Assembly (NCBI RefSeq): GCF_007748115.1
Contig: NZ_CP036289.1
Location: 248,001 to 312,000, forward strand
Length of the DNA: 64,000 nucleotides
Direction: 5' to 3'
Source: Bremerella volcania
GTDB lineage: Bacteria; Planctomycetota; Planctomycetia; Pirellulales; Pirellulaceae
Positions 1 to 64,000 of the stretch are shown in pieces. A program made the position numbers and the translations under genes. The stretch's first letter is position 1; each line of letters begins with the position of its first letter. The notes under the pieces are model-generated. The model was not told where the DNA came from. It was given only the letters and a program-made list of their open reading frames with translations, and made no database searches.

Positions 1-1
1 A

Positions 2-2230
2 GCAAAACGCGCGGAGATGGCTGAGTCGTACAGCGCCACGGTAGTGCCGTTTATGAAGAGTTACTGCCTGGATTGCCACTCAGGCGACTCCGCCGAGGCA
101 GGGCTCGATTTGGAAAAGTTCCGCTCGTGGGAAGAGGTCACCACCACCGGTCGGAAGAAATGGGCATCGGTGTTGGACATGTTGGTCACCGGGAGCATGC
201 CCCCAAAAGACTACGATCAACCTGCCGGCGAAGAACTGCAAGACGTACTGAAGTGGGTGCAGGACGCGCTGTCGATGGTCGATTGCGATGGCCCCGTGAA
301 TCCCGGCCGTGAGACCATCCGCCGCTTAAATCGTATTGAATATGAGAATACGATTCGTGATCTGGTCGGCATCCAATACAAGGCCACCGAATCGTTCCCG
401 GCCGATGACGTTGGGTACGGCTTTGACAACATCGGCGACGTGCTGTCGACGTCTCCGCTTCTGTTTGAAAAGTTCTACCAAGCCGCTGATGAGATTGCTT
501 CGCGCGCAATCATCACGGATAAGAGCCAGCTGATTCCTAAGAGCGAGTTGCCGCTGGCCAAGTTCAAGTTGAAGTACGGCAATCCCTCGGGACGGCAGCT
601 GACGTTTCCTTCCAACAACACCGGCAGCTATGAACTGGATGTCGAACCCGGTATGTATACCGTGGCCATTTATGCTCATGCCAGCCAGTCGGGAGATGAG
701 CCCGCCAAACTGGGAGTTCGTCTCGGTGACAAGGAGAAGCGAACGTTCGCAGTCAGTAACGAGCGTCCCAGCGACCACCCGATGGAAATCAAAATGCGGG
801 TTCCTCGCGGAAAGCTTCCTTTGGAAGTTGCTTTTCTCAACGATCATTACGATCCGGGCAATCCCAATCCCAACCGCCGCGACCGAAACCTGTTCATCAA
901 TCGAATCGAACTGCGTGGGCCCGATACAAACCTCGATGATCGGTATCCCGAGTCGCATAAGAAGATCATCTTCGTGAGCCCTGGTCAGCAGGGATTAGAC
1001 GAGAAGCAAGCCGCTCAGCAGGTGATTGCGCGATTCGCGTCCCGAGCGTTCCGTCGACCTGTCACCAAGGGGGAGATGGAGCGGCTGATGATCCTCTACG
1101 AAATGGCGAAGGAGGACGGGCTGAACTACGAGGCATCGATTCGCGAAGTCGTCGTTGGCGTGTTGTGTTCCCCTCACTTCCTCTTCAAAGTCGAGGAAAC
1201 GCCTGAGGGAAGCGAAGGCACGCAGCCGCTGACCGACTATCAGTTGGCGACCCGCTTGAGTTACTTCCTGTGGAGCACCATGCCCGACGAGGAACTGCTG
1301 CAGCAGGCCTGGAAGGGAACGCTCCGGCAGAACCTCGACGTGCAAGTCGAGCGGATGCTGGCCGATCCGAAAGCAAAACAACTCACCGAGAACTTCGCCG
1401 GGCAGTGGCTTGAAATGCGAAAGCTCGAGATCGTTCAGCCCGATCGGAATCGCTTCGGCAGCTTCAATCACAAGCTTGCCGCCGATATGCGTACCGAAAC
1501 GGAAATGTTCTTCCAGTCGATCATCGATGAAGATCGCAGCGTGCTCGATCTTTTGGGTGCGGATTACACGTTCCTGAATCAACGTCTGGCCGAGCACTAT
1601 GGAATCGGTAGCGTCAAAGGAGATCACTTCCGACGTGTCGAGCTAGGCGATGGTCGTCGAGGCGGCATTCTCACCCAAGCCAGCGTGCTGACGGTGACCT
1701 CCAATCCAACACGCACGAGCCCGGTGAAGCGTGGCAAGTGGATTCTCGACAATGTACTCGGTACGCCCCCGCCTGAAGCGCCGGCCGATGTGCCATCGCT
1801 GGAATCACAAAAGAAGCTGACCGGCAGCCTACGTGAACAGATGAAGCAGCATCGCGAGAACGCGGCTTGTGCTTCGTGCCATGCCCGCATGGATCCGATT
1901 GGTTTCGCTTTGGAAAACTACGATGCGATCGGCAGATGGCGGACCAAGGACGCCGGCTTCGCCATCGACGCAACTGGTGAGATGCCTGGCGGACGCAAGG
2001 TCGACGGAGCGGGCGGCTTGAAGAAGCTGTTGTTGGAAGACAAGAAGGACGACTTCGTTCATAACCTGATCTCCAAGACGACAACGTACGCCTTGGGGCG
2101 AGGCGTGGAATATTACGACGAGTGTGCGATCCAGGCCGTGAAGGTCGAACTGGAGAATAGCGGTTACCGCTTTTCCTCGATGATCAAGGCCATCGTTCAT
2201 AGTGATCCATTTCAAAAACGCGGTGGCTAA
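2..2230 (+). CDS. DUF1587/DUF1592/DUF1588/DUF1585 cytochrome-domain protein (5' partial)
   Basis: This is a planctomycete-type exported protein. The frame is open to the left edge and the first ATG (17) lies only 16 codons before a CLDCH haem-binding motif, so the signal peptide and true start are probably outside the window. Counting from that ATG, the order is: cytochrome-like motif at residues 17-21; DUF1587-like region ~98-160; a beta-rich, carbohydrate-binding-like segment ~190-300; DUF1595-like ~330-395; DUF1592 ~405-530; DUF1588 ~545-640 with a second CxxCH (CASCH); DUF1585 to the end. The biochemical role is not established for the family; a role in glycan oxidation is inferred from its modules. 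It lies 14 bp upstream of a DUF1552 gene, its usual partner, so the two probably form an operon. Confidence 0.9.
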   Translation, partial: AKRAEMAESYSATVVPFMKSYCLDCHSGDSAEAGLDLEKFRSWEEVTTTGRKKWASVLDMLVTGSMPPKDYDQPAGEELQDVLKWVQDALSMVDCDGPVNPGRETIRRLNRIEYENTIRDLVGIQYKATESFPADDVGYGFDNIGDVLSTSPLLFEKFYQAADEIASRAIITDKSQLIPKSELPLAKFKLKYGNPSGRQLTFPSNNTGSYELDVEPGMYTVAIYAHASQSGDEPAKLGVRLGDKEKRTFAVSNERPSDHPMEIKMRVPRGKLPLEVAFLNDHYDPGNPNPNRRDRNLFINRIELRGPDTNLDDRYPESHKKIIFVSPGQQGLDEKQAAQQVIARFASRAFRRPVTKGEMERLMILYEMAKEDGLNYEASIREVVVGVLCSPHFLFKVEETPEGSEGTQPLTDYQLATRLSYFLWSTMPDEELLQQAWKGTLRQNLDVQVERMLADPKAKQLTENFAGQWLEMRKLEIVQPDRNRFGSFNHKLAADMRTETEMFFQSIIDEDRSVLDLLGADYTFLNQRLAEHYGIGSVKGDHFRRVELGDGRRGGILTQASVLTVTSNPTRTSPVKRGKWILDNVLGTPPPEAPADVPSLESQKKLTGSLREQMKQHRENAACASCHARMDPIGFALENYDAIGRWRTKDAGFAIDATGEMPGGRKVDGAGGLKKLLLEDKKDDFVHNLISKTTTYALGRGVEYYDECAIQAVKVELENSGYRFSSMIKAIVHSDPFQKRGG

Positions 2231-2244
2231 GGGAGACCTATTCG

Positions 2245-3600
2245 ATGTCTAGCACAATGCTCAGTCGGCGAATGATTTTGCGTGGCCTTGGTACCGCGGT
2301 GGCGATGCCTTGGCTGGAAAGCGTTTGCCCGGAAGCCCGCGCCGCCAACGTCGATTCCTCCAACGTCAAACCGCCGGTGCGGATGGGGTTCTTCTACGTT
2401 CCTAACGGCATGCATATGCCGGACTGGAAGCCAAAGTACGAAGGAGAACTCAAAGAACTAACTCCCACGCTCTCGCACTTGGCGAAACACCGCAGCGAGA
2501 TCATGCCGATCTCCGGTTTTGAACTGCACAACGGTTGGGCCCTGGGGGATGGCGGCGGAGACCACGCACGCAGTGTGGCTTCCTTTTTGACCGGTGCCCA
2601 TCCCTTCAAGACAGGCGGCGCCGATATCCGTAATGGAGTCTCGGTCGATCAGTTCGCCGCGGCTCGAATTTCCCATCTGACCAAGTTCCCGTCGCTCGAA
2701 TTGGGGCTGGAACCAAGTGCCCAGTCAGGCAGCTGTGATACCGGGTACAGCTGCGTCTATTCGTCGAATCTCAGCTGGCGTAGCGATACCAATTATGTCG
2801 CCAAAGAAGTTAATCCGCAGGCCCTGTTCGATCGGCTGTTTGGCAATGGCGAGTCGCAGGAGCAAGCCGAAAGTCAGGCGATCCGCAACCGCCGCAAAAA
2901 AAGTGTCCTCGATTTCGTCCTGAACGATGCCAAGCGTCTTCAGTACCGTCTGGGGGAAGTCGATCGCCGCAAAATGGATGAATACTTGCATGCGGTGCGG
3001 GACGTCGAACGCCGCGTTTCCCACAGCATCAAGCTGGAAGGGAAGGAAGTCGAGATGCCGGACTACGCTCGTCCAAGTGGCGTACCGGCTGAATTTGAAG
3101 AGCATTGCCGTTTGATGCTCGATATGATCGTGCTCGCGTTTCAGACAGACTCGACGCGGATTGCGACCTTCATGATGACCAATGCGAGCAGCAATCGTCC
3201 TTACCCTCAAGTCGGCGTGAGTGAAGGGCACCACGATCTTTCACATCACCAGAACGACGACGCCAAGCAGAAGAAGATCTCGAAGGTCAACGCCTTTCAT
3301 GCCAAGCAGTTCGATTATCTGCTGACCAAGATGCGGGAGGTCAAGGAAGGGGACGGCACGCTGCTGGATAACTCGATGTTGCTATATGGCAGCGGCATCT
3401 CGGACGGAAACCGCCACAATCATGACGATCTACCGATCTTGCTGGCCGGCCGGGGTGGCGGCGCACTGAAGCCGGGGCGGCACGTCCGCGTGGCGGATAA
3501 GACTCCACTGTGCAACTTGTACGTTACGATGCTCGAAACCATGGGCATCAGCGCCGACAAGTTCAGCGACTCCAATGGCCGGGTAACCAACCTCGGATAG
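2245..3600 (+). CDS. DUF1552 domain-containing protein
   Basis: A 451-residue protein of the DUF1552 family (PF07586). The N-terminus carries SRRMILRGLG followed by a hydrophobic stretch and an AxA-like site near residues 30-34, a Tat-like signal, so it is probably exported folded. The family motif HxxSHH is present at residues 330-335 (HDLSHH). The fold is thought to be alkaline-phosphatase/sulfatase-like, but no activity is established. It follows the DUF1592-type cytochrome protein by 14 bp on the same strand, which is the standard planctomycete pairing. It probably acts with that protein in the periplasm. Confidence 0.93.
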   Translation: MSSTMLSRRMILRGLGTAVAMPWLESVCPEARAANVDSSNVKPPVRMGFFYVPNGMHMPDWKPKYEGELKELTPTLSHLAKHRSEIMPISGFELHNGWALGDGGGDHARSVASFLTGAHPFKTGGADIRNGVSVDQFAAARISHLTKFPSLELGLEPSAQSGSCDTGYSCVYSSNLSWRSDTNYVAKEVNPQALFDRLFGNGESQEQAESQAIRNRRKKSVLDFVLNDAKRLQYRLGEVDRRKMDEYLHAVRDVERRVSHSIKLEGKEVEMPDYARPSGVPAEFEEHCRLMLDMIVLAFQTDSTRIATFMMTNASSNRPYPQVGVSEGHHDLSHHQNDDAKQKKISKVNAFHAKQFDYLLTKMREVKEGDGTLLDNSMLLYGSGISDGNRHNHDDLPILLAGRGGGALKPGRHVRVADKTPLCNLYVTMLETMGISADKFSDSNGRVTNLG

Positions 3601-3667
3601 GTCCAGCCTGTCTAATCGTTACGACCCCTTCACAATGCCCTGCGGTAGGGCGTTCCCTGGCACGCAC

Positions 3668-3698
3668 TTGGACGAAAATCCCTCCCTGCGTATATGAT
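3668..3698 (+). promoter_or_regulatory. possible sigma70-like promoter upstream of the DUF1549/DUF1553 gene
   Basis: TTGGAC (3668-3673) is followed after 17 nt by TATATG (3691-3696), with an overlapping TATGAT at 3693-3698 (19-nt spacing). It lies in the 124-bp gap before the next gene. The -35 match is partial and no start-site evidence exists, so this is a candidate only. Confidence 0.3.
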
Positions 3699-3724
3699 GA
3701 AAGAAAGGCGTCTTTCTTTCCTGT

Positions 3725-6700
3725 TTGGTTGGGGTGCTTGTGCATTCTGTTCGCGCTTGGCTAATTCGATCGCTTCTGTTCTCGGCGTGCGCGCTGGGGA
3801 CGTCTCTTGCCGTGCGCGCGGAGAAGCCGGCGACCGACTTCGCTCGGGACGTGCAGCCGATCCTGGCTCAGCACTGCTACGCTTGTCACGGCCCTGACGC
3901 GGCCACGCGGAAGGCCGATTTGCGGCTCGATCAGCGCGATAGTGCGTTGGAGAAGGTCTCGCCTGGGCATTCCGGTGCTAGTGAACTCTATCGACGTTTA
4001 GTTTCCAGCGATCCCGATGTTCGCATGCCGCCTCCTGGCGAGCAGCACCAGCCGAGCCTGGAAGAGATTGCCACGCTCAAACGCTGGATCGAAGCAGGCG
4101 CCCCGTGGCAAGAGCTATGGAGCCTGCAGCCGATCACGCGTCCGAGCATACCTTCGGTCGAACGTCAGGATTGGCCGACGAATGATATCGACTATTTCAC
4201 GCTGGCCGAGATGGAAGCCAACCGCGTGTGGCCAGCAGGCTTTGCTTCCCGTTATGCCTGGCTGCGCCGGGTTACCTTCGACCTGACCGGCTTGCCACCT
4301 TCGCCCGCTGAGATTGATGCTTTCGTTTCTGACACGTCATCCCAGGCCGAGCGGAAAGTCATCGATCGTTTGCTCGCGTCGCCTGCCTATGGCGAGAACT
4401 TCGCTCGCCGTTGGCTCGACTTGGCTCGATACGCGGACACGCATGGGTATAACGTCGACAGTCATCGCGACATGTGGCGTTATCGCGAATGGGTGATTGA
4501 GTCGCTCAACGCAAACATGCGGTTCGATCAATTCACGATCGAGCAACTCGCCGGCGATCTGCTTCCCAACCCGACGGTCGATCAACTTACGGCGACCGGG
4601 TTTCATCGGAACCTGCCGGTGAATGACGAGAATGGGGCGTTCGCCGAAGAGTATCGTCATGCGTACGTCGTCGATCGCGTGAACACGACCGGCAGTGTCT
4701 GGCTGGGGATGACGCTCGGTTGTGCCCAGTGCCACGATCATAAGTACGATCCAATCTCGCAGCGTGACTTCTATCAGTTGGCTGCCTTCTTTGACAACAT
4801 CGACGAGAAAGGGCTCGACGGGCAATACGGTAACGCTGGGCCCGTCATTAAAAGCCCCACGCGAGAACAGCAAGAGAAACTGGCCGATCTCGAAACAAAG
4901 CTAGGCCAGCTTCGCCAGCCGTATGCCGATTATCTGACGACGGACGATCCGCTGATGATCGGTTGGGAAACGAAAGCCAGAGAGGAGGGTCGAGCCGAAG
5001 TCGTTTCGCAGGAGAAGCTGCTCGCTAAGCTTGACTTCGATACGACATCTCCTTTTCCAAGTGGCATTCGCCTGGTTGGTGACGGCTCCTACGTGACCGG
5101 CAAGCAAGGCCAAGCCCTGGTTGCTGGCGGAAATATGCGGCTAAATCTACTTCGTGATCCCCAAGGGCCTCTTTCCGTTGCCGCATGGCTTTATCCGACC
5201 GTCACGCGTCCGCAAGTTCTTTATGCTTTGCGCTGCGATAATGGCGACATGCTGCAGTTGGTCCAAGCAAAAGACAAGTTCACGCTTACTTCGGTCAAGG
5301 CAGATGACACGGTCATCACGCGGGAGGCGGCTTGCGACCCATGGGAAACCAACGTTTGGCAGCATGTGGCGTTTGCGATCGATCCAAGTGCCCCTGGAGA
5401 CGCCCGTGTTTGGATGAATGGCAAGCGTCTTTCGTGGCAGTTGCCAACAACTACCTCATTGGATGAAGACGAGGTTGACGATTCCCAAGGGGAGTGGCTC
5501 TTCGCTATTCGTGGGCTGTTGGACGACGTGCGGATCGATGCACGTATCTGGTCCAATCGCGAGGCAACGATTCTGGCGGAAGACGACCCGATCTCGGCAC
5601 TGCTCGCCAAAGCACCCCGCGAGCGTACGGAAACGCAATCAATTCGTCTCAAGACGTTCTATCTGCGTGAGACGAACGAAAACTTCGTTCGTCTGGAACA
5701 GCAGATGGAAGATTTGCGGCGGAAGATCGAACTTCTGTGGCGAGAGTTTCCGGAGACGATGGTGATGCGCGAGCGAGAAGAACCACGCGTCACGCATGTT
5801 CGTATTCAAGGTCAATGGGATCAGCTTGGTGATGTCGTGAAGCCCGGCGTACCACGGCAGTTGTACGATGGCAATGCCCGCGGACGTGGCGATCGTCTGC
5901 AGTTGGCCAAATGGCTGGTCTCGGCTGGCAATCCGCTGACAGCCCGAGTTGTCGTGAATCGCACCTGGCAACACTACTTCGGCACTGGGCTGGTGAAGAC
6001 GATCGATGACTTTGGGACGCGCGGAGAACTACCAACCCATCCGGAATTGCTCGACTATCTTGCCAGCGAGTTGATCGATAGTGGATGGGACATGAAGCAT
6101 CTGCACCGCCTGATTGTCAGCAGCAGCACGTATCGGCAATCCAGTTCAGTCAGTAAGGCACGTTATGAAGCCGATCCCGAGAATCGCTTTCTTGCCCGAG
6201 GCCCACGGTTGCGTCTGACAGGCGAAGAGCTCCGAGATCAAGCACTTGCGGCCAGTGGGCTGTTGGTGCGGCAAATCGGCGGTGTGAGCGTCAAGCCGTA
6301 TCAGCCGCCGGGCCTATGGGAAGAGCTTTCTAAGGGAAGCGAGTTCACCGCCCAGCGATTCGTGCAGGATCATGGCGACCGGCTTTATCGTCGAAGTCTG
6401 TACACGTACTGGAAGCGATCGAGCCCGCCGCCCAACATGATCGCCTTCGATGCACCAAACCGCGAGATCTGCGTCGCGCAGCGAAGCCGGACCAATACGC
6501 CGATGCAAGCGCTGGTGCTTTTGAACGACGTGACTTTCGTCGAGGCCGCCAAGGTGTTGGCTGCCGATGTGCTCAAGAATCAGGGTAATCGAATCGACGC
6601 GGCCATGGGCGAGGCCTTCCTAAGGGTTCTTTCCAGGCCGATTCGCCCGGACGAACTGGCGATGCTTGAGGCCTTGTATCGACAAGAGCTGCAGAGGTTT

Positions 6701-6835
6701 ACCGACGATCCCCAAGCGATGAACCAGTGGCTGGGCGAAGGAGAAATGGTAGTCGCTGCGAGTCCCGAACTGGCAGCGATGGCAGTGATTTGCCATACGA
6801 TATTCAATCTCGATGAAGCGGTGATGACTCCCTAA
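3725..6835 (+). CDS. PSCyt1-DUF1549-LamG-DUF1553 protein
   Basis: A large exported planctomycete protein of up to 1036 residues. A hydrophobic signal segment (~11-30) precedes a haem-binding CYACH (residues 51-55). DUF1549 spans ~156-356 and ends in a second CxxCH (CAQCH, ~333). A concanavalin/LamG-like insert lies at ~436-612, a short coiled segment at ~635-680, and DUF1553 at ~716-990. The LamG-like insert suggests glycan binding; electron transfer through the CxxCH sites is inferred. The start is uncertain: it is TTG at 3725, with in-frame GTG alternatives at 3734 and 3740; the last has GGGG five bases upstream. The TAA stop directly abuts the ATG of the next gene, so the two are surely cotranscribed. 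Confidence 0.92.
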   Translation: MVGVLVHSVRAWLIRSLLFSACALGTSLAVRAEKPATDFARDVQPILAQHCYACHGPDAATRKADLRLDQRDSALEKVSPGHSGASELYRRLVSSDPDVRMPPPGEQHQPSLEEIATLKRWIEAGAPWQELWSLQPITRPSIPSVERQDWPTNDIDYFTLAEMEANRVWPAGFASRYAWLRRVTFDLTGLPPSPAEIDAFVSDTSSQAERKVIDRLLASPAYGENFARRWLDLARYADTHGYNVDSHRDMWRYREWVIESLNANMRFDQFTIEQLAGDLLPNPTVDQLTATGFHRNLPVNDENGAFAEEYRHAYVVDRVNTTGSVWLGMTLGCAQCHDHKYDPISQRDFYQLAAFFDNIDEKGLDGQYGNAGPVIKSPTREQQEKLADLETKLGQLRQPYADYLTTDDPLMIGWETKAREEGRAEVVSQEKLLAKLDFDTTSPFPSGIRLVGDGSYVTGKQGQALVAGGNMRLNLLRDPQGPLSVAAWLYPTVTRPQVLYALRCDNGDMLQLVQAKDKFTLTSVKADDTVITREAACDPWETNVWQHVAFAIDPSAPGDARVWMNGKRLSWQLPTTTSLDEDEVDDSQGEWLFAIRGLLDDVRIDARIWSNREATILAEDDPISALLAKAPRERTETQSIRLKTFYLRETNENFVRLEQQMEDLRRKIELLWREFPETMVMREREEPRVTHVRIQGQWDQLGDVVKPGVPRQLYDGNARGRGDRLQLAKWLVSAGNPLTARVVVNRTWQHYFGTGLVKTIDDFGTRGELPTHPELLDYLASELIDSGWDMKHLHRLIVSSSTYRQSSSVSKARYEADPENRFLARGPRLRLTGEELRDQALAASGLLVRQIGGVSVKPYQPPGLWEELSKGSEFTAQRFVQDHGDRLYRRSLYTYWKRSSPPPNMIAFDAPNREICVAQRSRTNTPMQALVLLNDVTFVEAAKVLAADVLKNQGNRIDAAMGEAFLRVLSRPIRPDELAMLEALYRQELQRFTDDPQAMNQWLGEGEMVVAASPELAAMAVICHTIFNLDEAVMTP

Positions 6836-8272
6836 ATGCGTGACGATTTCCAACAACTCGCGGACCGTCAAACACGGCGATCATTCCTGGGATCGACCAG
6901 CGTATCGCTGGGTGCGCTGGCGATGCACGCGCTCGCGACGAAAGATGTTCAAGGAGCAGACCTTTCATTGCCCCATTTTCCACCCAAGGTGAAGCGGGTC
7001 ATTTACCTGTGCCAGTCCGGTGCCCCCTCTCAGCATGACTTGTTTGACTACAAGCCGCAGTTAGAACGACTGGCCGGCGAAGAGTTGCCAGAGTCGATTC
7101 GAATGGGGCAACGGCTTACGACGATGACGTCCGAACAAGACTCGTTGCCGCTGACCCCCAGCAAGTTCGCGTTCTCCCAGCATGGCGAGGGCCGCATGTG
7201 GTTTAGCGACCTCGTTCCGCACCAGGCCAAGATCGCGGATCGCATCTGTCGTATTCGCTCCATGCATACTGACGCGATCAATCACGATCCCGGTACGACG
7301 CTGCTGGTCAGTGGGCATACCCTGCCAGGCAGACCGAGCATGGGGAGTTGGCTCAGCTACGGGCTGGGGAGCGAGAACGAGGAACTGCCGTCCTTCGTAG
7401 TGCTGGTTTCCCAAGGAAGCGCCACGTTGAACAATCAGCCGATCTTCGATCGTTTATGGTCGAGCGGTTTTTTGCCGTCTCGTTACCAAGGGGTTCGCTT
7501 TCGTAGCAATGGGGATCCTGTTCTGTATTTGAACAACCCGGCTGGTATCTCGATGGCTGATCGGCGTCGCGTTATCAAGACCCTGGCTGCATTGAACCAG
7601 CGCCAGGCTGCCGAGGTGGGAGATCCGGAAATCGAAAGTCGCACTGCTCAGTACGAGATGGCCTATCGGATGCAAATGTCGATTCCGACTCTAACCGATT
7701 TTTCGAATGAGCCCGAATCGGTTTTTGCGGCCTACGGAGACGATGCCAGGAAGCCAGGTACTTACGCTGCCAACTGCCTTTTGGCACGCCGCATGGCCGA
7801 GCGAGGCGTTCGATTCATTCAGCTGTTTCATCGCGGCTGGGATCAGCATCGCAGCATCAATGCCGAGCTTCCCCGGCAATGTCGCGATACCGATCAGGCA
7901 TCGGCCGCGCTGGTTGAAGACCTGGCTCGGCTTGGTCTTTTGGAAGATACGCTGGTCGTCTGGGGAGGGGAGTTTGGTCGAACCGCTTACGCCCAGGGAT
8001 CGATCGCTGCCAACGACTATGGCCGCGATCATCACAGTCGATGCTTTACCATGTGGCTAGCCGGGGCAGGGGTGAAGCCAGGCTTCGAACTGGGAACAAC
8101 GGATGAGCTAGGCTACAACATCACCGAAGATCCCGTGCATGTGCACGACTTGAACGCGACGCTGTTGTACCTGTTGGGTATCGACCACACGAAGTTTACG
8201 TACCGTTTTCAGAGCCGCGACTACCGACTGACCGACGTGCATGGAAGCGTGGTCAAAAAAATTCTCGTCTGA
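6836..8272 (+). CDS. DUF1501 domain-containing protein
   Basis: A 478-residue DUF1501 (PF07394) protein, a family with a sulfatase/alkaline-phosphatase-like fold. It begins with a Tat-like signal (TRRSFLGSTS, then a hydrophobic run, residues ~14-38). Family blocks seen include CQSGAPSQHDLFDYKP near residue 60, WGGEFGRTAYAQ near 378, GRDHHSR, and the terminal block RDYRLTDVHG. Its ATG touches the stop codon of the DUF1549/DUF1553 gene, so expression is probably coupled. DUF1501 and DUF1549/1553 genes occur as pairs across Planctomycetota; the joint function is unknown but probably periplasmic. Confidence 0.93.
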   Translation: MRDDFQQLADRQTRRSFLGSTSVSLGALAMHALATKDVQGADLSLPHFPPKVKRVIYLCQSGAPSQHDLFDYKPQLERLAGEELPESIRMGQRLTTMTSEQDSLPLTPSKFAFSQHGEGRMWFSDLVPHQAKIADRICRIRSMHTDAINHDPGTTLLVSGHTLPGRPSMGSWLSYGLGSENEELPSFVVLVSQGSATLNNQPIFDRLWSSGFLPSRYQGVRFRSNGDPVLYLNNPAGISMADRRRVIKTLAALNQRQAAEVGDPEIESRTAQYEMAYRMQMSIPTLTDFSNEPESVFAAYGDDARKPGTYAANCLLARRMAERGVRFIQLFHRGWDQHRSINAELPRQCRDTDQASAALVEDLARLGLLEDTLVVWGGEFGRTAYAQGSIAANDYGRDHHSRCFTMWLAGAGVKPGFELGTTDELGYNITEDPVHVHDLNATLLYLLGIDHTKFTYRFQSRDYRLTDVHGSVVKKILV

Positions 8273-8347
8273 CGGCCAGTCGGCATCTTGTGCTGGTGGC
8301 AATGGCGTTTTCGGCGATGGCCACTCCAAATCGATTTGTTCGGACGA

Positions 8348-8980
8348 CTAGGTCGCCCACACCATCCACCACGGCTTTTTCACCGACTGGGGTTTGGGTT
8401 TGAACGGCTTGTGCTTGGTGCACGCATTGATTGCTCGTTCGAGGTAGCAGCCTTCGAGGTGGGCTTCGGTCATTGTGGCGTCGGTGAAGTCGGCTTCGTC
8501 GACCTTTGCCCCGGTCAAGTCGGCACCGGTGAGATTCGCACCGCGAAGATCTGCCCGGGTAAGGTTCGCGCCAGGCATATCACAGCGCAGATCGCACATG
8601 CTGATATCGGCTTCGACCAGGCGGGCACCAGAAAGGTTGCAGTTGTGAAACTTCGCGTAACGTAGGTTTGCCTTGGTAAGGTTTACTTCTTTAAGCGACG
8701 ACTCGTTGAGTATCGCGTCGGTCATGGTCACGCCGACCATATTGGCACCATCGAAGCAAGCATGCTTCACACTGGCACCCATGAAACTGGCACCTTCTAG
8801 GTCCGAGTTCTCGAAAGAGACTTCGTCCAGGTTATCGCTATCAAATACACAACTGCGAAGTACCAACGAGGAAAGGTCAGCACCTGCGAGGTTTTTGCCG
8901 ACGAGCTTGGCACCGGCTAGTGCGTCTGCGTCGATCTCGTACAGGACTTCTCCTGTAATACGATGCTTAATTTGAATCAT
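8348..8980 (-). CDS. pentapeptide-repeat protein
   Basis: A 210-residue protein whose centre (~25-180) is built of tandem pentapeptides of the A(D/N)LxX type, for example ANLRY, ADLRG, ANLTG and ADLTG. Such repeats form a right-handed quadrilateral beta-helix. There is no signal peptide or membrane segment, so it is probably cytoplasmic. The C-terminal ~30 residues are basic and proline-rich (KHKPFKPKPQ) and end in tryptophans. It converges with the DUF1501 gene and lies 370 bp downstream of hemW on the same strand. The function cannot be read from the repeat; DNA-mimic gyrase protection is known for a few family members, but nothing here supports it. Confidence 0.88.
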   Translation of the reverse strand: MIQIKHRITGEVLYEIDADALAGAKLVGKNLAGADLSSLVLRSCVFDSDNLDEVSFENSDLEGASFMGASVKHACFDGANMVGVTMTDAILNESSLKEVNLTKANLRYAKFHNCNLSGARLVEADISMCDLRCDMPGANLTRADLRGANLTGADLTGAKVDEADFTDATMTEAHLEGCYLERAINACTKHKPFKPKPQSVKKPWWMVWAT

Positions 8981-9350
8981 GGCGTCACTCCCAGGTTAAC
9001 TGGCCAAGGATTGGGGGTGTGACATCGCTGGGGACTCCCCCAAGGCGATGCGATCGACGCCTCGACAATTTTGTTCCGTTAGATGAAGAGCAGTCGAACG
9101 TATCTTTCGTCGAGAGCTATTCTGTTTGAACCAGGGTTGGCAGAAAGAGTTTTGCGTGAAGTGCGATAATCTTTTCGCATCACTGATATTCACTCTACCT
9201 GATTGGTACTTCGATACAAAGTACAAAATATGAAGGAAGCGGAAGAATTGGCGCTTGATTGACTAGCAGGCTTAAGGTTTGCGTATGACGGAATGGACGG
9301 CTCAGCGCCCCGTAGAGTGGTGCCTGCTAGTGAGTTAGCAGGTTATCGAC
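8981..9350. other. 370-bp intergenic region between hemW and the pentapeptide gene
   Basis: No gene is supported here. Two inverted repeats are visible: actagcaggc (9262-9271) with gcctgctagt (9322-9331), a 10-bp stem around 50 nt just beyond the hemW stop; and gtactt (9206-9211) with aagtac (9219-9224), an operator-sized palindrome upstream of the pentapeptide gene. Neither is followed by a clear T-run. The pentapeptide gene's promoter should lie here. Confidence 0.5.
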
Positions 9351-10496
9351 TCAAAGCAGTTCGACGCAAACGGTGTCAGCGAGTAATAGCCCTTCACGCG
9401 TTAATCGTAAGCGCTCATAACTATGGTTTAGTAGTTCTAATTCCAGAAACTGGTCAATCTTTGTCCCACATAACTCCCAGGGAGTCGTGCCGGTATCCTC
9501 CTGGAAGGTGGGAATGTGGACGCCGGCGAGCATCCGCAGACCAAACACAAGTTGCTCTCTGGCTTTCATTGGCAAGCTGAGTTCTTCATGTTCTGCCACT
9601 GGCGAGGTGCCTTGTTGCATTCTGCGGATGTATGCCGTGGTGCTGCGGTGGTTGGTTTCGCGAATCATGCCGACATGACGTGAAGCGCCAGGCCCGGCGG
9701 CAAAATATCGCTTGCCCAGCCAGTACTGCAGGTTGTGACGGCTTTCGCGTCCCGGCTGAGCGAAGTTCGAGACCTCGTAGTGCTCGAAACCGGCCTTCGT
9801 GAGATGATCGATCGCGGCCAGGTACATCTCGCGCTGAAGTTCCTCGTCGACTTCACGAAGCTGGTCATGATGCAGTCGATTCCAGAACGTCGTCCCTTTT
9901 TCAAACGTAAGTCCGTAGGTCGATAGGTGCGCCGTCCCCAGGTGGATGGCCGACTGAAGATCGCTTTCCCACTGTGCCAACGTTTCCCCAGGTGCGGCGA
10001 AGATCAGATCGACGCTCAGATTGGGAATCCGAGGCAATAACAGCTGTGCGGCGGCTTCGACCTGGCCTCGGTCGTGGTCGCGCTCAAGTAGTTTTAGTTT
10101 CTCACTGCGGAACGACTGAACGCCGAGGCTAACGCGATTGACTCCAGCCGACTCAAGGACTGCGACTTTCTCAGGTGTGATGTCGATCGGGTTCGCCTCG
10201 ACGCTTAGCTCAGCGTCCGCCGCTAAGGGAAACCACTTGGTCGCTAGGGAAAGAAGTTGCTCCAGTTCATCCGGCGCAAGATGAGTCGGAGTGCCACCAC
10301 CGAGAAAGAGCGTGTCAACCTCGTGCGGCTGACCGAGTTGCTCCAGTTCTTTCTCGATCGCGTTCAGGTAGGCACCGGCCAGGTCGTTGCGGCCGGCGAT
10401 GACGGTAAAGTTGCAGTAGCCACAGCGGTGCGCACAAAACGGGACGTGAATGTACGCACTGCGCGGCGTCTCGTTCGCAGCGTGCAGGTCGCTCAT
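9351..10496 (-). CDS. hemW: radical SAM haem chaperone HemW
   Basis: HemW is a cytoplasmic radical-SAM protein that binds haem and inserts it into respiratory enzymes; it was long misnamed oxygen-independent coproporphyrinogen oxidase. The 4Fe-4S motif is at Cys21, Cys25 and Cys28 (FCAHRCGYCNF), followed by LFLGGGTPTHL, the family's GGGTP block, and a HemN C-terminal region. From the ATG at 10496 it is 381 residues, normal for HemW. This start is preferred over an upstream in-frame GTG because it forms an ATGA overlap (10493-10496) with the stop codon of the RNase Z-like gene, typical of translational coupling. A haem-delivery role suits a genome rich in cytochrome-domain proteins, but that link is inferred. 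Confidence 0.92.
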   Translation of the reverse strand: MSDLHAANETPRSAYIHVPFCAHRCGYCNFTVIAGRNDLAGAYLNAIEKELEQLGQPHEVDTLFLGGGTPTHLAPDELEQLLSLATKWFPLAADAELSVEANPIDITPEKVAVLESAGVNRVSLGVQSFRSEKLKLLERDHDRGQVEAAAQLLLPRIPNLSVDLIFAAPGETLAQWESDLQSAIHLGTAHLSTYGLTFEKGTTFWNRLHHDQLREVDEELQREMYLAAIDHLTKAGFEHYEVSNFAQPGRESRHNLQYWLGKRYFAAGPGASRHVGMIRETNHRSTTAYIRRMQQGTSPVAEHEELSLPMKAREQLVFGLRMLAGVHIPTFQEDTGTTPWELCGTKIDQFLELELLNHSYERLRLTREGLLLADTVCVELL

Positions 10497-11341
10497 AGCC
10501 ACAAGTGCAGCCGTCCGTCGAGCATCTCCGGCAGCTTGGCTTGGACATGCTCTTGGATCTGACGATTGTTGTACCGCGTACTGAAGTGCGAGGCGATAAT
10601 CTTTTTGTTATGAAAACGATCCTGCCGTGCCACCACGTCATCCAGGTGAATGTGACCCATCTTATGGATCTTTTCCTTCCGATGCTCGGGCGAGACGAAC
10701 GTCATTTCCATGATCAGAATATCGGCCTCGTAAAACTGCGGGTTGTTGTCCATCGCCTCGGCGCGGCTGTCCCCCAGGTAAGCCAACAACGGGTGACGAT
10801 GCTCTTCGGTGACCTCGGTACCGCCCAGTCGCAGGTCTCGAATTTGCTCTCCGGGAAGCTCTTGAAACTCCGGTTTCAGTTTGCGACGTCTCTGCGAAAC
10901 GATATAGCCAACCGACGGGACGGTGTGCTTCGTTTCATAGGCGTTGACGATCAGCTCGCGCGAGAGTTCGATCTCCGTGCCTGGTAGGACCGGATGAATG
11001 GTGCACGGCATCTTGCCGCGATCCAATCGGCTGAATGCTTTGAGGACCTGCAGGGCAGGGCCGACGGCGATTTCAGGCATGTAGATGACTGGAGGAGGCA
11101 TTTTCATCAGCCGACGACGCGAAACATACACGGGCAGCGCGGCGATATGATCCAAGTGAGCATGGGAAACAAACCACGTTGCCGTACCCATGAAGTCCCA
11201 CGGCTGCAATCCCAGATCGAAGCCAAGCTTCATTTCTGGAATGCGCCAGTAAGTTTGAACGGCCGCGCGGGAATACCCTTCGATCGTCAGTCCGTTGAAT
11301 TCAAGTTTTCGCAGCGGTGCGTTGTCGAGCATGATCGTCAA
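10493..11341 (-). CDS. ribonuclease Z-like metallo-beta-lactamase hydrolase
   Basis: A 282-residue metallo-beta-lactamase-fold protein. Zinc ligands are visible: HAHLDH at residues 60-65, the AYLGDS aspartate near 190, GHIHLDD near 233 and SHFS near 250. The layout EGYSRAAVQTY, FDLG, SHAHLDHIAALPVYVSRR, GHIHL, SHFSTRYN closely matches, from memory, the short plant-type tRNase Z (TRZ1/TRZ2), which trims the 3' trailer of tRNA precursors. I therefore predict tRNA 3'-end processing in the cytoplasm; other MBL phosphodiesterase roles are possible. Its TGA overlaps the hemW ATG by four bases, so both are made from one transcript. Confidence 0.8.
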   Translation of the reverse strand: MTIMLDNAPLRKLEFNGLTIEGYSRAAVQTYWRIPEMKLGFDLGLQPWDFMGTATWFVSHAHLDHIAALPVYVSRRRLMKMPPPVIYMPEIAVGPALQVLKAFSRLDRGKMPCTIHPVLPGTEIELSRELIVNAYETKHTVPSVGYIVSQRRRKLKPEFQELPGEQIRDLRLGGTEVTEEHRHPLLAYLGDSRAEAMDNNPQFYEADILIMEMTFVSPEHRKEKIHKMGHIHLDDVVARQDRFHNKKIIASHFSTRYNNRQIQEHVQAKLPEMLDGRLHLWL

Positions 11342-11493
11342 AGTCTGAGTTGCGTATCTCTGGAGGTTCCATCGTCGCCGTCGATCAGGCAGATGGAGTG
11401 TGATCGGGAGACCAATCGCTGTGAGTGCTGGTGACCCTCAATCAAGGTGCCATGTGTCGAGGAAGGAAAGGACTTGCATCCGCGAGATCAGGT

Positions 11494-12276
11494 TCACTCC
11501 GCCGATGCTTTTCCTGGTTCGTATTCGTCGACGTCTTCAAAATGAACTTCGGCCTTGAATCCTTCGCCGGCGGTAATCCAGATCTCGCTTTCTCCCTCGT
11601 CCTGATGGGCCAACGTATTATAGTGGCGGATCAGTTCCAGCAGGGCGAGGAAGATGCCAATGATGCGGCTCTTGGCGCTATCAGGCGGAAAAAGAGTATG
11701 GAAGCGAACCTTTCCCTCTTCGACAATCCGCTGGTGCACGGCTTTCATGTGGACCCGGATCGGGGTGTCGTCGTAAACGATATTGGTCGGCTGTTGGGCC
11801 TTGTTGTCTCGTAGCAGCCGATTGAGTGCACTAACGAGGTCCCAGAGTTCGACTTCATTAATCGGTTGGTCGGCCATATCGACCTTACGTGGGGGGAGGT
11901 CGTCGGCGATGCGGGTAAAGCGTCGCTGCCAGTTGCGTCCTTGGTCTTCCAGCAGGCTGGCAGCGTCTTTGAACCGTTTGTATTCCAAAAGTCGTTCGAC
12001 GAGCTGTTCGCGCGGGTCGTCGATTGCTTCTTCGTCCGTGTCTTCGACCTGAGGCAGGACCAGCTTCGACTTGATCTCGATCAACGTGCTGGCCATTTCC
12101 AGGAAGTCGGCCACACTGTTGACGTCCATGGCCTTGAGAATTTCCAGATAGGCCAGGTATTGCTGAGTTACCTGGGCGATGGGAATATCGACGATATCAA
12201 GTTCGTGCTTACGAACCAGGTACAACAATAGATCGAGCGGCCCACGGTAGATGGGGATTTCAACTCGAAAGTTCAT
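11494..12276 (-). CDS. scpA: segregation and condensation protein A
   Basis: ScpA is the kleisin subunit that bridges SMC heads in the bacterial condensin complex. The N-terminal block YRGPLDLLLYLVRKHELDI is a hallmark of the family. It is followed by VADFLEMASTLIEIKSKLVLP and a C-terminal winged-helix part (FLALLELIRH). The ATG at 12276 (MNFRVEI) gives 260 residues, normal for ScpA. An upstream in-frame codon at 12318 would add 14 residues that run into a dispersed repeat, so it is rejected. No scpB or smc is in the window. The gene is on the minus strand, downstream of the 1336-residue protein. Confidence 0.93.
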   Translation of the reverse strand: MNFRVEIPIYRGPLDLLLYLVRKHELDIVDIPIAQVTQQYLAYLEILKAMDVNSVADFLEMASTLIEIKSKLVLPQVEDTDEEAIDDPREQLVERLLEYKRFKDAASLLEDQGRNWQRRFTRIADDLPPRKVDMADQPINEVELWDLVSALNRLLRDNKAQQPTNIVYDDTPIRVHMKAVHQRIVEEGKVRFHTLFPPDSAKSRIIGIFLALLELIRHYNTLAHQDEGESEIWITAGEGFKAEVHFEDVDEYEPGKASAE

Positions 12277-12305
12277 TGCTTGGTACCTGTTGTTGGCGAC
12301 ATCTG

Positions 12306-12416
12306 GTCCCCTCTCCACCGTCTGCGGCGGAGAGGGTTAGGGTGAGGGGGCGAATTGAGTCCCCGCGTCAGCCCCTCACCCTAGCCCTCTCCCCAAAGGG
12401 GCGAGGGGACAAGAGT
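12306..12416. repeat. dispersed palindromic repeat, 'ccctcaccctagccctctcccc' family, copy 1
   Basis: Two inverted half-copies of a pyrimidine-rich element face each other: cccctctccaccgtc...gagagggttagggtgagggg and cccctcaccctagccctctc...gaggggac. They fill the gap between the 1336-residue gene and scpA, both on the minus strand. Related copies are at 57103-57148 and 61958-62005. The element is REP-like and could form a large stem-loop in the transcript. Confidence 0.75.
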
Positions 12417-12431
12417 TAAGCAGCTAACTCA

Positions 12432-15400
12432 TTATTCCTCTTCGTCGTCTCCACCGGAAGGGAAATGGGTCGTCCAGCCGTCGATTTGATCGTGAACTTC
12501 TTCCAGAGAAAGTTTCCTGAGCGGAATCGCTTCACCAGGTTGCCAGGCTTCATTTTCCGTCGAGAAGCTAGCTTCGAGTTCGACCTTGGTCACTTCTTCG
12601 TCCAGAGCCTTGAGCCAGGCGGGGATATCGAGCCCCACGCCGCTGGGCTCTTCGACCAATGCTTCCGCCTCGTCGTATAGCAGCTTGAAGGCCGTGTTGG
12701 CGTCTTCGCTTCCCATGTTGGTCATCGATTGCTCGACCAGTGAGCAGATCCGATCGACGGCCAGCGGCCGGACGAAGCGTTCCTTGATGCGGTCGGCAAC
12801 GGTGGGCATTTGCATGGCGTATTCGCGCTGCAGTTCTCGCAGCTTCTGCACGTACTTGTCGGCTTCGTCCTCGATGCGATCGGCCAACGCCTTACGCCAC
12901 ATTTGAGCTGCTTCGGAGTGCCCAGTGCGGACGAGGACTTCGTGCGTCATTACGATCGGCTTGAGGTTCCAAGAGACGCGATCGTACGCGGTACGAAGTC
13001 GCAGAAAGTCGAGGAACATGTACAGGTACTCGCCGCGGTCACTCTGCGTGGTCGTGCTGTTGTAGTCGCGATACTCGGCGAAGTTCTCCAGCACGGCTTC
13101 CAGCACCATGCTAAAACAGGCAATCGATTCGGTCCGGTTGATATTCGTTCCCATAGCCTGAATGAATAGAGGCCAGTCTTCATCGGGCCATTGCTGGCGA
13201 ACCTTTTCGATCCAGGTTGCCACACCGCCGTGCAGAATGCTGCGGATGTTGCCGCGATTGAAGAAGTGCTGGGTGAACAGATCAGCCCCGTACCGCTGAA
13301 TGAAAGCTTGAACGAGCTTCCATTGCCCAGGGTCAGAGAACTTCTCGACGGCCGACAAACGCAGCGTGCGACTGTGATTGAGCCACACAATCAAAAGATT
13401 CTGCGTGACATGTTCCAGGCACTCGACCAATGCGTTGTCGAGTTCCGAAGCCCCTTCTTTGGCGACTTCCCAACTCTCTGAGGAAGCGACGACGGCATCG
13501 ATAATCGCCAGAAAGCCTGTTTCAAATAGTGCGTCAAATTCGGTGATCGCACCGGGACCGATTGGGTTATCGTTTTCCATCTTCCGCGCCGTGTCGAGCA
13601 TCTGGCGCGAGAAGTCGTATTGCCCAATGCGCGGTAGCCAATGCAGCAGTTCGCGGATGGTCGATTGGCGAACACGTGTCGAAACGATTCGCAGTGGTCC
13701 ACCCCGCTTCGAGATTGGCACGTATAGCAGCGGTTTGTCTTTCAGAGTATTGAGCATCGGCGGGAAATGCTGCTGGACGGCCTCGGTATCGCCGGCAAGG
13801 ATCGCCGCCAATAGATCGACGGCCAGCGTTTGTTCCGCACCGATTTCTTTCTCGAGATTCTCGAGAGATTGCTTATGCTCAGGAGCAACCGCGGCCACGA
13901 CCGACGAAAGAATACGAGCCGCCGAGGCCGTGCTCACCGTCGTCATGATGATCCGCTCGAGCATGAACTCTTTGACGGCTCGCTGGCGATCGTATTCGAC
14001 CATCTCTTGGTGGTCACCGCTGATATCGCTCAGTTGATGTTGGTTCACGACCAGCAGCAGTTCCAGCAGTTCACGATAGTTGGTGATTGCCTGCTCTCGC
14101 CACTGCAGCAACTTCTCGACGACGACCGGTTCCCCCTCGCTACGCAGGGCCTGAAACGCAGCCATCTGCCACTGCTGGGCGACGCAGCTGAGAAACGAGA
14201 TGTGCATGTTGACGCGGCGCGATTCGACTTGCAGGTCTTCGCTCGATTCGGTCGAACTCGATCCTCCCTCGAAGATCGCCCCTTCGTTGCCATCGTCGGT
14301 GCTGTCGGTGAAAGTGACGTCTTCGTAAGCTGCCTGGAAGATGTCATCGTCTTCGCTGGGCTCTTCTCCTTGGAAGAGCGCGTCAAGTTCTTCGTCGAAC
14401 TGTCCCTTCTTCGCTTGCTTCGAGAACCACCCCGGCACCTGGCTGTAGATGCCGGCGTTGGCTTCCTGGAAATCCATGAAACGCTGAATCATCTGCCACG
14501 TCTCGGCCTGATTCTCAGGCGTGTCCGGCAGGGACTCGCGATGTTTCTGTAGCGTTAGAATCCACTGCGTCGCGATGCTGAAGTAGGACGTGTCGAGATG
14601 ATGCAGCGGGATCTCGTCGGCCTGTTCGAGCCAATTCATCAACAAGGCCATCGTGGTGACGAAGTCGTTCCGCTCGAGCAGCGCTTGAATCACCAGACCA
14701 TAGGCCTTGGGGGAATCGAACATTTCGACGTGCGGCGACCAGAAGGCAATATCGCCAGCTTCTGCTCCGGCTTTGTGCCACAGACGCAGGGCATCGGCCA
14801 CGCGTCGTGCCGCCGCAAAGGCATCGTCACCGCTGGGGCTATCGACGCTGGAAAGCTCGTGCGTGGCGAATTGATGCCACCACATGCTGAACTCTTCAAA
14901 CGCCCAGGCTGTTTTCGATCGCACGGCTTCGTCATCGCGCACGGCCGCTTCGCTGAGAGCCTGGGACATGAGGTCGAAGATTTGTTCGATCATCCGCGCC
15001 AAGTCATCAACGCGATGATCGCGGACGCTGTTCTCGTAGGCGGGGAACAAGCTGAACTGGCCGTCGAAGCCCAGGATGTTCCAGGGGTCGACGATCGCTC
15101 CGCATTCGATTGCCCGGTGGAGTCGATCAACGATGCGGTGAATGTACTCGATGGTTTCGTTCAGCTCGCCGCGACGCATGGCCTGATGGGCAAGCGTGAT
15201 GAAGCACTCAATGCGGCACTGCATCCGCGCAGAAGCGGTTGGGACGATATCGACCTGTTTGCCGGCCGCTTCGGGATAGCCCATCCGCGAAAAGATAAGC
15301 GCCAGGCGAACGTGTGCCAGCTGCTTTGCGCGGCGATTGCTGAGGTAAGCGTTTAAATGCTGTCGAGCGGCCCCGAACGGTTGGCGTCGTTGGATCGACT

Positions 15401-16442
15401 CTTCGTTGAGCCGCTGCGACATCGAGGCGGGGCAGTTATCCAGAAGCTGGTTGTAGAACCGATCGCGGTAGTTGGCGATAACGGGCACGAGTTTTGAGAG
15501 GGTCGTCTCCGAATCGTAAGCACCTGGTCCGCTGCCGCTGATGCCGGCACCCATGAGGATGACGCCAGCCAGAACGGCCGCCCCTTCGTACACGAGTTCT
15601 TCATGGCTCAAGTTTTCCGGAGGGTTGCGATCGACGCGGTCGGTTAATGCTTCCAGGGTGACTTGCTGTACGACAAAGCGATTGTAATGACCGCTCATGT
15701 CGATGCTGTCCGGGTCCCACTGTCCGAATTGGTAGTTCGGACGTTTGTTGACCGGATGCTCGAAGTCGTACGCTCGCGGGTCGATCGCCAATTCAACAAG
15801 TTTCGCGGGATCGAATCCAGCATCTTGTAAGATGTCCGGAGCCGTGCTGGCAAGCAGTTCCAAGGTCTTCTCGACAATCTCTTGGTGTCGACTTAGGCAA
15901 GCGCCTGCCCCTTTCAGCCAAATGGGAATAGGGCGGCAATACTCATGGGCGTACGGCTCGGTCTTGCGGGTTTCGAGCGCAGGAACCGGACGGTGTCCGA
16001 TGTAATCATTTAACTGTTCCAGGCAATTCTTGAGAACGCGGGCTTCGTCATCCCATTCGGCCGACTGCATCAGGACGGACTGCGCCACGCGGACGACGAA
16101 GAAAGGAGAGAATAGGCTCTCACCGCTTTGGTGAAACAAAAGATCGTGGTGGAACTTCAGGTAACCTGGCAGAACCACATCGAAGATATAGTACAGCGCA
16201 GTCTCGGCCTGGGTGCTTTGGTTCAAAGCGGCCGAAGTGGTCCTCAGGCGAGCGAGACCTTCTTTTAGCCTCTCACCAACGAGCGACCATTGCCAGATCG
16301 GTTTGGCTGGCTCGGATTCGGCAACCTGGCGAAACAGGTGGTCCATCGCCGTGGCGAAGCGGGCATCGAAGTCTCCGGAAGAGAAATTGAGATAGCCGAG
16401 TATCTTCTCGAGCAGAACATTCTCTTCAGCTGGATCACCCAT
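12432..16442 (-). CDS. large protein of unknown function (1336 aa)
   Basis: I do not recognise this protein. It has 1336 residues, no signal peptide and no evident membrane segment, so it is probably cytoplasmic. Most of it reads as amphipathic helices with TPR/HEAT-like spacing, rich in Trp-Leu and Ala pairs. The exception is an acidic, Ser/Glu/Asp-rich linker at ~684-742, which separates two helical halves. The C-terminus is acidic (GGDDEEE). The ATG at 16442 reads MGDPAEENV. The gene lies 113 bp upstream of the scpA repeat and has no paralogue in the window. Codon use looks like its neighbours, so recent transfer is not suggested. A scaffold role is a guess only. Confidence 0.75.
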   Translation of the reverse strand: MGDPAEENVLLEKILGYLNFSSGDFDARFATAMDHLFRQVAESEPAKPIWQWSLVGERLKEGLARLRTTSAALNQSTQAETALYYIFDVVLPGYLKFHHDLLFHQSGESLFSPFFVVRVAQSVLMQSAEWDDEARVLKNCLEQLNDYIGHRPVPALETRKTEPYAHEYCRPIPIWLKGAGACLSRHQEIVEKTLELLASTAPDILQDAGFDPAKLVELAIDPRAYDFEHPVNKRPNYQFGQWDPDSIDMSGHYNRFVVQQVTLEALTDRVDRNPPENLSHEELVYEGAAVLAGVILMGAGISGSGPGAYDSETTLSKLVPVIANYRDRFYNQLLDNCPASMSQRLNEESIQRRQPFGAARQHLNAYLSNRRAKQLAHVRLALIFSRMGYPEAAGKQVDIVPTASARMQCRIECFITLAHQAMRRGELNETIEYIHRIVDRLHRAIECGAIVDPWNILGFDGQFSLFPAYENSVRDHRVDDLARMIEQIFDLMSQALSEAAVRDDEAVRSKTAWAFEEFSMWWHQFATHELSSVDSPSGDDAFAAARRVADALRLWHKAGAEAGDIAFWSPHVEMFDSPKAYGLVIQALLERNDFVTTMALLMNWLEQADEIPLHHLDTSYFSIATQWILTLQKHRESLPDTPENQAETWQMIQRFMDFQEANAGIYSQVPGWFSKQAKKGQFDEELDALFQGEEPSEDDDIFQAAYEDVTFTDSTDDGNEGAIFEGGSSSTESSEDLQVESRRVNMHISFLSCVAQQWQMAAFQALRSEGEPVVVEKLLQWREQAITNYRELLELLLVVNQHQLSDISGDHQEMVEYDRQRAVKEFMLERIIMTTVSTASAARILSSVVAAVAPEHKQSLENLEKEIGAEQTLAVDLLAAILAGDTEAVQQHFPPMLNTLKDKPLLYVPISKRGGPLRIVSTRVRQSTIRELLHWLPRIGQYDFSRQMLDTARKMENDNPIGPGAITEFDALFETGFLAIIDAVVASSESWEVAKEGASELDNALVECLEHVTQNLLIVWLNHSRTLRLSAVEKFSDPGQWKLVQAFIQRYGADLFTQHFFNRGNIRSILHGGVATWIEKVRQQWPDEDWPLFIQAMGTNINRTESIACFSMVLEAVLENFAEYRDYNSTTTQSDRGEYLYMFLDFLRLRTAYDRVSWNLKPIVMTHEVLVRTGHSEAAQMWRKALADRIEDEADKYVQKLRELQREYAMQMPTVADRIKERFVRPLAVDRICSLVEQSMTNMGSEDANTAFKLLYDEAEALVEEPSGVGLDIPAWLKALDEEVTKVELEASFSTENEAWQPGEAIPLRKLSLEEVHDQIDGWTTHFPSGGDDEEE

Positions 16443-16865
16443 GAACCGTCCACTGTAATTGAATAAGAGCCCCTAATGCGAGGGGTGTGCCGCCATGCAT
16501 TCGACAAGCATTGCCTTCCCCTCACGAGAGTGGTAAATCCTCCCGCAAGAGTTTATGGTAGAGCCCAGTGCCGATGGGGTCTAGGCGATGCAGAACCCCA
16601 GGAAACATGGAAAAACGAGGTTTTGGCGAATTCCTGGGCGAAAACGTGACGCCCAAGGGGATCTGAATTAAGATGAAAAAACTCGGCAAGGTATTTCCTA
16701 ATCGAGTGTTATGCTTAATGAGGACGCATTGATGGCGTTCTCATCGAGCTAAAAATCTAAATTCATCCTCGCGGCCGATTCAGGTGGCGAAGGATCTTAT
16801 CTGGCAGTAGTTTCCACTCAGAAAGTCGGACCGAGTTCAAGCCGACCCAAGGAAGCAAGACGATT
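16443..16865. other. 423-bp divergent intergenic region
   Basis: It separates the divergently transcribed 1336-residue gene and PQQ-propeller gene, so it must hold promoters for both. The part around 16660-16770 is AT-richer. I see no convincing -35/-10 pair, RNA gene or coding frame. Confidence 0.5.
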
Positions 16866-18554
16866 ATGCACATTCACAAATGCGTTACGCGGCTGATCCT
16901 GTTTGCCATGCTGGTAGTGGCGGCGAGTCCTGCAATGGCTCAGTTGGGGCCGCGAAACTTCTCTCCTTTGGAACTGGAACGATTGGGTCTGGAGAAGTTA
17001 TGGATAGGCCAACTGCCAATCGATCCACATCGCTCGGAGATCGAAAAGTTCCGGCAGGTGGTCAGCCTGAAGAATCCATTGGTCGTCTTCGAAGTAGAAC
17101 AGGATGGTCGAACGGCAACGTTTGCCTCGAATGAATTGAGCATCCTCGGCCAGCCGTTGGGCGAAGAAGGTGCCAAGGCGAAAGCCGATCAGTATGTCGC
17201 TCGTCTGGACGACAGCAAAGGAAAGCCGGTTGTTAATCGCCTGGAGATTCCCGAAGTCACGTTCCTCGCACAAAGCGATGCCGGCATGTTGATGTCCATC
17301 AACGGACGCACTGGTCGAACCGAGTGGTCGAAGGTGTACGGCCGTCGGGGATATCCCCAGCCGACGCCAGATGCCAACGACGAATTCGTTTTCACCATCA
17401 ATGACTTCGCTCTGAACTGCCTGCACCGCAATAATGGCGAGTTGGTGTGGAGCCGAAAACTAGAAGGGGTTCCGATTGCCGGCCCAGTCGTAGGCGAAGA
17501 GTTTACCTACGTTCCAATGCTCGACGGAACGGTCGTTGCCTACAACTTCGAAGGGGGCCCGCGACTGACGCCGCGCTACAAGTCGTTGGGTCGGATTCAC
17601 AAACCGATGGTCGCTTCCAAGACCTCGGTTGCCTGGGCGACCGACCGCGATTACTTCTACGTCGGTTATGCGGATCGTCCGTTGATTCGTTATCGCATTG
17701 AATCGAGCGGCGAGATCCTGGCACCTCCGAGCTATGAAGACCCATTGCGTCTGTTCTTTACTACCAAGACAGGCTACGTCTATTGCCTTTACGCTCCAGA
17801 TGGCAGTGTGCAGTGGCGGTTCTCGTGTGGGCAGCCGATTGATACTTCAGCCGTTGCCATTGGCGATGCCGTTTTTGTGGCACTTCAGCGAGGCGGGCTG
17901 TATAAACTTGGCATCGATGATGGTGGCGTGAAGTGGTTTGTTCCGCGGATCGAACAGTTCCTGGCTGCGAATGACCAGTATGCTTACGCACTCGATCAAA
18001 CCAAGAATCTCGTCGTCCTCGATATCAACTCGGGTGCTCAGGTAGGGACGCTAGATCTGTCAGGCTACGATTTCTTTTACACCAATGGCCAGACCGATCG
18101 TATTATCATCGGCTCGAAGAAGGGACGACTCGTCGTCTTGCGATCGGCCGCTCATCCTTATCCAATGGTGCACGTGAACGTCAAAGCACCTAAGGATGAA
18201 GAAGCACCTGCTGAAGGTGACAAGAAAGAAGAAGACGCAGGGGGCGACAAGCCTGCCGTCGATCCATTCGCAGCTCCTGGCGGTGGAGTCGCCGATCCGT
18301 TCGCCGCCCCAGGGGGTGGTGCTCCGGCAGCCGATCCATTCGGTGGCAGCGGCGGAGGAAATGCCAATCCGTTCGGTCCACCAAGTAGCGGCGGAAGCGG
18401 AAGCAACGATCCGTTTGGTAGCGGCTCCAGCGATCCGTTCGGCGGTGGCAACTCGGGAGGTGGTTCCAACGATCCGTTTGGCAGCGGTGGCAGCTCCGAT
18501 CCTTTCGGCAGCTCAGGTAGCGGGGCCGGCATGGACGATCCGTTTGGTAACTAA
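16866..18554 (+). CDS. exported PQQ-type beta-propeller protein with DPFG-repeat tail
   Basis: A 562-residue protein with a clear signal peptide (MHIHKCVTRLILFAMLVVAASPAMAQ). Residues ~90-435 contain PQQ/BamB-like propeller blades with motifs such as GRTEWSKVYG, NGELVWSRKL, DGSVQWRFSC and GVKWFV. From ~440 the chain is low-complexity: an acidic linker, then nine copies of D/N-PF-A/G in a Gly/Ser/Pro/Ala background to the C-terminus. The propeller may bind a protein or act as a scaffold; enzymatic quinone binding is not evident. The tail is probably disordered and could be an envelope or binding segment. The gene stands alone and is followed by a strong terminator. Confidence 0.85.
   Translation: MHIHKCVTRLILFAMLVVAASPAMAQLGPRNFSPLELERLGLEKLWIGQLPIDPHRSEIEKFRQVVSLKNPLVVFEVEQDGRTATFASNELSILGQPLGEEGAKAKADQYVARLDDSKGKPVVNRLEIPEVTFLAQSDAGMLMSINGRTGRTEWSKVYGRRGYPQPTPDANDEFVFTINDFALNCLHRNNGELVWSRKLEGVPIAGPVVGEEFTYVPMLDGTVVAYNFEGGPRLTPRYKSLGRIHKPMVASKTSVAWATDRDYFYVGYADRPLIRYRIESSGEILAPPSYEDPLRLFFTTKTGYVYCLYAPDGSVQWRFSCGQPIDTSAVAIGDAVFVALQRGGLYKLGIDDGGVKWFVPRIEQFLAANDQYAYALDQTKNLVVLDINSGAQVGTLDLSGYDFFYTNGQTDRIIIGSKKGRLVVLRSAAHPYPMVHVNVKAPKDEEAPAEGDKKEEDAGGDKPAVDPFAAPGGGVADPFAAPGGGAPAADPFGGSGGGNANPFGPPSSGGSGSNDPFGSGSSDPFGGGNSGGGSNDPFGSGGSSDPFGSSGSGAGMDDPFGN
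18241..18554 (+). repeat. in-gene DPFG/DPFA low-complexity repeat
   Basis: The coding sequence repeats units such as gatccgttcggc with glycine/serine spacers. It encodes two DPFA, six DPFG and one NPFG motif in about 100 codons. Such tracts are prone to length variation by slippage. Confidence 0.8.
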
Positions 18555-18903
18555 GCATTCCGCTAATGTTCCTTAAGATTATTGAAAGACTCGCGATCGA
18601 TTTGATCGCGAGTCTTTTTTTGTTGCTACGTAGGGAGGCGTATCGCCCCTTGCGCACCTCAAGAGGAACTTCATTTTTCAAAATGGACGCAGAAATAGAC
18701 ACGATCTAGTGCATTTCTCGGTTCTTCCCCGCTAAACTACACAGTGACCAACCGCACGTTCGTCTTCTGGAAGGGTGATGCACTGATCGCAAACTTCCAG
18801 CCAGCCTGGCGAACGCACCCCACATTCGCAAGCTTCTCATCAGCCGCGCGCGGTTGTCGACACGCATCCCGTTACCTACATGAATGCAGGAGATTTCACT
18901 CTC
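18555..18903. other. 349-bp intergenic region
   Basis: Apart from the terminator at 18585-18621, it holds no supported gene. The promoter of the following large multidomain gene should lie between about 18630 and 18880. I see no strong consensus match. Confidence 0.5.
18585..18621 (+). terminator. Rho-independent terminator
   Basis: A perfect 14-bp stem (aaagactcgcgatc at 18585-18598 with gatcgcgagtcttt at 18604-18617), a 5-nt loop and a run of T's ending at 18621. It lies 31 bp after the stop of the PQQ-propeller gene. Confidence 0.92.
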
Positions 18904-21900
18904 ATGATTAAGCATCTGACATGGCTTTTGGTCGGCTTTATCGCGACCGCCGCGGCGAATACCGCTTCGGCGGACGATGCCGGCTTCAAGCCTATTTTTG
19001 ATGGCAAGACGCTCAACGGTTGGAGCGGCATCGATAAGTTTTGGAGCGTCGAAGATGGCGCGATTACCGGAACGACGACGTCCGAGAATCCCACCAAGGG
19101 AAACACGTTTATCATTTGGGATCAGGGCAAGGTCGACGACTTCGAACTGAAGCTGAAGTACCGCATCGTCGGTGGCAACTCCGGCATTCAGTACCGGTCG
19201 ACCGACCTGGGCAACCATGTCGTCAAAGGCTACCAGGCCGACATCGATAGCGGCACGACCTACAGCGGCATCAACTACGAAGAACGCGGTCGCGGTATCC
19301 TCGCTCAACGCGGCGAAAAGGTAATCGTTCATGACGGCAACAAAGATCCCCAGAAGGAACGCTTTGCCGAGTCGGCTGAACTGCAAGACAAGATCAAGCA
19401 GGAAGACTGGAACGATTACCACATCATCGCCAAGGGAAATCACCTGATTCATAAGATCAATGGTGAAGTCTTCAGCGAAGTTATCGATGAAGGCGAAAAG
19501 GATTCCCGCACCAGCGGCATCCTGGCACTGCAGCTGCATGCCGGTCCGCCGATGAAGGTCCAATTCAAGGACATCATGCTCAAGCGTCTTCCTTTGCAGG
19601 AAGGTAAGAAGAAGGTCGTCTTTGTTCCCGGTACGCCAAGCCATGCCTGGGGCGATCACGAACACGTTGCCGGTTGTCGCCTGTTGATGTTGGCCCTAAC
19701 CGAGAACATGCCGCAGTTCGAAGCTTCGATCTACAAAGGGGGTTGGCCTGACGATCCGACCGCGTTCGACAATGCCGATGCGGTGGTTGTCTACTGCGAT
19801 GGCGGCGAACGTCACCTGCTGAAGCCGCACCTGGAAGAGTTCCAGAAGCTGATGGACAAGGGCGTCGGTCTGGCATGCATTCATTACGGAGTGGAAATCC
19901 CCAAGGGAGAGCCTGGCGACAAGTTCGTCGACTGGATTGGTGGTTACTTTGAAACGTGGTGGAGCGTCAATCCGCACTGGACGGCCTCGTTCAAGGCGCT
20001 GCCAGATCACCCCATCGCCAACGGTGTCGAGCCATTCGAGATCAATGACGAGTGGTACTACAACATGCGGTTTCGCAACGAAATGGTAGGAGTCACTCCG
20101 ATTCTGACCGCCACGCCGCCAGAAAGCACGCTGAGTCGACCCGACGGACCGCATAGCGGCAACCAGCACGTTCGCGCGATGAAAGGTCAGCCTCAGCATG
20201 TTGCCTGGGCTGCCGAGCGTGAAGATGGCGGCCGTGGTTTTGGTTTTACCGGTGGGCACTTCCACTGGAATTGGGCTGACCCTAACTTCCGCAAAGTGGC
20301 TCTCAACGCCATCGTGTGGATCAGCCACGAAGAAGTTCCGGAAAACGGCGTCGAGTCAGTTTCTCTCTCTCGAGACGACATGGAAGGCCTGATTCCCGAA
20401 CCGAAGCCGCAGCCGAAAAAACAGGAAGCCAAAAAGCCTGCGGCTAAAAAAGTTTCCCAGAATGTAAAGCCTCTGTATCAAAGTCCCGTCGTCACCACCG
20501 CGACTCCGGGACATCAGGTCGACATTAAGGTCGACCTGAAAGGGGCCAAGAAGCTGTTTCTCGTCGTCAGCGACGGCGGGAACGGCTACAGCTGCGACTG
20601 GGCCGATTGGATTGAGCCCAAGCTGGTTGGTCCCAGTGGTGAAAAGAAGCTGACCGAACTGAACTGGAAGAAGGCAACCACCGACTGGCGTGAGGTCAAC
20701 AAGAATCGTAACGTCGACGGCAGACCGCTGATGGTCAACGGCAAGCCTTACGAAAATGGCATCGGCACGCACGCCAATTCCGTGATTGAATATGATCTGC
20801 CCGAAGGCTATACGACCTTCGTGGCCAAGGGCGCGCTCGACAATGGCGGTACGAATCAAAATGGTGGTGGCCATACGTCCGTTCAGTTTGCCGTTTACAC
20901 TACCGACCCCGGCAACGTTTCCGAGCAAGCCGAGAGTGCCGGACGCGGTCCTGAGAATGCGGTCGCGAATCTTGACGTTTACCCGGGTCTCAAGGCAACG
21001 CTCACTGCTTCCGAGCCAGATCTGAAGAGCCTAACCAATATCGATATCGATCATCGTGGCCGCATCTGGGTATGCGACGTGATGAACTACCGCCGCAACA
21101 ACGGCAGCCGTGAAGAAGGGGATCGGATCCTCATCCTGGAAGATGAAGATGGGGACGGAGTAGCCGAGAAGTCCAAGGTCTATTATCAAGGTCGCGACAT
21201 CGATTCGGCGATGGGTATTTGCGTGCTGGGAAATAAGGTCATCGTTTCCGCTTCACCCAATATCTACGTCTTTACCGATGAAAATGGTGACGACAAGCCT
21301 GAGAAGAAAGAGCTTCTGTTCACCAATACCGGCCAGCCTCAGCACGACCACTCCGCCCACAGCTTTCTCTTTGGCCCAGATGGCAAGCTTTACTGGAACG
21401 TCGGTAACACCGGCAAGCATGTTTACGACGCCAACGGCAAGATAGTTGTCGACCTGGCTGGCAACGAAGTGATTGACGATGGTCAGCCTTATTTCGGTGG
21501 TATGCCATTTCGCTGTAATCTGGATGGAAGCGAGTTCGAAGTCCTCGGACACAACTTTCGCAACAACTACGAAGTCACCGTCGATTCGCTGGGCAATTTG
21601 TGGCAAAGTGATAACGACGACGACGGCAACCGCGGCGTACGCATTAACTACGTGATGCAGTACGGTAACTATGGTTACCGCGACCAGATGACCGGCGCCG
21701 GCTGGCGTGATCCTCGTACCAACATGGAAAGCGAGGTCCCACTGCAGCACTGGCACTTGAACGACCCAGGCGTCGTGCCTAACCTGCTGCAAACGGGTGC
21801 CGGCTCACCTACCGGCATTTGCGTTTACGAAGGGGACTTATTGCCCAAGGTCTTCCACAATCAAGTGATCCACTGCGATGCTGGTCCAAGCATCGTTCGC

Positions 21901-23883
21901 GCTTATCCGGTCAAGAAAGACGGAGCTGGCTTCTCGGCCGAGTCGGTCGATATCTTGCAAGGTGCCCGCGATAACTGGTTCCGCCCAGCGGACGTGTGCG
22001 TAGCTCCTGATGGTTCGTTATTCGTCAGTGACTGGTACGATCCAGGCGTCGGTGGACATGCTCAACGCGACCTCGATCGCGGCCGCCTGTTCCGCGTCGC
22101 CCCGGAAGGGTCCAAGTACATCGTGCCGAAATTTGACTTCACCACCACCGAAGGCTGCATCAAAGCGCTGAACAACCCATGTCTTTCGGTACGCTACATC
22201 GCCTGGACGAACTTGCACAAGCAAGGTGCCAAGGCCGAAGCGGCACTGAAAGCGGCCTATGATTCGGCCAAGGACACCCGGGAAAAGGCTCGCCTCCTAT
22301 GGCTTCTGGGTAAGATCGAAGGGAAGGGGAGTCAGTATGTCGACCTGGCGTTGGCTTCCGATAACCCCGACCTCCGCATTGTCGGTCTACGCCTGGCGCA
22401 TCAGCTGAAGATTCCAGCCACCGAAGTTGTGGCGAAGGTCCTGGAGGATAAGAACCCTCAAGTTCTCCGCAGTGCCGCCATCGAGCTTCGCTTTGACGGC
22501 AGTGACAAGGCTTCTCAGCAATGGGCTCAGCTGGCCAAGCAGTACGACGGGAAAGATCGCTGGTACCTGGAAGCACTCGGCATCGGGGCTGACCTGCATT
22601 GGGACAGCCGCCTGGCGGCTTACCTGTCGGCCATTGATGGCAACATCGATACCGATGTTGAGAAGGACGTCGTCTGGCGGAGCCGCGCTACGCAGACGCC
22701 TAGGCTGTTGGCTTCGATCATCGAAGACAAGAAGAACTCGGCGGACAAGCTGGCTCGTTACTTCCGAGCACTTGACTTCCAGCCGAACGCCGATGGCGTG
22801 AACAGCGCGGTCGCTGCGTTGGCTTTCGCCGGCACGCGACATGATGCTGCCGAGACGATGATTATCTCAGAGTCGGTCAAGCGTCTGAAGAACTACGATG
22901 CCAATAACCCCGAGTCGGCGGCCGCCATGGAAAAGGCACTGGCCAAGCTCGAAGGGACGTCGATGTACGTCGACCTGGTCGACCGTTTCCAGCTCAAGCA
23001 GCATTATGGCCAACTCCGAGAGCTGGCCATTGCTCAACCAGAAAGCGCGATCGGCGTGGCCGCTGCCGATGTGCTGCTGCGTCGTGGGCAGAACGAGTTG
23101 CTTGCCGACATCCTGACCTTAGGCACGCCCGAACAAAAGCTGGCGCTGACTACTGCGATTTCCAATAGCAGCAGTGGCCAGGCGACTGCCTGGTTACGAC
23201 GAACGTTGAACGACTCGAAAGCCGATCTGCAAGTTCGCCGCGCAGCGGTGAAGGGCTTGGCTAATAACGAGAAGTCGGCCAAGCAGTTACTGGAACTTGC
23301 CAAGAGCGGCAAGCTCGACCCCGAGCTGATGCAGGCCGCGGCCGCTCCGCTGAAGATCGCCGTTTGGAACGACGTCCGCAGTCAGGCCGCCGAGATCTTC
23401 CCGCAACCCCCCTCGAAGGATAACAAGCCCCTGCCTCCGATGGATCAGTTGGTGAAGATGAGAGGCTCCGTTGATAACGGCAAGAAGGTCTTCACCACTG
23501 AAGGTACCTGTAACAAGTGCCACATCGTGAACAAGGAAGGTAAAGAAGTCGGACCTGACCTGAGCGAGATTGGCTCGAAGCTGAGTCGCGAGGCGATGTT
23601 CGAGGCGATTCTTTATCCAAGTGCTGGCATTAGTCATAACTACGAAAACTGGGCTGTGCTGACCGATAGTGGTACCGCGATCGCCGGCTTGAAAACGAGC
23701 GAGACGGCCGATTCGATCACGATCACCAATGCCGAAGGTCTTGTCCGCACCATTCCCAAGAATGAAGTGGAAGAGATCCGTAAGCTTCCTATCTCGGTCA
23801 TGCCGAACGATCTGCAGAAACTGATGACCGTTCAGGAACTGGTCGATGTGGTCGACTACATCTCGACCCTTAAGAAGAAATAG
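18904..23883 (+). CDS. DUF1080-ThuA-NPCBM-dehydrogenase-HEAT-cytochrome multidomain protein
   Basis: A giant exported protein of 1659 residues. The ATG at 18904 is chosen because it begins a good signal peptide (MIKHLTWLLVGFIATAAANT); an ATG at 18880 would add eight residues. In order: DUF1080, the 3-keto-disaccharide hydrolase family (~22-225); ThuA-like (~235-480); a Lys/Pro linker; NPCBM (~522-672, with GIGTHA); the planctomycete/Verrucomicrobia dehydrogenase propeller of the TIGR02604 type (~680-1072); HEAT-like helical repeats (~1075-1500); and a terminal haem domain of the TIGR02603 type with CNKCH near 1535. The domains suggest sugar binding, oxidation and cleavage with electrons passed to haem, in the periplasm. 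The NPCBM and dehydrogenase parts are common together; the DUF1080-ThuA start makes this version unusually complete. A terminator follows. Confidence 0.9.
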   Translation: MIKHLTWLLVGFIATAAANTASADDAGFKPIFDGKTLNGWSGIDKFWSVEDGAITGTTTSENPTKGNTFIIWDQGKVDDFELKLKYRIVGGNSGIQYRSTDLGNHVVKGYQADIDSGTTYSGINYEERGRGILAQRGEKVIVHDGNKDPQKERFAESAELQDKIKQEDWNDYHIIAKGNHLIHKINGEVFSEVIDEGEKDSRTSGILALQLHAGPPMKVQFKDIMLKRLPLQEGKKKVVFVPGTPSHAWGDHEHVAGCRLLMLALTENMPQFEASIYKGGWPDDPTAFDNADAVVVYCDGGERHLLKPHLEEFQKLMDKGVGLACIHYGVEIPKGEPGDKFVDWIGGYFETWWSVNPHWTASFKALPDHPIANGVEPFEINDEWYYNMRFRNEMVGVTPILTATPPESTLSRPDGPHSGNQHVRAMKGQPQHVAWAAEREDGGRGFGFTGGHFHWNWADPNFRKVALNAIVWISHEEVPENGVESVSLSRDDMEGLIPEPKPQPKKQEAKKPAAKKVSQNVKPLYQSPVVTTATPGHQVDIKVDLKGAKKLFLVVSDGGNGYSCDWADWIEPKLVGPSGEKKLTELNWKKATTDWREVNKNRNVDGRPLMVNGKPYENGIGTHANSVIEYDLPEGYTTFVAKGALDNGGTNQNGGGHTSVQFAVYTTDPGNVSEQAESAGRGPENAVANLDVYPGLKATLTASEPDLKSLTNIDIDHRGRIWVCDVMNYRRNNGSREEGDRILILEDEDGDGVAEKSKVYYQGRDIDSAMGICVLGNKVIVSASPNIYVFTDENGDDKPEKKELLFTNTGQPQHDHSAHSFLFGPDGKLYWNVGNTGKHVYDANGKIVVDLAGNEVIDDGQPYFGGMPFRCNLDGSEFEVLGHNFRNNYEVTVDSLGNLWQSDNDDDGNRGVRINYVMQYGNYGYRDQMTGAGWRDPRTNMESEVPLQHWHLNDPGVVPNLLQTGAGSPTGICVYEGDLLPKVFHNQVIHCDAGPSIVRAYPVKKDGAGFSAESVDILQGARDNWFRPADVCVAPDGSLFVSDWYDPGVGGHAQRDLDRGRLFRVAPEGSKYIVPKFDFTTTEGCIKALNNPCLSVRYIAWTNLHKQGAKAEAALKAAYDSAKDTREKARLLWLLGKIEGKGSQYVDLALASDNPDLRIVGLRLAHQLKIPATEVVAKVLEDKNPQVLRSAAIELRFDGSDKASQQWAQLAKQYDGKDRWYLEALGIGADLHWDSRLAAYLSAIDGNIDTDVEKDVVWRSRATQTPRLLASIIEDKKNSADKLARYFRALDFQPNADGVNSAVAALAFAGTRHDAAETMIISESVKRLKNYDANNPESAAAMEKALAKLEGTSMYVDLVDRFQLKQHYGQLRELAIAQPESAIGVAAADVLLRRGQNELLADILTLGTPEQKLALTTAISNSSSGQATAWLRRTLNDSKADLQVRRAAVKGLANNEKSAKQLLELAKSGKLDPELMQAAAAPLKIAVWNDVRSQAAEIFPQPPSKDNKPLPPMDQLVKMRGSVDNGKKVFTTEGTCNKCHIVNKEGKEVGPDLSEIGSKLSREAMFEAILYPSAGISHNYENWAVLTDSGTAIAGLKTSETADSITITNAEGLVRTIPKNEVEEIRKLPISVMPNDLQKLMTVQELVDVVDYISTLKKK

Positions 23884-23918
23884 CAGGCCACGCGTTTGGG
23901 TAGACTGCGGGACTTCGT

Positions 23919-23957
23919 AAAGGTCGCGTGAACATCGTCGTTCACGCGACCTTTTTT
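23919..23957 (+). terminator. Rho-independent terminator
   Basis: A 15-bp perfect stem (aaaggtcgcgtgaac at 23919-23933 with gttcacgcgaccttt at 23940-23954), a 6-nt loop and a T-run to 23957. It lies 36 bp after the stop of the multidomain gene. Confidence 0.93.
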
Positions 23958-24109
23958 GTTGGGTTTCTGCCGATTCTGCGGAATTTTCTACATCTTTGAC
24001 CATCGCCCCTGGGGGACTTACGACCTAGAATAGAGGGTTTGCGTAAACTATGCGGGCTACGCTTGCATCCTTAATCGACCTGCGATCGTTCCTTCAACCT
24101 AAGCCAGCC

Positions 24110-27100
24110 ATGATTCGTTTCTGCTTCGCCTTCGTTTTGTTGGTCACTTGCTCTGCGCCGGCATTTGCTCAGGACGCTTTTTTCCCGACGGCCGACCTGC
24201 TTCCTAAAAAGGAGATCGGTGCGACACGCTATTTGAAGCAGCACCGCAAATTTGATGGCCGTGACGTCATCGTCGCCGTGTTTGATACCGGCTGCGATCC
24301 GGCTGCGCCAGGTCTTCAAGTCACGTCCGATGGCAAGCCCAAGGTCATCGACATGATCGACGCCACCGGCAGTGGGGACGTCAACACGACGACCATTCGC
24401 AAAGTGGAAGAAGGTCAGATCGAAGGGCTGACCGGGCGCAAGCTGACCATTCCCGAAAAGTGGAACAACCCCAGTGGGGAGTACCGCGTTGGCATGAAGC
24501 CAGCGTACGAACTCTTTCCCGATCATCTCATTCCGCGTCTGCGAGCCGAAAACCGCAAGCTTTGGGACGAAGCCGTGCGCGCGAAGGTCGAGCAGTTGAC
24601 TCGCGAGTTGGAAGCATTCAAGAAAGCCAATCCCAAGCCTAGGGGTGAGAAACTCAAAGAGAAGAAGGAACTCGAAGTTCGGCTGGAAGAACTGACCAAG
24701 TTGGGTAAGAACTGGAGCGACCCAGGTCCGATCTATGACTGTGTCGTTTTCAACGATGGCAACTCGTGGCAAGCGGCCATCGATACGGACGAAGATGGCG
24801 ACCTCAGCGACGAAAAGCTGATGACCAACTACAAAGTCAAACGTCAATACTCGACCTTCGGTGAGGTCGACCTCGTGACGTTCGCCGTGAACATTTATCA
24901 GGACGGCGATGTGCTGAGCATCGTCTGCGATGCCGGCACCCACGGTACGCATGTCGGCGGGATTATCGCGGCGAACTATCCCGACACGCCCGAACTCAAC
25001 GGCGTGGCTCCTGGGGCACAGATTGTTTCGGTGAAGATTGGCGACTCGCGACTCGGGTCGAATTCGACCGGGATCGGTGAAGATCGCGGTCTGATTGCCG
25101 TGCTGGAGAATAAGTGCGACCTGATCAATATGAGCTACGGTGGGCCTTCGCCGGAGTGGAGCACCGGGCGAACGGCTCGGTTGTTCTCAGAGATCGTCAA
25201 TCGCTACGGTGTGATCTTCGTGGCCAGCGCCGGCAATGATGGCCCTGGGCTAAGCACCGTCGGCAGCCCAGGCGGAACGACCTCGGCTATTCTCGGTGTG
25301 GGTGCCTACGTCTCGCCTGAGCTGATGTCCGCGGCATATTCGGTGCGCGAAGAACTTGGCGAAAAGCCGTTCACCTGGAGTTCACGCGGACCAACGATGG
25401 ATGGTGACCTGGGTGTCGATATCACGGCACCAGGCGGTGCGGTTTCACCTGTCTCGCGCTGGTCACTTTCTCCTGGCAGTCTGATGAACGGGACCTCGAT
25501 GTCCTCGCCCAATGCGTGCGGTGGAGTGGCATTGATCCTGAGCGGACTGAAGCAAGAGAAAATCGCCTACACGCCGGAATCGGTCAAGCTGGCCATCAAG
25601 AACACGGCACGCAAGCTCGAAGGTGGATCCGTCTGGGCCAATGGCCAGGGGCTGATCCAAGTCGATGCGGCCTTCGACTGGCTGGAAGATCATCGTGACG
25701 AAGTGGAACCGGAAGTTCGCTACGACGTTTCCTTGCCGGGCATGCGCACCAAACGAGGTGTCTACTTGCGAGAACCGGAAGAGATTAAACGTGCCCAGGA
25801 AGTCACGGTCGAAGTCGATCCTCAGTTCAACGAAGATGCCAAGTTTGGTCCCCGGGCCGACTATCGCGCCGAGTTCTTCCTGAAGTGCGACGCAGACTGG
25901 GTGAAGATCCCGCAAAACTTTTACGTGAACCATGGCGGTCGCACCTTCAAGATGGAAGTCGATCCACGCAATCTGAAGCCGGGCGCGCACTTCGCTTCGG
26001 TCGAGGGTTACTACGCGGATCGGCCTGACATGGGGCCGCGATTCCGAGTGCCGATTACCGTGTTGGTGCCATCCCCGAAGAAGACTCCCACTGAATTCAA
26101 AACAACCTTACAGCTTCAGCCTGGGCAGATTGATCGGACGTTTATCGAGGTGCCGATGGGGGCCACGTGGGTCAACGTTCGCGTAAAGCCCACGAAAGCG
26201 GACGACACCAAGCTGTTCGTGTTTCATGCCCTGCAGCGGCTGGAAGATCGCTCGTTTCCGACGATCGAAAAGCAAAGCTTCCTGCGGGTCGAGCCCAACG
26301 AGGCTACCGAAATCAGCTTTGCCGTGGCCGAAGGGAAGACTTTGGAAATGACCCTGGCCCAGTATTGGTCGACGCTCGGCCAAAATGAGGTTGAACTCGA
26401 AGCGACGTTCTTCGGCATCCTGCCGAGCCCTGCCGAGTTGACCTGGGACGGAACGAACCCGATTCACCGCATCGACGTGCAATCGAGCCTGGGCCCGATG
26501 CAGATCAAACCGAGCGCCAAGTTTGAAAAGCTGCGCAAGACGCTGCTGCCAGTGAAGAGTGAAGTCGAAGCCCTCGATCCCGAGCGGGACGAATTCCCGC
26601 GGAAGCGATTGAATTACGGCATCACGCTTACCTACGAGTTTACCCTGAGCGAAAAGTCGACCGTCACGCCAGAGCCAATCATCTGGGCTAACGGTTATGA
26701 TCGATACTCTGGTGGCGTGTACGTCATTTACGACGCCAACAAACGCGTCATGACAACCGGGGCCGGTGGCCGCGAAGCATCGCTCGACAGGGGGAAGTAC
26801 ACGTTGACGTTCTACTTCCGCCAAGAGAATCGCGACAAGGTACTGGAACTGGAAGACATGCCCATCTGGCTCGACTACAAGATCAGCGGCCCAGGCATTC
26901 GCACCTTCGATACGCATGAGAAAGCGGCCAACCAGGAAGGGGGCTTCAGTGCTGCCTGGCTTCGTCCTGGGCAACTACTTCCCGTTTTCCTGACGACCAA
27001 TCCGAAAGGCCTCCCCAAACAAGCCTCGCCGGGGGATTTGTTGATCGGGGAGATTCAGTTTGGTGATTCCGATGCCAAGCTGGGTGGCGACGCTCGACGC

Positions 27101-27904
27101 CCTGGCGGCTTTCCTTTGCAGTACGTCGTCGGCCCGCAGCCGACACCTAAAACGGAAACGCCTGATCCGCCGAAAGAGGATGAGCCAACGCTGGCCGACA
27201 AGCTCTTCGAAACCAAGCTTGCTTACCTGAAGACGCTCAAAGATAAGAAGCAGAAGAACGAATTCGATAATCTGTTCAAGGAGTTGAACAAGGAAAAGAA
27301 GAAGCACGTTCCGCTGCTGCAAGCCAAGTTGATCTTGCTGGACGAGAACGATCGCAAGGATCACCTCCCCGAAGTGGTTCAGGCCGCCGACGAGGTTCTT
27401 AAAGCAATTAACGTCGGTAAGGTGCGAAGCTATTTTGCCGAACGCCGCGATCCGGAAACGGACAAAGAAAAGAAGCAGATGAAGGAAATGACCGAGCTGA
27501 AGGAAGCGATCATCGATACGCTTTTCCGCAAAGCCCGAGCCATCGCCTATATGGATCTGCCAGAGGATGACCCAGAGCACCCAGAAAATAAAGACATCCG
27601 CAAAGAGCCGAAGGACGAGAAAGAACGAGCCGAGCTATTTGAGAAAGCGTTTGACGATCTGGCAAGCTGGGTCGATACCACCGATAAGAAATACGCTCTA
27701 GTTCATCTCCGGCGTCTTCGCCGCCACGATCGCCAAGCCGAAGCCCTGCAACTGCTTAACAAGATGATCGCCGATGATCCGACGAACTTGCTTCTGTATA
27801 AGAAACGCTCGGATATCTACGGCGAATTAGGCTGGGATTTTGCCGAAAAGTACGAGGAAAAGTGGCGAAATCTCCGCAAGCGAGACGCCTATCTCCCGAA
27901 CTGA
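24110..27904 (+). CDS. secreted tripeptidyl-peptidase II-like subtilase (S8)
   Basis: A serine peptidase of the subtilisin clan that closely resembles eukaryotic tripeptidyl-peptidase II, which removes tripeptides from peptide N-termini. Starting at the ATG at 24110, the catalytic residues are Asp59 (VFDTGCDPAAPG), His278 (GTHGTHVGG), oxyanion Asn376 (SAGNDGPG) and Ser463 (NGTSMSSPNACGG). The long insert between Asp and His, including TGSGDVN and YDCVVFNDG, is typical of TPPII rather than ordinary subtilisins. The full length (1264 residues) is close to that of the animal enzyme (~1250). Unlike the cytosolic eukaryotic form, it starts with a signal peptide (MIRFCFAFVLLVTCSAPAFAQ). The C-terminal third is helical and Lys/Glu-rich. 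The alternative ATG at 24050 would hide the signal peptide behind 20 residues. Confidence 0.9.
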   Translation: MIRFCFAFVLLVTCSAPAFAQDAFFPTADLLPKKEIGATRYLKQHRKFDGRDVIVAVFDTGCDPAAPGLQVTSDGKPKVIDMIDATGSGDVNTTTIRKVEEGQIEGLTGRKLTIPEKWNNPSGEYRVGMKPAYELFPDHLIPRLRAENRKLWDEAVRAKVEQLTRELEAFKKANPKPRGEKLKEKKELEVRLEELTKLGKNWSDPGPIYDCVVFNDGNSWQAAIDTDEDGDLSDEKLMTNYKVKRQYSTFGEVDLVTFAVNIYQDGDVLSIVCDAGTHGTHVGGIIAANYPDTPELNGVAPGAQIVSVKIGDSRLGSNSTGIGEDRGLIAVLENKCDLINMSYGGPSPEWSTGRTARLFSEIVNRYGVIFVASAGNDGPGLSTVGSPGGTTSAILGVGAYVSPELMSAAYSVREELGEKPFTWSSRGPTMDGDLGVDITAPGGAVSPVSRWSLSPGSLMNGTSMSSPNACGGVALILSGLKQEKIAYTPESVKLAIKNTARKLEGGSVWANGQGLIQVDAAFDWLEDHRDEVEPEVRYDVSLPGMRTKRGVYLREPEEIKRAQEVTVEVDPQFNEDAKFGPRADYRAEFFLKCDADWVKIPQNFYVNHGGRTFKMEVDPRNLKPGAHFASVEGYYADRPDMGPRFRVPITVLVPSPKKTPTEFKTTLQLQPGQIDRTFIEVPMGATWVNVRVKPTKADDTKLFVFHALQRLEDRSFPTIEKQSFLRVEPNEATEISFAVAEGKTLEMTLAQYWSTLGQNEVELEATFFGILPSPAELTWDGTNPIHRIDVQSSLGPMQIKPSAKFEKLRKTLLPVKSEVEALDPERDEFPRKRLNYGITLTYEFTLSEKSTVTPEPIIWANGYDRYSGGVYVIYDANKRVMTTGAGGREASLDRGKYTLTFYFRQENRDKVLELEDMPIWLDYKISGPGIRTFDTHEKAANQEGGFSAAWLRPGQLLPVFLTTNPKGLPKQASPGDLLIGEIQFGDSDAKLGGDARRPGGFPLQYVVGPQPTPKTETPDPPKEDEPTLADKLFETKLAYLKTLKDKKQKNEFDNLFKELNKEKKKHVPLLQAKLILLDENDRKDHLPEVVQAADEVLKAINVGKVRSYFAERRDPETDKEKKQMKEMTELKEAIIDTLFRKARAIAYMDLPEDDPEHPENKDIRKEPKDEKERAELFEKAFDDLASWVDTTDKKYALVHLRRLRRHDRQAEALQLLNKMIADDPTNLLLYKKRSDIYGELGWDFAEKYEEKWRNLRKRDAYLPN

Positions 27905-27941
27905 GAGTTGAGATCAATTATGGAATTGAGGAGGAGAAATG

Positions 27942-27962
27942 ATCGCTAAGTGAGCGATTTTT
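27942..27962 (+). terminator. weak stem-loop with T-run after the protease gene
   Basis: A 6-bp stem atcgct/agcgat around a 5-nt loop is followed by TTTTT, 37 bp after the protease stop. The stem is short, so termination is uncertain. It overlaps a tiny frame (ATG ATC GCT AAG TGA at 27939-27953) preceded by AGGAGG. Confidence 0.4.
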
Positions 27963-28071
27963 CCCCGCTGCAGGGTGATCGAATCTTGCTGTTTTGCCCG
28001 AATTGAGAAATAATGCATTCGGGTTGAGACGAGTTTCCCTGCCTGCCTACCATAGCCCCTTCTGGTGATCT

Positions 28072-30933
28072 ATGAGACCCGACCTATATGCCTACATGGC
28101 TTTATTCTGCTTGGCGCTGCTAACCACCACGGTTGCCGCCGAGGAGAATGATATTGATTTCGGCCGAGACATTCGCCCGATCCTCTCCGGCAAGTGTTTC
28201 CATTGCCACGGCCCTGATCCCGAATCGCGTGAGGCCGGTTTGCGCCTCGACATTGAAGAGGACGCCAAGGCAGAACTCGATAGCGGCCTGCTGGCGATCG
28301 TGCCTGGCAATGTGGACGAAAGTGAACTGTTTGCTCGGATTATCGCGGACGACGAGTTCACGCGCATGCCACCCCCTGAGATCGGCAAGCAGCTTTCCGA
28401 ACGAGAAGTGAAGCTTATTCGCAAGTGGATCGAGCAGGGTGCCAAGTACGCGCCGCACTGGTCGTTCGATCCTCCCAAGAAGCATGCACCACCTAAAGTG
28501 CAGAAATCGGATTGGGTGAAGAACGAGATCGACGCGTTCATCCTCAAGCGGCTCGAGGAAGAAGGGCTCACGCCGAATGAGGAAGCGGATCGTTATGCTT
28601 TGGCTCGTCGTGTTTCCTTTGCCCTGACAGGACTGCCGTTGTCGGTGGAAGAAACTGAAGCTTTCGTCAACGATGACTCACCCAATGCTTACGAAAAACT
28701 GGTCGACCGCTTGCTGGACGATCCCGCCTATGGCGAACGCTGGGCGCGCGTCTGGCTCGACATTGCACGCTACGCCGACTCGATGGGTTACGAAAAGGAC
28801 AGCCCGCGAACGATTTGGCCCTATCGCGATTGGGTGATTAAAGCGATTAACGAGAACAAACCGTTCGATCAATTCAGTATCGAGCAACTCGCCGGCGATT
28901 TGTTGCCTGATCCGTCCCAAGATCAGATTATCGCCACGGCGTTTCATCGCAATACGATGACCAACACTGAAGGGGGCACCAACGACGAAGAGTTCCGCAA
29001 CGCGGCCGTGATCGATCGAGTGAATACGACCATTCAGGCCTGGATGGGGCTGACCATGGAGTGTGCCCAATGTCACACGCACAAATACGATCCGATCACG
29101 CAGCAGGAATACTTCGAGTTCTTCGCGATCTTCAATCAAACCGAAGATGCCGACCGCAATGATGAATCGCCTCTGCATCGGTGGTTCACGGAAGAACAAG
29201 AGTCGCAGAAGGCCGGCATCGTGTCGCAAATTGAGGAAGCCAAAGCGAAGCTGAAGCAGATGCTGGAAGACTCGGCGGAGATTGCCTTGTCGGAAAACGT
29301 CCCCAACGTGGGTCGCTATGTGCGAGTCGAGAACGTTGCGGACAGCGCCTATCTGCATATCGCGGAAGTGCAGGTCTTCTCGAACGAGAACAACGTGGCC
29401 GTCAACGGAAAGGCTTCTCAGATCAGTGTCGACTATAACGGCCCTGCGAATCTCGCGATCGATGGCAATACCAACGGCGACTTCGCCGGAGCGATGAGCA
29501 CGATCCACACGAAGCAAGAGAAAAACCCCTGGTGGGAAGTCGATTTGGGTGCCAGCACCACGATCGATAAGGTCGTTATTTGGAATCGCACCGATGGCGA
29601 TCTATTCAATCGGATGAAATCGTGCCGCGTGATCATCTTGGATGAAAATCGCCAGCCGGTTTGGGCGGGAAGGGTCGATTCTCCCTTCAATCCGACTGCC
29701 GAATTCGTCCCTCCCAAGTCCGTAGATGGCATGGACGAGCGTGCTCGGGTGGAACTGGCTGCCTATCTCAAAGGCAACTCGCCAGAACTGGAGAAGCAAA
29801 AGAAACGCATCGCCAGCCTGGAGAAGAAGCGGGACAGCATCAAGCCGATCACTACGCCGGTGATGAAGCAGTTGCCGGCGGATAAGCATCGTAAGACGCA
29901 CATCCAGATTCGCGGCAACTATCAGTCGCGCGGCGAGGAAGTCACCGCGAGCGTGCTTGACAACTTCCACGCGTTTCCTGAAGAAGCCAAGACCGATCGT
30001 CTTTCGATGGCCAAGTGGTTGGTCAGTAAAGAGAACCCGCTAACGGCGCGCGTCGTGGTGAATCGGCACTGGGAACAGTTGTTTGGGATTGGCATTGTCG
30101 AAACCAGCGAAGACTTTGGTTCTCAGGGCGAACTGCCGACCCATCCGAAGTTGCTGGATACGCTTGCGGTTGAGTTGATGCAGCATGAGTGGGATACGAA
30201 GTGGCTGGTCAAGCAGATCGTGATGAGCCAGGCATTTCGACAGTCGGCCAAGACGACTCCTGAAAAGTTGGAATTAGATTCTCGGAACCAACTGGTTTCG
30301 CGTGGCCCGCGGGTTCGTTTGTCTGCCGAGATGGTGCGCGACCAGGCCCTGGCGACCAGCGGGCTTCTGAGTAGGAAGATGTATGGACCATCAGTCCATC
30401 CGCCCCGGCCGAACCTAGGGCTCAAAGCGGCGTTTGGCGGAGCGACCGACTGGACGACAAGTTCCGGAGAAGACCGTTATCGTCGCGGAGTCTATACGAT
30501 GTGGCGACGAACGACTCCCTATCCTTCGATGTCCACATTCGACGCACCCAGCCGCGAAGTCTGTACGATTCGCCGGATTACGACCAACACACCGCTCCAG
30601 GCTTTGGTGACCCTGAACGATCCGGTCTACATCGAAGCGGCGCAGGCCCTTGGCCGTAAAGTTTGGGAGCAGAAGGAGCTTTCCTTGGAAGAGAAAGTCG
30701 CGGATGCATTCCGCCGCGTTCTGAAGCGACCGCCGAGCGAACAGGAGAAGACCCGGTTGGTCCAACTGTTCGAACGGGCCAAGTCACAATACTCATCCAT
30801 GCCGGAAGAAGCGACCAAGTTGGCGACCGATCCCTTGGGACCACTGCCAGAGGGGGCAGCCGCCGACGAACTCGCGGCTTGGACCATTCTGGGAAATGTA
30901 CTTTTGAACCTGGACGAGACGTTGAACCGGTAA
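28072..30933 (+). CDS. PSCyt1-DUF1549-F5/8C-DUF1553 protein
   Basis: A 953-residue paralogue of the protein at 3725. The signal peptide covers ~1-23 and the haem motif CFHCH lies at residues 42-46. DUF1549 spans ~145-360 and ends with CAQCH. A coagulation-factor 5/8 type C (discoidin) module at ~407-540 is marked by GRYVRVEN, LAIDGNTNGDF, WWEVDLG and VVIWNRTDG; it probably binds glycans. DUF1553 runs from ~635 to the end (NPLTARVVVNRHWEQLFG). It is 42 bp upstream of a DUF1501 gene on the same strand, its usual partner. Its module slot holds F5/8C where the 3725 paralogue has LamG. Confidence 0.93.
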   Translation: MRPDLYAYMALFCLALLTTTVAAEENDIDFGRDIRPILSGKCFHCHGPDPESREAGLRLDIEEDAKAELDSGLLAIVPGNVDESELFARIIADDEFTRMPPPEIGKQLSEREVKLIRKWIEQGAKYAPHWSFDPPKKHAPPKVQKSDWVKNEIDAFILKRLEEEGLTPNEEADRYALARRVSFALTGLPLSVEETEAFVNDDSPNAYEKLVDRLLDDPAYGERWARVWLDIARYADSMGYEKDSPRTIWPYRDWVIKAINENKPFDQFSIEQLAGDLLPDPSQDQIIATAFHRNTMTNTEGGTNDEEFRNAAVIDRVNTTIQAWMGLTMECAQCHTHKYDPITQQEYFEFFAIFNQTEDADRNDESPLHRWFTEEQESQKAGIVSQIEEAKAKLKQMLEDSAEIALSENVPNVGRYVRVENVADSAYLHIAEVQVFSNENNVAVNGKASQISVDYNGPANLAIDGNTNGDFAGAMSTIHTKQEKNPWWEVDLGASTTIDKVVIWNRTDGDLFNRMKSCRVIILDENRQPVWAGRVDSPFNPTAEFVPPKSVDGMDERARVELAAYLKGNSPELEKQKKRIASLEKKRDSIKPITTPVMKQLPADKHRKTHIQIRGNYQSRGEEVTASVLDNFHAFPEEAKTDRLSMAKWLVSKENPLTARVVVNRHWEQLFGIGIVETSEDFGSQGELPTHPKLLDTLAVELMQHEWDTKWLVKQIVMSQAFRQSAKTTPEKLELDSRNQLVSRGPRVRLSAEMVRDQALATSGLLSRKMYGPSVHPPRPNLGLKAAFGGATDWTTSSGEDRYRRGVYTMWRRTTPYPSMSTFDAPSREVCTIRRITTNTPLQALVTLNDPVYIEAAQALGRKVWEQKELSLEEKVADAFRRVLKRPPSEQEKTRLVQLFERAKSQYSSMPEEATKLATDPLGPLPEGAAADELAAWTILGNVLLNLDETLNR

Positions 30934-30975
30934 CGCCCTGTTGGTGGCCGCTCGAGATAATCCATTGAACGAGAG

Positions 30976-32433
30976 ATGACGATGAATCCTTTCCATCGAC
31001 CTTTGCAGAACGTTACGCGTAGATACTTCCTCTCGCAGTGTCAGGCTGGCCTGGGAGGGCTCGCACTGAGTTCGCTCTTGGGTGGCATGGCAAGTGGTGC
31101 CGAGGCCACTCCCAGCAACCCGATGGCTCCGGCTCAGCCGCACTTTCCGGCCAAGGCCAAGTCCGTGATTTACCTGCATATGACGGGTTCGCCGCCGAAT
31201 CTGGACTTGTTCGACTACAAGCCAGAACTGATCAAGCACAACGACAAAGACTGTCCCGCAGAGTTCTTTGAGGGCAAAGAGTTCGCGTTTACTACCGGAA
31301 CACCCAAATTAATGGGGACGCCCCACAAGTTCCGCAAGGTTGGTAAGTCGGGGATGTGGATGTCAGATGCGCTGACGCACTTGGAAGAAGTTGCCGACGA
31401 CCTTTGCTTCATCCATTCCATGAATACCGATCAGTTCAATCACGCCCCGGCCGAGTTGTTGCTCTATACTGGATCGCCGCGATTGGGACGTCCTTCCATG
31501 GGTTCTTGGGTGACCTACGGGCTGGGCTCCGAAAATGCCAATCTGCCTGGGTTCGTGGTGCTCGTATCCAGCGGCGTCAATCCGGCCGGCGGTAACAGCG
31601 ATTGGGGAAGCGGCTTCCTGCCGTCGGTCTACCAAGGCGTCCAGTGCCGATCGAAGGGGGATCCTGTTCTGTACCTGAATAATCCGGCTGGCATGGACAA
31701 GGACATGCGTCGCATGACTCTCGATGCGATGAATGACTTGAACGAAATGGAACTCCAGCGAATGGGTAATCCGGAAACCGAGACCCGCATCAGCCAGTAT
31801 GAGCTGGCCTTCCGCATGCAGATGGCGGCCCCTGAAGCGATGGATCTGAGCCAGGAAACGCAGGCCACCCTCGATGCCTACGGGGCAAAGCCGGGCGATT
31901 CAAGCTTGGCTAACAACTGCTTGCTCGCACGGCGGCTTGTGGAACGTGGCGTTCGATTCGTGCAACTGTTTGATTGGGGCTGGGATTTCCACGGCACCAG
32001 TGTCGCCACCGGTCTTCAAGATGGTCTGCGGGACAAGTGTGCCACGATGGATCGGCCTGTCACTACGTTGATTAAGGACCTGAAACAACGCGGACTGCTG
32101 GACGAAACGCTGGTGATCTGGGGTGGCGAATTTGGTCGGACTCCATTCCGCGAAGGTCGCACAGCTGGCAGTAACGTCCTGGGTCGTGACCATTACCCCG
32201 ACGTCTTTAGCCTGTGGATGGCAGGCGGCGGTGTGAAGCCTGGGTTTTCATACGGCGCCAGCGACGAACTGGGCTTCAAAGTAGCCGAAAACAAAGTCCA
32301 TATTCATGACCTGCAGGCCACCATTTTGCACTGTCTGGGCATGAATCACGAACGGCTCACCTACCACTTCGCTGGCCGAGACTACCGCCTGACGGACGTT
32401 CACGGCAATGTCGTTCACGACATCCTGGCGTAG
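30976..32433 (+). CDS. DUF1501 domain-containing protein
   Basis: A 485-residue DUF1501 protein. The N-terminus (TRRYFLSQCQAGLGGLALSS) is a Tat-like signal. Family blocks include MTGSPPNLDLFDYKP, WGGEFGRTPFREG, GRDHYPDVFS and RDYRLTDVHGNVVHDIL at the end. It closely resembles the DUF1501 protein at 6836, so the two cytochrome/DUF1501 gene pairs look like duplicated modules. Its stop lies 12 bp from the stop of a converging small gene, leaving no room for a separate terminator. Confidence 0.93.
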   Translation: MTMNPFHRPLQNVTRRYFLSQCQAGLGGLALSSLLGGMASGAEATPSNPMAPAQPHFPAKAKSVIYLHMTGSPPNLDLFDYKPELIKHNDKDCPAEFFEGKEFAFTTGTPKLMGTPHKFRKVGKSGMWMSDALTHLEEVADDLCFIHSMNTDQFNHAPAELLLYTGSPRLGRPSMGSWVTYGLGSENANLPGFVVLVSSGVNPAGGNSDWGSGFLPSVYQGVQCRSKGDPVLYLNNPAGMDKDMRRMTLDAMNDLNEMELQRMGNPETETRISQYELAFRMQMAAPEAMDLSQETQATLDAYGAKPGDSSLANNCLLARRLVERGVRFVQLFDWGWDFHGTSVATGLQDGLRDKCATMDRPVTTLIKDLKQRGLLDETLVIWGGEFGRTPFREGRTAGSNVLGRDHYPDVFSLWMAGGGVKPGFSYGASDELGFKVAENKVHIHDLQATILHCLGMNHERLTYHFAGRDYRLTDVHGNVVHDILA

Positions 32434-32445
32434 TCCCAGCGAGAT

Positions 32446-32787
32446 CTACTCTTCTTCGGTCCCTTCGGCGACCAAGCCTTTGATGTTCCTGGCATACATC
32501 CACGATGTTTTGTCGGTGCGGATATGCGTCTCGCCGGTAATCATTCCATCACGCGCGAGCGTTTTGAGTTCCGCCAGTCGGTAAGGTCCCGACTCTTGAA
32601 ACTTGGGCGGGAACTTCACATAGAATTCCGTCAGGTCCGGCTTGGCATCTTTGGGTGGCTCTGGCGCACGCAGTGGCGTTTTCCGTTTCTCACGGCCCGG
32701 ATACTTGCTCTTCTTCTTTCCCTCAAGCAGCGGTTTGAGAGTTGGGAAGATCTCGCCTAGCTTCTGGTAAATCTGTTCCGATTTCAT
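32446..32787 (-). CDS. small GYF-like domain protein
   Basis: From the ATG at 32787 (MKSEQIYQKL) this is a 113-residue soluble protein. A basic middle (GKKKSKYPGREKRKTPL) leads to a C-terminal segment with FQESGPYRLAELKTL, then DGMITGETHIR and SWMYA. That spacing fits the GYF_2-type domain (GPYxxxELxxL...GxIxxxTxVR...W). GYF domains bind proline-rich peptides, but the partner is unknown. A 35-residue upstream extension is possible in frame but looks non-coding. It converges with the DUF1501 gene. Confidence 0.65.
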   Translation of the reverse strand: MKSEQIYQKLGEIFPTLKPLLEGKKKSKYPGREKRKTPLRAPEPPKDAKPDLTEFYVKFPPKFQESGPYRLAELKTLARDGMITGETHIRTDKTSWMYARNIKGLVAEGTEEE

Positions 32788-33165
32788 TGGGGTGGGCCTG
32801 GGGTAGGGATTTGCTCTTCCTATAGCGTTCCGATAACACATACGTATTGCGTTCGTGTTGGTTCTGTTTGTCGTCGTTACTTTATTGGACATTCACGTGT
32901 TCTTAATCTGCTAGCGAAGATAGCACGTCTGGGAGGAATATAGAGAGTTGATATTGCTTCGTTTAGGGGAAATGGGAATCATCTAGTTTCGCGCCCCCAT
33001 GGCACGAACCTGGCGCGAGAAGCACCTTTGGCCTGAGCAACACCCCCATTTTCGTATCGATACATCACGGTCGTCCCGTGGGGTGGCTTTGACCGAGCAG
33101 TGAACGCTGCCTGAGAAAACGCGCAGCGATCGCACCTACACGAAACAGGGAAGTTCATTAGGGTT
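32788..33165. other. 378-bp divergent intergenic region
   Basis: It lies between the divergent GYF-like gene and the radical-SAM-like gene. No RNA gene, repeat or convincing promoter pair was seen. Short frames here lack ribosome-binding sites. Confidence 0.5.
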
Positions 33166-34134
33166 ATGTCTCGTCTGAAGTACGATCCATGGATATTGTC
33201 ACTCCATCTGGTTGATGCCAACGGTCCGCGGCGGGTCATGATGACGCCCGATCGGTTGTCCGAGATTCTCTCTGCTGGCCGCCCAATTGATACGATCCAC
33301 TCGGTTCATGTACGAGGTGTCGGTGCCGACCCTGGGGAACTAGCCGAACTGGTCGACCATGGCCGTATGATTGCCCTGACGGGTTTTCCTCAGCGAATTC
33401 TCTTCACCGGTGGCGAGGGGATGATGCGGCAAGAGGTGGAGGAGGTCTTCCGGGCTTTCACCGCGATCGAATTTACCCTGCCCAAGGATCTTCGTAACCA
33501 ACTGTTGCCCTTTCAACAGTCCGACGAAGAAAAACTAACGGACGAACTGGAAGTCTGGCTGCGAACGATCGAATACTATGCCCGCGTAAAGAGTGCCTGG
33601 CAGCTTTCGTCGGAATTGGTCGTGCGGATTCCTCAAGGCAATCTATCGATCGATCTGGCTGCTCGATTGGACCAACTCAGTTGGCGAGAAGCCTTCCGAG
33701 TGCAGCGTAGTGGCGGGGCCAGCGCGTTTTCGCTTGAACAACAACAAGCTGACTATGGGATGAAACTGTGCGAAGAACCGTATCGCGTAGTGACGTTTGG
33801 TGCCTGCGGTCAAATGACCGGCTGCAGCGGCGAGCAGCGACAACGGGTTTACTTCGGTAGTCTGGAAGAAGACAGCTTGCGCGGGTTATGGGAAGGTTCG
33901 TCGATGGAATCGTGGCGCAAGAATCGCACCGGTAACCAATGCCTAGGCTGCCCAGGTCTAGGGAGCACTCTTCGCAGGCCTTCTTTGATTTCGATCTACG
34001 AATCGGTCGGGGAACAGCGCTTCCACGAGTACCCGCAAGCTCAGCTGCGGAAGATTGCCGACGAGTCAGAAGGTCGATCATCGTCGCGCAGCGCGTCGCG
34101 AACCATCTTTTGCTCGCCTCGAAAGGCTTCTTAG
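33166..34134 (+). CDS. degenerate radical-SAM-like protein with SPASM/twitch-type cysteines
   Basis: A 322-residue cytoplasmic protein. Residues 202-220 fit the C-x12-G-x4-C signature of SPASM/twitch domains (Cys202, Gly215, Cys220; an extra Cys214), followed by a CLGC pair (Cys259, Cys262). Between them lies FGSLEEDSLRGLWEGSSMESWR, which resembles the SPASM linker. Upstream, ILFTGGEGMMR near residue 85 recalls the radical-SAM GGEP block. However, the first 200 residues contain no CxxxCxxC to hold the SAM cluster. So it may bind one Fe-S cluster but should not be a normal radical SAM enzyme. The C-terminal ~25 residues are Ser/Arg-rich. The assignment rests on motif spacing only. Confidence 0.6.
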   Translation: MSRLKYDPWILSLHLVDANGPRRVMMTPDRLSEILSAGRPIDTIHSVHVRGVGADPGELAELVDHGRMIALTGFPQRILFTGGEGMMRQEVEEVFRAFTAIEFTLPKDLRNQLLPFQQSDEEKLTDELEVWLRTIEYYARVKSAWQLSSELVVRIPQGNLSIDLAARLDQLSWREAFRVQRSGGASAFSLEQQQADYGMKLCEEPYRVVTFGACGQMTGCSGEQRQRVYFGSLEEDSLRGLWEGSSMESWRKNRTGNQCLGCPGLGSTLRRPSLISIYESVGEQRFHEYPQAQLRKIADESEGRSSSRSASRTIFCSPRKAS

Positions 34135-34154
34135 AGACGACATTGGACATAAAG

Positions 34155-34187
34155 AAAGGCTACCCGCTGGAAGGCGGATAGCCTTTT
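34155..34187. terminator. bidirectional stem-loop between converging genes
   Basis: aaaggctacccgc (34155-34167) pairs with gcggatagccttt (34174-34186) with one mismatch around a 6-nt loop. There are A's on the left and T's on the right. It sits between the converging radical-SAM-like and ThuA genes, so it may terminate both. Confidence 0.75.
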
Positions 34188-34225
34188 GATAAGGCATTGT
34201 GAATTCAGGACTTCGGGGTACCCTC

Positions 34226-35083
34226 CTACTTCGCCGGCGTCGGGCTCTTATCTTTGTCGGGGTTCGGCTTGCTGAGGTCGATCTCGGCTTTGCCGGTCCC
34301 TTCGAAGCCTGCTTTGGCGGAGCCGTCGTCGTTCAGACCGTCGACGGTCCACAGAATGCCGCGAGCGACCAGGCTCAGCCACGCATCGTTATTCATCGTT
34401 TCGTTATAGTGCCCCAACGTGGTCGAGAAGGTCTTGGTCCCTTCGTATTCGTTGCACCAGATGACGGTGTGGTCCTTCTTGGTATCAACGCCGTATGCTT
34501 TGGCCAGCGGCGTGGCGGAATCCCACGTCTTTTCAATCTTATAAAGCTCGCCGCGTTCCACCTTCCAGTTCTGCGGGAAGCCTTTCATGATCGGGTGATC
34601 TTCGACGAGTGTGATCACGTCCAGCGGATGCTTGCCTTCGTGGCTGGTGCTTCGCATGCCGATCAGCTTACGCCACTCGTCGGTCTTGGCATTGCGGTAG
34701 CTGTGCATCGAGCAGTGCACGAAGATCGCCGGAATCTTGTGCTCGGTATGGGCTTTAACGATCCCTTCGACGAAGTCGACGTCTTCGACCGCCCCATAGC
34801 ACTCGTTGTGCACGACCAGGTCGTATGGCTTGATCCAGTCGTGGTTTTCGTAAACCGGGACTTTGATCTTCCGGTCTTCTCCGGCCAGGGCGACGTCCCA
34901 GTCGATGCTCACGCGCTGGCTGAGACCTTGCGTGATAATCTTGATTTGGTTCGGGTAGTCATGGCAACAACCGCCGGTGATCAACAGAGCTTTCAGTTTG
35001 GCTTTCTCTTCTGCCTGGGAAGTGGCAGCGATTGCCAGGACGACGAGCATCACCAGCAAGGGGCGAAAGAAGCGAAAAGTCAT
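34226..35083 (-). CDS. ThuA-like domain protein
   Basis: An exported 285-residue ThuA-family protein (PF06283, glutamine-amidotransferase-like fold, linked to trehalose and 3-keto-sugar use). The ATG at 35083 starts a signal peptide (MTFRFFRPLLVMLVVLAIAATSQAE); the longer frame to 35131 adds an unlikely leader. Motifs: ALLITGGCCHDYPNQ near residue 30, DLVVHNECYGAVED near 90, IFVHCSMHSYR near 125 and HPIMKGFP near 175. It is followed on the same strand by nothing, but lies 135 bp downstream of the DUF1080-ThuA gene, so the two may be cotranscribed and act on the same sugar. Confidence 0.88.
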   Translation of the reverse strand: MTFRFFRPLLVMLVVLAIAATSQAEEKAKLKALLITGGCCHDYPNQIKIITQGLSQRVSIDWDVALAGEDRKIKVPVYENHDWIKPYDLVVHNECYGAVEDVDFVEGIVKAHTEHKIPAIFVHCSMHSYRNAKTDEWRKLIGMRSTSHEGKHPLDVITLVEDHPIMKGFPQNWKVERGELYKIEKTWDSATPLAKAYGVDTKKDHTVIWCNEYEGTKTFSTTLGHYNETMNNDAWLSLVARGILWTVDGLNDDGSAKAGFEGTGKAEIDLSKPNPDKDKSPTPAK

Positions 35084-35218
35084 GAGGGGAATTCCTTGAA
35101 TAGGTGTCGAAGTGGCAGGAAAAAGCCCCACGGATTACACGAATAAGGCACGAATGGAACCTTGCGCTTTCATCGGTGCCTATGCGTGTAATCCGTGGTT
35201 GGCTCTTATCGTTCTCTC

Positions 35219-36751
35219 TTATTTTGCGGCACTCGGAGCCGTCGGTCCATCAAGGTCACCCAGAGCGAACTGGATGCCGTCGAGATAGAACTTCAGCATT
35301 TGAGGGTTCCAATAGATCTCTTCGCGGTGTCCCAGCGAGCTGTAGAAGACGCGGCCGTCTCCCCATTTGCGAACCCATGAAACGGCGAAGTCACCATCCT
35401 TGCGATGGATGCCTTTTTTGTCCATATTCGTGGTGTCGACATCCAGCGAAAGCAGCACATGCAATGCATCGCGGGAGTAGGGATCGCGGAACTGGTAGAT
35501 CTCGTCGACGATCGCGAAGTTCTCGCCGCCGAACGCGGCCATCAGCGGGTGCTCGGGGTCATCGATTTTGATGCCCACCTTTTCATGCCATGGGTGACCA
35601 TGGAAGTAACCGCCAATCAATTTGCCGAAATCTTCCCAGTGGTAATTCGCGTCGCTGGCAGCATGAAAACCGACCAGGCCCTTGCCGCTGGAGACGAAGT
35701 TGAGCAGGCTTTCTCGGAACATCTGCTCGGCGTCTGCCTTGCTCATCTGCTTTCCGTCCGCGGCCAGCTTGGCGATGTCTTCGTCGCGGGGTTTGATCCA
35801 CGAACCGGTCGTGTTGACCATCACGATCGCGTCGTAGTCTTTCAGCGTCTCAGGAGAGAGCATCGTCAGGTCGTTCGTGATGCGGGCATCAAACGCGCCA
35901 GTCTTTTCCCCCAGCATCTTCACGGCCATCGCACCCACGGGGATCGAGCTGTGACGGAAGCCGTCGTAGCGGGTGAAGACCAGCACGTTGTGCTTCTTCT
36001 TCGGTTCGACGCGTGGCTGTTGGGGCAGGGCCTCTTCGATCTTGGCGATCTGTTCAGGCGTGACCAGTTCGCGAATGTAGATGTTACGGAAGTAGAGCGT
36101 GTTGCCGTGATTCTGCAGTTCGATCTGGCCAGTGCGGTAGATTGGCTTGTCGCGTTCCCAGTAGTTTTCCAGCACGACGTCATCGGTTACCAGCTTGCCG
36201 TTCAGCTTGATGGTGACGCGGTCGCCAATCATGCGAATGAAGAAGGTGTTCCACTCGCCGATTGGATTGTCGGCCGTGACCAGTGGCTGGCTGGGGTTCT
36301 TCTGGTTGTTGTACAAACCGCCTGAGCCAACACCGTTCGGATTGGGGCCCTTGTTACTCGGGTCCCAGATTTGAACTTGCGGGCTACCACGCAAATAGAT
36401 GCCGCTGTCGCCAGCTTCTTTGATTTTGAAGTCGACGTACATCTCGAAGTCAGCGTAATCCTGCGACGTGCAGAGGCTTTGACCTTTGCCATCGAAAACC
36501 AGCACGCCATCTTCCACTTGCCAATGCTCGCGCATCGACTCGTCGGCTTTGGCTTGCGCCTCGGCGAGTTGTTCCTGCGACATCTCGGCTCGCTTCTTCG
36601 GATTGGCTACGAGGCCCTTCCAGCCGGTGAGATCCTTGCCGTTGAACAGTTGCTTGAAACCGTTGGGCGGTTGATTCAAAGCGGGTTCTTCGGCGAACGC
36701 AAACGAGGCCATGCCCAGCAGCAGGCCCAAGCAACACACCAGACGCAACAT
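35219..36751 (-). CDS. DUF1080-ThuA fusion protein
   Basis: A 510-residue exported fusion. The signal peptide is MLRLVCCLGLLLGMASFAFA. DUF1080 (~25-215), the 3-keto-disaccharide hydrolase family with a LamG-like jelly roll, shows NGKDLTGWKGL, DSGIYLRGSP and FRNIYIREL. ThuA (~253-500) shows VLVFTRYDGFRH, VGFHAASDANYHWEDFG, HPLMAAFGG and RVFYSSLGHREE. The ATG at 36751 is preferred over an upstream in-frame codon at 36796 because GGAG lies 10 nt before it. Family knowledge suggests hydrolysis of 3-keto glycosides, which fits the separate ThuA gene downstream and the larger fusion at 18904. Confidence 0.9.
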   Translation of the reverse strand: MLRLVCCLGLLLGMASFAFAEEPALNQPPNGFKQLFNGKDLTGWKGLVANPKKRAEMSQEQLAEAQAKADESMREHWQVEDGVLVFDGKGQSLCTSQDYADFEMYVDFKIKEAGDSGIYLRGSPQVQIWDPSNKGPNPNGVGSGGLYNNQKNPSQPLVTADNPIGEWNTFFIRMIGDRVTIKLNGKLVTDDVVLENYWERDKPIYRTGQIELQNHGNTLYFRNIYIRELVTPEQIAKIEEALPQQPRVEPKKKHNVLVFTRYDGFRHSSIPVGAMAVKMLGEKTGAFDARITNDLTMLSPETLKDYDAIVMVNTTGSWIKPRDEDIAKLAADGKQMSKADAEQMFRESLLNFVSSGKGLVGFHAASDANYHWEDFGKLIGGYFHGHPWHEKVGIKIDDPEHPLMAAFGGENFAIVDEIYQFRDPYSRDALHVLLSLDVDTTNMDKKGIHRKDGDFAVSWVRKWGDGRVFYSSLGHREEIYWNPQMLKFYLDGIQFALGDLDGPTAPSAAK

Positions 36752-36960
36752 AGATAGGTTTCTCCACAGGATGTTTTCAGGCGGGCAAGGAGGCATGATA
36801 TTTGCCCATATGGGTAGGCTGCCACGACATTTCGCTCGGGCAGGGTGGGCTCAGAGACCGCCAACCATCATAATCGGTGACATAGGCAAAGGGAATCAAT
36901 TGCCAGGCTTCCTGAGCTGAAACCTGAATATCCCCCGGGAATGGACCATTTTTGCCCAAC

Positions 36961-37506
36961 ATGAAGCGTTTTCTCCAACATCTGTACGCGAAATCGATCT
37001 ACTGGCCCTCATACTTCTATAACTGGACGATGATCCGGCGGCTCAAGTGGTGGCGTTGGTACGACGAAATCGACGAGCATGTTTTCGTGGGGGCGGTTCC
37101 GTCGCGCAAGATGGCCCTCGATTTGGCCGAAAGTGGCATCAAAGGAGTGATCAATACGTGCCACGAATATGAAGGGCCCCTGGACATCTATAAAGAGCAT
37201 GGCGTCGAACAACTCTATCTACCAACGGTCGACTTTACGCCCCCGAGTGTCGAGGACATCGACGAAGGGGTGCGTTTTATCGAACGGTTCGTTGCCGAAA
37301 ATAAGGACGTCTACGTCCACTGCAAAGCAGGCCGAGCCCGCAGTGCGACGATCGTCATGTGTTGGCTGATGAAAGCCAAGGGGATGACCCCGGAACAGGC
37401 CCAGGTGTACCTTCTGGAAAAGCGTCGCCAGGTGTTAGCGACGCTTTATCGTCGTCCGGTCGTGCAGGAGTACTATCGACAACTCCAGGAAACGGCCGAG
37501 GCCTAA
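36961..37506 (+). CDS. PTPMT1-like dual-specificity phosphatase, probable phosphatidylglycerophosphate phosphatase
   Basis: A 181-residue phosphatase with the active-site loop VHCKAGRARSAT, catalytic Cys near residue 121. The region EQLYLPTVDFTPPSVEDIDEGVRFIERF before the loop and TPEQAQVYLLEKR after it match mitochondrial PTPMT1, which dephosphorylates phosphatidylglycerophosphate in cardiolipin synthesis. A PTPMT1-type enzyme with this activity has been described in Rhodopirellula baltica, so the same role is likely here. The basic, aromatic N-terminus (FLQHLYAKSIYWPSYFYNW) may sit on the membrane. The ATG at 36961 is used; an in-frame TTG at 36952 is an alternative. It is divergent from the DUF1080-ThuA gene. 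Confidence 0.85.
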   Translation: MKRFLQHLYAKSIYWPSYFYNWTMIRRLKWWRWYDEIDEHVFVGAVPSRKMALDLAESGIKGVINTCHEYEGPLDIYKEHGVEQLYLPTVDFTPPSVEDIDEGVRFIERFVAENKDVYVHCKAGRARSATIVMCWLMKAKGMTPEQAQVYLLEKRRQVLATLYRRPVVQEYYRQLQETAEA

Positions 37507-37513
37507 ACGGTCG

Positions 37514-37870
37514 TTAGATTGCCCCGCCAGCTCGGTTGGCTTCTTCCAGAGCGTCCAGAAGTTCGTGAACGAGAAACTCGCCGCAGTAGATCGTCACCGC
37601 AACCGGCAGGATCACCGTGAAGAAGACCGTAGCCAGCGAGATCAATACCTTCGACCAGGCCGAGTACTTCGGGCTTAGCCAAAGCAGCGGTAAACCCAAC
37701 GGGCCGATCGACAGGATGACGATCCAGATGATCGTATGGCTACGTACGGCCGATCGGATACTAGGCGGCAGGCCTGCATCGATGGTCCGCTCGGCTGGGA
37801 CCGGAGCCTCAGGGGCAACCGCCGGAAGCTGAGGCTTATCGAGAAGTTCCGTCTCGTCGTTCATAGCCAT
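37514..37870 (-). CDS. small two-helix membrane protein of unknown function
   Basis: 118 residues from the ATG at 37870 (an ATG at 37864 is also possible). A cytosolic-looking Pro/Ala/Glu-rich N-terminus is followed by two hydrophobic segments: IIWIVILSIGPLGLPLLWL and VLISLATVFFTVILPVAV. The tail is acidic. I do not recognise a family. It converges with the phosphatase gene, eight bases apart. The N-terminal extension available in frame runs through unlikely coding sequence and is left out. Confidence 0.6.
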   Translation of the reverse strand: MAMNDETELLDKPQLPAVAPEAPVPAERTIDAGLPPSIRSAVRSHTIIWIVILSIGPLGLPLLWLSPKYSAWSKVLISLATVFFTVILPVAVTIYCGEFLVHELLDALEEANRAGGAI

Positions 37871-37994
37871 GTAGGGGGTAAGACGCGTGCGCAGTAACTG
37901 CCCAAAGTTTAGGACACTCGCCGCGAAACGCAAATTCCACCCGCACAATGATTAACCAGGACTTCATACGGACACGTTGGTATCCGCATGTCGC

Positions 37995-38357
37995 CTATGA
38001 CTTCAAGTCAATCGGCAAGGCATCGATCTTGGCCGCCAGGATAAAGTCGTTCTCGCTGAGTCCGCCGATCGCATGGGTCCATAGTTCAATCGAAACGTTG
38101 CGATACCCGGCGATGTGCAGGTCGGGGTGATGACCATCTTCTTCGGCAACTTCGGCGACCTTATTGAAAAAGTCCATGCCGGCCATGAAATTCTTGACCG
38201 TCCAGTCTTTGCGGATCCGCTGGCCTTCGTGCGTCAGGTACCAACCGTCGAGTTTGGCCAACTGATCGTTGGCTTCGTTCACGCTGCACGGGTCGACCCC
38301 CCCTTCGCACGGCTTGCACTTCTTTTGCGTCAATTGATCGGGCGTTTGGATATCCAT
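37995..38357 (-). CDS. pterin-4a-carbinolamine dehydratase-like protein
   Basis: A 120-residue member of the PCD/DCoH family, which dehydrates 4a-hydroxytetrahydropterin during pterin recycling. The active-site block EEDGHHPDLHIAGYRNV contains the histidine pair and downstream His of the family, and WTHAIGGLSENDFILAAKID ends the fold. An N-terminal KKCKPCEGG precedes it, as in other bacterial members. The start is ATG 38357, because an upstream ATG (38375) lies at the end of a terminator T-run and lacks a ribosome-binding site, while AGGGA precedes 38357. No aromatic amino acid hydroxylase gene is nearby. Confidence 0.88.
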   Translation of the reverse strand: MDIQTPDQLTQKKCKPCEGGVDPCSVNEANDQLAKLDGWYLTHEGQRIRKDWTVKNFMAGMDFFNKVAEVAEEDGHHPDLHIAGYRNVSIELWTHAIGGLSENDFILAAKIDALPIDLKS

Positions 38358-38376
38358 GGTGTGGAGTCCCTTCATG

Positions 38377-38410
38377 AAAAAAGCCCTGGCACCGTCAAAG
38401 AGGCCAGGGC
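38377..38410 (-). terminator. Rho-independent terminator of the TPR gene
   Basis: On the minus strand the sequence reads gccctggc, a 12-nt loop, gccagggc and then TTTTTT. The stem arms lie at 38403-38410 and 38383-38390 and the T-run at 38377-38382. It follows the TPR gene and immediately precedes the pterin dehydratase gene. Confidence 0.88.
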
Positions 38411-38486
38411 GAGCGTTTCGTTTGGGTGTGGCCTCTGCGTTCATTCTTCCGAATACTCGAGGCGAAGCAAACAAAAAAGAGTTGGC

Positions 38487-40247
38487 TCAGGAGACGGGGT
38501 CCATGTCGGGGACTGGTTCCATCATCTCTGGCTTATCATCCTTCTTCCCCTTTTTGCCGGGCTTTTCTTGGTCGGCGTCTTTCAACTGTTCGGCCACCTT
38601 GGAAGCCGGACCGGCGATGGTATCGGTTTTGCCACCTTCCTTGGTGTTTTGAATTTCTCGCCAGGCTTCGTTGCCATCGTAACAATCCAACTCGTTCTTG
38701 AGGTGCTCGCGAATCTCGGCGGCAGCTTCGTCGCCACCGGCGACTTCGACGGCCTTCTTCGACCACTTGCGAGCTTCCTCGAAGTCACCCTTTTCGGCGT
38801 GAGCCGCGGCTAAGGTCGACAAGATGTGAGCTTGCGAGTAGTCGGTCGCCTCGCAGGCCTTTACGGCGTACTTGAGCGCTTTCTCGCCATCACGAACGTC
38901 CTCTTTGGGGGACGTGGCCAAGACCCACGCCAGGTTGTTCAGGATACCCCCTTCTTCATCATCTTGAATCTTGAGCGCGGCCATGTAAGTTTCGACTGCC
39001 TCGGCATGTTTGCCGTAAGAGAGCAGGGCATCTCCTTTGCCACGCAGCGCGAGAACGTTATCAGGCTCGATCTTAAGGACCTGATCGTAGACTTCCACGG
39101 CCTTGCGAGGACGCTTGTCGGCTTGATAGAGGGTTGCCAGCTGCAAGGCGATCGTGGCGTTGTCGCTGTTGCGAATCTGGAGCGCTTCGAGGTCGCGAAT
39201 CGCTTCGGCGAACTTCCCTTCCTGGGCGTATAGCGTGGCTCGCATGAGCAATGCCTGCATGTTGCCGGTGTCGGCAGCCAAGGCCCGCTCGACGTCTTGC
39301 AGGGCCGACTTGTAGTCTTCCCGTTCCACGTACAAACTGGCCCGCATCAACAGAGCCGGCACCGATCGCGGGGCGAGAACCAGTACCTGATCCAGGTCTT
39401 CAATCGCCGCGTTCAGATTGCCGGCCATCGTCTTGAATTGGGCTCGCAGCAAGTAACCAATCGGCGAGTTGGGATTGGCTTGAATGATTTGATCGACCGC
39501 CTTGATCGCTTCGTCGAACTCACCCAATCGGGCAAACGCACGAGCATATGCTTGCAGCGAAGTCAGGTCGCCGGGGGCCAACTGTTCGGTAACGACCTTC
39601 AGGTCGGCCAAGGCTTCTTGAAACTTTTCCTGTTCCAGATACATCAGCCCACGGAGTCGATACGCGTCGGCATTGTTCGGATGAGCTTCGATGGCCTTGG
39701 TCAGCACGTCAATCTGAGCATCGGGGCCTTCAGCGAATACAAGGGAGACGACCAGCGCTTTCGAGAGGGGCTCGCCGGTTCCTTGCAGCAGTTCGATCGC
39801 CTTGTTGATGCTCTTTTTCGCTTGATCGCGATCTCCTTCAGGTAGAAGCAAGAGACGTGCCTTCAGGAAATGGAGCATGCCGACCGAGTCGTCGTACTTC
39901 AGACCCTTGTTGACCTCGGCGACCGCTTTGTCGCGTAGTTCTTTCCAGTCTTTGCGCTGCTGGGCTTCTTCGAAGATCCCTTTGCCCATGGCTTCGGCCC
40001 GTTGGTAGCGTACCGAGGTGAGCAGTTGCTTGGCGAAGACCTGGTCTTCTTCGTGCAGCCCCTTGTCTAAGGCCGATTCACAAAGTTCGGCGACCTTGGC
40101 CAGATCGTCCATCCCTTCGGCGTCGAGTTTCAAGTCGACTGCTTTGTCGAGATCGGCTTGCCCTGCGTAATCCTCAGCCGCCAGGGGGAGGGTTAAGAAG
40201 CCACCTATCATTGTGGCTACCACGAAGAGGGAGAATCGCCCAACCAT
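38487..40247 (-). CDS. exported TPR-repeat protein
   Basis: A 586-residue protein with a signal peptide (MVGRFSLFVVATMIGGFLTLPLAAE). From about residue 110 to 510 it consists of tandem tetratricopeptide repeats with typical blocks such as NADAYRLRGLMYLEQEKFQEAL, read here in part as LRGLMYLEQ, and similar units at LLRAQFKTMAGN and LLMRASLYVERED. The C-terminus is lysine-rich and ends in acidic residues (KKGKKDDKPEMMEPVP). It is probably a periplasmic scaffold; the partner is unknown. It is divergent from the PQQ lipoprotein gene and is followed by a clear terminator. Confidence 0.9.
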   Translation of the reverse strand: MVGRFSLFVVATMIGGFLTLPLAAEDYAGQADLDKAVDLKLDAEGMDDLAKVAELCESALDKGLHEEDQVFAKQLLTSVRYQRAEAMGKGIFEEAQQRKDWKELRDKAVAEVNKGLKYDDSVGMLHFLKARLLLLPEGDRDQAKKSINKAIELLQGTGEPLSKALVVSLVFAEGPDAQIDVLTKAIEAHPNNADAYRLRGLMYLEQEKFQEALADLKVVTEQLAPGDLTSLQAYARAFARLGEFDEAIKAVDQIIQANPNSPIGYLLRAQFKTMAGNLNAAIEDLDQVLVLAPRSVPALLMRASLYVEREDYKSALQDVERALAADTGNMQALLMRATLYAQEGKFAEAIRDLEALQIRNSDNATIALQLATLYQADKRPRKAVEVYDQVLKIEPDNVLALRGKGDALLSYGKHAEAVETYMAALKIQDDEEGGILNNLAWVLATSPKEDVRDGEKALKYAVKACEATDYSQAHILSTLAAAHAEKGDFEEARKWSKKAVEVAGGDEAAAEIREHLKNELDCYDGNEAWREIQNTKEGGKTDTIAGPASKVAEQLKDADQEKPGKKGKKDDKPEMMEPVPDMDPVS

Positions 40248-40390
40248 GATGTTTTTATCTAACTCCGTGAGAACATTTTGTTAGCGGATTCGCGTAAAAT
40301 GTTATTCTAAGCAATTAGGCAGACCTTGCCATGACGAGAATTCAGGGAATTTATTTCGATTCGGCAATATGCAAAGAAGCTGTTGCCGGA

Positions 40391-41716
40391 ATGACTCCCC
40401 AACGGAGACGCATGATGCTCGCAGGATATCGCCGATTTGTGTCCCTATCGCTTGCGGTAGGTGCGTTGCTGCTTGGTTGTCGGCAAGAGCCGGTTGCCGA
40501 GATCCATGCCCCGCAAGGCGAAGCCGCTCAAGCTGCCGATCCGGTATCGCTGCCGCCCAGTAGCTGGCCCTGGTGGCGCGGCCAAGATCGGGATGGGATC
40601 GCCCATCAAGAGATCGCCGATTTCCAGTGGACCAGCCAACCCAACGTCGTCTGGAGTGCTAAAATCCAGGGACTGGGGCATTCTTCGCCCATTGTCGTGG
40701 GGGACAAGGTCTTCATCACGACGGCCGATGCCAAGCAGGAAACCAAGTCGCTAGTCTGCTATGAGACCATCATGGGCAAGCCGAACTGGACTACCACGGT
40801 CCATCAGGGCGGCTTTATGCGGACCCATCAAAAGAACTCTCAGGCCTCCGCGACACCAGCCACCGACGGAAAGTACATCTTTACGGCGTTCGTGGTGAAG
40901 GACTCTTTATATGTCACGGCGATCGATCTGAAAGGACAAATCGTCTGGCAGAAGGAAGCCGGACCATTCCGCAGCCAGCATGGCTATGGAAGTTCGCCGA
41001 TCATTTTCGAGTCGTACGTGATAGTCTTGGCGGACTCGGATGGGCCTGGGTTCTTAGCCGCATTGCGACGAGACACCGGAGACATCGTCTGGCGGGTAGG
41101 ACGTTCGTCTGAACCAAGTTACGGCTCGCCTATTCTGGCCGAAGTTGCCGGCAGGCAACAGATTCTCATTGGCGGGACTGGGAAGACGTCAGCCTACGAC
41201 CCCAACAATGGCGAACTTCTGTGGTCGGTCAGCGGTCCTGCGAAGACGACTGCCAATACCCCAGTGGTTGCCGGGGACCTGGTGATTTCGACCGGCGGCT
41301 ATCCTCAAAACGGATCGATTGCCGTCCGAGTCGATAGAGATGGGGAGAAAGTCAGAGAAACGATTGAATGGGAAGCCAGGGAGCGGATTTATGTCCCGTC
41401 CCCTTTGGTACACGATGGTAAGATCTTCGCGGTCAACGACGACGGAATCGGGCTGTGCTACGACGCGGTGACTGGCGAGCGTCTCGCGCGGAAGCGTATC
41501 GGCGGTAACTTCAGTGCCTCGTTGACCTTATACGGCAATTACATGCTCGTTCCCGACGAGGACGGGACAATGCACGTCTTTGATGCGACTCCCGATTTTA
41601 ACTCGGTTGCCCAGTTTCATCTCGAGGGAAATGGATTCGCCAGCCCTGTGTTCGCGGGCGGAAAGCTGTATTGGAGAACATCGACGCATCTCTACTGCCT
41701 CGCGCCTGCTTCGTAG
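40391..41716 (+). CDS. PQQ-type beta-propeller lipoprotein
   Basis: From the ATG at 40391 this is 441 residues. The N-terminus MTPQRRRMMLAGYRRF is followed by a hydrophobic stretch ending in the lipobox LLLGC near residue 32, so it is probably a membrane-anchored lipoprotein. The body (~60-440) is a PQQ/BamB-like propeller with WPWWRGQDRDG at the start, characteristic of planctomycete and verrucomicrobial outer-membrane PQQ proteins. Blades include GQIVWQKEAG, GDIVWRVGR and GELLWSVSG. An upstream in-frame ATG at 40331 adds 20 unlikely residues. It is divergent from the TPR gene. Quinone-dependent catalysis is not proven by the motifs. Confidence 0.87.
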   Translation: MTPQRRRMMLAGYRRFVSLSLAVGALLLGCRQEPVAEIHAPQGEAAQAADPVSLPPSSWPWWRGQDRDGIAHQEIADFQWTSQPNVVWSAKIQGLGHSSPIVVGDKVFITTADAKQETKSLVCYETIMGKPNWTTTVHQGGFMRTHQKNSQASATPATDGKYIFTAFVVKDSLYVTAIDLKGQIVWQKEAGPFRSQHGYGSSPIIFESYVIVLADSDGPGFLAALRRDTGDIVWRVGRSSEPSYGSPILAEVAGRQQILIGGTGKTSAYDPNNGELLWSVSGPAKTTANTPVVAGDLVISTGGYPQNGSIAVRVDRDGEKVRETIEWEARERIYVPSPLVHDGKIFAVNDDGIGLCYDAVTGERLARKRIGGNFSASLTLYGNYMLVPDEDGTMHVFDATPDFNSVAQFHLEGNGFASPVFAGGKLYWRTSTHLYCLAPAS

Positions 41717-42189
41717 TTGCGAAAGCACCAACTAAGCCAGTTCGAATGGGTGGCACGCTTGGCAAATCGGGGCTAGTTTCGCCTTTTTGCCAAATTCTTC
41801 TGATGGCTCGTGACATCACATCGGCGTAAGTTCCTTTTGTGTAAGGGTTTAGCTAAGAAGTTGCCAAGGGAGTTAAATAGGTCAAATCCAATATAATTCT
41901 TTTGACAACAGAGATGAGGATCGTTATATTGGCCATTTAATGGATAAGGCTGCTTCTATCCGAAGTGGCACATTTCCTTCCATTACCTACCCATATTTGC
42001 CTACCTTTTTTGAAGATGGCCGAGTTTAGCGGCGATCGTTCAATGTTACGCTCGCGTCCAACACCCTTGCGCTTCACATATTAGGGGTTTGGCGCCGTTC
42101 CTTCCGTTTCGCTTGAAATTGGTGAAACCTTTCATCAATCCAAGTCATTCCCAAGAAGCTGAACACACCCAAAACTGTTGGAGATGGTC
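41717..42189. other. 473-bp intergenic region with hairpin, promoter and leader
   Basis: No gene is supported. An 8-bp hairpin (ttggcaaa at 41759-41766 with tttgccaa at 41786-41793) lies behind the lipoprotein gene and may weakly terminate it. Further on come the promoter at 41902-41930 and a leader of about 250 nt. In the leader, 42112-42144 can fold: attggtgaaa pairs with tttcatcaat, with one G-T pair. Confidence 0.55.
41902..41930 (+). promoter_or_regulatory. strong sigma70-like promoter
   Basis: A perfect TTGACA -35 (41902-41907), a 17-nt spacer and TATATT (41925-41930, one base from consensus). The predicted start near 41937 gives a leader of about 250 nt before the DUF1501 gene at 42190. 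It is the best promoter match in the window and probably drives the four-gene set to 51517. Confidence 0.75.
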
Positions 42190-43497
42190 ATGAAGAAGTG
42201 CAAGGGGAACCCGCTGAGTCGACGTAATTTTCTTACCGTCGGTGCCGCGGCAGGTCTGGGGCTGAGCATGTCCGACATGTTCCGGCTGCAAGAAGCCCAG
42301 GCAGAAATCAAGCAGTATGATTTCATCGAAGCCAAGGCCAAGAGCGTCATTCACATTTACCTGCCGGGTGGTGCCGCCCAACAGGAACTGTGGGATCCGA
42401 AGCCATATTCGCCGATCGAATATCGCGGCGAAATGAAGACGGTCAAAACCAATACCGGCGAGTACTTCAGCGAAGCACTGCCTAAAACCGCTCAAGTGGC
42501 CGACAAACTGTGCATCATTCGTTCGATGAGCCATGGTGAAGCCGCTCACGAACGTGGCACGCACAACATGTTCACCGGATACCGTCCCAGCCCGGCGCTT
42601 AAGTTTCCCAGCTTCGGTGCCGTAGTGAGTCACGAGTACGGTCCGCGCAAGAATCTGCCTCCTTACGTTTGCGTGCCAAACGTGCCTAACGAATTTGCAG
42701 GCACGGGCTATCTAAGTTCTTCCTTTGCACCATTCTCGCTGGGTTCCGATCCAGCCAGCGGTGGTTTCAAGGTTCGTGACCTGAGCCTGCCAGGCGGCGT
42801 GGATGATGCTCGTTTCTATCGTCGTCGCTCGGCTCTGGATGCCGTCAACAACTACTTCGCTCAGAAGAACGAGTCGGATCAAGTTGCGGCAATGGATACC
42901 TTCTACGAACGAGCTTACAGCTTGGTTTCGTCGCCGGAAGCTCGTGAAGCATTTAACATTGATGCCGAAGATGCCAAGATTCGCGATGAGTATGGTCGCA
43001 ATCAGGCCGGCCAGCGTATGCTGATGGCTCGACGTCTGGTTCAGTCCGGCGTTCGCATGGTCACGCTGACTTATGGCGGTTGGGACATGCATCAACGCAT
43101 TACCGACAGCATCAAGCGTCAGGTGCCTGACTTCGATCAAGCCTTTTCGGCACTGATTCGCGACCTCGATCGCCAAGGCATCCTGGACGACACGCTGGTG
43201 ATGGTTTCCTCCGAATTCGGACGTACGCCGAAGATCAACAAGGACGCTGGGCGCGATCACTGGCCGAAAGTCTTCAGCGTGGCATTAGCCGGCGGTGGTC
43301 TGAAGAAAGGCTACATCCATGGTGCCTCGAACGCCACTTCGAGCGAGCCAGAACTCGACCCAGTCGGTCCCGAAGATCTTGCCACCACCATGTACCACCA
43401 GTTGGGTATCGTGGCTGACAAGGAATTGATGGCACCTGGCGATCGTCCGATTGAAATCGTTGACGGTGGCAAGGTCATCAAAGACCTGCTGGCCTAA
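42190..43497 (+). CDS. DUF1501 domain-containing protein
   Basis: A 435-residue DUF1501 protein. ATG 42190 is chosen because GGAG lies six bases upstream; in-frame TTG 42178 and ATG 42184 overlap that site. The N-terminus KGNPLSRRNFLTVGAAAGLGLS is a Tat signal. Motifs: HIYLPGGAAQQELWDPKP near residue 52, IIRSMSHGEAAHERG near 115, SSEFGRTPKINKDAGRDHWPKVF near 338 (given here in two parts, SSEFGRTP and GRDHWPKVF). It belongs to a different subgroup from the other two DUF1501 proteins in the window. It opens the four-gene cluster ending at 51517 and probably shares its transcript. Confidence 0.92.
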   Translation: MKKCKGNPLSRRNFLTVGAAAGLGLSMSDMFRLQEAQAEIKQYDFIEAKAKSVIHIYLPGGAAQQELWDPKPYSPIEYRGEMKTVKTNTGEYFSEALPKTAQVADKLCIIRSMSHGEAAHERGTHNMFTGYRPSPALKFPSFGAVVSHEYGPRKNLPPYVCVPNVPNEFAGTGYLSSSFAPFSLGSDPASGGFKVRDLSLPGGVDDARFYRRRSALDAVNNYFAQKNESDQVAAMDTFYERAYSLVSSPEAREAFNIDAEDAKIRDEYGRNQAGQRMLMARRLVQSGVRMVTLTYGGWDMHQRITDSIKRQVPDFDQAFSALIRDLDRQGILDDTLVMVSSEFGRTPKINKDAGRDHWPKVFSVALAGGGLKKGYIHGASNATSSEPELDPVGPEDLATTMYHQLGIVADKELMAPGDRPIEIVDGGKVIKDLLA

Positions 43498-43567
43498 CTT
43501 AGTAGAAACTGGCTTCGCGACGGCAGAAAACACTTCGCCTTCGTGAGGTTCAGGTTAGAATAAAACC

Positions 43568-43599
43568 GTTCGGCCTGGGCAAGTTTGCCCAGGCCGAAC
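43568..43599. terminator. strong hairpin between the DUF1501 and PPC genes
   Basis: gttcggcctgggcaa (43568-43582) pairs perfectly with ttgcccaggccgaac (43585-43599). On the plus strand no T-run follows, while on the minus strand it is followed by GGTTTTATT. In the plus-strand transcript it may be a partial terminator or an mRNA-stabilising or processing structure. Confidence 0.65.
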
Positions 43600-43702
43600 C
43601 TATCATCCCCGCCTAAAATCGTGAGTTCGGTTTCCTGCCAGCTTCCGGCTCTCGTTTTCTCCCCCACACGATTTGAACCCTTCATCTGGACGCGGTACCG
43701 TC

Positions 43703-46111
43703 ATGAAACGCCTCCAAGTTCTTTTATTGGCTACGGTCATCACGACGCTGATCTCAGCTGATATCCTGGCTGCCAAGCCAGCTTTCTCGCGGATCAGCCC
43801 TCCTGGTTTCCAACGCGGTCAAGAGATCACCGTGACGTTGCAAGGAGATCGCCTGAAAGACACTCAGGAGATTCTTTACTTCGAGCCAGGCGTCTCAACC
43901 AAATCGATCGAGGCAGAAGACGACAAGAAGGTAAAAGTCACCCTGAACGTCACTCCTGACTGCCGTCTTGGCCAGCATGCGATGCGGCTGCGGACGGCGA
44001 CTGGGCTGAGCGATGTGGTTCTCTTCTACGTCGGCGCCCTGCCAGAAATCGAAGAGAAAGAACCCAATAGCGATTTTAAAGAACCGCAGCCCGTCGAAAT
44101 GGGAACCACAGTCAACGGAATCATCCAGAACGAAGATGTCGACTACTTCGTCATCGAGGCCAAGAAAGGTCAGCGGATCACGGCCGAATTGACTGGCCTG
44201 CGATTGGGCCTGACCTTCTTCGATCCGTACGTCGCGATCCTCAACCAGCAACGTTTTGAACTCGCTAAGAGCGACGATGAACCTCTCTTATTCCAAGACT
44301 GCCTCTGCTCGCTTTTGGCTCCGGAAGATGGCAAGTACATCATTCAGGTCCGCGAAAGCAGCTACGGCGGCAACGGCAATTGTGCCTATCGCCTGAGCGT
44401 CGGCAGCTTCCCACGTCCCAAAGGTATCTACCCAACCGGCGGCAAGCCAGGCGAAGAGATCGAAGTCACTTGGTTAGGCGACCCTTCCGGCACGCAGACC
44501 GCCAAGGTACGTTTGCCAGAGAAGGAAGGCGAGTTTCTGTACTATCCAGAAGATCAGTACGGTATCGCTCCTTCCCCGAACCGTTTGTTCGTTTCGAGTC
44601 TGCCTGGCGTAGTCGAGAAGGAACCGAACAACGACCTGAAGGCAGCCACGCCCATGCAAGGGCCGGGCGTTGCCAGTGGTGTGATCGAACAGAAGGGGGA
44701 CTACGACCACTTTGCATTCCCGGCCAAGAAGGGGCAAGAGTATGACGTTCGCGTCTATGCTCGCGAAGATTTGCGTTCCTACCTGGATCCCGTCGTCGAT
44801 GTCTATCAACAGTCCAACGGCAAGCGTCTGGGTGGCAACGACGACACCGGCGGAAATATCGATAGCTACGTTCGCGTCAAAGCGGAAGAAGATACCGACT
44901 TGGTGGTCCGTGTGCGTGACCACCTTGGCTCTGGCAGTCCGCTGAACATCTACCGCGTGGAAGTCACCCAGCGTACGCCGAGCCTGGTCATCGACATTCC
45001 GGAAGTCGAGCGATATAAAGCCCGCACGATGAGTGTTCCGCAAGACAACTACATGGCTGTCTTGTTGACCGCTCGCCGCGAGAACTTCGGCGGCGAACTG
45101 AAGTTTGATTTCCATGATCTGCCGGAAGGAATCGAAGTGATCACCTTCCCCATGGCGGAAAATACCAACAAGTTGCCAGTCCTCATGCGAGCCAAGCCCG
45201 ATGCCCAACTCAACGGCAAGTTGGTGGATGTCGTGGCCAGGCCGACCAACCAGGATATCAAGGTTGAAGGACACGTGCTACAGCGTACGATGCTCGTTCG
45301 CGGTCAAAACAACCGTGACGTGTGGGGTCACGATACCGACCGCATGTCGGTCGCCGTCGTCGAGAAAGTCCCTTACAAGCTCGAGATCGTTCAACCGAAG
45401 GTGCCGGTCGTCCGCGATGGCTCGATGAAGCTGAAAGTGAAAGCGACGCGTGCCGAAGGGTTTGAAGATGAAATCCGCCTGCGTCTGCTCGACGATCCAC
45501 CGGGCATTGGCGCCTCGCGTTCGATCAAAATCGAAAAGGGGCAGACCGAAGCTGAGATTCCCGTCACGGCCAACGGCGGTGCGGCCATCGGTGTTCACAA
45601 GATTTGCGTTTTGGGAACCTCCGGCCTGTCGGAAGTCTCTTCTCCCTTCGCCGACTTGGAAGTTGCTGATCGCATCGTTGACTTCGCCTTCAATCAAGCT
45701 GCCTGCGAGCAAGGGCAAGAGGCTCAGATCGTTGTTGGTTTGACCGCCAAACGAGAATTCCCTGGCGAGGCTACCGTCGAACTGCTGGGAATGCCTTCTG
45801 GCGTGACCACCGAACCGGTCAAAGTGAACAAAGACGCTGAAAAAGCGGTCTTCACCGTCAAAGTTGCCCAAGACGCGAAAGATGGCAAACACAAGTCGAT
45901 CGTGGCCCGCATCACGGTGACCGAAAACGACGAGCCAATTGTTCAGACCAACGGCAACATCGAACTGCGGGTCGACAAGCCGCTGCCACCCAAAGTGGCC
46001 ACCGCCAAACCCAAGGACGAACCGAAGAAGGAAGAGGCTCCTAAGCCGAAACCGGAACGTCCGCTCAGTCGCCTGGAACAACTGCGACTGGCTAAGGAAA
46101 TGGGCGAGTAA
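43703..46111 (+). CDS. exported protein with pre-peptidase C-terminal (PPC) domains
   Basis: An 802-residue exported protein. The ATG at 43703 starts a signal peptide (MKRLQVLLLATVITTLISAD); a 10-residue extension from 43673 is unlikely. An Ig-like segment (~25-115) is followed by two PPC-type domains: one around EKEPNSDFKEPQPVEMG...DYFVIEAKKGQ (~125-240) and one around EKEPNNDLKAATPM...HFAFPAKKGQ (~310-420). The remainder is beta-rich, Ig-like. The C-terminus is Lys/Pro-rich with RPLSRLEQLRLAKEM. PPC domains often help secreted enzymes bind polymers; no catalytic site is seen. It sits between a DUF1501 and a DUF1549/DUF1553 gene, in a widespread planctomycete order. Confidence 0.85.
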   Translation: MKRLQVLLLATVITTLISADILAAKPAFSRISPPGFQRGQEITVTLQGDRLKDTQEILYFEPGVSTKSIEAEDDKKVKVTLNVTPDCRLGQHAMRLRTATGLSDVVLFYVGALPEIEEKEPNSDFKEPQPVEMGTTVNGIIQNEDVDYFVIEAKKGQRITAELTGLRLGLTFFDPYVAILNQQRFELAKSDDEPLLFQDCLCSLLAPEDGKYIIQVRESSYGGNGNCAYRLSVGSFPRPKGIYPTGGKPGEEIEVTWLGDPSGTQTAKVRLPEKEGEFLYYPEDQYGIAPSPNRLFVSSLPGVVEKEPNNDLKAATPMQGPGVASGVIEQKGDYDHFAFPAKKGQEYDVRVYAREDLRSYLDPVVDVYQQSNGKRLGGNDDTGGNIDSYVRVKAEEDTDLVVRVRDHLGSGSPLNIYRVEVTQRTPSLVIDIPEVERYKARTMSVPQDNYMAVLLTARRENFGGELKFDFHDLPEGIEVITFPMAENTNKLPVLMRAKPDAQLNGKLVDVVARPTNQDIKVEGHVLQRTMLVRGQNNRDVWGHDTDRMSVAVVEKVPYKLEIVQPKVPVVRDGSMKLKVKATRAEGFEDEIRLRLLDDPPGIGASRSIKIEKGQTEAEIPVTANGGAAIGVHKICVLGTSGLSEVSSPFADLEVADRIVDFAFNQAACEQGQEAQIVVGLTAKREFPGEATVELLGMPSGVTTEPVKVNKDAEKAVFTVKVAQDAKDGKHKSIVARITVTENDEPIVQTNGNIELRVDKPLPPKVATAKPKDEPKKEEAPKPKPERPLSRLEQLRLAKEMGE

Positions 46112-46192
46112 ACGCCTGCTTTCGATTCCCCCCAGAACAAGATTCCTATACCCTTCCCAGGATAAACGGCGAAAGCCGAAGGAGAGCCAGCC

Positions 46193-48625
46193 GTGACTCG
46201 TAACGCAGTCGCTCATTGGATGCTCAGCGGACTCGTGATTTGTCTGGCAGCAACGACTGCTCAGGCCGAGACCGCCATTCGCGAAATCAACGTCTATCCC
46301 AGTTCGATTGAATTGCTGACTAGCCGAGATGCTCAGCGGTATGTCGTGGTCGCGACTCGCGATGACGACGTCACGCTCGATGTCACCGCCCAGGCAACCG
46401 CCTCGCTGGCCTCGGAAGGGAGCGTCAAACGGGAAGGTAACTTGGTCCTGCCGGTTGCCGATGGCGAAACGACTTTAAAGATCGAATATGCCGGTCACAA
46501 GGTCGAAATTCCGGTAAAGGTCGCCCAGGCAACCGAAGAACGTCCCGTCAGTTTCCACCTCGACGTGATGCCGGTCTTCATGCGAGCCGGTTGTAACACC
46601 GGTAGTTGCCACGGTGCTGCTCGCGGTAAGGACGGTTTCCGTTTGTCGCTATTTGGTTTCGATCCGGATGGCGACTACTTCCGCACTACGCGCGAACAAG
46701 CCACCCGTCGCGTCAACCTCGCCGATCCCCAGTCTAGCTTGCTGCTGGAAAAGGCGATCGGTAGCGTTCCTCATACCGGTGGTAAGCTCTTCGAGAAAGA
46801 CTCCGATTACTACGCCACCCTTCTGCGTTGGCTGGAAACCGGTGCCAAGCCAGATGAAGGGGAAGTGCCCCGGTGCGACAAGATCGAGATCTACCCGCCC
46901 AAGGCCGTCCTCGAAGGGGAAGGGGCCCAGCAGTCGTTCATCGTCAAGGCCTTCTACGCGGACGGCACCACGCGTGACGTGACCAATCTGGCTGTCTTCA
47001 TGTCCAATAATGACAACTCGGCTCCGATCGATAAGAACGGTTTGTGCACCGCCTCGAAACGCGGCGAAGCGTTCGTCATGGCTCGCTTCGACACCCACAC
47101 CGTCGGTAGCCAGGTGATCGTCTTGCCGAAGGATTTGAAGTACGAAAAGCCTCAGGTCGTCGGTAATTACATCGACGAGTTGGTGGGTTCCAAACTGCAC
47201 AAGCTGCGAATCACACCGAGTGAAATCTGCACGGATGAAGAGTTCCTCCGTCGTGCGACGGTCGATATCACCGGCCTTCTGCCGACCGAGGAGGAATACA
47301 ACGTATTCATGGCCGACACTTCGGCCGACAAGCGAGCCAAGCTGGTCGATCGCCTGCTTGAGCGTAAAGAGTTCTCGGAAATCTGGGCCATGCGTTGGGC
47401 CGAGCTGTTGATGATCAAGAGCACCAACCGCGTGAGCGATAAGTCGGCCTTCCTGTACTACAGCTGGCTGACCGAACAGATCTCCAACGACGTTCCACTG
47501 GATCAGATGGTTCGCGATCTGCTCTCCGCATCGGGCGGTACGTTCAGCAATCCGCCGACCAACTACTACGAAATCGAGACCGATACCCTCAAGACGGCCG
47601 AGAACGTGGCTCAGGTTTTCATGGGGCTGCGAACTCAATGTGCCCAGTGTCACAACCATCCATTCGATCGTTGGACGATGGATGACTACTACGGCTTCGC
47701 CGCGTTCTTCGCTCAGATCGGTCGTAAGAACACCGAGGACTACCGCGAGCGTATCATCTACAACCGCGGTGGCGGCGACGTGCGTCACCTAGTCGGCAAT
47801 AAGGTCATGGAACCGAAGTTCCTTGGCGGCGTCGAACCAGACATGAAGGGACGCGATCGTCGTGAAGTGCTGGCCGAGTGGTTGACCGCTCCCGAGAACC
47901 CTTACTTCGCGAGCAGCGTCGCTAATCGGATTTGGGCCAGCTTCTTTGGCGTTGGTATCGTCGATCCAGTCGATGACGTCCGCGTGAGCAACCCAGCCTC
48001 GAACCCCGAACTGTACACGACGCTGGGTAACAAGCTGGTCGAGTACAACTACGATTTCAAGAAGCTCGTTCGTGACATCTGTGCCTCCAAGGCCTATCAG
48101 CGAACGACTGTTCCCAATGACAGCAACAAGTCCGATACCAAAAACTTCGCTTACGCCCAGGTACGCCGTATCCCGGCCGAGCAACTCTTGGACTGCATCA
48201 GTCAGGCCACCAACCACGACGAAAAGTTCCGCGGCCTGCCACTCGGTTCGCGTGCCGTGCAGATCGCTGACGGTAAGACTTCCAACTACTTCCTCACGAC
48301 CTTTGGTCGCAGCGAACGTGAAACGGTTTGCTCGTGTGAAGCTGCCACCTCACCGACCTTGTCCCAGGCGTTGCACATGCTGAACGGCTCGGCCACGCAA
48401 GACAAAATCGCACGCGGCAAGCTGGTCGAAGACTGGGTCAAGGAAGAGCTGACCAACGATCAGATCATCGACAAGATTTACATCCGCTGCCTGGCCCGCA
48501 AGCCAACGGCGGAAGAACGAGAGAAACTCACGGCTGTTCTCAAAGAAGAAGAGAACCGCCAACGGGGGCTCGAAGACGTCTTCTGGGCGGTCCTCAACTC
48601 CCGCGAGTTCATGTTTAACCACTAA
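46193..48625 (+). CDS. Big2-DUF1549-DUF1553 cytochrome-type protein
   Basis: An 810-residue exported protein with a GTG start (46193) preceded by GGAG. The signal peptide is ~1-26. A Big_2-like Ig domain (~28-115) is followed by a haem-like CNTGSCHGAARGKDGF (from residue 134), a variant with CxxxxCH. A second Big_2-like domain (~225-310), DUF1549 (~325-530, with CAQCHNHPFDRW near 483) and DUF1553 (~560-790) follow. Unlike the paralogues at 3725 and 28072 it carries Ig domains at the front and no glycan-binding insert. It is in the cluster with DUF1501, PPC and WD40 genes and probably works with them in the envelope. Confidence 0.92.
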   Translation: MTRNAVAHWMLSGLVICLAATTAQAETAIREINVYPSSIELLTSRDAQRYVVVATRDDDVTLDVTAQATASLASEGSVKREGNLVLPVADGETTLKIEYAGHKVEIPVKVAQATEERPVSFHLDVMPVFMRAGCNTGSCHGAARGKDGFRLSLFGFDPDGDYFRTTREQATRRVNLADPQSSLLLEKAIGSVPHTGGKLFEKDSDYYATLLRWLETGAKPDEGEVPRCDKIEIYPPKAVLEGEGAQQSFIVKAFYADGTTRDVTNLAVFMSNNDNSAPIDKNGLCTASKRGEAFVMARFDTHTVGSQVIVLPKDLKYEKPQVVGNYIDELVGSKLHKLRITPSEICTDEEFLRRATVDITGLLPTEEEYNVFMADTSADKRAKLVDRLLERKEFSEIWAMRWAELLMIKSTNRVSDKSAFLYYSWLTEQISNDVPLDQMVRDLLSASGGTFSNPPTNYYEIETDTLKTAENVAQVFMGLRTQCAQCHNHPFDRWTMDDYYGFAAFFAQIGRKNTEDYRERIIYNRGGGDVRHLVGNKVMEPKFLGGVEPDMKGRDRREVLAEWLTAPENPYFASSVANRIWASFFGVGIVDPVDDVRVSNPASNPELYTTLGNKLVEYNYDFKKLVRDICASKAYQRTTVPNDSNKSDTKNFAYAQVRRIPAEQLLDCISQATNHDEKFRGLPLGSRAVQIADGKTSNYFLTTFGRSERETVCSCEAATSPTLSQALHMLNGSATQDKIARGKLVEDWVKEELTNDQIIDKIYIRCLARKPTAEEREKLTAVLKEEENRQRGLEDVFWAVLNSREFMFNH

Positions 48626-48727
48626 ATTTCGTGAGCTAGACTTGCTTTAGCGTGCCACGGTCCGTCCGTCGGCACGCTTGACCCCCGCCTTCGTTTGCCC
48701 GCCTTTTTTCGCACAGAGTATTGAGCG

Positions 48728-51517
48728 ATGCGTTATACCTTCCCACTTCTGGTTTTGTTCGGATTGACCACGCTGGCCGCAGCTGAAGATGCCAAGCCAG
48801 CTGGCGACATGGTCGAAAAGATCACCTACGAAGATCACGTTCGTCCGATTCTGCGGGAGCATTGCTTTACCTGTCATAACCAGGGGGATGCCAAGGGGGG
48901 GCTGAACCTGGAAAGCTTTGGAGCCACGCTCGAAGGTGGTGCCAGTGGTGAGGTGGTCATCCCACAAGACGTCGGCAGTTCGCGTCTGTTTGCATTGATC
49001 AACGGTGACGAAACGCCAGAGATGCCGCCGGGGCAAGATCCGATTGCCCAGGAAAAGCGAGACATCATCGCGAAGTGGATCGAACTGGGCGCACTGGAAA
49101 ACAGCGGCTCGAAAGTTAAAGCCAAGAAAAAGAGCGGCCTGGCGATGGAAGGCCCGGTGACCACCGGCAAGCCAGAAGGTCCTGCCGCGATGCCGGAAGG
49201 TCTGTGGAAGGCTCCGGTCATGGAGCTCCACAGCAGCGGTGCCATTACGGCGATGGCGCACAGCCCTTGGGCACCTCTGGTCGCGATTGCCGGTCAAAAG
49301 CAGATCGCATTGTACAATACCGATACGCTGAAATTGCTGGGCGTGATTCCTTACCCGCAAGGCATTCCGTACATCCTCCGCTTTAGCCGTAATGGCGAAG
49401 TGCTGATGGCTGGTGGTGGCCGTGGTGGTTACGCCGGCAGCGTGACTCTCTTCAATGTTCGCACCGGCAAGCCGCTGGTGACGGTCGGTGACGAATACGA
49501 CGCCGTGCTGGCTGCCGATGTATCGCCCGATCTTTCGCGAGTTGCCCTGGGGGGGCCTCAGCGACTGGTTCGCATCTACTCGACAGCCGACGGTTCGCTA
49601 CTTTACGAAATCAAGAAGCACACCGACTGGGTCACCTCGATTGCTTACAGCCCTGACGGGGTCTTGCTTGCCTCGGCTGATCGCTCGAACGGACTGTTCG
49701 TTTGGGAAGCCGAAACGGCTCGCGAATACATGAACCTGCAAGGACACAAAGAAGGCATCAACGCCGTGTCTTGGCAGCCGGACTCGAACGTGTTGGCTTC
49801 CGCCAGCAGCGATAACGACGTCAAGCTGTGGGCCATGATCGACGGCAAGAACATCAAGTCGTTCGGCGCCCATGGTGGCGGTGCCGAGTGGGTCAGCTAC
49901 ACCCACGACGGACGCATGGTCACCGCTGGCCGCGACAAGGTCGCCAAGGTTTGGGCTGGTGACGGAAAAGAACTCGCCAAGACCCCAGGCTTCGCCGACC
50001 TGGCCCTGCGTGCTTGTTTCAATCACGACGGTATCAAGATCGTTGTTGGTGACTGGACCGGTGAGATCCGCGTCTACAAAATCGAAGGGATGCAGGAACT
50101 CGGCAAGCTGAAAGCCGTCACCCCGACCTACGACGAGATGATCGCTTCGCTGCAGACCGAAATTGGTGCCTTCGACAAGGCCGCTGCTGATACAAGTGCC
50201 GCCGCAGCCGCAGCCAAGCAGGCCTTCGACAATCATCTTGCCGCGATCGAGAACAGCAAGAAGGCCAGCAATGACGCCAAGGCCGCCATGGATGCGGCCG
50301 CGAAGAAGATCGAAGAGCTGAAGAAGGCCATCGCCGACTCGGAAGCCAAGCAAAAGCAGCAAGAGCAAGAAGCCAACGCGAAGGACGCCGACTCGAAGAA
50401 GTGGGCCGGCGAAATCGCCAAGGCCGAGCAGTCGCTCAATCAAGTCAACGCCAAGCTGGCCAACTACGGCAAGCAGATCCAAGAGAAGACTTCGGTCCTG
50501 AATGCCGCCAAGAATGCTCAAGCGGAACATCAAAAGCAGTTGGACGACTTGAAGAAACAGCTAGCCGCTCAGCAGCAAGCGATCGAAGCCGCCAAGAAGA
50601 AGGTCGCCGACCTTGATGCCAAGATCGCCGAAGCGACCAAGCAAAAGGAATCGGTCGCCGACGATCAGAAGGAATCGAAGCAAAAGGAAATCGATTCGCT
50701 CAATGGTGAAAAGTCAGCCGCCCAGGCCGAAGTCGACAAGCTGGCTGCCGAAGCAAAGAAGTCGACCGACGCCATCGCAGGCAAAGACGGCGAACTCAAA
50801 AAGGATGCCGAGCAAATCGCCGCCGCCGAAGCTCAGGTGAAGCAGCTTCAGGAAGAGACGAACAAGGCCAACGCCGAGAAAGCCAATGCGGAAAAGGCCA
50901 TCGCCACGGCGAAACAGAACAAGCAGACCGCCGATACCCAGCTGGCATCCGCGAAGTCCACGATCGAAGCGGCCAAGAAGGCCAAAGACGAAGCCAACAA
51001 GGAGACCGGCACACAGCAAAACCTGATCAAGCAGTACGACGCCGAGATGAAGAAGCAGGCCGAGCAGCTTAAGAAGCTGGAAGAAGGCAAGCTGAACGTC
51101 GAGAAGGCGATGAACGATCAGGCCGCCGCTGCCAAGGCTGCCGCCGAGAAAGCCGCTGCCGCCAAGGTCGAGTTGGAAGCACTCAAGAAGGAAAAAGCCG
51201 ACTTCGCCGCTTACCCCGCCAAGCTGCAAGCCGAACAGCAAGCCATGATGACCGGCATCAAGACCCAGGAACAGCAGGTTGCCGAAGCCGCCGCCAAGCA
51301 GGCCGAGATGGAAAAGCAGATGGAAGAAAAGCTGGCCCAGATCGCCAAGCTGCAGGCCGAACTCGATAAGGTCATGGAAGAAAAGTCGGCCGTCTACGCT
51401 CAACTCCGCGAGCACAAGCAGAAGGTCGAAACCAGCACCGACGAAATGGCCAACGCCCAGGCCAAGCTGGAAGAACTGAAGCGGCAGGCGGAATTGCTTC
51501 AGACGTTGTACCAGTAA
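48728..51517 (+). CDS. cytochrome-WD40-coiled-coil protein
   Basis: A 929-residue exported protein. The signal peptide (MRYTFPLLVLFGLTTLAAAE) is followed by a PSCyt1-like domain with CFTCH near residue 46. A WD40 propeller spans ~160-460, with blades such as HTDWVTSIAYSPDGVLLASAD (residues around 300; GHKEGINAVSWQPD follows). From ~470 to the end is a roughly 450-residue coiled coil rich in Ala, Lys, Glu and Gln. The combination suggests a haem-carrying propeller on a long stalk, perhaps spanning the periplasm; that role is inferred. It ends the four-gene cluster. A large palindromic repeat lies right after the stop. Confidence 0.88.
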   Translation: MRYTFPLLVLFGLTTLAAAEDAKPAGDMVEKITYEDHVRPILREHCFTCHNQGDAKGGLNLESFGATLEGGASGEVVIPQDVGSSRLFALINGDETPEMPPGQDPIAQEKRDIIAKWIELGALENSGSKVKAKKKSGLAMEGPVTTGKPEGPAAMPEGLWKAPVMELHSSGAITAMAHSPWAPLVAIAGQKQIALYNTDTLKLLGVIPYPQGIPYILRFSRNGEVLMAGGGRGGYAGSVTLFNVRTGKPLVTVGDEYDAVLAADVSPDLSRVALGGPQRLVRIYSTADGSLLYEIKKHTDWVTSIAYSPDGVLLASADRSNGLFVWEAETAREYMNLQGHKEGINAVSWQPDSNVLASASSDNDVKLWAMIDGKNIKSFGAHGGGAEWVSYTHDGRMVTAGRDKVAKVWAGDGKELAKTPGFADLALRACFNHDGIKIVVGDWTGEIRVYKIEGMQELGKLKAVTPTYDEMIASLQTEIGAFDKAAADTSAAAAAAKQAFDNHLAAIENSKKASNDAKAAMDAAAKKIEELKKAIADSEAKQKQQEQEANAKDADSKKWAGEIAKAEQSLNQVNAKLANYGKQIQEKTSVLNAAKNAQAEHQKQLDDLKKQLAAQQQAIEAAKKKVADLDAKIAEATKQKESVADDQKESKQKEIDSLNGEKSAAQAEVDKLAAEAKKSTDAIAGKDGELKKDAEQIAAAEAQVKQLQEETNKANAEKANAEKAIATAKQNKQTADTQLASAKSTIEAAKKAKDEANKETGTQQNLIKQYDAEMKKQAEQLKKLEEGKLNVEKAMNDQAAAAKAAAEKAAAAKVELEALKKEKADFAAYPAKLQAEQQAMMTGIKTQEQQVAEAAAKQAEMEKQMEEKLAQIAKLQAELDKVMEEKSAVYAQLREHKQKVETSTDEMANAQAKLEELKRQAELLQTLYQ

Positions 51518-51525
51518 TGACTCCT

Positions 51526-51728
51526 TAGCCCCGAAAAAGGGGCGGCATCTAGTAATCAAGGGCGTGTAAGCCCTGGTACTCGTCTCAAAAGAGAAAGAGC
51601 CCCAACGGGGCGACATAATCTCTCAACATTGAGTTTATGTCGTCCCGTTGGGGCTCACTTGTTTCTTGCTCGTCTAACCCAGGGTTTACGCCTGGGCTAT
51701 TTTATTTCGCCCCTTTGGGGCTTCGGGA
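51526..51728. repeat. dispersed palindromic repeat A, copy 1 (inverted pair)
   Basis: An imperfect inverted duplication of about 200 bp. It begins agccccgaaaaaggggcggc, continues with agggcgtgtaagccct and gagccccaacggggcgacat, and then returns in reverse (atgtcgtcccgttggggctc, cagggtttacgcctgg, gcccctttggggcttcgg). It fills the space between the converging WD40 and cysK genes, so it probably ends transcription both ways. Related copies lie at 53206-53300, 54297-54432 and 57192-57227. Confidence 0.85.
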
Positions 51729-51729
51729 C

Positions 51730-52671
51730 TTAACCGTCCAGGCCACCAAACAGTGGCGTTGATAGATATCGTTCGCCCAGGCTGCACAGGATGACCGCGA
51801 TTCGTTTGCCCTTCATTTCGGGGCGAGCGGCAACCTGCTTGGCAGCCCAGATGGCGGCGCCGCTGCTGATCCCCGCGACCAGGCCTTCTTCCTTGGCCAG
51901 CAGTCGGCCATACTCGAAAGCGTCTTCGTCGTCGACTTGAATCGTTTCATCGACGATCGACGTATCCAGGTTCTTCGGAATGAAGCCCGCACCGATCCCT
52001 TGGATGCGATGCTTACCAGGCTGACCGCCGCTGATCACGGGGCTGTTCTTCGGTTCGACGGCGATCGAAATGAAGTTCGGGTTCTTGCTCTTGATGAAAC
52101 GCGAGACGCCGGTGATCGTACCGCCGGTACCGACGCCGGAGATCAACACGTCGACGTTGCCTTCCATGTCGGCCCAAATTTCAGGGCCGGTGGTCGCTTC
52201 GTGAATGGCCGGGTTGGCTGGGTTCTCGAACTGGCCAGGCATCCAGCCGTTGGGTTCCTTCTCGGCCATTTCGGTCGCCGTGTTGATGGCCCCTTTCATA
52301 CCGTCGGCCGCAGGCGTCAGAACCAGGTTCGCACCCATCGCACGTAGCAGGGCACGGCGCTCGAGCGACATCGATTCCGGCATGGTCAGCGTCAACTTGT
52401 AACCTTTGGCGGCACAAACGAAAGCCAGGGCGATGCCTGTGTTGCCGGAAGTCGGCTCGATGATGTGCGTGTCTTTAGTCACGATGCCGCGCTTCTCGCC
52501 ATCGGCAATCATGGCGTACCCGATTCGGTCTTTGACGCTATTGAGCGGGTTGAACCATTCACACTTGCCGTAAACCTCGGCCCCACCCTGGGGGATCAAC
52601 CGATTGATATGTATCATCGGGGTATCGCCGATGGCGTTGCATGCGTCGTTAAACGTCTTATTTCGGGGCAT
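51730..52671 (-). CDS. cysK: cysteine synthase A
   Basis: A 313-residue PLP-dependent O-acetylserine sulfhydrylase, which makes L-cysteine from O-acetylserine and sulfide in the cytoplasm. The PLP lysine is Lys47 in FNPLNSVKDR. The substrate loop TSGNTGIALAF and the phosphate-binding loop GVGTGGTITG are intact, and GISSGAAIWAA lies near the C-terminus. Length and motifs are normal. ATG 52671 is the start. It is divergent from the cupin gene across 147 bp and ends at the palindromic repeat. CysK and CysM are close, but the motif context fits CysK. Confidence 0.95.
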   Translation of the reverse strand: MPRNKTFNDACNAIGDTPMIHINRLIPQGGAEVYGKCEWFNPLNSVKDRIGYAMIADGEKRGIVTKDTHIIEPTSGNTGIALAFVCAAKGYKLTLTMPESMSLERRALLRAMGANLVLTPAADGMKGAINTATEMAEKEPNGWMPGQFENPANPAIHEATTGPEIWADMEGNVDVLISGVGTGGTITGVSRFIKSKNPNFISIAVEPKNSPVISGGQPGKHRIQGIGAGFIPKNLDTSIVDETIQVDDEDAFEYGRLLAKEEGLVAGISSGAAIWAAKQVAARPEMKGKRIAVILCSLGERYLSTPLFGGLDG

Positions 52672-52801
52672 GATTGGTTTCCTTCGTGATGTCCGTTAAA
52701 GCGCTAGGCTTGGGTGTATTTTTCGCCCAAGTATCAAGAAACGCCCAAATGTGTCAATAAGATTCTCTCACAGCCCAAGCCGCTGTGCCAGAACACCCCG
52801 T

Positions 52802-52808
52802 TAGGAGG
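52802..52808 (+). promoter_or_regulatory. ribosome-binding site of the cupin gene
   Basis: TAGGAGG lies 10 nt before ATG 52819. It decides the start: an in-frame upstream start at 52714 has no such site and would add 35 unlikely residues. Confidence 0.8.
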
Positions 52809-52818
52809 CAAAAAACCG

Positions 52819-53184
52819 ATGGATATCGTCAATCTGAACGACGCCGAGCCGTTCACCACCAAAGACGGCTCCGAAATCCGCGAACTGCTGGCCCACCGCA
52901 ATTCGTGCATCCGGGCCCAAAGCCTGGCCGAGGCCCGCCTCCCCCCAGGCGCTAGCACCACCGCCCACTACCACCCCAAGACGGAAGAAATCTACTACAT
53001 CACCCACGGCCAAGGGCGTATGCAGATCGGCGAAGAACTGCGCGAAGTCCGCGTAGGGGATGCGATTGCCATCCCACCAGGCCAGGTCCATCAGATCACC
53101 AACACGGGCAGCGATACACTGCGACTGCTGTGTTGTTGTGCTCCCGGGTACGAGCATGAGGATACGGTGTTGGTGGAGGAGTAG
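52819..53184 (+). CDS. cupin-domain protein
   Basis: A 121-residue single-domain cupin. Motif 1 metal ligands are visible in TAHYHPKTEEIYYITHGQG (His, His, Glu) and motif 2 in DAIAIPPGQVHQITNTG (His). It is therefore likely a metal-binding beta-barrel in the cytoplasm, but the substrate cannot be read from the sequence. The C-terminus has a cysteine cluster (LLCCCAPGYEHED). It is divergent from cysK and followed by a dispersed repeat. Confidence 0.88.
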   Translation: MDIVNLNDAEPFTTKDGSEIRELLAHRNSCIRAQSLAEARLPPGASTTAHYHPKTEEIYYITHGQGRMQIGEELREVRVGDAIAIPPGQVHQITNTGSDTLRLLCCCAPGYEHEDTVLVEE

Positions 53185-53205
53185 TGCTAAGCCGCGATAA
53201 TCTCT

Positions 53206-53300
53206 GAAGCCCCGAAGGGGCGGCATATAATAGCCCAGGGCGTAAGCCCTGGGGAAGTCGATCAAGAAACGAGTGAGCCCCAACGGGGCGATAGAGAATA
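53206..53300 (+). repeat. dispersed palindromic repeat A, copy 2
   Basis: One direct-orientation copy: gaagccccgaaggggcggca, then tagcccagggcgtaagccct, and gagccccaacggggcgat. It contains three small palindromes. It lies between the cupin gene and the AT-richer gene at 53393, facing copy 3 on the other side of that gene. Confidence 0.85.
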
Positions 53301-53392
53301 GACCGGGACTTAGTTGGAATTTGCAAAGCCACCACTTTACAATATTGGCAGAAATAAACGCTCGCGAAATATCCAATTAGCTGGGGTTGGTA

Positions 53393-54232
53393 ATGGACGT
53401 TAAGCATCTTCACAGCACATTTTTTCTTTTACTGTGGTTGAACACATGTCCTGTGTATATCTTCGCCGCTGATAGTGATAAGGTTCCTGATCCGGAGATC
53501 ATAGCGGCAAAGGAGGTGTTCGAAGAAAACATCGATTCTGCAAAGAAGCATCTGCTAGAGCGTCTCGAAACGAAACTGGAGTTTGCTCAACGGCGTGGTG
53601 AACTAGAGTTGGTTGAGTCGGTTGTTAAAGAGATTGAAGCATTTAAAGGCAAAGGTATTCTTCCGACTGTTGTTCCGGCAGATGGTTACGTGACTACCTT
53701 TGAACGAGCGCTAACGCAACTCGAAAATGCCTATGATCAAGTAGTTCGGAGGTATGTGAGGGAAGGGCTACTTGATGATGCTCGTTATCTTCAAGACGAA
53801 ATCAAAAAGATCAAAGCATTACCTTCGAATCATCCAACATATGCCAATGCCGAAATAGTTGTTAAGTCGGGTGCTTCCTCACTTCAGAACCTTAAGAATG
53901 GAGTAAGAGCGTTTTCGGATCGATCCTATAAATGGGTAGATATACCAGACGACTTTCCCTTCAAGCAATTTGCACAGGTTCAAGGCGAAGGTACAAAGCC
54001 AATACATTTTCAAGTCAAGACACCAGGAGTCGTCTATATTGCTTTGAGCAATGAACACCCAACTCGTGTCACGGCTTTCATTCGAGAATACGAGTGGGCG
54101 CCAACGGGTTTTCGGCTAAACCATACCGCAAAAACAGGGAAGCCTGTCGACGTTTTCATGCGAAATATGGACGCTGGAGAATACCACATGCCAAGGGTAA
54201 ATTTCTCAGGGCCAACATTACTCTCGCCTTAA
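53393..54232 (+). CDS. exported protein of unknown function with coiled-coil N-terminus
   Basis: A 279-residue protein from ATG 53393. A signal peptide (~1-26, LHSTFFLLLWLNTCPVYIFA) precedes a Lys/Glu-rich helical region (~32-145) with FEENIDSAKKHLLERLETKL-type heptads. The C-terminal half (~150-275) is beta-rich, with YKWVDIPDDFPF and TPGVVYIALSNEHP. I do not recognise a family. The G+C content is low for this region (31, 24 and 27 of 60 in three sampled lines; a cupin line has 45 of 60). The gene is bracketed by inverted copies of dispersed repeat A, which suggests acquisition. Confidence 0.72.
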   Translation: MDVKHLHSTFFLLLWLNTCPVYIFAADSDKVPDPEIIAAKEVFEENIDSAKKHLLERLETKLEFAQRRGELELVESVVKEIEAFKGKGILPTVVPADGYVTTFERALTQLENAYDQVVRRYVREGLLDDARYLQDEIKKIKALPSNHPTYANAEIVVKSGASSLQNLKNGVRAFSDRSYKWVDIPDDFPFKQFAQVQGEGTKPIHFQVKTPGVVYIALSNEHPTRVTAFIREYEWAPTGFRLNHTAKTGKPVDVFMRNMDAGEYHMPRVNFSGPTLLSP

Positions 54233-54296
54233 TCCGATACGATAGCTCTTTCTTTAATAGTTTTAATTCCCTTGCCGTAACGATTCCAAGAACCAA

Positions 54297-54432
54297 TGAA
54301 AGCCCCAACGGGGCGACAGAAAACCTGCCAGGAACAATTCTGTCGCCCCGTTGGGGCTTTCGCTTTATCAGGTACCAACTACCAGGGGTTTGCACCCCTG
54401 GCTATTATATGCCGCCCTTTCAGGGCTTCGGA
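54297..54432 (-). repeat. dispersed palindromic repeat A, copy 3
   Basis: A reverse-orientation copy: ctgtcgccccgttggggctt, accaggggtttgcacccctg and gccgccctttcagggcttcg. Its left end adds an inverted piece (agccccaacggggcgacaga at 54301-54320), so it folds into a strong 20-bp hairpin with 54340-54359. Confidence 0.85.
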
Positions 54433-54457
54433 CGTAACGCCTTTTGAGCGTCTTCGG

Positions 54458-54919
54458 CTATTGACCACGCAATTGACAACTACTCTCTTCGGTACACACC
54501 TCACAAATCGGCGCCCCCTCTTCGCAATGCGCCAAACAGGTTTCGATGCGTTCTTGCATCACCTTCGCCATCAGCGGGTGTAGCCCTAGTGGGGCGGTTA
54601 CCAGGTGCGTAATGCCTGGATGGTTGGCGGCTGCCTCTTGGGCCAGGCGGGGAATGTCTTCGTGCCAGTGTCTTCCTGGTGAAAGAAAATAGGGGTGCAC
54701 GACGATCCGGGTAGCTCCCTGGCCGACGCATTTTTGAAACGCCTGGGCGATGCTGGGCTCGACCAGTTCCATGTGGGCTGGTTCGACGATCTTGTATCCG
54801 GCTGTCTGGCGGAACAGCTCGACCACTTCCAGTAACAGGTCGTTGCTTTCGGCCCGGCGGGAGCCGTGGTCGACGATGATGATGCCCAGGTTTTCTCGGT
54901 CGGATGTGGTCTGCCGCAT
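54458..54919 (-). CDS. CbiX-family chelatase with cysteine-rich tail
   Basis: A 153-residue CbiX/SirB-like protein, the family that inserts Co or Fe into sirohydrochlorin. The N-terminal GIIIVDHGSRRAESND and later VVHPYFLSPGRHWHEDIP give the catalytic histidines. ATG 54919 is used rather than the preceding TTG. The C-terminal 25 residues hold five cysteines (CLAHC, ICEVC, SSC), a possible Fe-S or metal site seen in some family members. No other cobalamin or sirohaem gene is in the window, so Co against Fe cannot be decided. Confidence 0.82.
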   Translation of the reverse strand: MRQTTSDRENLGIIIVDHGSRRAESNDLLLEVVELFRQTAGYKIVEPAHMELVEPSIAQAFQKCVGQGATRIVVHPYFLSPGRHWHEDIPRLAQEAAANHPGITHLVTAPLGLHPLMAKVMQERIETCLAHCEEGAPICEVCTEESSCQLRGQ

Positions 54920-54992
54920 CAAAGAACTGCTCGGGAGTGAAGTTTTGGGTGGCCTAATTGTTGCTTCGCGGGCTAACGATTAAGTTAGGACG

Positions 54993-56483
54993 ATGAATCT
55001 TACGCAAGTCATTACGATTCTAAGCATAACGGCCGCCGTTTTCACCGTGATGGGGATCGGCGGGACGGCTCGTTATCTGCAATGGATCTCGCGCGAGGTC
55101 GACGCCGGCTTGTTGAAGCTCGGCATTCGCGTGCTGATGCCGTGCTTTATCTTTGTGAAGGTAGTCGGCAATCCGGCCTTTGACGAGGCCGCTAACGTCT
55201 ATCTGCCGCCGATCTGGGGTTTTGTCACGGTCGCTCTGGGCTGCTTCGTAGCGTACTCGTGGGCACGCGTGGGTGGAGCCCGGCTCGGCTTCGATCACTC
55301 GGACAAAGTGCATACGTTTGCCATCTGCATCGGGATCTTCAACTACGGATTCATTCCCATTCCGCTGATTCAGGAAATCTTCGGCGAGCGGGCCCTGGGG
55401 GTGCTGTTTCTGCATAACGTCGGCGTGGAACTGGGGATCTGGACGATCGGCGTGAGCCTGGCCAGTGGCGGGCTGACCAAGGGTTGGTGGAAGAACGTCT
55501 TGAACCCGCCCAGCCTGACGATCATCCTCTCGCTGTTGATCAATGAGATGGGCTGGGCCAGCCTGGTGCCGGAGTTCGTGACACAAATCACAAGCATCCT
55601 GGCCAGCGCCGCCATTCCGATGATGATGCTCCTGATCGGGGCGACGTTCTACGATCAAATCTTTCACGCGGACGTGCAGGGAGACAACTCGAGCCCCTGG
55701 CCGACATATGTCTCGACCGTTTTGCTGCGGCTGCTTCTATTGCCCATTTTATTTCTGTTAGCGGCACTTTGGCTGCCGATTTCGTTGGAACTGAAGCAAG
55801 TGGCGGCAATTCAAGCCGCGATGCCGGCGGCCGTTTTCCCGATTGTGCTGACCAAGCACTACGGAGGAGATCCCCGCACGGCACTTCGCGTGGTGATGGC
55901 GTCGACCGTGGTTGGATTTGTTACAATTCCCATATGGATCTCGACCGGCATTGCCTGGCTTGGTCTCGAGACCACCGTGCTTCAGCAAACTTCTCAGGAG
56001 GCAATCGTGGCACCTCAACTAGAGCCACTCAAGCAAGCGATACACGTGGCCGGCATCTCGGTTCGCACCACCAACCGCAAGGAAATGAATCCTGATGCCT
56101 GGCGGATTCCCAAGCTTTACGAAAAGTATGAGACCGACAACATCGATTCATTAATCGCGAATCCGGTCAATCCGAAGCAGCGCATTGCCGTGTACGCCGA
56201 TTACGAGTCGGACCAGTCCGGCGAATTCACGATGCTGCTGGGGAGAGAGGTGTCGCCGGAAGCCGAGGTGCCGGATCAGCTCGACAAGGTGCGGATTCAC
56301 AAAGGGAATTACCTGCACTTTGTTGGCGAAGGAGAGATGCCGCAGATCGTTCTTAAAACGTGGAAAGAGATCTGGCGCTTCTTCGAAGAAGATATGACCT
56401 ACTCGCGGTCGTTCGAGGCTGACTTCGAGATCTATGACGAAGCCAGCCCCAATCGCGTCGATATCTTTATTGCGGTGGAGTGA
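54993..56483 (+). CDS. AEC-family transporter fused to a GyrI-like effector-binding domain
   Basis: A 496-residue fusion. Residues ~1-330 form an auxin-efflux-carrier (AEC) type permease with about ten hydrophobic segments, for example VITILSITAAVFTVMGIG near the start and VVMASTVVGFVTIPIWI near 305. Residues ~345-496 resemble the GyrI/AraC-effector-binding fold (HVAGISVRTTNRKE, YADYESDQSGEFTMLLG, RIHKGNYLHF, FEADFEIYDE). AEC permeases normally end near residue 320. At the junction an in-frame GTG (56007) has a perfect AGGAGG five nt upstream, so the second domain could also be made alone. The tail overlaps the pyrE 3' end by 17 bp. Substrate unknown. Confidence 0.82.
   Translation: MNLTQVITILSITAAVFTVMGIGGTARYLQWISREVDAGLLKLGIRVLMPCFIFVKVVGNPAFDEAANVYLPPIWGFVTVALGCFVAYSWARVGGARLGFDHSDKVHTFAICIGIFNYGFIPIPLIQEIFGERALGVLFLHNVGVELGIWTIGVSLASGGLTKGWWKNVLNPPSLTIILSLLINEMGWASLVPEFVTQITSILASAAIPMMMLLIGATFYDQIFHADVQGDNSSPWPTYVSTVLLRLLLLPILFLLAALWLPISLELKQVAAIQAAMPAAVFPIVLTKHYGGDPRTALRVVMASTVVGFVTIPIWISTGIAWLGLETTVLQQTSQEAIVAPQLEPLKQAIHVAGISVRTTNRKEMNPDAWRIPKLYEKYETDNIDSLIANPVNPKQRIAVYADYESDQSGEFTMLLGREVSPEAEVPDQLDKVRIHKGNYLHFVGEGEMPQIVLKTWKEIWRFFEEDMTYSRSFEADFEIYDEASPNRVDIFIAVE
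55996..56009 (+). promoter_or_regulatory. internal ribosome-binding site and in-frame GTG
   Basis: AGGAGG (55996-56001), five nt and GTG (56007-56009) lie inside the AEC/GyrI reading frame, exactly at the domain boundary (codon 339). This is a full-strength initiation signal for a free GyrI-like protein of 158 residues. Confidence 0.6.
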
Positions 56484-57021
56484 TTCCGAAGTCTTCGATC
56501 GTCAGCAGGGTACGCAATTCGTAGCCTGCTTCGGCAAACGCCTGTTTGCCACCTTCCATGCGGTCGACAATCGCAATTACGCCCAGCACTTTCAGCCCGG
56601 CCGCTTCGACCTTTTCGATTGCCTTGAGCGAGCTGCCGCCGGTAGTGACGACGTCTTCCACGATCACGCACGTGTTGCCGGAAACGATCGGGCCTTCGAC
56701 GTCTTGTCCGGTTCCGTGGGCCTTGGCTTCCTTGCGAACGATGAACCCGGCGAGCGACTTGCCTTGCACGGCCGCCATGGTGATGACCGAAGCCGAGATC
56801 GGATCGGCCCCAATGGCCATCCCTCCGACCGCATCCGGCAGGTCGTCCCCCAGCATGTCCAAGATGCCCAGGCCAACCTGCAGAGCACCTTCGCTGGAAA
56901 GGGTCACCTTGCGGCAATCGAGATAGTAAGAAGCCTTCTTGCCCGAGGCGAGCGTGAAGTCGCCAAATTTCAGGCCTTTGTCACGAACAATTTCAATCAG
57001 CTTCTCTTTGCTGTATTGCAT
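56467..57021 (-). CDS. pyrE: orotate phosphoribosyltransferase
   Basis: A 184-residue PyrE, which joins orotate to PRPP to form OMP in pyrimidine synthesis. The PRPP-binding loop VIVEDVVTTGGSSLKA and the N-terminal FGDFTLASGKKASYYLDCRK are diagnostic. ATG 57021 has GAGGAAAG seven or so bases upstream; longer in-frame starts to 57147 run into a dispersed repeat. The 3' end overlaps the converging AEC gene by 17 bp. It is alone, without other pyr genes. Confidence 0.95.
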   Translation of the reverse strand: MQYSKEKLIEIVRDKGLKFGDFTLASGKKASYYLDCRKVTLSSEGALQVGLGILDMLGDDLPDAVGGMAIGADPISASVITMAAVQGKSLAGFIVRKEAKAHGTGQDVEGPIVSGNTCVIVEDVVTTGGSSLKAIEKVEAAGLKVLGVIAIVDRMEGGKQAFAEAGYELRTLLTIEDFGITPPQ

Positions 57022-57102
57022 CGATCTTTCCTCGGTCGCAGGGTCATGAGCCATTCGAAACCCATCGTACCGCATCGGGGCAAAGCAGGTCAGGGGGTAG
57101 GT

Positions 57103-57148
57103 CCCTCTCCTGTCCCCTCTCCACCGTCTTCGGGGGAGAGGGGACAAG
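57103..57148. repeat. dispersed 'cccctctcc' repeat, copy 2
   Basis: ctgtcccctctccaccgtct faces cgggggagaggggacaag, forming a stem between pyrE and the LRR gene. It is similar to the element at 12306-12416. Confidence 0.65.
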
Positions 57149-57191
57149 ATGCGCGAGCGTCGCCCTTTAGAAGAAATGACATTGGACTTAT

Positions 57192-57227
57192 AACCTAGGC
57201 TATTGTCTGCCGTCCCTTTCAGGGCTT
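57192..57227 (-). repeat. dispersed palindromic repeat A, partial copy 4
   Basis: aacctaggctattgtctgcc followed by gtccctttcagggctt matches the end of copy 3 in the same orientation. It abuts the 3' end of the LRR gene and appears decayed. Confidence 0.65.
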
Positions 57228-58005
57228 AAGAATCCTCACCGGCGTCGCTTTCGTCCAGGGGTAAGATCTCGGTCTCGGGCAGGGCCTCGCGAAGTCGCTT
57301 CAGTCCTTCCGGCGTGACGGCCGTCTCTTGCAGGTACAACTCTTGAAGCGACTTCATCTGTGACAGCGCGTCGACGCTTTCGTCGGTGACGTTCGTCCCT
57401 AATAGAAAGAGCACCTCCAGGTTGGTCAGCGCCGGTAGCTTCTTGACCGCCTCGTCGCCGATATCGGTCTTGGCCAGGCTCAGTATTTTCAGCGAGGTCA
57501 ACTGCACTACCGGATCGACCGCCGCGTCAGTGAAGCGGGCATGAAACAGCGTTGGCTCGGTATCGGTGATGACCGAGCCTCCCAGGTACAGCTGCTCGAT
57601 GCTCGGCAGGTCGGTCAAATGTGTGAGGGCCTCGTCACTGATCTGCGTGCCACGCAGGTCGAGCACGATCAAGTCGGGCAGCCCTGTGATCAGGGCCAGG
57701 TCTATGTTGGTGACCAGCAGTGGATTGGGTGTGGTGATGACCTGAATGCGGTTCTCGTTGTCTCGGCCAATTTCAAAACCGACGCGTCGAAACTTGCTGA
57801 CCGTTGGGTCTTGGTCGTTATCATGCACGGCCGGAGGCGTCGGCTTGGCGGCCCAGTTGAAGATTAGCCCGCCGACTAGCAGCAACATGCCAGCGACGAC
57901 GATCGACATCAGCGCGATGCCGATTTCCATCCCAAAGCTTTCGCGTTTGGGGCGTTGTGGCTGGTCGGGGAAGTCTGGGTGCGGCATGCGACGAGGGACT
58001 TTCAT
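57226..58005 (-). CDS. membrane-anchored leucine-rich-repeat protein
   Basis: A 259-residue protein. A Pro/Arg-rich N-terminus (~1-25) precedes one transmembrane helix (IALMSIVVAGMLLLVGGLIF, ~30-50). Residues ~85-250 are leucine-rich repeats of the cysteine-free bacterial type, for example LPDLIVLDLRGTQISDEAL, LTSLKILSLAKTDIGDEAV and LTNLEVLFLLGTNVTDESV, each about 24 residues apart. The domain probably faces outward and binds a protein. No partner is evident. Its 3' end meets repeat A copy 4. Confidence 0.85.
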   Translation of the reverse strand: MKVPRRMPHPDFPDQPQRPKRESFGMEIGIALMSIVVAGMLLLVGGLIFNWAAKPTPPAVHDNDQDPTVSKFRRVGFEIGRDNENRIQVITTPNPLLVTNIDLALITGLPDLIVLDLRGTQISDEALTHLTDLPSIEQLYLGGSVITDTEPTLFHARFTDAAVDPVVQLTSLKILSLAKTDIGDEAVKKLPALTNLEVLFLLGTNVTDESVDALSQMKSLQELYLQETAVTPEGLKRLREALPETEILPLDESDAGEDS

Positions 58006-58213
58006 GAGAAGTTCAGCAAGCTCCTAAGATAACATCAACCAGCCCCTATTTGCCACGGTTAGATCGAACCATGCTGTGCTATCAGTGCTGCTTCACGGAA
58101 ATCGAAGAATTCGCGAACTGCCTGGCGGGGCTCGCCGTATCAGTATCTGTTCCCAGGCGAGGTTCATGACGGAGAGCAACTTCGGTCCTGGCAACACCCA
58201 AGCGATAGCACAC

Positions 58214-58220
58214 GGAGGAG
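58214..58220 (+). promoter_or_regulatory. ribosome-binding site for a small membrane protein
   Basis: GGAGGAG lies five nt before GTG 58226. It supports this start over upstream ATGs at 58076 and 58168, which have no such site. Confidence 0.65.
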
Positions 58221-58225
58221 ACGCA

Positions 58226-58468
58226 GTGACCAGAAAACGACACGCCCGACGCAGTGGCAAACAAAGCTCCGCGCAAATAGGCATGCACCTGGTGCGAGCG
58301 ATTGTCCTGGAAGGGATGGGCATTCTGCTGTTGGCAGGCCTGATCGGTTACCCGATCCTGACGCAAACCCAATGGCGAGTCTCGTGTCAGGACTGCGAAC
58401 CTTCGGCCATCGACCAAGGCCTGCACGTGCTGTTGGCCAAAGTGGGTTTGCTCAACGAGCCAGACTAA
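58226..58468 (+). CDS. small membrane protein of unknown function
   Basis: An 80-residue protein with a GTG start. A strongly basic N-terminus (VTRKRHARRSGKQ, first residue Met) is followed by one transmembrane helix (IVLEGMGILLLAGLIGYPIL, ~28-47) and a C-terminal part with CQDCEP and VLLAKVGLLNEPD. It lies divergent from the LRR gene. I do not recognise it; the ribosome-binding site and hydropathy are the only support. Confidence 0.5.
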   Translation: MTRKRHARRSGKQSSAQIGMHLVRAIVLEGMGILLLAGLIGYPILTQTQWRVSCQDCEPSAIDQGLHVLLAKVGLLNEPD

Positions 58469-58480
58469 ATCAACAACCAC

Positions 58481-58552
58481 GATGCCATGCCCACGTTGGC
58501 GCGGGCATCACTTACTACCCCGGGATGACATGCCCACGCCAACGTGATCACG
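58481..58552. repeat. palindromic 'cacgttggcg' element
   Basis: atgcccacgttggcg (58488-58502) and tgcccacgccaacgtg (58531-58546) contain inverted arms (cacgttggcg/cgccaacgtg), with gcgggcat as an extra arm. It lies between the small membrane protein and the converging phzF-like gene, and may end transcription or belong to another dispersed family. Confidence 0.55.
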
Positions 58553-58596
58553 ACACCGCACCTTGAACGCCAGGAGGTCTATGAAGAAGGGAATCT

Positions 58597-59391
58597 TTAG
58601 ACGAACAGTTCAATCTTAGCCACAACTACGGCGTGCCCTCTTAGGAGGGCACGTTTGTTTCGAACCTCAACTTCTACCTCTCCTCCGCGCGGCGATGCTT
58701 GATACGCTTGGAGGATCTTCTTGTCGAGCTTGCGGCTCCAATACTCACCAACTACGCAGTGCGCCGATCCGGTGACCGGGTCTTCCGGGATGCCAGCGGC
58801 CGGCGCGAAGAACCGGGAAATGAAGTCGTACTCCGGCGCATCACTTCGGGCCGTGACCATCACCCCGCGCGAAGTCACCGGTGCCAGCAGCGCATGATTG
58901 GGATTGAGCCGGCGAACGTCGTCCGCTGTTGGAACTTCGATCAGCCAATCCCACGCGTTCTTCCCACAAAACGTGAAATCGCCGATCCCCAGGCTTTCCA
59001 GCAGGCCGTCCAGCGGCGGTGTTTCTTCCGCGGCAGCGATCGGAAAGTCGAGTTCGATTCGGTCCCCAAGAGGGGACGCGGTTAACGTGCCGCTGTGAGT
59101 CTCGAAGCGAAGTGTCTGATCCTGGGGAAAACCTTGGTGTTGCCACAAGGTGTGTGCGGTGGCCAGGGTTGCGTGCCCGCACAGATCGACTTCCACGGCC
59201 GGCGTGAACCACCGGAGCCGGAGCGAGTCTCCTTCCGGATGAACGAAAGCGGTTTCGGCCAGGTTCATTTCCGCCGCAACCTGTTGCATCCACTCGGCAT
59301 CGACCGGCTCGTCCAGCCAACAGACGGCTGCCGGGTTCCCAGCAAAAGGTTTGGATGTGAACGCATCGACTTGGTACAGGGTACGCGGCAT
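58597..59391 (-). CDS. PhzF-family isomerase-like protein
   Basis: A 264-residue protein of the PhzF family (diaminopimelate-epimerase-like fold). The N-terminus YQVDAFTSKPFAGNPAAVCW, then MNLAETAFVHP with the catalytic Glu, VDLCGHATLATAHTLW, and the C-terminal PEDPVTGSAHC are all family blocks. ATG 59391 is used; an upstream start at 59454 would add 21 residues. PhzF itself acts in phenazine synthesis, but most homologues have unknown substrates and no phenazine genes are nearby. Probably a cytoplasmic isomerase. Confidence 0.9.
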   Translation of the reverse strand: MPRTLYQVDAFTSKPFAGNPAAVCWLDEPVDAEWMQQVAAEMNLAETAFVHPEGDSLRLRWFTPAVEVDLCGHATLATAHTLWQHQGFPQDQTLRFETHSGTLTASPLGDRIELDFPIAAAEETPPLDGLLESLGIGDFTFCGKNAWDWLIEVPTADDVRRLNPNHALLAPVTSRGVMVTARSDAPEYDFISRFFAPAAGIPEDPVTGSAHCVVGEYWSRKLDKKILQAYQASPRGGEVEVEVRNKRALLRGHAVVVAKIELFV

Positions 59392-59540
59392 GGTAAATAT
59401 TTTCACAAGAAGAAAGTGGCTCGGTCCGCCTGGCAGACACGCACAACCAGGCATCAGGTTCGCCTCCCTCGGCGAAAAGGCGATAGGTTGTACAATAGAA
59501 CAAGTGCTTCATACTTGCCACGGAAAAGAAAGTATTTGGC

Positions 59541-60539
59541 GTGTTGCATCCGCGAATCATCGTCACCATGGGGGACCCCGGCGGGGTAGGGCCGGAGGTC
59601 TGCCTGCAATTTCTGCTCGACCACAACCAATACGCAGGCACCGTGCCGATCATCTTCGGCGACGCCGCCATCTTGCGTCAGGTCGCCCACGTGTGCGGTT
59701 ACCCTGAGCCTAACAACGTCGTTCCCTTCCATGAAGCGATGGACCTTCACTCGCTGAAAGAGGCGACCGTCGTCGACTTCGGCACCATCGACTTGGCCAG
59801 CTTTACGCCCGGCAAAGTCACCGCCGAAGGGGGCGAGGCGTCCTACCAGTACTTCACCAAGGCGATCGACTTTGTCCTGGCCGGCAAGGCCGATGGCATC
59901 ACGACCGGGCCGATCAACAAAGAAGCCCTGCACGCCGCCAAGCATTTCTACCCGGGACATACCGAGATCCTCATCGAGCGCTGCGGCCGCGACTCTGGCT
60001 GCATGATGCTGACCAGCGAAGAACTGACCTGCAGCTTCGTCACCACGCACGTCGGTTACCGCGATGTGCCGCAGCTGCTGACGATCCAGCGCATCGACGA
60101 AGTGATCGATTTGACGGTCGACGCGATGCGGAAGATTCGTAAGCGCGATCCACGCCTATTGGTATGCGGACTCAATCCGCATGCCGGCGAGCACGGCCTG
60201 TTCGGCGATCGCGAAGAAGAACGCATCATCGTCCCTGCCGTCGAAGCTGCACGCGCGAAAGGAATTTACATCGACGGCCCCGTCCCGCCTGACACGGCCT
60301 TCCTGGCCGAACGCCGTCCGCTGTACGACTGCGTGATTTGCATGTACCACGACCAAGGGCACATCCCACTGAAAGCCCTGGCGTTCGACGTCGCCGTGAA
60401 CACGACGCTGGGCTTGCCGATCGTAAGAACGTCGGTCGATCACGGCACCGCGTTCGACATCGCCTGGCAGGGCAAAGCGAAAGTATCGAGCATGATCCAC
60501 GCGGTGCAGTTGGCTCGTGATTTGGTTTCGCATTCGTGA
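59541..60539 (+). CDS. pdxA: 4-hydroxythreonine-4-phosphate dehydrogenase
   Basis: A 332-residue PdxA, which oxidises 4-phosphohydroxy-L-threonine in the DXP-dependent pyridoxal phosphate pathway. Motifs: [11 protein letters not shown] near residue 10, PINKEAL near 127, PGHTE near 138, [14 protein letters not shown] near 208, [13 protein letters not shown] near 270 and [13 protein letters not shown] near 300. The start is GTG 59541 (with a TTG at 59544); no strong ribosome-binding site is seen. Some PdxA2-like members use other substrates, so pathway assignment is by family only. No other pdx gene is present. Confidence 0.92.
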
Positions 60540-60741
60540 TGCAACCTAAACGCTGGTTTCTTATCCGCGAAATCCGCGGCCCTTGGCGATCCCCCATCAA
60601 ATTCCCGGCCATAAACTTGGTGAAGATGGGCACTAAGAGCAGGCTGGTGCATGGAATTCGCCAAATTGCCCAGCTAGAATAAGTCGACGTTCCTGCCACT
60701 GGTCCTTCCGTGTTTCCCCTGTCGCTGAGAGCATCTCGACC

Positions 60742-61950
60742 ATGAATCGTTTGCTTCGTTTGTTTTTTGTTCTTCCGATGATGGCCCTGTTGGTTGTGCC
60801 TGCGTTTGCGCAGAAGAAGGAAGTCGAGGGTCCGCCGATCCCGAATGATCCGATCTTGTCGGTGCTTCCTAAGAAGACTTTCACCAACCTGCGGATTCGT
60901 CGACCGGTGACGATCACCCACGCTGGTGACGGCAGCAACCGCGTCTTCTTTGCTGAACAGCAAGGGGTCATCCTGGCGGTGCCCAACGATCCACAGGTCG
61001 AAGAGACGGAAGTCTTTCTCGATATCGAAGACTCGGTTCGCTTCAATCCGAAGCAAAACGAAGAAGGCCTCCTGGGCGTGGCGTTCCATCCCAACTTCAA
61101 AGAGAACGGCGAGTTCTTCGTTTACTACACCGTGAAGAAGGGGCTGGTCTCGCACGTCTCTCGTTTCAAAACCAAAGATGGCAAGGGGGATCCCGAGTCG
61201 GAAGAAGTGCTACTGACGATCGATCAGCCGTTCTGGAATCATAACGGCGGCAGCATCGAGTTTGGCCCCGATGGGTACCTTTACATTGCTTTGGGGGATG
61301 GCGGTAAGGCCAACGATCCTTTCGGCAACGGGCAGAACCTGGGGACCTGGTTGGGCTCGATCTTGCGGATCGACGTCGACAAGAAAGAGAACGGCAAGAA
61401 CTACGGCATCCCGGCCGACAATCCTTTCGTGAACACGAAAGGGGCCAAGCCAGAGATCTATGCCTATGGCCTGCGTAACGTCTGGCGACTGACTTTCGAT
61501 CGCGAGACCGGTGCTTGCTGGGCCGGCGACGTGGGGCAGGGCCTGTGGGAAGAAATCGACGTCATTACCAACGGCGGTAACTACGGCTGGAACGTTCGCG
61601 AAGGCTTGCATCCCTTCTCCGAAGAGTTCGCCAAGCCAGGTGCCAAATACATCGATCCGATCTTCGAGTATCACCACAACGTCGGTAAGTCGATCACCAG
61701 CGGCTACGTCTACCGCGGCAAGAAGGTCCCGCAATTGGTCGGCAAGTTCCTGTACGCCGACTACGTGACTGGTAAGATCTGGGCGCTCGAGTACGACTAC
61801 GAGACCAAGAAGGCTGGCACGAACTATCGCATCGAAGAGCCCTCGAACCCGCCGGTCGTTTGCTTCGGCGAAACGGAAGATGGCGAAGTGCTGATGTGTG
61901 CGATTTTCGGCGATTACGGCTCGATCTACGAGTTCGTTTCCGCCGAGTAG
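60742..61950 (+). CDS. exported PQQ-dependent sugar dehydrogenase-like protein
   Basis: A 402-residue protein of the soluble glucose/sorbosone dehydrogenase family (GSDH). The signal peptide is MNRLLRLFFVLPMMALLVVPAFA. The six-bladed propeller shows FFAEQQGVI, EEGLLGVAFHPNFKENGEFFVYYT (in part: GLLGVAFHP), FWNHNGGSIEFGPDGYLYIALGDGG (in part: NHNGGSIEFGPDG), YGLRNVWRLTFD and AGDVGQGLWEEID. The His after NWN/WNHN and the YGLRN Arg are the usual active-site positions. It probably oxidises aldose sugars at the periplasmic side with PQQ. No PQQ synthesis genes are here. Confidence 0.92.
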   Translation: MNRLLRLFFVLPMMALLVVPAFAQKKEVEGPPIPNDPILSVLPKKTFTNLRIRRPVTITHAGDGSNRVFFAEQQGVILAVPNDPQVEETEVFLDIEDSVRFNPKQNEEGLLGVAFHPNFKENGEFFVYYTVKKGLVSHVSRFKTKDGKGDPESEEVLLTIDQPFWNHNGGSIEFGPDGYLYIALGDGGKANDPFGNGQNLGTWLGSILRIDVDKKENGKNYGIPADNPFVNTKGAKPEIYAYGLRNVWRLTFDRETGACWAGDVGQGLWEEIDVITNGGNYGWNVREGLHPFSEEFAKPGAKYIDPIFEYHHNVGKSITSGYVYRGKKVPQLVGKFLYADYVTGKIWALEYDYETKKAGTNYRIEEPSNPPVVCFGETEDGEVLMCAIFGDYGSIYEFVSAE

Positions 61951-61957
61951 CACATCT

Positions 61958-62005
61958 CTTGTCCCCTCTCTCCGCCGGGGTGAGGGCTAGGGTGAGGGGC
62001 GAATT
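61958..62005. repeat. dispersed 'cccctctcc' repeat, copy 3
   Basis: tcttgtcccctctctccgcc and ggggtgagggctagggtgag form the same pyrimidine/purine element as at 12306-12416. It follows the sugar dehydrogenase stop. Confidence 0.65.
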
Positions 62006-62112
62006 TGAAAAACCTTCACTCCAATCACCAAGATCGGCCGATGGCAGACGAATCCCCTTGGGGAAACGTATCCATCGGCCTTTTCTGTTTGTCTTGTCCA
62101 TAAGGGGAATGC

Positions 62113-62658
62113 ATGACGCAGTCGCCACTTATCGTGGGGCTCTCGATCTTGATGTGCGTGATCTATGGCGTCATCCACGATCAGATCACGGCTCGGATCT
62201 GCGTCGAGTACTTCACCATCGGTCACAAGCCAATCCTGGGCGGGACGGACGATCCTACCGTGCTGGGACTCGCCTGGGGTTTCCTGGCGACCTGGTGGGT
62301 CGGGGCGATGCTGGGCATCCCGTTGGCCTTCGTCAGCCAGACAGGGTCGTTGGTCAAAAAGTCAGCCAAAGACCTGGTTCGTCCGATGTTGGTCTTGATG
62401 GCCGGCACGGCCGCTCTTGCGATTATGGCTGGTGTGACGTGCTACGTGCTGACGGCCTATGACGCGATTCACTTGGCCGGAGGCTTCGAGCATGCCATTC
62501 CCAGCGAAAAGCAAGATGCGTTTCTGATCGACCTGTGGATTCACAGCGCCAGTTACGCCGGAGGGTTTCTAGGTGGCGTGATCCTGATGGTCTGGGTCGT
62601 GGTCGATCGCTACCGCCAAACGCATCGGCCAAAAGATGAAGTGCCTCGGCAGACGTGA
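62113..62658 (+). CDS. four-helix membrane protein of unknown function
   Basis: A 181-residue integral membrane protein with about four hydrophobic segments, near residues 5-22, 47-70, 95-115 and 153-172. AAGGGG five bases before ATG 62113 supports the start. A conserved-looking stretch is DQITARICVEYFTIGHKPI at ~23-41. It lies 163 bp after the sugar dehydrogenase and 55 bp before the DUF4870 gene, on the same strand. I do not assign a function. Confidence 0.75.
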   Translation: MTQSPLIVGLSILMCVIYGVIHDQITARICVEYFTIGHKPILGGTDDPTVLGLAWGFLATWWVGAMLGIPLAFVSQTGSLVKKSAKDLVRPMLVLMAGTAALAIMAGVTCYVLTAYDAIHLAGGFEHAIPSEKQDAFLIDLWIHSASYAGGFLGGVILMVWVVVDRYRQTHRPKDEVPRQT

Positions 62659-62712
62659 TACGCTGAGTGCGCCGACGGAAGAGCTTCGAGTTTAACCGCG
62701 AAGGATGAAACC

Positions 62713-63096
62713 ATGTCGTCAGATTTTACGAATCCGCATGAGTCGTCTCCCTATGAATCGGGACAATCGCAGGAAGTCACGCAAGACGATCGCAACATGG
62801 CCCTGCTGTGTCATATCCTGGGGCTGCTGACCAACGTGTTTGGGCCCCTGATCCTATGGGTTCTGATGAAGGACAAATCCCCGTTTGTCGATTTCCACGG
62901 TAAGCAGGCCATCAACTTTCAGATCACGCTGATCCTGGCCTACATGGCCTCCGGCGTTTTGATGTGCGTTTACGTCGGAATTCTATTGGCCATGGTCACC
63001 TTCGCCATTCAAGTTATCTTCACGATCTTGCCTGCTATGAAGGCCTACGAGGGGGAGCCATACGTCATTCCCGTCGCGATTCCCTTTTTACGATAA
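62713..63096 (+). CDS. DUF4870 domain-containing membrane protein
   Basis: A 127-residue DUF4870 (Tic20-like) protein. A hydrophilic N-terminus (~1-27, Ser/Glu-rich) is followed by MALLCHILGLLTNVFGPLILW, DKSPFVDFHGKQAINFQ and two further hydrophobic helices. The motif FHGKQAINFQ is the family signature. AAGGATG before ATG 62713 supports the start. The function of DUF4870 proteins is unknown. It is probably cotranscribed with the upstream membrane protein. Confidence 0.9.
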   Translation: MSSDFTNPHESSPYESGQSQEVTQDDRNMALLCHILGLLTNVFGPLILWVLMKDKSPFVDFHGKQAINFQITLILAYMASGVLMCVYVGILLAMVTFAIQVIFTILPAMKAYEGEPYVIPVAIPFLR

Positions 63097-63844
63097 GTGT
63101 CCAAGCGTATTACTGAGCCGCGGTGTCATCTTGCGGTACCACGCAAGCCAATAGGCGGAGATACTTTATTTGGCGTTAAGGGCGTTGCAATCATCACAGA
63201 AGGGCCAAAAACCCGGAATATAACGAGTCAGATCCCCCATCTTGTGGAGTGGTATACCAGCCACCGGGAATTAGACTGAGCTTAGCAATTTCTTCATTCT
63301 CGGTTTGCCACATCGAATCTCGGTGGCATCGAGCGAAAATATAGACAGCTAAGTAACTGCCGCCGACCGAGACACTCGTTCTGGGGCAGTGACCATATTG
63401 GCGACTCTGGTTGGCCCGTTTCCCCCGACGTTTGCCCCTGCCGGCCTGAGTCGCCTTTTTTTCTCTCTCGTGATCGCTAGACCCTGCCTACTAGCTAGCA
63501 CTGCGGAAGACCACATCCCCGGTGGTCTCAAGGGAAAAATCCAGCCAATAAAGTTTTCACCGAATCTGCATCGATACGGCGAGGACCCATCCCCACGTGA
63601 CTCCTATAGGTGCGTTTTTTTGCATAAGCTGGAAGCCTGCCTGGTGGGCAAAAAAAGGCCTTCGAAAAACCGTTGCAAGAAAAACGATAATGGGGGAATA
63701 TCAGTCACAGACGGACGCGAATTAAAGCATAGAGACGATTTCAGTTCCATCGAGAACGAGGCGGAGTTAGCAGCCTGAACAACTGCGGCTCACAAACTAC
63801 CTACCTGCAAAACGACCTACCTACCGGAACAGAGGATTATTAGC
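63097..63844. other. 748-bp intergenic region
   Basis: No gene is supported with confidence. A possible terminator is described at 63400-63462. A 7-bp hairpin agaccac/gtggtct lies at 63508-63528. The part from 63600 to 63760 is AT-richer with A-runs, and a CTACCT pair occurs near 63800. A long frame from 63389 to 63778 reads low-complexity and lacks a start signal. Confidence 0.45.
63400..63462 (+). terminator. possible long-loop terminator
   Basis: ggcgactc (63400-63407) pairs with gagtcgcc (63448-63455), followed by seven T's. The loop is 40 nt, which is long, so the call is weak. It would end transcription about 300 bp after the DUF4870 gene. Confidence 0.35.
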
Positions 63845-64000
63845 ATGGGCAAAATTACCCCAGCTCAGTTTGCCAAATCGGCGATTACCGTTTTGATCAT
63901 GGTCGGCATCCTGGGCGTCGCTTTTGGCGAGTCGCTCTACCGCAAGGCCAACTACGTCACCTTCCTGACGACCGAGTCTTTTCCGACGATGAACCCGCTG
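63845..64000 (+). CDS. membrane-anchored protein, 3' partial
   Basis: The reading frame starts at ATG 63845, preceded by AGAGGA about nine bases upstream, and runs off the window after 52 codons. A short polar start (MGKITPAQFAK) precedes one hydrophobic helix (SAITVLIMVGILGVAFG), then YRKANYVTFLTTESF. It is probably an inner-membrane or exported protein. Too little is present to name it. Confidence 0.6.
   Translation, partial: MGKITPAQFAKSAITVLIMVGILGVAFGESLYRKANYVTFLTTESFPTMNPL

Follow-up and report, generated by a model that had tools for sequence, protein, structure and literature searches.

P0001, a protein of 1,659 aa encoded in a single frame in the window, i.e. the whole stretch of 64,000 nt of Bremerella volcania DNA analyzed here, may be an exported, self-contained oxidative glycoside-processing protein that unites a keto-sugar pathway in one polypeptide; we give this interpretation about an even chance. 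From the N- to the C-terminus it comprises a signal peptide, a DUF1080 domain, a ThuA domain, an NPCBM-type region, a β-propeller, HEAT-like repeats and a c-type haem domain. The first-pass annotation had placed these domains in one frame behind a signal peptide, and this is borne out by the open frame (18904-23883, + strand) and by matches above the cut-offs for PF06439, ThuA, NPCBM, TIGR02604 and TIGR02603. The component families are all known; what is new is how they are integrated, how the gene structure shifts between genomes, and the puzzle of the PQQ cofactor.

Gene structure and sequence features

The stop-free frame spans positions 18880-23883 and counts 1,667 aa from its first ATG; the start at 18904 is favored because all nine same-genus copies align from it, with the N-terminus MxxHLxW. 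The source genome consists of a single contig (6,496,182 bases). Residue counts here and below come from orthologue sets pre-filtered by identity and length, which favors conservation. The features are:

18584..18618, +: terminator-like hairpin 5' of the gene (hairpin scan)
18904..23883, +: whole gene, multi-domain, predicted exported protein P0001, 1,659 aa (open frame; full length in 9/9 same-genus genomes searched)
18904..18972, +: Sec-type signal peptide, predicted cleavage after Ala-Ser-Ala at residue 23 (read off the sequence; start kept in 9/9)
18982..19584, +: DUF1080 / 3-keto-disaccharide hydrolase domain (PF06439), residues 27-227 (profile, fold)
19600..20418, +: ThuA domain (PF06283), residues 233-505 in the orthologue comparison (profile, fold)
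20344..20463, +: low-conservation linker, residues 481-520 (dN/dS 0.17; pLDDT <50 at 507-518, model residues 488-499)
20464..20937, +: NPCBM-type carbohydrate-binding region, residues 521-678, with PF08305 at 581-676 (profile; matches to 2vmg, 7js4, 7jrm)
20950..22128, +: PVC-type β-propeller, sugar-dehydrogenase-like (TIGR02604 / DUF7133), residues 683-1075 (profiles, fold)
21343..21360, +: HDHSAH motif, residues 814-819, whose pair D815-H816 is matched to Asp143-His144 of soluble glucose dehydrogenase (HMMER alignment)
21610..21624, +: acidic cluster DNDDD, residues 903-907, candidate metal site (all five kept in 123/123 orthologues)
22156..23418, +: HEAT-like α-helical array, residues 1085-1505 (secondary structure of the model; profile matches alphaReps)
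23467..23868, +: c-type haem domain (TIGR02603), residues 1522-1655 (profile; 7zs0 match)
23509..23523, +: CNKCH haem-attachment motif, C1536, C1539, H1540 (kept in 112/112 orthologues)
23800..23802, +: M1633, predicted distal ligand of the haem, corresponding to Met292 of Kustd1711 (alignment with 7zs0, 7zs1, 7zs2; 112/112 orthologues)
23919..23954, +: terminator-like hairpin 3' of the gene, 15 pairs (hairpin scan)
34226..35131, -: separate ThuA protein, 301 aa (ORF reading)
35219..36796, -: separate DUF1080-ThuA protein, 525 aa, distant paralogue (ORF reading and genome search)

Terminator-like hairpins are not enriched in the region (9 found vs a mean of 8.5 in shuffles). The second DUF1080/ThuA pairing, initially reported at 34226-36751, is real, but it consists of one fused 525-aa ORF plus a separate ThuA gene.

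The DUF1080, ThuA and NPCBM domains

The PF06439 match at residues 27-227 scores 130.2 bits (curated cut-off: 26.8), and fold comparison revealed that the N-terminal domain of P0001 shares the fold of solved 3-keto-glycoside eliminase/hydratases, with BT3469 (4jqt) as the best match. The source genome encodes 28 DUF1080 domains above the cut-off in 27 ORFs. Comparison with 20 of the 27 other domains (the 7 weakest were omitted) revealed that P0001 keeps 31 of the 42 positions common to at least 12/20 paralogues, while the 11 positions where it departs from them include Q111 and D113. Both of these belong to a set of residues invariant in 64/64 orthologues (N92, Q96, R98, Q111, D113, E127, W169, N186, D195, Q210 and H212).

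The ThuA profile matches residues 289-472 with 68.0 bits (cut-off: 33.4), and fold comparison agrees with this assignment. Eight ThuA domains exceed the cut-off in the source genome; P0001 keeps 20 of the 29 positions common to at least 5/7 paralogues, and H304, H327, E331, N356, D382, E383, H452 and H454 are kept in 107/107 orthologues. The sequence comparison indicates that the ThuA site of P0001 is unlike that of the paralogues at W352: this position is His in 7/7 paralogues and in 43/107 orthologues. Downstream of the linker, PF08305 matches residues 581-676 with 106.3 bits (cut-off: 23.9), and by profile the NPCBM-type region matches the structures 2vmg, 7js4 and 7jrm.

The propeller and its cofactor

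The propeller scores above the cut-offs of TIGR02604 (residues 695-1069, 325.4 bits vs 122.2, with the TIGR02603 domain attached), DUF7133 (683-1047, 187.9 vs 27) and GSDH (797-1041, 30.0 vs 25); the source genome contains 17 TIGR02604 ORFs above the cut-off. The sequence profile of the propeller gave weak dehydrogenase matches (E-value 0.002), ranked under designed propellers; fold comparison was needed. It matched the propeller to the fold of PQQ-dependent sugar dehydrogenases (soluble GDH, Asd and AA12): the best 16 rows of the ranking (VIA) are all sugar dehydrogenases, followed by a drop to designed propellers at 24.5.

H814, D815, H816 and H819 of the HDHSAH motif are present in 123/123 orthologues, as is the pair R886-N887, which HMMER aligned with Arg228-Asn229 of soluble glucose dehydrogenase. 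We take D815-H816 to correspond to the catalytic Asp-His and R886-N887 to the PQQ-site Arg-Asn of that enzyme. H949, R1027, D1030, D1043, D1046 and H1052 are likewise invariant (123/123), and the DNDDD cluster may bind a metal. In the hhalign alignment with YliI from E. coli there is no lysine at the place of the PQQ-binding lysine (presumably Lys377 in enzymes of the soluble GDH type), and an arginine from the C-terminal part of YliI falls near R1027; this alignment is weak (probability 6%).

PqqC gave no match in the source genome and a match in 1 of the 40 genomes searched (G024, a relative); in 35 further chosen genomes (only G012 is in both sets) none was over the cut-off. G156 had a single match, in two pieces. 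The 14 control genomes yielded no positive, leaving the relative G024 as the sole positive of the PqqC searches. PqqE was over the cut-off in 0 of 20 genomes, source included, and is uninformative for presence, with weak matches in 20/20 genomes and 14/14 controls, none above the cut-off. As PqqC was not found, PQQ is probably not made by the host, and we do not accept a PQQ quinoprotein as a settled fact. E. coli carries the related protein YliI and is not known to make PQQ, so the host could import the cofactor. At its center the propeller, which retains both residue pairs, would thus carry PQQ taken up from outside or a different cofactor, possibly a metal bound by the invariant DNDDD residues.

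The HEAT-like array and the haem domain

In the model of residues 676-1659 a long α-helical array separates the propeller from the haem domain. The profile of the array matches designed alphaRep (HEAT-like) proteins; the HEAT_2 match at about 1400-1479 is below the threshold (20.2 vs 27.7). Split gene forms break within this array, near residues 1293-1320.

The haem domain was identified by TIGR02603 (1522-1655, 104.8 bits vs 68.15) and by a cytochrome c profile (1523-1573, 31.7 bits vs 21.3), and its own profile matches 7zs0 (Kustd1711) with an E-value of 2.8e-35. According to the paper on Kustd1711, this protein is a putative electron carrier with a potential of about +350 mV (PMC11791136). 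Its Met292, which aligns with M1633, is the ligand altered in 7zs1 and 7zs2.

Conservation, fusion and splitting across genomes

All nine same-genus genomes searched, source included, contain a match to residues 1-1659 of P0001 (once 1-1658) with 80-100% identity, and of 294 genomes sampled from the phylum 33 gave matches with E <= 1e-150. For the nine congeners, the median dN/dS (over 23 to 36 of the 36 pairs, varying by part) is 0.071 for DUF1080, 0.043 for ThuA, 0.044 for the propeller, 0.060 for the haem domain, 0.11 for the HEAT-like array, 0.12 for the NPCBM region and 0.17 for the linker, the highest of the seven parts; with a median dS of 1.05-1.59 synonymous changes have almost saturated, and the order of the parts can be trusted more than the individual figures. 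Strong purifying selection acts on all four modules that we regard as catalytic or redox (DUF1080, ThuA, propeller and haem domain); together with the invariant residues it rules out that any of them is a dead module.

The survey of gene structure comprised 141 stretches: the source locus, 60 chosen from genome searches and the best 80 of at least 589 places from named genomes. Removal of propellers with <55% identity or <330 aligned residues and of identical propellers left 123 distinct loci, a sample that is not random. The order DUF1080, ThuA, NPCBM, propeller, HEAT-like array, haem domain, whether fused or in adjacent genes, held in 123/123. A complete six-domain ORF occurs in 19 of them, and elsewhere the same domains are divided into adjacent genes with differing boundaries. 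Relative to the propeller, the haem domain is fused in 78 loci, adjacent in 33, absent in 4 and not judged in 8; the corresponding numbers are 80, 23, 13 and 7 for ThuA, 29, 26, 52 and 16 for DUF1080, and 104, 3, 13 and 3 for NPCBM.

Among relatives near the genus, G028 has a separate DUF1080, and G026 has DUF1080 and ThuA apart from the rest; the break in G028 interrupts ThuA itself and might stem from a frameshift in a draft genome. A hydrophobic, secretion-like stretch starts 31 of the 33 separate haem genes, which argues that most of them encode genuine exported proteins. The same rule was passed by 4/8 genes following a DUF1080 split and 7/13 following a ThuA split, so frameshifts in draft genomes may account for some of the splits between DUF1080 and ThuA and between ThuA and NPCBM.

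In the 294 genomes, a ThuA orthologue (E <= 1e-50) is found in 30 of the 31 genomes with a propeller orthologue (at least 54% identity) vs 9 of the 263 genomes without one (p 7e-32 by Fisher's test, ignoring relatedness). One of these nine, G206, carries a fragment with ThuA and propeller where a contig ends. The association thus extends to genomes in which the genes are not neighbors; for DUF1080 it is looser, with copies away from the core in several genomes.

Genomic neighborhood

A gene for a psicose-3-epimerase-like TIM barrel lies just before DUF1080 in three loci from Verrucomicrobiota (L197, L200 and L203), with ThuA and propeller genes in the cluster; the matches (177.8-182.6 bits) are below the equivalog cut-off of 300. 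L209 and L210 have a TIM-barrel gene from this broad family next to the cluster, oriented the opposite way, so that this neighbor totals 5/123 loci. Among the 14 commonest clusters of the 962 neighboring ORFs, the largest are DUF1501 (17/123 loci) and PSCyt1-PSCyt2-PSD1 (14/123), presumably widespread planctomycete families, and a specific conserved neighborhood of the fused gene was rejected on these grounds. A TPPII-type protease, also among the 14 commonest clusters (nine representatives scanned), lies near 6 loci, 5 of them in the same genus.

Proposed pathway

Sequence and fold show which modules are present, in what order they stand, and that they are conserved and linked; the catalytic steps that we infer from them are given in falling order of certainty. 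First, the propeller would act as a sugar dehydrogenase whose electrons pass to the C-terminal His/Met-ligated c-type haem and on to a periplasmic carrier and the respiratory chain, a high potential of the haem being possible by analogy with Kustd1711. Second, the DUF1080 domain would split a 3-keto-glycoside by elimination of the aglycone followed by hydration. Third, the propeller could generate this 3-keto-glycoside by oxidation of a glycoside at C3. Fourth, ThuA, and in some genomes the epimerase, may work on the liberated keto-sugar. Fifth and least certain, NPCBM might hold the glycan and the HEAT-like array might space the haem domain. The first-pass annotation had envisaged a periplasmic machine that binds a glycan, oxidizes it at C3 and cleaves the product; keto-sugar processing, the dehydrogenase fold and electron transfer fit it, whereas oxidation at C3 is a step that we infer.

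Since in relatives the domains are often separate yet neighboring and keep the same order, the set looks like one real pathway rather than a chance join. In its favor are also two adjacent giant ORFs of the source genome (G000:C1:3627341-3635388), which join the modules in two other arrangements, propeller-haem-DUF1080 and DUF1080-propeller-haem. Against our interpretation stands the lack of DUF1080 beside the propeller-haem core in 52 of the 107 judged loci, and of ThuA in 13 of 116; the missing PqqC match, the seeming loss of the PQQ lysine and the ThuA His replaced by W352 count against it as well.

Alternative explanations

DUF1080 and ThuA might instead release or remodel a keto-sugar made elsewhere (e.g. 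by a Gfo/Idh/MocA enzyme), and the propeller-haem part might oxidize C1 or C2 of the sugar thus liberated; we regard this as possible but on balance unlikely. Among solved structures the propeller comes closest to aldose or pyranose dehydrogenases, and the known propeller sugar dehydrogenases of these kinds act at C1 or C2. Such a division of labor also agrees with the frequent cores that lack an adjacent DUF1080 and with DUF1080 encoded away from the core: 52-59% identical copies occur elsewhere in G029, G034, G018, G025, G027, G020 and G033, none of which has DUF1080 beside the core, and in G016, where adjacency was not judged. However, the tight ThuA-propeller linkage and the repeated fusion suggest consecutive steps, and no Gfo/Idh/MocA gene was found among the 10 + 9 scanned neighbors (of 962 ORFs, with the 14 commonest clusters listed), which is a thin test.

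Independent carbohydrate-active modules could also have been joined by domain shuffling like beads on a string, with export and a glycan anchor as all they have in common, which we consider distinctly unlikely. The propeller-haem ORFs of the source genome do vary: they hold 4 of its 8 ThuA domains and 3 of its 27 DUF1080 ORFs (P0001 is in both sets, and one of the three has a propeller score under the cut-off). GDSL lipase-like, ceramidase-like (with laminin G), F5/8 and lectin-like modules are joined to other propellers of this genome, so fusion alone is no proof of one pathway. State changes are frequent as well (at least 27 for DUF1080, 20 for ThuA, 12 for NPCBM and 18 for the haem domain; rough numbers from a quick tree with long branches flagged). 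Random shuffling would nevertheless hardly agree with the order invariant in 123/123 orthologous loci, with ThuA-propeller ORFs being observed 4 times vs 0.03 expected by chance (5,000 genes assumed), or with the retention of ThuA in the genome after it has left the locus, as in G313, G339 and G272, where the gene is located away from the propeller.

It is highly improbable that the propeller works as a lactonase- or isomerase-like domain dependent on Ca2+, with some other purpose for the haem: dehydrogenases are ahead by about 2-6 Z units in the fold comparison, and 111 of the 115 judged loci have a fused or adjacent haem domain. Finally, a mis-assembled join of two genes, raised earlier as what would undo the one-protein model, deserves practically no credence, as it found no support and is refuted by the single-contig genome, the full-length copies in 9/9 congeners, several distant full fusions and purifying selection in every part.

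Relationship to known systems

A self-contained oxidative protein of the kind we prefer has partial parallels. The N-terminal domain of P0001 resembles BT2157-type 3-keto-glycoside eliminase/hydratases (8tda, 8rr2, 9fbe) in fold and family; the BT2157-type enzyme, unlike this domain, is stand-alone, and in its system the oxidation falls to a distinct NAD-linked protein. A 2024 Nature paper reportedly describes an alternative route by which glycans are broken down. The propeller shares its fold with AA12 pyranose dehydrogenase and soluble PQQ glucose dehydrogenase (6jt5, 6h7t, 1c9u). The fungal AA12 enzyme also bears a cytochrome and a carbohydrate-binding module, its cytochrome being b-type in contrast to the c-type of P0001. 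P0001 further differs from AA12 and soluble GDH in the seeming loss of the PQQ lysine, the lack of a PqqC match in the host, the extra acidic cluster and the fused keto-glycoside enzyme.

A LacABC-type oxidase was rejected for the source genome: PF13618 (Gluconate_2-dh3 subunit), which we take as a marker linked to LacABC, has 0 matches there and was found in 2/14 controls, with Caulobacter among the matches. The lactose route of Caulobacter is similar in that C3 oxidation is periplasmic and a periplasmic DUF1080 protein is proposed to cleave the product of the membrane-bound lactose 3-dehydrogenase LacABC (PMC9007349), and differs in using separate proteins and another type of dehydrogenase. 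The C-terminal domain resembles the C-terminal haem domain of Kustd1711 (7zs0; PMC11791136), with its His/Met ligation; P0001 has a single haem fused to enzymes, whereas Kustd1711 is diheme, with a high redox potential tuned by Ca2+. For the PVC bacteria, a survey reports many cytochrome genes, some of them joined to carbohydrate modules, whose role is described there as not known (PMC5615132). The PSCyt/PSD proteins are such joined proteins and in this respect like P0001, but they belong to other domain families, and DUF1080 and ThuA do not appear in the text of that paper (PMC5615132). In titles and abstract starts of the open-access literature we found no description of a DUF1080/ThuA/propeller/haem fusion.

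We speculate that P0001 may represent a third class of glycoside C3-oxidases, neither NAD-linked (Gfo/Idh/MocA) nor LacABC-type, in which a propeller with a new or imported cofactor and a c-type haem is fused to the eliminase that cleaves its product; we rate this as rather unlikely.

Implications

The family ties the cytochrome-propeller of PVC bacteria to keto-sugar enzymes and offers a defined, expressible protein in which oxidation and elimination of glycans can be tested. The function of TIGR02604 and TIGR02603, for neither of which we met an assigned activity, would thereby become directly testable. It could also help to explain the abundance of DUF1080 in planctomycetes, where one study calls it very common (PMC5673643). 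If the C3-oxidase class proved to be true, PVC bacteria would break glycans open by oxidation beyond the cytoplasm, with no need of NAD or of classical glycoside hydrolases.

Genomic neighborhood of P0001 and related loci

The fusion gene P0001 is flanked in the window by the following genes:

12432-16442, minus strand: ORF of 1,336 aa
16866-18554, plus strand: BamB/PQQ_2-like propeller protein, 5' of P0001
24050-27904, plus strand: TPPII-type subtilase, immediately 3' of P0001
28072-32433, plus strand: PSCyt1-PSCyt2-F5/8-PSD1 protein, then a DUF1501 protein

The 1,336-aa ORF has no Pfam matches at E <= 1e-5, and a terminator-like hairpin is located between the BamB/PQQ_2-like propeller gene and P0001. 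Neighbors in the same sequence cluster as the TPPII-type subtilase are found near P0001-type genes at six loci, five of them from the same genus (L001, L129, L216, L217 and L218), the sixth being L096. PSCyt1-PSCyt2-PSD1-type genes occur near P0001 orthologues at 14 of the 123 loci surveyed, and DUF1501 genes at 17 of 123.

At three of the orthologous loci, from Verrucomicrobiota, a gene for a psicose-3-epimerase-like TIM-barrel immediately precedes the DUF1080 gene of the cluster (L200:5052-5987, L197:5130-5975, L203:5127-5972). A planctomycete-type copy is present in a MAG labeled as Rickettsiales (L205), in which either the label or the binning is probably in error.

The B. volcania genome itself contains other combinations of these modules. 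Two giant ORFs lie side by side at L224:4842-12889; both are built from P0001-type modules, but one reads propeller-haem-DUF1080 and the other has the reverse arrangement, DUF1080-propeller-haem. Propeller-haem proteins are fused to ThuA and GDSL lipase-like modules at L258:634-5595, and to ceramidase-like (below the cut-off) and laminin-G modules at L259:8-4891.
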